Source: Candidatus Rifleibacteriota bacterium
GTDB taxonomy: Bacteria; UBP17; UBA6191; JACPRK01
Direction: 5' to 3'
Length of the DNA: 25,680 bases
Assembly: GCA_016213865.1 (NCBI GenBank)
Contig: JACQZL010000219.1
Span: 1 to 25,680 of the forward strand
In this document: in pieces, positions 1-25,680 of the stretch
How the letters are laid out: each line of letters opens with the position of its first letter
Numbering within the stretch: the first letter of the stretch is position 1
Notes under the pieces: model-generated
Told to the model about the DNA's origin: nothing
The model's input: only the letters and a program-made list of their open reading frames with translations
Databases searched by the model: none
Position numbers and translations under genes: made by a program

Positions 1-1
1 A

Positions 2-20
2 CGGGAACGTTCCCGGGAAC
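2..20. repeat. Two overlapping perfect palindromes
   Basis: CGGGAACGTTCCCG (2-15) and GTTCCCGGGAAC (9-20) are each perfect palindromes and share GTTCCCG, so the half-site GGGAAC occurs three times in alternating orientation. They lie just beyond the stop codon of the small secreted gene. They could be a dimer-binding site or a repeat end, but the window edge prevents a decision. Confidence 0.4.
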
Positions 21-26
21 ACTCCC

Positions 27-419
27 TCACCCGCCGCAACTCTGACCACAAAACACGGCCCCACCGAGCGGCGTAACAAACGGGTCCCCGAAGGCCGGTT
101 CGGTTGCCCCGCCCACCACGACGACGTCGAAGACGAAGCGCGTCTCGCTCACTCGAACCGGCCCGCTTACCGTCAACGTGCTCGTCCCGGCGCTCCACGT
201 CAACGCCGGCGTCGTGCCGACCGGCTCGGAGTAGTCCACGGTCGCGGCCCACGTGCCCGCGGGGAGTCCCTCCAGGCCCCGAGTAAACGTCACCGCCACG
301 ACTGCAGGCGGCGCAAGGTCCGCCTCCTCTCCGGCCGCAGGACATGGCAGTGCGACGGACAGCAACACGGCCAACCCCAACCACGTCAGTGCCCACCTGT
401 AACAGCCGTTTTGCGGCAA
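27..419 (-). CDS. Small secreted protein of unknown function, start uncertain
   Basis: The reading frame ends in FCGQSCGG and stop TGA at 27-29. About 10 to 30 residues after the chosen start there is a hydrophobic stretch (WLGLAVLLSVALPCPAAG) that looks like a signal peptide ending near an AAG or AGE cleavage site. The mature part is a short beta-rich segment of about 100 residues with alternating Val/Thr/Ser and a possible Cys pair near the C-terminus. I do not recognise a family. The frame stays open upstream to 797, but that part is low-complexity and contains hairpins at 427-448, 548-566 and 591-609, so I regard it as untranslated. TTG at 419 is my working start and GTG at 473 is the alternative; neither has a clear ribosome binding site. 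The gene could also be a remnant of a longer secreted protein. Confidence 0.4.
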   Translation of the reverse strand: MPQNGCYRWALTWLGLAVLLSVALPCPAAGEEADLAPPAVVAVTFTRGLEGLPAGTWAATVDYSEPVGTTPALTWSAGTSTLTVSGPVRVSETRFVFDVVVVGGATEPAFGDPFVTPLGGAVFCGQSCGG

Positions 420-426
420 CTGGGGT

Positions 427-609
427 TGACCCGGCTGGCGCCGGGTCAGAGCCGGCAGGGACGCCGGTCTCACGCATACAGGGATTTTCCCAGATAGGTT
501 TTCCTGATGCGGCTTCCTGCCGACAATCTCGATTCGAGAGTCGGGGCGCGGGCCCTGGTGGCCCGCCACGGGCTGGAAGCGGCTCGGAGAGCGGGGGACA
601 AGCCCCCGC
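427..609. repeat. Cluster of three short hairpins
   Basis: Three perfect stem-loops lie within 185 bases. The first is TGACCCGGC paired with GCCGGGTCA (427-435/440-448, 4-nt loop). The second is GCGGGCC paired with GGCCCGC (548-554/560-566, 5-nt loop). The third is GCGGGGG paired with CCCCCGC (591-597/603-609, loop ACAAG). None is followed by a T-run on either strand, so simple intrinsic terminators are unlikely. They precede the minus-strand secreted-protein gene and may be leader structures or dispersed REP-like repeats. Confidence 0.45.
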
Positions 610-881
610 GCTACCTTCTCTCGTGCCGAGGTCTCCCGAGATCCATGGATGCGTGAGGACGCCGGCCCTACTGCCCTCGCGTTGCGCTCGGGCTCGCGGA
701 CTTCTTCCTGTCGATCATCCGCATGCGACCGCCCGCCTTCAAGTGCGGATTGCTCTCGATTCATCGCTCGCATGCTCGCCAGTCCTTTCCGAACCATCTC
801 CCGACGGGGGTACCGTCACCCTGGCGCTCAGCATACACCCGTATCTGTCCAGCTTGGGTGAGCCCGCCGTGGGTCGGCACC

Positions 882-926
882 CCGCTCGTCTGAGCCCGTC
901 GGGGGATGAGGGGCTCAGACGAGCGG
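882..926. repeat. 16-bp perfect stem-loop
   Basis: Arm CCGCTCGTCTGAGCCC at 882-897 is exactly complementary to 911-926, with a 13-nt G-rich loop. There is no adjacent T-run on either strand. It is the strongest isolated hairpin in the first 1.7 kb and sits immediately upstream, on the minus strand, of a GTG codon at 880 that opens a 39-codon frame ending at 761. A rho-type or bidirectional terminator, an RNA structure or a MITE relic are all possible. Confidence 0.6.
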
Positions 927-1229
927 CTCCGTTCCCGCTCGCCGGGCAACTTGCGCGCCCGCAGGCGGCCGGCCGCTCCTCGCTGACCTGAGGGCTCGGG
1001 GCGCGACCTCGAGCGTTCAGGACTGATGGGGTTCCGCGGGCCCTTCACTGCGTTGCCCCGCCGAGAGCCGTGGCGCGGGCCGTTGTGGCCCACTCGCGTC
1101 GAGTCGCTGCTCCACAAGCGGGGACGAGCATGCCCTGCGCCTGTCGAAGAGCCTCCGCGCACCGGACCCGAGAAGCGACCGCCTGTCGTGTTCCCATGAG
1201 TCGGCGTCGCTCCCGTTGCCTCGGCGCTC

Positions 1230-1258
1230 TTGCCCGGCTGAGACCCCCCGGTTATACT
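1230..1258 (+). promoter_or_regulatory. Candidate sigma-70-type promoter
   Basis: TTGCCC at 1230-1235 and TATACT at 1253-1258 are separated by exactly 17 bases, close to the housekeeping consensus. The promoter would read towards the peptidase gene and give a leader of about 440 nt. This rests on pattern only; such matches occur by chance. Confidence 0.3.
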
Positions 1259-1708
1259 CCCTGTGCTCCCCCATCGCCTCTTCGACCACCCGCGAAGAAG
1301 CGCCGTCAGATTCGTGGTGGATTGTCCTCGACACGCTGGCCGGTTCTCTGGCGTACCTGTTCTGCATCATGAAAGCTGACCCCACTCCTCTCGGCGATGC
1401 AGACGTGCGACCAGCCTTGCGAAGGACGCTTCTGGCGAAGCGCGCGGCTGAAGCGGACGCGGTCGTCCTCGAGGGACTCGGCGGCTTCCGGCGGCAAGTT
1501 CGCCCGGATCTGGCGGTGGTGAACGGCGACCTTCACGGCCACGAGCTCCTCGGCCCGGACCGAGACGCTCGCGGTCACTTCGAGCTGTTTCGGCCGGACC
1601 TCAACGACGATTTCCGCATCGAGCCAGGCGCTGGATATCCGCTGCGGATTCCGGCTGCCAAGGACCCGCACTTCCCGGAGGACCGAGGCTGACGGAGGGA
1701 GGCTCCAG

Positions 1709-4700
1709 ATGACGAGACTGCTCCTGCTCCTGATATGCCTGAGTGCCTCTTCGGGGTCACTCTGGGCCCGAGAGATCGTGCTGGACCCGGGGGACTCCAC
1801 TCCCACGGGGCTCCGCCTCTCTGGCGATCGGGCCATCGCCGCCAAAGGGCCCGGTCTCGATTTCGAGGTCCACGTGAACAACCTGACAGCAACGGAGGTC
1901 GAGACACCGCGCGGGATCTTCACGCAACTCAACGTCCCGGGATCCCAGCACAGCTCGAAGCTGGGCGCTCCGGCGTTGCCTGTCATGCACAGATTGATCG
2001 AGGTGCCACTGGGTGCCAAGGTGAAGGTCCAGGCCAGGGAGGCCGACGTGCGAGAGTACTCGCTGGACGAACTGAAGCTCGCGGGTGCCTTGATGCCGCG
2101 CCAGCCGTCGCAGCCCAAGTCGGGCCCCCGGGTCCCCTTCGCGTACGAACGGAGTGCGTATCTGACCGGCGGATTCCAGCGCGAAGAACGCGCGGCCGTC
2201 GAGGACCTGGGACTTCTTCGAGACAAGCACCTCGTCCTGCTCAAGGTCTCGCCCGTGGCGTATGACCCGGTCCGCGGCGTCCTCGAGATTTCCAGGGATG
2301 TCAAGGTCACGCTGACAATCCAGGGGGTTGACCTGAAGGCGGCGGCGAAAGTGAAGGCCTCGTACCGGTCGGCCTATTTCGACGGGGTTGCGAGGAGCGT
2401 CCTGACGCCGCCGTCCCTCGCGAAGATGGAAGCGAAGGCGGTGGCGGACGGGGTTTGCTACGCCATCGTTGCGGACCGGATGTTCGAGGCCGACCTTCAG
2501 CCCTTTATCCAATGGAAGCGGAGCAAGGGATTCCGGGTGGTCGTCGGCTACACCGACGTGATCGGCGCCTCCGTGGCAGCCATAACCAGTTTCGTCCACG
2601 ACCTGTACAATAATCCGGACCCGGCCAACGGACCGCCCGATTTCCTGTTGCTGGTGGGAGACACAGCCCAGGTTCCGTCCCACGACGGCAAGACCGACCT
2701 CGATGACGAGACCCACATCACGGACCTCTACTATGCGACGGTCACGCCGGGAGATGCTCTGCCCGACATCCTGTACGGCCGGTTCTCGGCACGCAGCAGT
2801 GCAGAGCTGCTACCGCAAATCCAGAAAACCCTGGAGTACGAGAAGTACCAGATGCCCGACCCCTCGTTCTTGCGCGAGGTCGTCCTGGTCGCCGGCTGGG
2901 ACGACAGTTGTACCAGACCCTATGGGTGGCCACAACACAACTACGGCGTCCAAAACTACTTCAATGCCGCGCACGGCTTCGATGATGTCAGCGTCTTCCT
3001 CACTTCCGGACCGAACCAGTACGAAGATGATATCCGGGCCGCGATCAGTTCCGGGTGCGCTTTCGTGAACTACACGGCCCACGCCAACGAGACGGGTTGG
3101 GCGGACCCGTCGTTCACCGTCTCAGACGTCCGCAACCTCCAGAACACGAGCAAGTACCCGCTCGCTGTCGGGAATTGCTGCCGCAGCAACCGATTCCAGG
3201 TCGACACGTGTTTCGGTGAGGCCTTGCTCAGAGGAAGCGGCAAGGGTGCCATCGGCTACATCGGGGGCTCGAATTACACGTTGTGGGACGAGGACCTCTG
3301 GTTCGGGGTCGGCTACTACCCGATTGTCCTCCCGAACGATGCTGGCTCTCCGCCCGCTCGACAGGATACCGGTGCGGGCGCCTACGACGGAGCCTTTGAC
3401 GGCACTCACCCGACTCAAGGGGGGATGCTCCTCGCGGGCAATCTGGCCGTGCAGGCGTCCGATACCTCCTGGAAGCTCTACTACTGGGAGATTTACCACT
3501 TGATGGGCGATCCGTCGGTGATGGTCTTCTGGGGCGTCCCGCCGAACGCTGCCGTCAGCTACCCCAATGCTGTCGACACGTGCACGACCACGCTGGCCGT
3601 CGCGGCTCCTGCTGGCGCCCTGGTGGCGGCTTCGATGAACGGCGTATCTCTCGGGGCCTGCTTTGCCGACGCCCAAGGCAACGCGACCATTGCACTCCAA
3701 GGTCTTCAGGAAGGCACGATCAGCTTGGTCGTCACGGGGCGGAACCTCAGGCCCCATTTCGGCAGCATCAACGCCGTCGGCTTGCCGTCGGCAGGACTGT
3801 CTGCCGGGACGTGGCAGGTGCCCGCTCAAATCTGCCCCGGTGCAGCGACCGTGATCTCCGTACGTCTCTCGAACACGAGATGCTCGCCCGCCATCGTCGA
3901 CTCCGTTGCATTGCAGTTCGGCCCTCAGAACGACCTTTCGACCACTCCACCGACGGTGCCGTTCACGCTCGGTCCGAGCCAGACTGCACTTCTCACCTTC
4001 CCCGCTGTCGTGCCAGAAACCGCCAGCCCGGGCGACAGGACCGTGACGTTGGTTGCCTCAGGGAGGGACTCCAAGAGTGGGGCCCTCCTGTCATGTCGCA
4101 GCACCGCCGACGGTCCCCTGACCGTGCTGGCACCGCCCGCTCTCGAGACCCGGGCGCGGGACGACGACGTGCCGCTCTACGTGGGTACTTCCGTCGGGAC
4201 CTGGATCCACGTGATCGACACCGGCCGATGTCCGGCCACGTTCTTGGCGGCAAGGCTGCTCTTCGACGACCCCGGGCTCGGGGCGACCCTCCAGACCGGT
4301 CTGCCTCTCACGATCGGGGCCGGCTCGGGGAAATCGCTCCATTTCATCATCACGGCGGGGCTCCAGACCGCCCGCCGCCTGCACCCGATGACCCTGGAGC
4401 TGACCTGGACCGGCGCGTCGTCCACCCAGCACAAGAGCTACCTGACCGTCACGCCAGGGCTCACCGTCAAGAGCCACGCCATGATCGAGTTTGGCCCGTG
4501 GACCCGGAGCACCTTGACCCGCAACTCGACGTTCGACGTTCCCATTCGGATCACCAACACGGGCGACGCTGGCGCCGCGGTCACCGGGGCCTCGCTCGCT
4601 TCCGAGCCCCCCGGTCTCGACGCCGTGCTTCTTGGCTCGCTTCCGCCGGCGCTCACCGTGGGCGAGGGGTACGACCTCCGGTTCCGGGTCCAAGTGGCCG

Positions 4701-6223
4701 CGGATGCGGCCCCGGGGCCGATCACGCCGACGCTGTCGGTCAGTGCTCGCGAGGTGATCACCGGCCTGGACGTGTCGGCTGCGCGGGCGGTGACTCCCAT
4801 CCCTCGCATCCTGCGCCCCGGCCAGCTCGAGGGCGGCACGCTCGCGGGCGACCTTGCGGTCTGGCGCCTGCGCGTGCTGGACGTGGCGGTCCCGCTGACA
4901 AACACCGGAGAGAGCGAGGTTCGCGTCACGGCGGCGTCGCTGACGTTCGTCCCGGCCGAGGCAACCGCCGCTTGCCTGCAGTCGCTGCCGTTCACGGTGG
5001 GCCCGGGCGCGGTCTGGAACCTGCCCTTCAGGGTCCGGGTCCACGTCGACGCCGGGCCCGGCGTCGACGGTTGGGGGACGCCCACCGGCCCCTGGTTGCT
5101 GCAACCGACGTTCGCGGCCGTGGCCACCGACGTGCCTTCGGCGCAGGCGGCCGGCGTGACTGCCCAGCTCCCGCCCGGCCTTCGGGTGATGGACCCTGCG
5201 CACCTCGAGATTGGCCCTCGGTTGGGCCCGGTGGCGCTGGTCCGGGGACAGGACTTCGTCGAGTCCTTCTCGCTGCGCAACACCGGCGAGCTGGAGGCCC
5301 AACTCGACAGCGTCCGGCTCTCCTATGGCTCCGTCGACGTGACAGCCACGGCGCGGCCTGGCAATCCCAGGGATTTGGCCGGCGGTGCCCCGGCCACGTT
5401 CTGGTTCGATGCCCACGTGGCCTCGGTCCCAACTCCCGGCCCGTTGACCCCCACCCTGTCGCTCCAGGCGCGCGAGCGGCCCTCGCAACTGCCCTTCAGC
5501 AAGCTTGGCCCACTGGTCCCAGCGCCGGGGATCCTGTGGCCGGTCCGCCTCCGGATCGGATCGCGAAGCGGCCCCTTGGAGGTCTCGCGGAAAAGCAGCT
5601 TCCTTTCGGCGGTTTCGGTGTCCAATACCGGTGATTGCACGGTCAGCGTCACGTCGGCCGTGCTGGCCGCCGGAGCCGGCATCTCGACACGCTGTAGCGA
5701 AGTTCCCCCGTGGCGGCTTCCGGGCCGTTCGGTCCGCGACTTCCCCTTCGGCGTTACGGTCTCCGCCACGGCCGTCCCGGGAAGCCGCGTCCTTACGCTT
5801 CAGTTGAGCGGCTCCGAGGAGGGGAGCTCGCTACCGATCGCCGTGAACGGCCCCACGGACCCGCCGCTCCGGATCCTGAGCCCTGCGCGACTGACGTTCG
5901 GGACCCTGGAGCCTCGCTCGGTTTCGCTGGGACAGACGTTCCACGCCTCTGTCCGCGTGAGCAATGCAGGCGAGAGCCCCACGAGCATCTCGACGGCCGT
6001 CATCAGCTTTGGCCCCCAGGGCCTCACGACGGGCCCCGGCTCGATCTGCGAGAGTCTGCCGGCCGGGAATGGCTGTGCCGCCACGTTCCCGTCGAGCGCG
6101 GCCTCCGACGCCACGACCGGCTCCCACAGAGTCACGGTGGCTATATCCGCGACCGACCTCGGCAACGGGGACGAGGTCAGCGCAGCAAGTGAAAGCTCGT
6201 CAGCAGAATCTGTGGGGTGTTGA
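1709..6223 (+). CDS. Secreted gingipain-like (C25) cysteine peptidase with CARDB-like repeats, 3' end disrupted
   Basis: The gene encodes a secreted cysteine endopeptidase. ATG 1709 follows a GGAGGGAGG ribosome binding site and opens a signal peptide (MTRLLLLLICLSASSGSLWA). A C25-type propeptide follows (about residues 70-240, with GAPALPVMHRLIEVP), then the caspase-like catalytic domain (about 250-610). The catalytic His is H458 in NYTAHANETGWADP. The nucleophile is C491 (C490 adjacent) in VGNCCRSNRF, 33 residues later, the same spacing I recall for gingipain R His211/Cys244. Residues 611-690 match the gingipain Ig-like domain (ADAQGNATIALQGLQEGTISLVVTG). Seven CARDB-like repeats of about 110 residues fill 695-1490 (motif VSxGQxFxxxVxVxNTGEA). 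The last repeat stops at SATDLGNGDEVSAA, then only SESSSAESVGC, encoded by the left arm of an inverted-repeat element. The native C-terminus, probably with a secretion or anchoring domain, is therefore missing. The family assignment is firm; activity and anchoring are not shown. Confidence 0.9.
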   Translation: MTRLLLLLICLSASSGSLWAREIVLDPGDSTPTGLRLSGDRAIAAKGPGLDFEVHVNNLTATEVETPRGIFTQLNVPGSQHSSKLGAPALPVMHRLIEVPLGAKVKVQAREADVREYSLDELKLAGALMPRQPSQPKSGPRVPFAYERSAYLTGGFQREERAAVEDLGLLRDKHLVLLKVSPVAYDPVRGVLEISRDVKVTLTIQGVDLKAAAKVKASYRSAYFDGVARSVLTPPSLAKMEAKAVADGVCYAIVADRMFEADLQPFIQWKRSKGFRVVVGYTDVIGASVAAITSFVHDLYNNPDPANGPPDFLLLVGDTAQVPSHDGKTDLDDETHITDLYYATVTPGDALPDILYGRFSARSSAELLPQIQKTLEYEKYQMPDPSFLREVVLVAGWDDSCTRPYGWPQHNYGVQNYFNAAHGFDDVSVFLTSGPNQYEDDIRAAISSGCAFVNYTAHANETGWADPSFTVSDVRNLQNTSKYPLAVGNCCRSNRFQVDTCFGEALLRGSGKGAIGYIGGSNYTLWDEDLWFGVGYYPIVLPNDAGSPPARQDTGAGAYDGAFDGTHPTQGGMLLAGNLAVQASDTSWKLYYWEIYHLMGDPSVMVFWGVPPNAAVSYPNAVDTCTTTLAVAAPAGALVAASMNGVSLGACFADAQGNATIALQGLQEGTISLVVTGRNLRPHFGSINAVGLPSAGLSAGTWQVPAQICPGAATVISVRLSNTRCSPAIVDSVALQFGPQNDLSTTPPTVPFTLGPSQTALLTFPAVVPETASPGDRTVTLVASGRDSKSGALLSCRSTADGPLTVLAPPALETRARDDDVPLYVGTSVGTWIHVIDTGRCPATFLAARLLFDDPGLGATLQTGLPLTIGAGSGKSLHFIITAGLQTARRLHPMTLELTWTGASSTQHKSYLTVTPGLTVKSHAMIEFGPWTRSTLTRNSTFDVPIRITNTGDAGAAVTGASLASEPPGLDAVLLGSLPPALTVGEGYDLRFRVQVAADAAPGPITPTLSVSAREVITGLDVSAARAVTPIPRILRPGQLEGGTLAGDLAVWRLRVLDVAVPLTNTGESEVRVTAASLTFVPAEATAACLQSLPFTVGPGAVWNLPFRVRVHVDAGPGVDGWGTPTGPWLLQPTFAAVATDVPSAQAAGVTAQLPPGLRVMDPAHLEIGPRLGPVALVRGQDFVESFSLRNTGELEAQLDSVRLSYGSVDVTATARPGNPRDLAGGAPATFWFDAHVASVPTPGPLTPTLSLQARERPSQLPFSKLGPLVPAPGILWPVRLRIGSRSGPLEVSRKSSFLSAVSVSNTGDCTVSVTSAVLAAGAGISTRCSEVPPWRLPGRSVRDFPFGVTVSATAVPGSRVLTLQLSGSEEGSSLPIAVNGPTDPPLRILSPARLTFGTLEPRSVSLGQTFHASVRVSNAGESPTSISTAVISFGPQGLTTGPGSICESLPAGNGCAATFPSSAASDATTGSHRVTVAISATDLGNGDEVSAASESSSAESVGC

Positions 6224-6552
6224 GGGCTGGAGTCGCTGAAACCCCAGTCCCAGCGAGCGCATGACGCACTACGACGACTGCTCGGAAGCGAGATCAACTT
6301 GCCGTGTATGCTCGAAGGCGACCGAGAGAAGGAAGGGCGCTGTCGCACCAGAACTCAAGTCGCCACGAGCGCTCGCTCACCTGCAAGACGCATGTTGGAC
6401 ATCCAGGCTGGGAGGCCGTCCTCGGGTGGGTAGACGCATTCAGCGGCAAAGCGGTAAATCCCAGGGGGTCCGGGGGACAGAGTACCCCGGCTTCAACTCC
6501 TCCGCCGCCGCCCGTCGGCGGCTCAACTCACCCACACATTCTGCTGAAGAGC
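6195..6552. mobile_element. Inverted-repeat-bounded element, possible IS remnant or MITE
   Basis: The segment 6195-6224 (GCTCGTCAGCAGAATC then TGTGGGGTGTTGAG) is an imperfect inverted copy of 6522-6552, which reads GCTCTTCAGCAGAATG then TGTGGGTGAGTTGAG on the minus strand. About 26 of 31 positions match. The 300 bases between hold no full transposase frame. The left arm contains the last codons and stop of the peptidase gene. The right-hand end, reading GGCTCTTCAGCAGAAT inwards, vaguely recalls ISL3-type ends, but this is from memory. I see no target-site duplication at these boundaries, so the real ends may lie further out or the element is decayed. Confidence 0.55.
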
Positions 6553-6629
6553 CAGATTTACCGTCGGGAATCGGCCAGGAGTCCCGTCCCTCGTGACGCC
6601 TCTGGAGCTACTGGGACAGGAGGTGTGAC

Positions 6630-6830
6630 GTGGAGAACGACCCCGTCATCGACAGGATCCGTGAGGCGCGGCATCGCAGCTCGGAGGAGTGCGGCCACGA
6701 TCCCGTCCGACTCGTCGAGTACTTCCTTCGCTGGCAAGAGCAGCATGCGTGCCGTCTGCTGAGAAGCGAGTCGGAGGACCGAACCCAGCAGACCGGTTTC
6801 GCCCAGGCACCGGTCACCCGAGAGCCATGA
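6630..6830 (+). CDS. Orphan small antitoxin-like protein
   Basis: This 66-residue protein starts at GTG 6630 behind a very strong ribosome binding site (ACAGGAGGTG). Its core DPVIDRIREARH...GHDPVRLVEYF matches, position for position, the core DPVVEEVRERGR...GHDPRRIVEAL of the protein encoded at 6905-7144 on the other strand. Both resemble the short DPxxxEVRxxR proteins that often accompany PIN toxins in environmental bacteria. No toxin frame follows: the overlapping ATGA at its stop opens only an unrecognised frame. It is either a solitary antitoxin or the remnant of a second module. The ribosome binding site and the conserved core argue that the gene is real; the function is inferred from its paralogue. 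Confidence 0.6.
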   Translation: MENDPVIDRIREARHRSSEECGHDPVRLVEYFLRWQEQHACRLLRSESEDRTQQTGFAQAPVTREP

Positions 6831-6904
6831 CCCGGCCCGCGCGCGGCGGCACTTCGGGCACTTCCGGCTCGGAACGCCAGGGGATGAGGCCGGGCTCTCG
6901 CCTG

Positions 6905-7144
6905 TCAGAGGCTGCCGCGAGGTACAGAGGGGGCTCTCACCTGAGAGTTGCCGCTCAACCCCGGCTCGATCGGATCCGCGGCTTTCACCACGCGGATTTC
7001 CGAGACATACCGTTCAGGGTGCAGGGCGGCCTCTTCTTGCAACGCCTCCACGATGCGTCGCGGGTCGTGGCCAAGGCGAGCAGTCCAGCGACGTCCCCTT
7101 TCCCGGACCTCCTCGACGACAGGATCGAGAGTTGTGGATTTCAT
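6905..7144 (-). CDS. Antitoxin-like partner of the PIN protein
   Basis: This 79-residue protein starts at ATG 7144 and overlaps the TGA stop of the upstream PIN gene in an ATGA junction, so the two are translationally coupled. The first 50 residues (MKSTTLDPVVEEVRERGRRW, then GHDPRRIVEALQEEA) form the conserved small-protein core also seen in the orphan gene at 6630. The last 25 residues are Pro/Ser-rich and look unstructured. Placement directly behind a PIN toxin suggests that it neutralises the toxin and perhaps autoregulates the operon. Toxin-first order is less common than antitoxin-first for VapBC, so the antitoxin role is inference. There is no classic DNA-binding signature such as an AbrB, RHH or Phd fold that I can recognise. 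Confidence 0.65.
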   Translation of the reverse strand: MKSTTLDPVVEEVRERGRRWTARLGHDPRRIVEALQEEAALHPERYVSEIRVVKAADPIEPGLSGNSQVRAPSVPRGSL

Positions 7145-7620
7145 GATTCGTCCTCTTCCTCGGACCAGACGAGTTGCAGAGGGGTGACGATGTCCGGGCT
7201 GATGAGACCGATCCGAGAGTTGATGATCTCGATGTGGCGGCGCTTGTTGGCGTTGGCGAGGTGACGGCAGTTCCAAGTCAGCGGGAAGTCCATCTTGTAG
7301 CATGAGGCGAAGGCCAGGTGAAAGGCGTCGCGTACGTCCTCCGTCGGCATCAGCCGATGAGCGAGGTAGATGTCGACGACAGAGGCAATCTCATCAGCCG
7401 CTTCCAGCAAGGGGACCTTCTCCAGTAAACCGAGTGCGTCGGATTGCCTGGGGAAGGGGACTTCGGAGAGTTCCCGCAGGGTGACCCCCGAGGTGTACAC
7501 GAGGTAGTGAAGGCGCTCCTGGTCCCACCAGTCGCGCGTCCGTCTCACGTGCAGCCGAAGTCCCGGTCGTTCGTCGACGTAGTAGCTGGGGATCGTGGTG
7601 TCCAGGTAGACACTGCGCAT
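7141..7620 (-). CDS. PIN-domain ribonuclease toxin, VapC-like
   Basis: This 159-residue protein starts at ATG 7620 with a GAGG ribosome binding site 7 bases upstream. It opens with MRSVYLDTTIPSYY, the usual first strand of a PIN domain carrying the first acidic residue (D7). E50 in TLRELSEV, D95/D98 in EDVRDAFHLAFAS and N117 in LTWNCRHLANA occupy the other active-site and signature positions. The LTWNCRHLANA motif is typical of one VapC subgroup with DUF-type small partners. PIN toxins cleave RNA in a metal-dependent way. The gene overlaps the small downstream gene by four bases and forms a two-gene module. The module looks intact, unlike other toxin-antitoxin fragments in this window. Confidence 0.82.
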   Translation of the reverse strand: MRSVYLDTTIPSYYVDERPGLRLHVRRTRDWWDQERLHYLVYTSGVTLRELSEVPFPRQSDALGLLEKVPLLEAADEIASVVDIYLAHRLMPTEDVRDAFHLAFASCYKMDFPLTWNCRHLANANKRRHIEIINSRIGLISPDIVTPLQLVWSEEEDES

Positions 7621-7780
7621 GACAGACCTCGGCGGCCCTCTTCTCACGATACCACGAACGTCTCGAAGATGGACTGCCTGGCCCGTGGCCTCAACAGCGC
7701 GAGGCCGAGGTTTGCCGACGAGAGCCTGCCCCCCGGCTTTCCGACACATGCCGCCGCCCGCCGCTCGCAGCTTCTCGGTC

Positions 7781-10108
7781 TCACTCCCCCTCCGCCGGGA
7801 ACCTCGCGGTCAGCCCCTCGCCCTCCAGCGCGCGTGACAGCTCTCGCGCAAAGGGCTCCACGTCCGGCCAGCGCTCGTCCCGTTCGAACTCCAGCGCCTT
7901 CAGCACGACCGCGTCGAGGCCCCGCGGCGCGCTGTCCTCGACCTCGGAGGGCGCGGGGAAGGGCGCGTTCGCCGGCAGCTTGCGGGCCAACAGCTCGTAG
8001 AGGACCATGCCCAGCGAGTAGAGGTCCGCGCGCGCATCGGCGTTCTTGGCGTCAAAGCGCATCTCCTGCGGCCGGTAGGACTCCGTTCCCAGGGCCATCC
8101 CGGACTTCGTGTACCGCGTGCCGCCCAGCATGACCGCCAGTCCGAAGTCGGTCAGCTTGACCTGGCCCGAGCGCGCCAGCAGGATGTTAGCGGGCGTCAC
8201 GTCCCGGTGGAGGATCCCCTTGGCGTGGCAGCAGGCGAGGGCTTTCGCCACCTCGAGGGCCACGAAGGCTGCTTCCGGAGGCGCCGGCCAGCGCTTGCGT
8301 CTCCACACCTCGAGCGAGACGCCGTCGACGAACTCCAGCGCAATGAAGGCCATCCGGGCGGTCATCATCGTCTCGACGACCTGGACGATGTTCGGATGGG
8401 TCAGGCTGGTCAGGACGTGGCCCTCGCGCCGAAATCGCTGCACGGCCACCACGTTCGACTGGAACTCGGGCAGGATCTCCTTTACGGCGACGCGCAGACC
8501 GTCCTCCTCGCGGACCGCCTCGAAGACCCGGCCCATCCCGCCCTTGCCCAGCTCCCGCACGATTCGGTAGCCGGGAAGCGCCGGCACCCCTTCCTTGCAG
8601 GCGAGGGCCTCCACGGCCGCTGTCGCGCCGGACCGGGAGCCCCGGGACTCTTCGAATTCCTCCGGACGCGCCCGAAAGCTCGACCAGCAGCGACCGCACA
8701 GCACCACGCTGCCGGGGGCCGCCTCCCGCGCGTCGTAGGCCGCTGCGCAGACCGGGCAGACCTCCACGTACAAGTCCCCGTCTGGTGCGAGTGCCTCCTG
8801 TCTGCCCCCGCAGGGAAGGTCCCCCGCGACGGAGCCGTCGACGAGCGTCCAGGGCAAGCCGGCCAGCGACTGCTTCCTGGCGGTGCTCGCGCAAAGCGAT
8901 ACAGTCCCCTGCCCGTCGGCTAGCTCCGCGTCGAGCCGGGTTGCTAGGGCCAGGCAGGCTTCTCCGCGCAGCAGCGCCAGGAAGCTCCAGCCCCGGCCTA
9001 GCCGGCGAAGCGGGAGAAGCAGCCCGGGGCTCGACCCGGATCCACCTGGCAGACTCAAACGAGCTGACAGGATGTTTGGCCTCCCGTCAGAGGCGCGGCC
9101 GCGGCCCTCCAGGTGCAGGATGCGCACCCGGCCCAGCTCCGGGACGTCCTCGCTCGTGTCTACGCACCCGCGGAACCACGAGTGGGCGTGGCACGCGAGG
9201 CCACCCAGGACCAGTCGGCCGGGCGAGGGAACCCGCGACATCTGCTCGCGAAGGCCGAGGAGCGCCTCGGGGTTCGGAGAGGTCAGCTCGCCCTCGTCCT
9301 GCCCGAAGTCCCAGACCGCCCCCGCGCCGGACCAGACCGCCATCGAGGCCTGCGTTCCCGCCAGGGACGAGAGGATCGAGCGGGCGCAATCGAGGGCCTC
9401 GAGAAGCTGCAGCCCTTCCCAGCAGGCCAGCACGCAGGGGGCCGGCTCGGCCAGCAGTTTTCCTCCGAACGCTCTCACGTGCCGCCGGACCTCGCGGCAA
9501 CTGGCCGTGGCCTCCAGGAACCACCGGGCCCGGCCCTCGGAGCCCGTGAGAGGCACGGCCCGGGGCGAAACGCCGAGCAGGTGCAACGTCCCCGCTTCCA
9601 GGGGGGGCAGGTCGAGCACCTGCGAAGCCAGACTTCCATCCGAGAGGAGCGACTCGACCGGCCGGACCCGCGTCGACTCGCCAGGCGAGGCCGCGGCCCT
9701 CACGGAGTTGCCCACCGCCATGCGATACGGCCCGACTGCGAGTTCGTCGCCCTCCCCCAGGGCGCCCCTCGACAGCCGTTCGCCGTTCACGAAGCAACCG
9801 TTCTTGCTGCCCAGGTCGTGGAACTCGATTCCCAGCGCCGCCGGAACGGGGGTCAGGAGCACGTGCGTTCCGGACACGGTGTCGTCGTCCAGCCGCACAC
9901 GATTGTGAGCTCCCCGGCCAGCCGTGACTGCGACGCCCCCGAACTCCGTACACCGGGTGCCGCCGGGGCCATGGGTCTGCAACCAGACGATCGGCTCGCG
10001 CCGGATCCCGGGAGCGACGAAGCCGCAGGACGGGCAGCGCATCGAGGAAACGGGCCCGCGCCCGTCCGACGGGACGGCCCTCTGGCAGTCGGGACAAAGA
10101 AGGCTCAC
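7781..10108 (-). CDS. FHA-domain Ser/Thr protein kinase with two zinc ribbons and a degenerate cyclase-like region
   Basis: This 775-residue cytoplasmic protein starts at GTG 10108 behind GAGAGGTG. In order it has: a zinc ribbon (C5, C8, C25, C28); an FHA domain (about 40-132, with GRG at 64-66, SGTH at 79-82 and LGSKNGCFVNGE), which binds phosphothreonine peptides; and a region at 175-335 that follows class III nucleotidyl cyclase order (VRAFGGKLLAEPAPCVLACW, then QASMAVWSGAG) but lacks the metal-binding aspartates. A second zinc ribbon (C451, C454, C471, C474) precedes a C-terminal Hanks-type kinase domain (514-765) with K543, HRD at 634-636 and DFG at 654. The catalytic loop reads HRDVTPAN, with Thr in place of the usual Lys, a variant of the HRDVSPxN type known in some bacterial kinases. 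There is no membrane segment, in contrast to the kinases with SUMF1 domains. It is separated from the next kinase by about 370 bases. Confidence 0.88.
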   Translation of the reverse strand: MSLLCPDCQRAVPSDGRGPVSSMRCPSCGFVAPGIRREPIVWLQTHGPGGTRCTEFGGVAVTAGRGAHNRVRLDDDTVSGTHVLLTPVPAALGIEFHDLGSKNGCFVNGERLSRGALGEGDELAVGPYRMAVGNSVRAAASPGESTRVRPVESLLSDGSLASQVLDLPPLEAGTLHLLGVSPRAVPLTGSEGRARWFLEATASCREVRRHVRAFGGKLLAEPAPCVLACWEGLQLLEALDCARSILSSLAGTQASMAVWSGAGAVWDFGQDEGELTSPNPEALLGLREQMSRVPSPGRLVLGGLACHAHSWFRGCVDTSEDVPELGRVRILHLEGRGRASDGRPNILSARLSLPGGSGSSPGLLLPLRRLGRGWSFLALLRGEACLALATRLDAELADGQGTVSLCASTARKQSLAGLPWTLVDGSVAGDLPCGGRQEALAPDGDLYVEVCPVCAAAYDAREAAPGSVVLCGRCWSSFRARPEEFEESRGSRSGATAAVEALACKEGVPALPGYRIVRELGKGGMGRVFEAVREEDGLRVAVKEILPEFQSNVVAVQRFRREGHVLTSLTHPNIVQVVETMMTARMAFIALEFVDGVSLEVWRRKRWPAPPEAAFVALEVAKALACCHAKGILHRDVTPANILLARSGQVKLTDFGLAVMLGGTRYTKSGMALGTESYRPQEMRFDAKNADARADLYSLGMVLYELLARKLPANAPFPAPSEVEDSAPRGLDAVVLKALEFERDERWPDVEPFARELSRALEGEGLTARFPAEGE

Positions 10109-10475
10109 GGTTCACACCTCTCTGGGCCACTGCTCCCGCTCTTCGTCGCAGGCCGCGCAAACTCCAGGGCAACATCTTTCAACGCAAAGGCGCAAGGCAA
10201 GGGGGGAAACGGTGGCTTCCCGATGACCTTTGCGTCTTGGCGTCTCCGCGTTGAAATGGTTCGCCAGCACCACCGTTGGGTTCCAGGCATCGCCCGGGCC
10301 GGGTTACTGCTCGAGAGTGTCATCGCGCCGTCTACGCCTTCTCGGGCACCGACCCTTTCGGCCGGAGTTCTCCGCACACTTCGCGCGTTGGAACGATAGG
10401 GGCACGGCTTGTCCCCGCCCGCTCTGGTCTGACCCGGGAAATCGTAGCACGTTCGCGCGAAACCTCACGAGCTGC
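10109..10475. other. Intergenic region between two kinase genes
   Basis: Apart from palindrome C (10177-10256) and the ribosome binding site of the FHA kinase at its left edge, I see no gene, RNA or terminator here. The part from 10257 to 10475 is featureless GC-rich DNA. Confidence 0.5.
10177..10256. repeat. Palindromic element C with 8-nt-unit arms
   Basis: The left arm starting TTTCAACGCAAAGGCGCAAG (10177-10202) is the imperfect complement of 10227-10256, around a loop of about 24 nt. The right arm read on the minus strand is built of 8-nt units ACGCGGAG, ACGCCAAG, ACGCAAAG. Arms of this kind are common dispersed repeats in environmental bacterial genomes. No terminal GGGTGCAYGTC repeats or clear target duplication flank it. 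Confidence 0.7.
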
Positions 10476-12419
10476 TCATCGCCTCGACGGCGCCGCGTCG
10501 AGAACCGTGCGAAAGCCGAGGTCATCGCGTCCCTGGGCGGGGTCGAGCCCGAGCCGGGTCGCTGGCGAGAGGGTGGCCGCCTGGCTGCGGAAGCTGCCTC
10601 CGCGGGCGGCGCGCTTGCCGTCCGTGGCGAGCGCCCTCGGTGAGACCGCCGGCGAGCGGGCGTAGAACCCCGCGTCGTACCCGTCGGCGCACCACTCCCA
10701 GACGTTGCCTGCCAGGTCGAGACAGCCATAGAACGAGGCCCCCTTCGGGCGGAGCGCCACCGGCTCGGGAGCCGTCCGCCGGTCCAGGCCGCTGAAGACG
10801 GCCGTGTCGATCGACGGCCTGTCCTGGCCCCAGGGATGGGTCCGGCCATCGGTTCCTCGGGCCGCCTTCTCCCACTCGGCCTCCGTCGGAAGACGCCGGC
10901 CAGCCCACCGAGCGTAGGCGTCGGCGTCAGCCCAGGAGACCCCGGTGGCTGGCAGCGAGGCTGCCCTGGACGCGGCGCTCGAGGAGCCGGCGGGGAAGCG
11001 GCCGGACGGGACGTACGGCGCCGCCGCCACAAAACGCCCGAACTGCTCCCGCGTCACCTCGGCCTCGTCGATGTAGAAGTCGGGCAGGCAGACCGGATGG
11101 ATCGGCTGCTGGTCGGTGTCTCCTTCCGCTCCCATCAGGAACTCCCCGGCGGGCACGAGGACCATCACGGCGCCGTCCTTCTGGTGCCGGAACCGTTTGA
11201 ACCCGAGGGCGTTATCGCCCACGAGCCGCAGGACGGCAGGGGTTGCCGGATGCGACAGGTCGCAGGCGGGCGACGGGCTCCAACTTATCCAGAGCCCCAC
11301 GCCCAGGGCCAGCGTGAGCCCAACCGCCATCGCGAGGCCCCAGATCCCACGAGTGCTCGGTCTGGCTGCCGCCGCCGGCGCGGGAGACCCGGGCCGGACC
11401 GTGTCCGCCGGCGTGATTGGTCCCGGCGAACTGGGCCGGGCCGTCACCGCGGGCGGGCCGCCGGGCCGGTCTTCCTGCAGGGAAGCCAGCAGCTCCTGGC
11501 GAAAGCCCGCGGCGTCGGGGAAACGTTCCACACGGTCCTTTCCCAGGGCCCGCAAGACGGCGTCGTTCAACCGGGGAGTTATCTGGGGCAAGTGCGCCCT
11601 GGGGGGGAGCGGGGCGGAGTGGACGTGGTGGTAGAGGAGGCCAGTCGGAGTGTCGGCCAGGAAGGGGACCTGTCCGGTCAGCATCTCGTAGAGGACGATG
11701 CCGACGGAGTAGAGGTCGGTCCGGGCGTCCACCTTGAGTCCTTGCGCCTGCTCCGGGCTCATGTAGGCGGGCGTCCCCATGACCCAGCCGGTCCTGGTGA
11801 GGCCCGCCCCCGCGGCCGTCTGGAGCCCGGCCAGCCCGAAGTCCCCCAACTTGACCGAGCCGTCGGGCGAAAGGAAGACGTTGTCCGGCTTGATGTCGCG
11901 GTGATGGATGCCGTGGGAGTGCGCCACCGCCAGTCCTTCGAGGATGGCCGCCGCGACCTCGATCGCCCGCGTCTGCGACGGCCGCTCCCGCGAGAGGAAG
12001 GACTTGAGCGTCGTCCCCTCGACGTACTCGCAGACCAGGTACGGCACTCCTTCGTCCTCGCCGGCGTCGTGAACTGCGACGATCCGCGGATGGTTCAGCT
12101 TGGAGAGGAGCTTCCCTTCCACCCGGAACCGCGCGATGGCCGCCTCGTCCAGGTCGAGCAGGGTCTTGATGGCGACCTTGCGCTCAAGGGCGACCTGGGT
12201 CGCCAGAAAGACCTGGCCCATGCCTCCCTCGCCCAGTTTACGTTCGATCCGGTACCGCTCCTGAAAGACGGGCGAAAAGGGCGCGTCGATGGGGACCGGC
12301 TGCGGGGCCTCCCCGCCCTGCCCGGGCAGACGCGGCATCGACCGTGTCCCCCGGGCCTTCGCCCTGGCCCCGGGTCGCTCGTTGCCACCCTTGTCGCGTG
12401 GAGGGATCATCGACGGCAC
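10476..12419 (-). CDS. Membrane Ser/Thr protein kinase with C-terminal SUMF1/FGE-like domain
   Basis: This 647-residue protein has a Hanks-type kinase domain at 56-315 (GEGGMG loop, VAIK K85, HRD D175 in HHRDIKPDN, DFG D193, and GTPAYMSPEQ in the activation segment). A Pro-rich linker is followed by one membrane segment (about 359-380) and a SUMF1/FGE-like domain at 418-640 (VPAGEFLMG, GRRLPTEAEWEKAARG, GCLDLAGNVWEWC, RGGSFRSQ). Topology predicts a cytoplasmic kinase and an extracytoplasmic SUMF1 domain. True formylglycine-generating enzymes need two cysteines after RGGSW; here the segment is RGGSFRSQAATLSPATR without Cys, so a binding role is more likely than catalysis. GTG 12419 is the longest start. 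ATG 12338 (residue 28) has a better ribosome binding site (GGGGGA) and may be the true start. It is divergent from the FecR-SUMF1 gene. Confidence 0.9.
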   Translation of the reverse strand: MPSMIPPRDKGGNERPGARAKARGTRSMPRLPGQGGEAPQPVPIDAPFSPVFQERYRIERKLGEGGMGQVFLATQVALERKVAIKTLLDLDEAAIARFRVEGKLLSKLNHPRIVAVHDAGEDEGVPYLVCEYVEGTTLKSFLSRERPSQTRAIEVAAAILEGLAVAHSHGIHHRDIKPDNVFLSPDGSVKLGDFGLAGLQTAAGAGLTRTGWVMGTPAYMSPEQAQGLKVDARTDLYSVGIVLYEMLTGQVPFLADTPTGLLYHHVHSAPLPPRAHLPQITPRLNDAVLRALGKDRVERFPDAAGFRQELLASLQEDRPGGPPAVTARPSSPGPITPADTVRPGSPAPAAAARPSTRGIWGLAMAVGLTLALGVGLWISWSPSPACDLSHPATPAVLRLVGDNALGFKRFRHQKDGAVMVLVPAGEFLMGAEGDTDQQPIHPVCLPDFYIDEAEVTREQFGRFVAAAPYVPSGRFPAGSSSAASRAASLPATGVSWADADAYARWAGRRLPTEAEWEKAARGTDGRTHPWGQDRPSIDTAVFSGLDRRTAPEPVALRPKGASFYGCLDLAGNVWEWCADGYDAGFYARSPAVSPRALATDGKRAARGGSFRSQAATLSPATRLGLDPAQGRDDLGFRTVLDAAPSRR

Positions 12420-12465
12420 CGGACCACCGCCGGGATGATACCATGCGTCTCAGGAGGTGGTCCGG

Positions 12466-13764
12466 GTGCAGGCTTGGTGGTCAGGCGGTCGGTTCGCGCG
12501 CGGTGGCGTCGCGCTGTCGTTGCTCGTCGTCCTCCTCGGCGCTTCGGCGTGCGGCGGCAAGAGCGCGCCGGCCGAACTGGGGTCGCTGGAGGGAGCCGTC
12601 AGCGTCAATTCGCAGCCCGCGAAGAGGGGCCAGGAGGTCTCGCTGGGCGACCTCGTCGAGGTAGCCCCGGGCGGCAAGTGCGAGGTCCTGTTCGACGACG
12701 GCTCCCGGGCCGAGTTGCTCGGGCGAGAAGGCCAGGGGACCAGCCTGAAGCTGGCCGTTCCCGCCTCGGACGCCCTCGCGACCACGCTGGAGCTGGCGCG
12801 CGGGGTGCTGTCGCTGGTGGTTCCAACGGCGGACGGGGTGCCGCATCGGTACGACATCGTCACCGCCAACTGTACCGCCTCTATCGAGGGAACGGTCGTG
12901 GTGGTCGAGTCCCTGGAAGACAGGACGCGCGTGCGGGTGACCGAGGGGAAGGTACGGGTATCCAATGCGCTGGGAAGCCTCGAGGTCCCAACGGGCGAAG
13001 AGGCCGTGGTCCTGAAGGGAGACGCCCCAAGGGTCTCCTCCTTTGAGGATTTCGTCGGATCTGCTGTTTTCACGCACCCGAAGGACGGCTCGGCGCTGGT
13101 TCACATCCGCGGAGGCACCTTCGAGATGGGGGCGGAGGACGGAGATCCTGATGAGAAGCCCGTGCACAGGGTGACCCTCGGTCCCTACTCGATTGGCCGT
13201 ACCGAGGTGACCTGGGGCCAGTACCGCAAGTTCTGCCGCGAAACGGGGCATTCGCTGCCGCCGGCCCCGGCCTACTCGCACGATGATTCGCATCCGGTCG
13301 TGAACGTCACCTGGGCCGATGCGCACGGGTATTGCGAGTGGGCCGGCCTGCGCCTTCCGACCGAAGCCGAGTGGGAGTTCGCGGCGCGAGGGTCGGACGG
13401 CCGCAAGTACCCGTGGGGCAATCAGGCTCCGTCTCCCGGCCTGGCAAGCTATAAGCTCCACGGGATCACCAGCGGGGCCCCCCACCCTGCTGGGAGTCTC
13501 ACCGCGGGGGCTTCGCCGTTCGGCTGCTTCGACCTGGCCGGCAACGCCTGGGAGTGGTGCAACGACAGGACAGAGAGCAGCTACTATGGCCGCGCTCCGG
13601 AACGGGATCCTCAGGGTCTGACCGGCGGCGGCTATCGAGTCCTTCGTGGCGGAAGCTGGTGGGACGACGCCTCTCGGATTCGAGTGACGGCCCGCTTCAT
13701 TTTCATGGGACAGTCGTCCCAGAGGAGCCCGGCCGTGGGTTTCCGCGTCTGTCGGTCTCCGTGA
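12466..13764 (+). CDS. FecR-like lipoprotein with SUMF1/FGE-like domain
   Basis: The start is chosen at GTG 12466 because a perfect AGGAGG lies 8 bases upstream; an in-frame GTG at 12457 overlaps that site. The 432-residue product begins with a lipoprotein-type signal (LSLLVVLLGASAC, lipobox Cys at about residue 29). A FecR-like domain follows (about 37-190), with GSLEGAVSVNSQPAKRG, GKCEVLFDDGSRAEL and the repeated GTVVVVES and GKVRVSN strands. A SUMF1/FGE-like domain covers about 205-430 (IRGGTFEMGAEDGDPDEKPV, LRLPTEAEWEFAARGSDGR, GCFDLAGNAWEWC, LRGGSWWDDASRIRVTAR). As in its neighbours, the catalytic Cys pair after RGGSW is absent. The divergent kinase gene carries the same domain outside the membrane, so the two may share a ligand or contact each other; this is inference from arrangement. 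It ends 23 bases from the convergent coiled-coil gene. Confidence 0.88.
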   Translation: MQAWWSGGRFARGGVALSLLVVLLGASACGGKSAPAELGSLEGAVSVNSQPAKRGQEVSLGDLVEVAPGGKCEVLFDDGSRAELLGREGQGTSLKLAVPASDALATTLELARGVLSLVVPTADGVPHRYDIVTANCTASIEGTVVVVESLEDRTRVRVTEGKVRVSNALGSLEVPTGEEAVVLKGDAPRVSSFEDFVGSAVFTHPKDGSALVHIRGGTFEMGAEDGDPDEKPVHRVTLGPYSIGRTEVTWGQYRKFCRETGHSLPPAPAYSHDDSHPVVNVTWADAHGYCEWAGLRLPTEAEWEFAARGSDGRKYPWGNQAPSPGLASYKLHGITSGAPHPAGSLTAGASPFGCFDLAGNAWEWCNDRTESSYYGRAPERDPQGLTGGGYRVLRGGSWWDDASRIRVTARFIFMGQSSQRSPAVGFRVCRSP

Positions 13765-13787
13765 GCGGCGCCGCCCCTCGGCTTGGG

Positions 13788-15383
13788 CTAGTCGTCGCCT
13801 GATTGGCGGATATCGGACGACCGCCGCGCCGAACGGAGCTGGCTGTCGAGGTCCCGAAGCTGTTGCTGCAATTGCGCGACCAGCTCACGGTCGATCGGTT
13901 GACTCTCCAAGGCCTGCGAGAGAGCCTGCTGGACCTGAGTTCGCTGCTCCCGAATCTGCGCGGCCTCGGCAGCGACACCCTCCGGCTCCTCCGGCTGGTC
14001 GATGTTCTCCGGAGGGTCTTCTGCGGTGTCATCCCACACGGGCTCCCTTGCATCTGGCCCGGCGGCGGTCGCTTCCGGCTCGGCCATGACGAAGTGCTGA
14101 ACGCACTTCAGTATCAACTCCACCGCGAGAACGCCGACAATGCCTCCCAGGAACGCCCCAGCCACCCCACCGAGCGCCGCTCCGAAGATCACGCCGACAG
14201 CCGCCCCCACCAGGTTCGCTCCGTTCGGGTCGGGTTTCCACTGCTTGGGGGCGTTCTCCAAAGGCGGAGGTCGAATGCGGTCAGTGGCGCCGCCTCCTTG
14301 CCCTTCGCCAGGGAGCGTGGTCCCAGCACTTGGGTGAACGCCGCGACCCGGACCTCGAGAATCACCCGCTTCTCCTTCAGTGAGAGGAAGCCACTCCAAC
14401 TCGATGCAGGGGAGCGTCGTCCCCCCGGTCTCGTCAGTGGTAGGTTCGGAGTCGCCCTGGGGTTTCTGGTCGTCCACGGCCCATCCGAGTGTGGCCAGCG
14501 AGTCGTCTGTCTCCTTGACCTTTCGATCGGTAGCCTTCGGCTCGGAAACGACTGTCGCCGTGGATGGCTGAGCGTCGCCCGCGGCGTCACCACCTGTCGC
14601 CTCTGTGCCGGGGAGCCTCTTCCCCCCGGCCTCGTCACTGCTAGGTAGTGTGGCCAGCGAGTCGTCTGTCTCCTTGACCTTTCGATCGGCCTCCTTCGGC
14701 GATGGCCGAGCGTCGCCCGCGGCGTCACCACCTGTCGCCTCTGTGCCGGGGAGCCTCTTCCCCCCGGCCTCTCCACCGGTAGGTCCGGAGTCGCCCACGG
14801 CCCACCCGAGTGCGGCCAGCGGATCGTCCTTCGACTCCTTCTTGGGCTCGGGAGGCGTCGATACGCCGGTGCCCGCAGTCTTGCCCGAAGGCGAAGGTGC
14901 AGAACGGCTCCAGACGGGCCCAGCGGACGAGGCTGCCTCGAGCTGAGCGGCCAGCAGGCGTTTGAGTTCCGGATTGCTACCCTGGGCCACCATCAGCCGG
15001 TCGGCAGCTATCAGCACGTAGAGCTTCTCGAGATTGCTGCGCGAGAGGGTGAGCAGAGCTTCGTTCTCCGACAGGTCTTTCTTGATCGCGTTCAGACGTT
15101 CCGAGGCCTGTCCCGAGTCGGCACTGCTGTCCTCGCGAGCCTCTGAACTTGGATCCAGGGCCTTGATCTGGGCCTCGAGCTGCCGGCAACGCTCTCGAGC
15201 ACGAGTCCACTGGGATTCCAGCGTCCGGGCGGTTGCCAGCCGCTCCGTCACGGCGGAGGCAACGATGGCCGTCTTGTCAGACAGAGTGCTCTCCGCTTGC
15301 TCGGCCTGAACGACGACCGGGGCCACCAGAGAGGCCGCGAAGACTAACAGAACGACTGCGACTTGCCGCCGACTGGGCTGCAT
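13788..15383 (-). CDS. Exported coiled-coil protein with glycine-zipper membrane region, family unknown
   Basis: This 531-residue protein starts at ATG 15383 and has a signal peptide (MQPSRRQVAVVLLVFAASL, cleavage likely after VVQA). A coiled-coil segment covers about 45-145. A low-complexity Pro/Gly/Asp linker contains two near-identical copies of EAGGKRLPGTEATGGDAAGD followed by DRKVKETDDSLATL. A Gly/Ala-rich hydrophobic stretch at 388-433 (GAAVGVIFGAALGGVAGAFL) is long enough for two membrane passes of glycine-zipper type. A second coiled coil near the C-terminus (REQRTQVQQALSQALESQ) ends in a hydrophilic tail, with stop TAG at 13788-13790. Overall it looks like an envelope or periplasm-spanning scaffold. 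I do not recognise a named family. It is divergent from the transposase relic and giant gene at 15.4 kb, and its start codon overlaps the first base pairs of that long frame. Confidence 0.7.
   Translation of the reverse strand: MQPSRRQVAVVLLVFAASLVAPVVVQAEQAESTLSDKTAIVASAVTERLATARTLESQWTRARERCRQLEAQIKALDPSSEAREDSSADSGQASERLNAIKKDLSENEALLTLSRSNLEKLYVLIAADRLMVAQGSNPELKRLLAAQLEAASSAGPVWSRSAPSPSGKTAGTGVSTPPEPKKESKDDPLAALGWAVGDSGPTGGEAGGKRLPGTEATGGDAAGDARPSPKEADRKVKETDDSLATLPSSDEAGGKRLPGTEATGGDAAGDAQPSTATVVSEPKATDRKVKETDDSLATLGWAVDDQKPQGDSEPTTDETGGTTLPCIELEWLPLTEGEAGDSRGPGRGVHPSAGTTLPGEGQGGGATDRIRPPPLENAPKQWKPDPNGANLVGAAVGVIFGAALGGVAGAFLGGIVGVLAVELILKCVQHFVMAEPEATAAGPDAREPVWDDTAEDPPENIDQPEEPEGVAAEAAQIREQRTQVQQALSQALESQPIDRELVAQLQQQLRDLDSQLRSARRSSDIRQSGDD
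14572..14847 (-). repeat. In-frame 138-bp tandem repeat inside the coiled-coil gene
   Basis: The sequence starting GCGTCGCCCGCGGCGTCACC at 14572 recurs almost unchanged at 14710, a spacing of 138 bp or 46 codons. A further related block (GTGGCCAGCGAGTCGTCTGT) occurs at 14491 and 14650. The repeat encodes the EAGGKRLPGTEATGGDAAGD segments. Being in frame and nearly identical, it is probably recent and prone to copy-number change. The right-hand boundary is approximate. Confidence 0.65.
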
Positions 15384-18300
15384 GATTCCCGTTCTCTGGC
15401 AAATCTGCCCAGTCCCGAAGTCCAGGCCTCATGCCAACCACCTCGATTCGTTCGTCCCAGCCTCCCTCTTTCGGCGCGGCCGTTGCCGCCTTGCCCGGGG
15501 CGGCTCCGTGCGCGAGCGGGCCCGCTCACCCTCATTCTGGGCAGTACCATCGCCGCCGGCCCCAGGACACGGTGCTCTACCAGGTCATCCAGGAGAACTA
15601 CCGCTCGTTCGTCTCGGTCTGCGAAGAGGCGGACCGGCCTCTGCCGCGGTTCGTGCGCAAGGCCTTCGAGAAGTACTACCAAGTGAACAGACACTCCTGG
15701 TTCAGACCCCTGCGAGGCTCGTCGTCAGGCCGAACAGCCGCAAGGGCTCGACGGCTGTTGCCGTGGGCTCGACGTTCTTCACCGGGGTCCCGCTGCACAA
15801 CTCGGGCGAGGCAACCGCCCTGCTCACCCGGGCGGCCTTCATGGTACCGGGACTCGACCTGCAGACGGTCCCGATGGCCTGGAACCCGCCACTGGTCCCT
15901 GGGTTGGCAAACCAGGAGATGTGGTTCGAGGTCCGCGTGCCGGCGACCGCTCCCGTTGGTCTGCACTCCACCGCCTTCGGTTTCGGCGGCCGGGACGCCA
16001 ACGATGGAAGGCCCATCGCCGTCGAGACCGGGGTCGGCCCCGACCTCCTGCTGCTATCGGGGGCGGACCCGGTCGTGAGCGCCTGGCGCTCACCCCCGAC
16101 CGCATCCTGCGGCCAGACCTTCCTGGTCACGGTGACCCTGGAGAACCAGGGCGGCTCCGCGGCCCTGGTCTCGGGAGCCACCCTCACCTTCGACGGAGAC
16201 GGCGTGACGTCGGCGCTCCTTCCAGGCCATGCGCAACAGCTCGAAGGAGGCGCCCGGGGCGACCTGCGATTCCAGGTCACGGTCACGGCCTGGGCGGCCC
16301 CGGGGCCCCGCGCAATGCTCTTTCGGCTGGTGGCAAGCGATCTCGGCACCAGCGTGGACGTGAGCCGCCAGCAGTCGTTGACTCCACCCGTGCTCGTCCA
16401 GCGCCCCTGTGGGCTGGCCCTGGGGCCGTACCTTGGGCCGGTCACCGCTCAGGGGACCGAGTCCTTCGAGGCCACTGTAGTCGTCAGCAACACCGGCCAG
16501 GCACCGGCAAGGCTGAGGTCCGCTTGCCTTGGATTCGGGTTCGATCCGACCACGCCCGACCGGCTCCTGACGGCCGGCGCCCTGGACGAGTATCCTCTGG
16601 ACCTGTACGGGGGCTGCCTGCGGTACCTCAGGTTCCAGGCGACCGTGGCAAGGGATGCCGTCCTGGGTCTCCGGGTCACCACCTTCGAGGTGCACGCGAC
16701 CGACCTCAACAGCGGCCGGGAACTCGGAAACGTCGCGACTCTCGGCTCACTCCGGATCGTCCCCCGGGAACCGAGCATCGAGCTGCCCGTGCTCCTCGCG
16801 CAACCCCGGGTGTCTCAGGGCCAGGCGTTCGCCGCGACGGTTGTCGTGCGCAACGGCGGGGCCGGCCCCGCGCTTCTGGACAGTGTGACAGTCACGTTCG
16901 GCCGAACGCTGGCGAGTGCGGGCTACGTGACGGCGGAGGCCCTCCCCGGCAACCCGACGCGACTCGAGGGTTTCGCGACCGGGCGACTCGGGTTCACTTG
17001 CCACGTGTCGTCCGAGGCGACGCCGGGCGACTGGACCCCGCGCGTCTCCGTCTCGGCACGCGACGAGCTCACGAGTCTGCCGGTGGGACGCACGAACACT
17101 CTGACCTCCAGTGTTCAAGTCCAGCGCCCCGCGCTGCTTCGCGTGCGAAGGGTCACTTCACCGGTGGCCGTCGTCAGCCAGGGACAGATCGTCCCTCGCA
17201 TCACAATGGAGGTCGAGAATGACGGCGAGGCCGCGGCGACGCTGGCGGCGGCCCGACTCCTGTTCAACCAATCCACGAGCGGGTACTCCCTGGCGTCGGT
17301 CGATCTCCCCGCGAGGCTGGCTGGCGGCGCCAGAGCCACGGGTACTTTCACGGTCCTCGTGCTCTTCGATGCACCGCTGGGACTCACGACTCTGGACGGG
17401 ATCCTGGTGGGCCGCGACGAGAACGACCCCGCCCGCACGCTCCCCGAGGCGACGGCCGACGTCACCGCCTCCTGGACGGTCGAGCGCGGCTCGCGGGTCC
17501 GTATTGCGGGCGTGGCTGTCGATCGCCGGCGCCTCTCGCTGGGCCAGACAGTGACCTGCCAGGTCACGTTGTTCAACGCCGGAGAGGCTGCGGTCCGAAT
17601 CCGCCGGGCCGACCTGACGCCGTTGGGCGCCCAGGTGTCCGCCACTTCAATCGTCGATGCTCTCATGCCGCAGGGCCCTGCAGCCACGGAGTTGCTCTTC
17701 GCGCTCACCGGGACGGCCCAGGGAAGTGCGGCGCTGGAGAGCGTCCTGATTGACGCCGTCGATGCCAACACCGGCACGTCGGTCGCTGTGCCGGAGGCCA
17801 TGACGGCCCCAATTGCGCTGGTCGTGGAGTCGCGTCCTGCTCTGGTGTTCCGGGGCTTGTCGCCGGGCCGTGCGCTGCTCAGCCGCGGGCAATCGACGAC
17901 TGTCACTCTTGCGGTCGAGAACACTGGCCGGGCGTCGGTCGTGGTGGACGCGCTGGGCCTGACCTTCAACGGAGGCCAGGCCGGGTACGCCGTGGCGGTT
18001 CCCCCCTTGCCGCGCATCGTGTCCGGCCTCTCCATGGTGACACTCCCTGTGCAAGTGACGTTGACCAGCGAGGCGCCACTGGGGCCGACGACGCTGGGAG
18101 CCTGGCTCCGGGGGAGCGACGGCAACGATCGGGCCTGGGAAGTCGACGACCAGATCCGCTGGGGCAACGCAAGAAAGCAGATCTGGGCCGACGACGGGGA
18201 GAACGGCGCGGGGAACTTCAGCTTCGAAGGAGGATGGGGTATGAGTCGCGACCGGGCAGTCGAAGGGTACGCCTTCACGCTTTCCCCGATCGGCGACTAC

Positions 18301-20796
18301 GCGAACGACGCGGACGCGACGTTGACCTCCCGCGCGCTCGGGCTCGGAGACGCCACGTGCGCCCTCTTGCAGTACGACGAGTCGTTCGACCTGGCCGGCA
18401 CGTCCGATACAGGCTGGGTGGAGGCTTCGGCGGGCCAGAACGCCTTCGCCGAGGTGCCGGGCAGCCGGGTGTCGGGCCGATTCGCGCCGTTTCGGCGCGT
18501 CCAAATCCCGATTGCGGGCCTCTCTGGCCTCTCGTCGCTGAGGTTCCGGTTCCGGTTCCGGTCGGACGGCGCGGGGACCGCCGCCGGCTGGTTCCTCGAC
18601 AACTTGGCGCTCTTCTCGGACGCTTCGCCGTCCTGGAGGGTGCAGGTGCCGGCGGCCCTGTCGTTGCCCGACTGGGCCGCCCTGCCGCGGGTCTCCCGCG
18701 GGCAGTTTTTCCCCGTCCCGATCTCCGTCCGCAATACGGGCGAGGCCTCGGCAGTCCTGGAGGCGGTGGTCGTGACTCCGACGGATTCCGGTCTCACCGT
18801 CGGGCCCCTGGCCGTGAACCGATGGCTGGCCGGCGGAGCTGCCGCCGCCTTCGGGCTTCGAGGGTCGGCCCAGACGGATGCGCCGGCGGGGCTCCACTCG
18901 GCCCTGCTGGAGGTCCGCGGTCGAGACGCGAACAGCGGTTTGCCGCTCGTCGTCTCCCAAGTGCTCTCCCCGCTCCTGGCGGTCGAGGCCCCCGCGCAAC
19001 TGCGGCTCTCGGCCATCGGTCTGGGAAGGCGTCGCGTGTCGGTCGGACAGAGCTTCGACGTGGACCTGACCGTCCGCAACCTGGGAGAAGCCGCGGCCAT
19101 GATCGGCTCGGTCGAGGCGCGGCTCAATCGGCCGGCCTTGATCACACTTGGCGCGGCCGGTGCGGCCCCCGTCGAGGGCGGTGGCGAGGCGGTCTTCTCG
19201 TCCCGGGTCAAGGCCACGGGGCCGCCGGGACTCGTCGTCATCGAAGGCGCAAGGGTGGGGGCAGTCGATGTCAACTCGGGCGCGGCGGCCTCGTGGGTGG
19301 CGAGCCCGTCGCCCACTGCGAGCGTCGAGGTCCAAGCTGCTCCCAGACTGGTCCTGACCGACCTGCGGCACGAGAGGACGCTGCTCGGGGTTGACGAGAC
19401 GAGTCGGGTCACGGCGTCCTTCCGTAACGACGGGGGCGCGACGGCCCAGCTCCAGAGCTTCCTGCCGGTCTTCGACGCAGCGGGGGTCGTGGCCAGCACC
19501 GCCGTCTCGATGCCGCTAACGCTTCCGGGTGGAGGGGTGGACACCGTCCAGGTGACGTTCGTGCTCCGGGGGCTTCGTGCGGGCACGACCCGCCTGACCA
19601 GCGCGGTCGTGGATGCGACCGACGGCAACAGCGGACCCGGGGTCGGCTTGGCCGGGAACGAGGTGACAGCTCCCCCGACGCTCCGGGTTGCTCCACGGCC
19701 GTCGGCCAGGCTCGGCCTTCAGTCGCCGCGGTACGTCGTCGATGGCCGTCCGGTCGCGGTCACGCTGGATGCCCGCGGGTCCACCAGCCCCGATGCGGGT
19801 CCGCTCACCTATTCCTGGAAGCTCGTCTCCGGCCAGCTCGGGATGCCGCCAGGGGCGAGCTCCCCGACGCTGACGGTGTCGGCGGCGAGCGTGGGACGCC
19901 GGGTCTTTCAACTGGAGGTGCGCGGGCGCGAAGGCCTGACGGCGACGACCCAGGCGGGCCTCGACGTGCAGGCCAATGCCTCGCCGGCGATCGAAGTGCC
20001 CCTCTTCCGTTCGAGCGTGCGCGGATGGCCCGTTCTGCTCGAGGGCCGGGCGCTCGACCCCGATGGAGATGTTGTCCACTACACGTGGCGGTTCGTGCCG
20101 GACGCGTTGCGACCCGCCCCCGCCACGACGGCCGCCGTCTGGGAAGGAGTCCGGTTTACTCCGGTGGAAGTGGGAGACTATCGTTGGGAGCTGACTGCCT
20201 CCGATTCCCGGGAGGGAAGCCGGCGGGCGACCGTCTCGGTGGAAGTGCGGGAATCCACGACCGGCTCGCTGCCGATCGCACGTGGGCTCTCCCTCGTCTC
20301 CCTTCCGATAACAGTGCTGGCCACGGATGGGCACGCCTACGACTTGGCCGACCTGATCCGGGACTCGGGGGCATCGGCGCTCACCGTGCTGAACCAGTCG
20401 GCCAGCGGTCCACCGCGATTCGAGACCTTCGGAGCCGATTCGGGTCGCGGGGTCCCGGTGGAGGCCGGTCGGGCCTATCTCCTGTTGGGTGCGCGGGTCC
20501 AGCAGGTGCGAGTGCTTTTCGGCGCGGCGTGGCCGCCAGCCTGCGCGGCCCACGCTCTCCAGGTGCCGCTCGCGGGGGTCGGCTACGTTCGCGGGATCCC
20601 GGCACGAGAGACGATGCGCAATCTGCTGCTGCGGACCGGCGCCAAGGGCGTCGTCTTCACCGAGACCGACGACCGGGGCTACGGTCGCCTGCGGCTGAAC
20701 AGTCCAGGGATGCCGCAAGAGCTCCCGATTCGTGAGGGGGCAGGCTACCTCTTGCTGATGGACCTTGCCAGTACGTTCGTTTCGCCCGTGCCCTGA
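15382..20796 (+). CDS. Giant secreted protein with CARDB-like, MAM-like and PKD domains, 5'-truncated
   Basis: The frame is open for 1804 codons, but about the first 106 are an out-of-frame reading of the IS91-like fragment. Recognisable sequence begins near 15703 (TPARLVVRPNSRKGS). There is no signal peptide and ATG 15382 lacks a ribosome binding site, so the native 5' end has been lost. It contains ten CARDB-like repeats (motif VSRGQxFxVxVxVRNTGEAxA). Repeats 7 and 8 are separated by an immune-inhibitor/MAM-like beta-sandwich (about 926-1077, with YANDADATLTSRALGL and GWFLDNLALF). Two PKD/Ig-like domains follow (about 1437-1625, with LDARGSTSPDAGPLTYSWKL and LDPDGDVVHYTWRF), then a C-terminal domain starting LPIARGLSLVSLPI. 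This is the architecture of a large exported adhesin or matrix protein. It shares its repeat type with the peptidase at 1709. Export of the present product is doubtful. Confidence 0.72.
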   Translation: MIPVLWQICPVPKSRPHANHLDSFVPASLFRRGRCRLARGGSVRERARSPSFWAVPSPPAPGHGALPGHPGELPLVRLGLRRGGPASAAVRAQGLREVLPSEQTLLVQTPARLVVRPNSRKGSTAVAVGSTFFTGVPLHNSGEATALLTRAAFMVPGLDLQTVPMAWNPPLVPGLANQEMWFEVRVPATAPVGLHSTAFGFGGRDANDGRPIAVETGVGPDLLLLSGADPVVSAWRSPPTASCGQTFLVTVTLENQGGSAALVSGATLTFDGDGVTSALLPGHAQQLEGGARGDLRFQVTVTAWAAPGPRAMLFRLVASDLGTSVDVSRQQSLTPPVLVQRPCGLALGPYLGPVTAQGTESFEATVVVSNTGQAPARLRSACLGFGFDPTTPDRLLTAGALDEYPLDLYGGCLRYLRFQATVARDAVLGLRVTTFEVHATDLNSGRELGNVATLGSLRIVPREPSIELPVLLAQPRVSQGQAFAATVVVRNGGAGPALLDSVTVTFGRTLASAGYVTAEALPGNPTRLEGFATGRLGFTCHVSSEATPGDWTPRVSVSARDELTSLPVGRTNTLTSSVQVQRPALLRVRRVTSPVAVVSQGQIVPRITMEVENDGEAAATLAAARLLFNQSTSGYSLASVDLPARLAGGARATGTFTVLVLFDAPLGLTTLDGILVGRDENDPARTLPEATADVTASWTVERGSRVRIAGVAVDRRRLSLGQTVTCQVTLFNAGEAAVRIRRADLTPLGAQVSATSIVDALMPQGPAATELLFALTGTAQGSAALESVLIDAVDANTGTSVAVPEAMTAPIALVVESRPALVFRGLSPGRALLSRGQSTTVTLAVENTGRASVVVDALGLTFNGGQAGYAVAVPPLPRIVSGLSMVTLPVQVTLTSEAPLGPTTLGAWLRGSDGNDRAWEVDDQIRWGNARKQIWADDGENGAGNFSFEGGWGMSRDRAVEGYAFTLSPIGDYANDADATLTSRALGLGDATCALLQYDESFDLAGTSDTGWVEASAGQNAFAEVPGSRVSGRFAPFRRVQIPIAGLSGLSSLRFRFRFRSDGAGTAAGWFLDNLALFSDASPSWRVQVPAALSLPDWAALPRVSRGQFFPVPISVRNTGEASAVLEAVVVTPTDSGLTVGPLAVNRWLAGGAAAAFGLRGSAQTDAPAGLHSALLEVRGRDANSGLPLVVSQVLSPLLAVEAPAQLRLSAIGLGRRRVSVGQSFDVDLTVRNLGEAAAMIGSVEARLNRPALITLGAAGAAPVEGGGEAVFSSRVKATGPPGLVVIEGARVGAVDVNSGAAASWVASPSPTASVEVQAAPRLVLTDLRHERTLLGVDETSRVTASFRNDGGATAQLQSFLPVFDAAGVVASTAVSMPLTLPGGGVDTVQVTFVLRGLRAGTTRLTSAVVDATDGNSGPGVGLAGNEVTAPPTLRVAPRPSARLGLQSPRYVVDGRPVAVTLDARGSTSPDAGPLTYSWKLVSGQLGMPPGASSPTLTVSAASVGRRVFQLEVRGREGLTATTQAGLDVQANASPAIEVPLFRSSVRGWPVLLEGRALDPDGDVVHYTWRFVPDALRPAPATTAAVWEGVRFTPVEVGDYRWELTASDSREGSRRATVSVEVRESTTGSLPIARGLSLVSLPITVLATDGHAYDLADLIRDSGASALTVLNQSASGPPRFETFGADSGRGVPVEAGRAYLLLGARVQQVRVLFGAAWPPACAAHALQVPLAGVGYVRGIPARETMRNLLLRTGAKGVVFTETDDRGYGRLRLNSPGMPQELPIREGAGYLLLMDLASTFVSPVP
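15431..15697 (+). pseudogene. 5' fragment of an IS91-like transposase gene
   Basis: The frame opening at ATG 15431 encodes, from about 15539, GQYHRRRPQDTVLYQVIQEN and then RPLPRFVRKAFEKYYQ. From memory this matches the N-terminal zinc-binding start of IS91/IS801-type (Y2, HUH) transposases, which read RRPxDTVLYQVVxxHLETFL...LPRFVxxEF. Those proteins continue with CGVLAHG and several hundred more residues; here the match stops at about 15683-15697 and the sequence passes into the CARDB-repeat gene in another frame. The catalytic domain is absent, so this is a relic. The first 36 residues after ATG 15431 are not recognisable. Confidence 0.65.
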
Positions 20797-21161
20797 GGGC
20801 GGGCTGCTTCGGTTTCTCCTGTTCGCTTCATGCTCGCCGAGCAGGGGATCTTCGCCGGAGACCATGCAGGGCTCGAGAGACTGGCGCGCACCATCAAACC
20901 AGTGCATCCTGAGCCAGCCGTTTAACGGCCGAGTCATGGCAGGGTCCCGGCAAGGTCCTCGAAAAGGACTTCGGCAACCCGGTTTCGTCACCCCCGCACA
21001 AGCGGGGGTCCAGGAACGATGCGACCCCTGGATTCCCGCTCCCCGCTTTCGCGGGGACATGCTTCGCGGGAAGGACGACTTTGTCCGTTGCTCTGAGTGC
21101 CCCTCCCCACGCCGCCGGGCCCGTCCATCTCCGATATACTGGTCCGGGAAAGGGAGCATCG
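20797..21161. other. Intergenic region before the broken kinase gene
   Basis: It contains the REP-like repeat at 20990-21075 and a TATACT -10-like box at 21135-21140, 22 bases before the kinase start; no matching -35 box is visible. I see nothing else in the stretch 20797-20989. Confidence 0.45.
20990..21075. repeat. REP-like dispersed palindromic repeat
   Basis: ACCCCCGC-ACAA-GCGGGGGT (20990-21009) is a perfect 8-bp stem. GGTCCAGG and CCCTGGATTCCCGC follow, then the stem CCCCGC-TTTC-GCGGGG (21041-21056) and the tail CTTCGCGGGAAGGACGAC. The layout (C-rich hairpin, CCAGG...CCTGG, second hairpin) is that of the widespread 'cattcccgcgaaagcgggaatccag' repeats of proteobacterial and environmental genomes. 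Its spurious minus-strand translation, SPRKRGAGIQ and WTPACAGVT, is equally characteristic. Confidence 0.75.
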
Positions 21162-22278
21162 ATGCAGAGAATTCCCGGGTACCGGATCCTGGCGCAAATC
21201 GCCTCCGGAGCCTCAGGAACCGTCTACCGGGCCGTGCAGGAGGGGCTCTCTCGTGAGGTCGCACTCAAGGTGCTGACCGGGACCCTGCACACCGGTGCCG
21301 AGGCGCAAGCCCGCTTCGTCCGGGAAGCCCGCCTGCAAGCGCGCCTCTCCCACCCGAACGTGCTCACCCTGCTGGACGCCGGTTTCGCGGACGGCCGGCC
21401 GTTCCTCGTGACCGAACTGGTGGAGGGAGGCACGCTGCGCGATCGGCTCGCGTCTGCCGGCCCCATGCCGGCCAGCCAGGCGGCGCGGCTCGGCGGGGAC
21501 CTCGCCGCAGCCCTGGCGCACGCGCACGCGCACGGCATCCTCCATCGCGACCTCAAGCCCGAAAACGTGCTTCTGGCCGCTGACGGCCGTGTCCTGGTTT
21601 GCGACTTCGGTCTCGCCAAGGGGACCTCGACGGGCGAGTCGGAAGTCCTCCGGACGGCCTCCGACGTCATCCAGGGAACTCCGGGATACCTCGCTCCGGA
21701 GGTTGTCTCGGGCAGCCCGGCGAGCCCGGCTTCCGACCTCTATGCCCTCGGAGTGGTGCTCTACGAGATGCTCTCGGGCAGGCTTCCGTTTGCCGAGCGT
21801 CCGCGATCCGCGGAGGGACGCATGGCCGGGCTGGCAGCAACTCTCCAGGGCCGGTCCCGGCTCCATCAAGGACTTTTCCGCCGTCGAGTTCGGGCCTTCC
21901 GTCGCCGTTGCCTACTGTCTCGAATCCGAAGTCTTCGTTCACACGAGCCGCGATGGCGGGGCGACGTTCTCAGCCCCGGTGCGGGTCCGTGGTCAGGGGC
22001 AACTCCAGGTGATGCCGTTGCTGGCCGCGGAAAAGGACCGCCTCTACCTGGCGTATCTCGATTTCGAGCTCACCGCGCTGCGCACCAACGTTGTGGTCCA
22101 GGCGAGCTCGGACGGAACGAAGTGGGAGCCGGTTACGAGGTTCCGCAGCGACGAGGTGGCCGTGGCCGAGGGAGGCGCCGAGTGTGGTTTTGCGGTGACC
22201 CCGTCGAGTTTCGTTTACGCGTGGACCGTGGATGGCCGGAGCCTTCGGGTAAAGCGCGTCCCTCGCCGGCGGTCGTGA
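21162..22278 (+). pseudogene. Broken Ser/Thr kinase fused out of frame to a BNR-repeat beta-propeller
   Basis: ATG 21162 follows GGGAGCATCG. The first 210 codons encode a kinase domain with VALK K36, HRD D130 in HRDLKPENV, DFG D148 and GTPGYLAPE. The C-lobe stops after YEMLSGRLPFAERP, so the last helices of the kinase are missing. From about 21850 the homology continues in a different frame: SAVEFGPSVAVAYCLESEVF, then the Asp-box SRDGGATFSAPVRV, and on to RVPRRRS with stop TGA at 22276-22278. This second part is a sialidase/BNR-type propeller fragment. The parent was probably kinase, linker, membrane segment, then propeller; a deletion of the middle, at about 21795-21850, joined the ends out of frame. 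A sequencing indel alone would not explain the missing kinase end and membrane segment. Element A starts 12 bases after the stop. Confidence 0.7.
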
Positions 22279-22280
22279 TG

Positions 22281-22290
22281 CCCCTCACTT
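22281..22290 (+). repeat. Left target-site duplication of element A
   Basis: CCCCTCACTT directly precedes the left terminal repeat at 22291 and recurs at 22579-22588, directly after the right terminal repeat. A 10-bp direct repeat at both outer edges is what insertion of a mobile element leaves. The C-run blurs its exact length (9 or 10 bp). Confidence 0.6.
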
Positions 22291-22578
22291 GGGTGCACGT
22301 CTCGTAGGTGGTCCCACGCCAGTTTGGGAAGGCCCTGGCTTGACTCCTCGACACAGAGACACAGAGACACAGAGACACAGAGACACGGAGCCACAGAGCC
22401 ACAGAGCCACAGAGAAAGAGAGACCGTGAGTGGCGACGTCCATCGGATGACAAGACGAGGGAGACTCGAGGGGTCGCGGCGCCTGCGAGCGAGGCAGAGG
22501 AAGATCTCTCTGTGCCTCTGTGTCTCTGCGTCTCTGTGTTTCTCCTGCAAGGGGGGGACCACCCACGGGACACGCCCC
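22291..22578. mobile_element. Element A: non-coding MITE-like copy
   Basis: The left terminal repeat at 22291-22315 (GGGTGCACGTCTCGTAG then GTGGTCCC) faces an inverted right copy at about 22554-22578 (GGGGGCGTGTCCCGTGG then GTGGTCCC on the minus strand). Inside, nine tandem 8-nt units (ACACAGAG and variants, 22351-22422) are mirrored by four inverted units at about 22507-22542. A direct repeat CCCCTCACTT flanks the whole. The right flank copy contains the stop codon of the kinase gene ending at 22583. No gene is present in the 80-base centre. The termini match those of element B, which carries a GxxExxY gene, so A looks like a non-autonomous relative. Confidence 0.7.
22351..22422 (+). repeat. 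Tandem array of 8-nt units, left arm of element A
   Basis: Four ACACAGAG units, one ACACGGAG, three CCACAGAG and one AAAGAGAG follow each other without spacing. The inverted counterpart at 22507-22542 reads ACACAGAG, ACGCAGAG, ACACAGAG, GCACAGAG on the minus strand, so transcripts can fold into a long hairpin. The period is far too short for a CRISPR array. Confidence 0.85.
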
Positions 22579-22588
22579 CCCCTCACTT
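22579..22588 (+). repeat. Right target-site duplication of element A
   Basis: CCCCTCACTT here repeats 22281-22290. TCA at 22583-22585 within it is the stop codon (TGA) of the minus-strand kinase gene, so the insertion lies immediately behind that gene without changing its last codons. Confidence 0.6.
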
Positions 22589-24634
22589 CGGCTCGAGGGG
22601 GCGAGCGACTCCTCGCGAGGGCGCCGACCGGGCGACCCGGAAACCGCACGGCTTGTAGTCGTTCAGAGGAGTCCAGGCTGCCCGGAAGGTCGCTCTCGAG
22701 TAACGGGCGGCATCCCCACAACCCCCGCCGCGTTTGACGTGCTCCGCGCCCCGGACCGGGCCCCGCGGATCGAACACCGGCCCCGCCGGGTAGACGGCGG
22801 AGTACCAGTCCTGGCAATACTCCCACACGTTGCCGGCCATGTCGAGGCAGCCGAAAGGCGACGCGCCCGCCGGGAAGGCGCCGACAGGCGAGAGTGAGGG
22901 ATAGCCGTCTTCGCCCGCGTGGTTGGCGCGGTCTTTTCCCGGGGCGTCGTTTCCCCAGGGGTAGTGCCGCCCGTCAAAGCCTCGCGCGCCCAGTTCCCAC
23001 TCCGCCTCCGTGGGCAACCGCAACCCGGCCCAGCTCGCGTAGGCCTCGGCGTCCTTCCAGGCAGCTTCCGAGAAAGGATGATTGTCGTCGGCGCCCGCGG
23101 GCCGCGCGGGCGGCGCGCGTCTGTTCGCCGCGCAGAACCGCTCGAACTGGACCCAGGTCACCTCGTGCCTGCCCAGCAAGTACGGCGTCAACGTCACCCG
23201 GTGCACCGGCCTCTCATCGGAGTCCCCCGCGTTGTCCCCCATCTCGAAGGAGCCACCGGGGATGAGGACCAGGACCGAGTCGTCCCGGGTATTGAGAAAC
23301 TCCTCGAAGCCGCGGGAGTTCGGTCCGATGCGGGTCAAGCCGGGCCACGGCTCCGTGGTCGCGGGGCCTCCGGGCCGTGACTCGACCGCGAGGGGCTTCG
23401 AGGCCCGGTCGACGCTCGCCGGCCCGCTCGAGGCAGCGGTCGTTTCACGCGAGGAGGCCGGCGGCACTGCCGGTGCACCTGCCAGAACCCGTGGCTGCGA
23501 GGGCGCCCTCTCGAACCAACCTTGCGAGATGGCCACTGCCGCCCCCAGCCCGAACACCGCGGCCAGCGCCAATGGCCAGGGCCGTTTGACCGCCGGAGCC
23601 GCGCCGCCTGTCGGGGCCGTAGGCGAGGCGGATGACGGGGTGACGGGGACGACCGGACGACTTGCCCGGACCGTTGCGACGAGCCTCTTGCTGGACCCGG
23701 TCCGGGTGGCGCCCGTGGCCGCGGGCCGTCGGCTCGAGTCGCGGTCGAGGGCCCTGGTCGCGATTGGCGCCGGCCTCGACTCGACGCGCCCCTCCTCGAG
23801 CTCGCGAAGGGCCGCTTCCACCAGGAGCGCGCTCGACGGTCGGGCGGAGGGCTCGGCCTCGAGACACTGGAGCACGAGCCTGTCGACCGCCGGCGAAAGA
23901 CCCGGGCGGAGCCAGGAAGGAGGCGCCGGCGGACCGGCCTGCTGGGCCCGGACGAAGGAACCGAAGTCCGAGGCATCGAAGGGAAGAGAGCCGCTCAGCA
24001 GCTCATAGAGGATGGCTCCGAGGCCGTAGAGGTCGGAGCTGGCCGTACAGGGCTCGGCCCGCACCAGCTCGGGCGCCATGTACCCGGGAGTCCCCAGGAT
24101 GGTCCCCAGCATCGTCAGCCTGCTGCCGACGTTCCGCCCCAGGCCGAAGTCGGCCAGCTTCGCGGTGCCGTCGGTGGCCAGGAGCACGTTGTCCGACTTC
24201 AGATCTCGGTGCACCACCCCCTGCTCGTGCACATATCCGAGCCCCGCGCACACCTGGCGAGCGATCGCCCACACCTCACCGAGCGGCAGCAGCTTCTCCC
24301 GTTCGAGGCGAGACTTGAGGCTCGTGCCCTCGACGAGCTCCAGAACGAGGTAGAGCTCGCCCGCTTCTTCCCCCGCATCGAAGCACAAGATGACGTTGGG
24401 ATGACGCAGGGACGCCAGAAGGCGCCCCTCGCGCAAGAAGCGCTCTCGCAGCGACGGCTCGGTCACCCGGCTGAACTTGATCGCGACGTCCCGCCCCAAT
24501 CCTCTCTGGCGGGCGCGAAAGACCGAGCCCATCGCCCCTTCTCCCAGGAGCTCTCTGAGCTCGTAGCGAGCCAGGAAGGTGCCGGAGAACTCCGCTCGAC
24601 CGTGCATGCTCGTCATGTCGCGGCCCGCCGTCAC
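22583..24634 (-). CDS. Membrane Ser/Thr protein kinase with C-terminal SUMF1/FGE-like domain (second copy)
   Basis: This 683-residue protein has a kinase domain at 24-280 (GEGAMG loop, VAIK K53, HRD D144 in HRDLKSDNV, DFG D162, GTPGYMAPE). A long Pro/Ala/Ser linker, a membrane segment at about 353-371, a second flexible stretch and a SUMF1/FGE-like domain at 455-670 follow (IPGGSFEMGDNAGDSDERPV, LRLPTEAEWELGARGFDGR, GCLDMAGNVWEYC, KRGGGCGDAARYS). The catalytic loop has Ser where most kinases have Pro (HRDLKSDN), as in some active kinases. The SUMF1 part has one Cys after RGG but not the paired cysteines of FGE. GTG 24634 has GGAG upstream; ATG at 24616 or 24607 are alternatives. The gene lies between elements A and B, each with its own flanking duplication, so the two insertions look independent rather than forming a composite transposon. 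Confidence 0.9.
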   Translation of the reverse strand: MTAGRDMTSMHGRAEFSGTFLARYELRELLGEGAMGSVFRARQRGLGRDVAIKFSRVTEPSLRERFLREGRLLASLRHPNVILCFDAGEEAGELYLVLELVEGTSLKSRLEREKLLPLGEVWAIARQVCAGLGYVHEQGVVHRDLKSDNVLLATDGTAKLADFGLGRNVGSRLTMLGTILGTPGYMAPELVRAEPCTASSDLYGLGAILYELLSGSLPFDASDFGSFVRAQQAGPPAPPSWLRPGLSPAVDRLVLQCLEAEPSARPSSALLVEAALRELEEGRVESRPAPIATRALDRDSSRRPAATGATRTGSSKRLVATVRASRPVVPVTPSSASPTAPTGGAAPAVKRPWPLALAAVFGLGAAVAISQGWFERAPSQPRVLAGAPAVPPASSRETTAASSGPASVDRASKPLAVESRPGGPATTEPWPGLTRIGPNSRGFEEFLNTRDDSVLVLIPGGSFEMGDNAGDSDERPVHRVTLTPYLLGRHEVTWVQFERFCAANRRAPPARPAGADDNHPFSEAAWKDAEAYASWAGLRLPTEAEWELGARGFDGRHYPWGNDAPGKDRANHAGEDGYPSLSPVGAFPAGASPFGCLDMAGNVWEYCQDWYSAVYPAGPVFDPRGPVRGAEHVKRGGGCGDAARYSRATFRAAWTPLNDYKPCGFRVARSAPSRGVARPLEPK

Positions 24635-24714
24635 GGAGGCTCCGTTGCCGATCGCGCCTCAGGCGGTGACTGGCGTGACCGGCGTCAATCCTACCACGAC
24701 CGGCGAAAACTCGG

Positions 24715-24723
24715 GGGGGGGAC
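24715..24723 (+). repeat. Left target-site duplication of element B
   Basis: GGGGGGGAC directly before the left terminal repeat recurs at 25291-25299 directly after the right one. The left G-run is two bases longer, so the exact length is uncertain. Confidence 0.55.
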
Positions 24724-24784
24724 GGGTGCATGTCTCGTAAGTGGTCCCCCAGACGGCCAGGTGCCGGTGTAGGCAGGTTTCCAA

Positions 24785-25210
24785 GTGAACCACCAAGGCA
24801 CGAAGGCACCAAGGGTTGCACCAAGAGAAGCGATTCCTGATGCGACTGAGCGCGTGGCGACCCAGGTTGTCGATGCTGCGTTCACCGTCCACAAGACCCG
24901 CGGCCCCGGCTTGCTCGAAAGCGTCTATGAACTCTGCTTGGAGCACGAGTTGCTGCGCCGTGAAGTCCCTGCGGAACATCAGGTCACCCTCCCGGTCGTG
25001 TATCGCGACCTGCGTGTCGAAAACGGGTTCCGCATCGACATGGTCGTCGCCAAGTGCGTCGTCGTGGAACTGAAGGCTGTCGAGTCGCTGCAGCCTATCC
25101 ACCAAGCTCAACTCCTGACGTATCTGAGGTTATCGGGTTACCGCTTGGGCTTCTTGCTGAACTTCAACGTCGGAGGCTTCAAGCAGGGGATTCGACGACT
25201 CATCCTGTAG
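24785..25210 (+). CDS. GxxExxY-family protein, PD-(D/E)XK nuclease-like
   Basis: This 141-residue protein starts at GTG 24785 and stops at TAG 25208-25210. The signature GLLESVY (G42, E45, Y48) names the family. RIDMVVAKCVVVELK carries D85, E95 and K97 with the spacing of a PD-(D/E)XK nuclease core, and QAQLLTYLRLSGYRLGFLLN and NFNVGGFKQGIRRL are the usual C-terminal motifs. Length is normal and all motifs are present, so it appears intact. The function of the family is not established; nuclease activity is inferred from fold. The gene fills the space between the inner palindromic arms of element B, and its first codons (MNHQGTKAPR) are encoded by the left arm. A native start near residue 18-20 is possible. 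No operon partner is present. Confidence 0.88.
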   Translation: MNHQGTKAPRVAPREAIPDATERVATQVVDAAFTVHKTRGPGLLESVYELCLEHELLRREVPAEHQVTLPVVYRDLRVENGFRIDMVVAKCVVVELKAVESLQPIHQAQLLTYLRLSGYRLGFLLNFNVGGFKQGIRRLIL

Positions 25211-25254
25211 CTTCTTCGTGCAGCCCTTCGTGGCTTGGGGTCTTGGTGGTTGGT
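25211..25254 (-). repeat. Right inner arm of element B
   Basis: Read on the minus strand this arm (ACCACCAAGACCCCAAGCCA and onward through CGAAGGG) mirrors 24788-24830 with about 80% identity. The right arm begins at the base after the stop codon of the GxxExxY gene, so gene and arms form one compact unit that would fold into a long stem with the gene in the loop. Confidence 0.65.
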
Positions 25255-25290
25255 TTCTCCGGCCGGGGACCACCCACGAGACATGCACCC

Positions 25291-25299
25291 GGGGGGGAC
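25291..25299 (+). repeat. Right target-site duplication of element B
   Basis: GGGGGGGAC here repeats 24715-24723. Eighteen bases later the toxin-antitoxin control region begins, so element B inserted just outside that cassette. Confidence 0.55.
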
Positions 25300-25318
25300 G
25301 CTGGGCCTGCAAACGGTT

Positions 25319-25337
25319 TGAATTTGGACTAGATTCA
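25319..25337 (+). promoter_or_regulatory. Candidate operator of the Phd-type antitoxin
   Basis: TGAAT (25319-25323) and ATTCA (25333-25337) form perfect half-sites 9 bases apart, 35 bases before the antitoxin start. Phd/YefM antitoxins usually autoregulate through such palindromes. This is inferred from position and symmetry only. Confidence 0.3.
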
Positions 25338-25371
25338 GACTGGCACCAGTGATCCTGGAAGAGGGCACGCG

Positions 25372-25674
25372 ATGAAAGCCATACGAGTGAAAGACGGCAT
25401 TGTCCCGCTGGGGGAGTTCAAGGCCAACGCGGCGAGATTGCTCAAGGAGCTGCGCGAAGACACCGGTCCCTTGGTCATCACTCATAACGGCCGGCCCGTG
25501 GCCGTGATGCTGGCTCCGGAGGCATAGGACCGGATCCAGGAGGAGCAGGCGATGCTCGAGGCCGTCGCGGCCGGGTTGGCGGACGCCGAAGCTGGGCGGG
25601 TCGTGGAGCACGACCGAGTTGCCGAGTGGCTGGCGTCCTGGGGGAAGAGCCACGAGGAAAAGGCCCCGATGTGA
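25372..25674 (+). pseudogene. Phd/YefM-type antitoxin gene interrupted by an in-frame amber codon
   Basis: ATG 25372 has GAAGAGGGC as ribosome binding site. The first 51 residues (MKAIRVKDGIVPLGEFKANA, then LVITHNGRPVAVMLAPEA) are the DNA-binding N-terminal half of a Phd/YefM antitoxin. TAG at 25525-25527 stands where the family has a codon for Tyr (PEAYDR). The same frame then continues without further stops as DRIQEEQAMLEAVAAGLADA and on to WLASWGKSHEEKAPM, with TGA at 25672-25674. One base change (TAC or TAT to TAG) explains the break. TAG serves as a normal stop in two other genes here (13788, 25208), so recoding is unlikely. The truncated product could still bind DNA but would lack the toxin-neutralising tail. 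The full-length frame overlaps the next start by ATGTGA. Confidence 0.85.
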
Positions 25675-25680
25675 AGGTGG
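25671..25680 (+). CDS. Start of the partner toxin gene, cut by the window edge
   Basis: GTG 25671 begins inside the final ATGTGA of the antitoxin frame and reads V-K-V before the window ends. Phd antitoxins of this type are usually followed by an overlapping RelE/ParE toxin that begins with similar residues. Only three codons are visible, so identity rests on context. Confidence 0.35.

Follow-up and report, generated by a model that had tools for sequence, protein, structure and literature searches.

Two MITE-like insertions in a Candidatus Rifleibacteriota contig carry periodic hairpins, one of them enclosing a GxxExxY nuclease gene

MITEs and non-autonomous IS derivatives are short sequences bounded by terminal inverted repeats (TIRs) and flanked by target duplications, without a transposase gene of their own, and the two elements described here, A and B, are alike in these respects. 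The Mutator-type families IS256, ISLre2 and ISKra4 have GGG-type ends and 8-9-bp duplications, features that also fit A and B. Cas4, which holds a four-cysteine iron-sulphur cluster, and RecB-type nucleases have the PD-(D/E)XK nuclease fold, as does the protein encoded in B. Background on IS families is given in PMC3942029. According to PMC3116915, REPINs are inverted pairs that form hairpins, with gene-less copies dispersed between genes, and are tied to a chromosomal gene acting on DNA, the RAYT.

The stretch of DNA analysed here (25,680 nucleotides, contig JACQZL010000219.1; hereafter the window) contains two copies of a TIR element, A (22291-22579) and B (24724-25290), whose features are listed in Table 1. 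Allowing up to 3 mismatches, the end pattern GGGTGCAYGTCTCGTRRGTGGTCCC was matched 4 times in the window and 0 times in each of 100 dinucleotide shuffles, and the four sites form two inverted pairs that share the 25-bp TIRs, which confirms the arrangement proposed in a preliminary description of this DNA. The boundaries given there were right to within one base, the end of A moving from 22578 to 22579 once its right end is put in register with the other three ends. Over 26 positions the TIRs are identical at 20/26 in A and 24/26 in B. The 9 bases directly outside the TIRs match 9/9 in each element and the two strings differ, being CCCTCACTT in A and GGGGGGGAC in B; the direct repeats reported earlier as 9-10 bp long and different for each pair do differ, and their length is 9 bp for A as for B. 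Matches of 9/9 occur at 2 of 25,373 window positions at the spacing of A and at 3 of 25,095 at the spacing of B, A and B themselves counted. The duplication of B carries less weight because it is a run of G plus AC. TIRs together with a target duplication that differs between copies characterize MITEs and non-autonomous TIR transposons, and both were found here; non-autonomous transposons of a MITE-like kind are the best reading of A and B. That the two copies belong to one TIR family but are bordered by unlike 9/9 duplications also supports the earlier view that they are separate insertion events.

Table 1. Positions of the features of elements A and B in the window.
Feature	Position	Strand	Evidence
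A, left copy of 9-bp target duplication CCCTCACTT	22282..22290	.	9/9 match to 22580-22588
A, left 25-bp TIR	22291..22315	+	0 mismatches to end pattern
A, left periodic hairpin arm, 8-nt units, CACAGAGA type	22350..22413	+	direct repeat family D1; inverted pair I5, 94% complementary; period 8 self-match 0.93
A, right hairpin arm	22507..22543	-	inverted pairs I2, I5; ssDNA fold z -4.06, 0/200 shuffles as stable
A, right 25-bp TIR	22555..22579	-	3 mismatches to end pattern
A, right copy of target duplication; includes minus-strand kinase gene stop codon 22583-22585	22580..22588	.	
B, left copy of 9-bp target duplication GGGGGGGAC	24715..24723	.	9/9 match to 25291-25299
B, left 25-bp TIR	24724..24748	+	0 mismatches to end pattern
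GxxExxY protein gene, 141 aa, GTG start as listed, PD-(D/E)XK nuclease family	24785..25210	+	TIGR04256 139.1 bits; PF13366 138.2 bits
B, left periodic hairpin arm, CACCAAGG / CACGAAGG type; overlaps gene start	24788..24826	+	inverted pair I4, 39 nt, 82% complementary; arms score 43 without TIR
B, right hairpin arm	25213..25251	-	inverted pair I4; fold of B z -6.58, 0/100 shuffles as stable
B, right 25-bp TIR	25266..25290	-	0 mismatches to end pattern
B, right copy of target duplication	25291..25299	.	9/9 match to left copy

To the left of element A is a plus-strand reading frame with no match in Pfam (21589-22278, ending at 22276-22278), and to its right a kinase/FGE-sulfatase gene on the minus strand (22583-24634), whose 3' end faces A; B is located upstream of this same gene. 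The stop codon of the kinase/FGE-sulfatase gene, missed in the preliminary description, falls inside the right duplication of A. A periodic inverted-repeat hairpin is present in both elements, enclosing the GxxExxY gene in B and gene-less, with 8-nt units, in A. The nuclease gene had previously been assigned to one copy and only a hairpin to the other; the gene is indeed in B, but B also has a periodic hairpin, and what had been taken for two different contents look like two forms, with and without the gene, of one kind of module. When folded as single-stranded DNA, A and B were each more stable than every shuffle tried. Outside the TIRs their interiors gave no significant alignment (left p 0.27, right p 0.05), so that the two elements share only the TIRs and the architecture, and the case for their common descent comes from the ends. 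In agreement with the first reading, no known transposase was recognised in either copy, neither by profile searches nor in the 6 other ORFs overlapping A or B, which had no Pfam match; a search of the window against Rfam returned no family. Comparison of the C25 peptidase and the FHA-kinase with known proteins yielded no close relative with a name; one other match, at 41%, was named Candidatus Riflebacteria.

The only recognised gene of B encodes a clear member of TIGR04256 (139.1 bits, curated cut-off 35), which also matches PF13366 (PDDEXK_3) at 138.2 bits against a cut-off of 22. It differs from the Cas4 and RecB-type nucleases in its length of 141 aa, in the single invariant cysteine (C51) among 17 GxxExxY sequences and in lying in a window without CRISPR context. 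A search of the PDB by sequence gave one non-significant match (E 0.21), and at least 7,975 relatives of the gene were found at E 1e-10 or better. The family as a phage or plasmid gene was considered and rejected, with 0 of 50,697 phage records and 6 of 72,556 plasmid records; none of 54 GxxExxY pattern-matching stretches in viral contigs was confirmed. The term 'GxxExxY' occurs in PMC8934634. We found no known function for the family in the literature and databases searched, and no description of a GxxExxY gene regularly enclosed in a matched hairpin in the mainly non-subscription literature, judged by titles and abstract openings.

Relatives of the gene in other genomes show that the hairpin is a recurrent companion. 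A scan of named genomes confirmed at least 583 relatives, from which the best 80 loci, belonging to many phyla, were kept; 4 were cut by contig ends, leaving 76 analysable. Flanks were scored as complementary when they exceeded 99% of shuffles (threshold score 24), which was the case for 67 of these 76 loci outside the window, as compared with 4.2% of 287 random spots of the same geometry, and 9/76 had no detectable arms. With the window included 68/77 loci pass; the TIRs form the best pair of the window in this test, and the arms taken without them score 43 (B) and 56 (A). The mean score of a locus's own flanks is 40.7, versus 20.6 for mismatched left and right flanks, and the own right arm is the single best partner in only 33/77 loci because the motifs are alike. 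Genomes with several copies gave similar figures, with passing flanks in 30/38 genes, 6 of the 38 repeating loci of the earlier survey, and in 25/32 of the new genes; different genes within one genome have mostly different arms, as judged by eye. Elsewhere the hairpin unit lies between genes, usually with no detectable TIR or target duplication, and often in several copies whose arms vary from copy to copy with left and right still matching; target duplications were not general at hairpins in other genomes. Units of the A type (CACAGAG) flank the GxxExxY gene in four loci (L033, L053, L059 and L062), and A therefore fits as a gene-less member. From these sequence comparisons, a nuclease gene in a matched hairpin, accompanied by gene-less relatives, looks like a general bacterial module.

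The TIRs show a different distribution. Among 112 GxxExxY loci scanned for TIRs plus duplications (106 without six duplicates), 8/112 passed a loose filter versus 2/112 in the control, and only B in the window has a long outer TIR plus a 9-bp duplication, hence the TIR looks like a local acquisition. The 'duplication' of L007, L022, L043 (duplicate L139) and L117 is a palindromic continuation of the arm. A 5-bp direct repeat, TTGAA or TTAAA, adjoins the arms in L020 and L027 and is not a strict palindrome, so that some hairpin sites may have a short duplication. The preliminary description had treated the two copies as simply one small element, a view that does not hold, since no such TIR unit was seen outside the window and the GxxExxY hairpin is a separate widespread module without such TIRs elsewhere. 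Searching for the ends beyond the window, as had been proposed, gave no convincing match in the genome, viral, plasmid or Planctomycetota collections searched: no exact match to the 22-nt end pattern occurred among the genome and viral contigs; with up to 3 mismatches allowed, the 25-nt end was matched once apiece in 4 of 294 Planctomycetota genomes, versus 8 matches for a reversed control pattern; and a 67-base end of B gave two short weak matches in 72,556 plasmid records. IS256 or ISKra4 might be a candidate parent of the TIR; the likeness of A and B to these families and to ISLre2 is one of description, and they differ in that the searches made here gave A and B no sequence match to them and no recognised transposase. 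Compared with MITEs and other non-autonomous IS derivatives, A and B differ in their cargo, a periodic hairpin joined in B by a nuclease gene, and no parent IS was found in the collections searched.

Two groups of related genomes allowed the same site to be compared with and without the gene. Of 20 loci retrieved for a single Brevundimonas site, 8 contain the hairpin-enclosed gene, 11 only 4-159 nt and 1 a 369-nt stretch. Among the 8 gene-bearing loci, a change of arm unit on one side is matched on the other (self mean 52.1, cross mean 38.3), self being the best in its row for only 2/8 because close relatives pair equally well. At one Paramagnetospirillum site 4/17 loci hold the gene, 1/17 a gene-less hairpin of another unit and 12/17 are empty; the gene-bearing loci score 56.5 for self and 48.4 for cross, with self best in 3/4. 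Paramagnetospirillum also has a TIR element of ~190 bp, with inverted ends of ~19 bp starting and ending in TA and 46 pattern matches in 7/10 genomes. From 30 loci taken 24 were readable, and a hairpin is present in 22/24 and remnants in 2/24, none being clearly free. By eye, an alignment of 17 of 20 fetched Paramagnetospirillum hairpins shows five (L194, L196, L201, L202 and L208) without such ends. This element is an independent parallel for a hairpin in a TIR element, with different ends.

A and B are probably independent insertions of a non-autonomous TIR transposon whose cargo is a separate, widespread hairpin unit on which the nuclease would act. The TIR element would have been moved in trans by a transposase encoded outside the window and cutting with a 9-bp stagger. 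The cargo would be a second, far more widespread unit, made of two arms, complementary to each other and periodic at ~8-10 nt, that enclose the GxxExxY nuclease gene, as in B, or no gene, as in A. The nuclease may act on the arms of the hairpin that encloses it as well as on gene-less copies that match them, as RAYT is thought to serve REPINs, and by this analogy we infer that it moves hairpins; TIR transposons might sometimes pick up such hairpins and amplify them. The hairpin pair and the dispersed gene-less copies described for REPINs in PMC3116915 also occur in the relatives of the module, A being the only such copy in the window. The gene here is a PD-(D/E)XK nuclease (TIGR04256 / PF13366) and not a tyrosine transposase as in that account, the arms are longer and periodic, and in the window they lie inside a TIR transposon with target duplications.

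The proposed division between transposon and cargo can be set against an account in which the GxxExxY nuclease is itself the transposase, recognising the 25-bp ends and using a 9-bp stagger to insert B itself and A in trans, the arms serving as subterminal binding sites. Although the nuclease is the only recognised gene of B, has the fold of DNA-cutting enzymes and is accompanied in both copies by arms just inside the TIRs, none of the other GxxExxY loci scanned combines a long outer TIR and a 9-bp duplication, and no target duplication was seen at the gene-bearing Brevundimonas and Paramagnetospirillum sites, which makes this account distinctly unlikely. It is also unlikely that a cargo-free TIR element came first and that two unrelated hairpins, with and without the gene, inserted independently into two of its copies. 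The differences between A and B in interior and in arm unit, and the frequency of hairpins as intergenic inserts, favour such a history, but both copies have the hairpin at a similar place inside the ends, no hairpin-free copy is present in the window and none is clearly free in the Paramagnetospirillum parallel. Moreover, the arm unit can change on both sides at one orthologous site, and thus different arms need no separate origins. A coincidence of ends and duplications in GC-rich sequence is extremely improbable: the duplication of B is mostly a G run and that of A lies in a C-rich stretch, yet the shuffles gave no end match against four in the window, and two 9/9 duplications lie exactly at the TIR edges.

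The insertions themselves are real and MITE-like, and the surprising part is the nuclease gene in a matched hairpin with gene-less relatives. If the GxxExxY gene normally lives inside its own matched hairpin and acts on it, this would offer a direct handle on the role of the family, would account for a class of CACAGAG/CACCAAG-type intergenic repeats and would place a nuclease-based way of spreading hairpins alongside the tyrosine-transposase one. In the window, hairpins of this kind are carried by a TIR transposon whose duplications are clear, as happens in Paramagnetospirillum with different ends. More tentatively, GxxExxY genes and periodic hairpins might constitute an undescribed class of mobile hairpins across many bacterial phyla, in which a Cas4-like nuclease spreads its own and gene-less hairpins, arms and specificity co-evolve fast and TIR transposons have captured the hairpins repeatedly.

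Gene-less hairpins resembling the arms of the gene are dispersed in both Paramagnetospirillum and Brevundimonas. In the Paramagnetospirillum genome G038 the arms of the resident gene begin with GAC, as do 25/26 pattern matches, two of the 25 being the gene's own arms, versus 1/102 across the eight further genomes in which the pattern was matched; this might also result from gene conversion or from a single recent expansion. The genomes G026, G030, G035 and G037 carry 15, 4, 5 and 4 dispersed arms, respectively, with no gene of that arm type detected, and speak against a simple arm-gene rule. An empty-site comparison for one gene-less Brevundimonas hairpin gave no clean boundary. The 8 Brevundimonas genomes with the gene at the site described above have 2, 2, 5, 10, 15, 15, 23 and 33 arm-pattern matches, the gene's own two arms counted, versus 0-2 in 8 genomes without it, a comparison in which shared ancestry is uncontrolled and gene absence is judged at that site only. 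Several of the 11 short Brevundimonas loci contain other palindromic repeats.

In Paramagnetospirillum the CACAGATG hairpin is carried by a TIR element (loci L191-L210 and L215-L244) that is about 190 bp long, has ends of the TA type and is scattered across several genomes. The Brevundimonas loci (L171-L190) represent a single intergenic site that holds, depending on the genome, the GxxExxY hairpin, other palindromic repeats or next to nothing, and this site is a repeat hot spot.

The placement of the hairpin arms was inspected by eye at four Paramagnetospirillum GxxExxY loci (L248, L249, L254 and L260), where both arms of a hairpin lie upstream of the gene and no right arm was seen downstream of it. 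In the alignment of GxxExxY proteins (A1), the translated left arm forms the N-terminus of many members, for example MNHQDTKTPR and similar sequences.

Within the window, the protein kinase frame continues past its PF00069 match, with the final part of the domain missing. Together with the second frame that overlaps it, this suggests a possible frameshift. The Phd/YefM antitoxin gene looks truncated, because an in-frame TAG stop follows the matched part of the profile.

Reading frames in the window and their Pfam matches
Feature	Position	Strand	Match
Protein kinase	21081-22307	+	PF00069, profile positions 1-203 of 263
Second frame, overlapping the kinase frame	21589-22278	+	No Pfam match
Phd/YefM antitoxin (51 aa)	25372-25527	+	PF02604, 41.5 bits, profile positions 3-43 of 74
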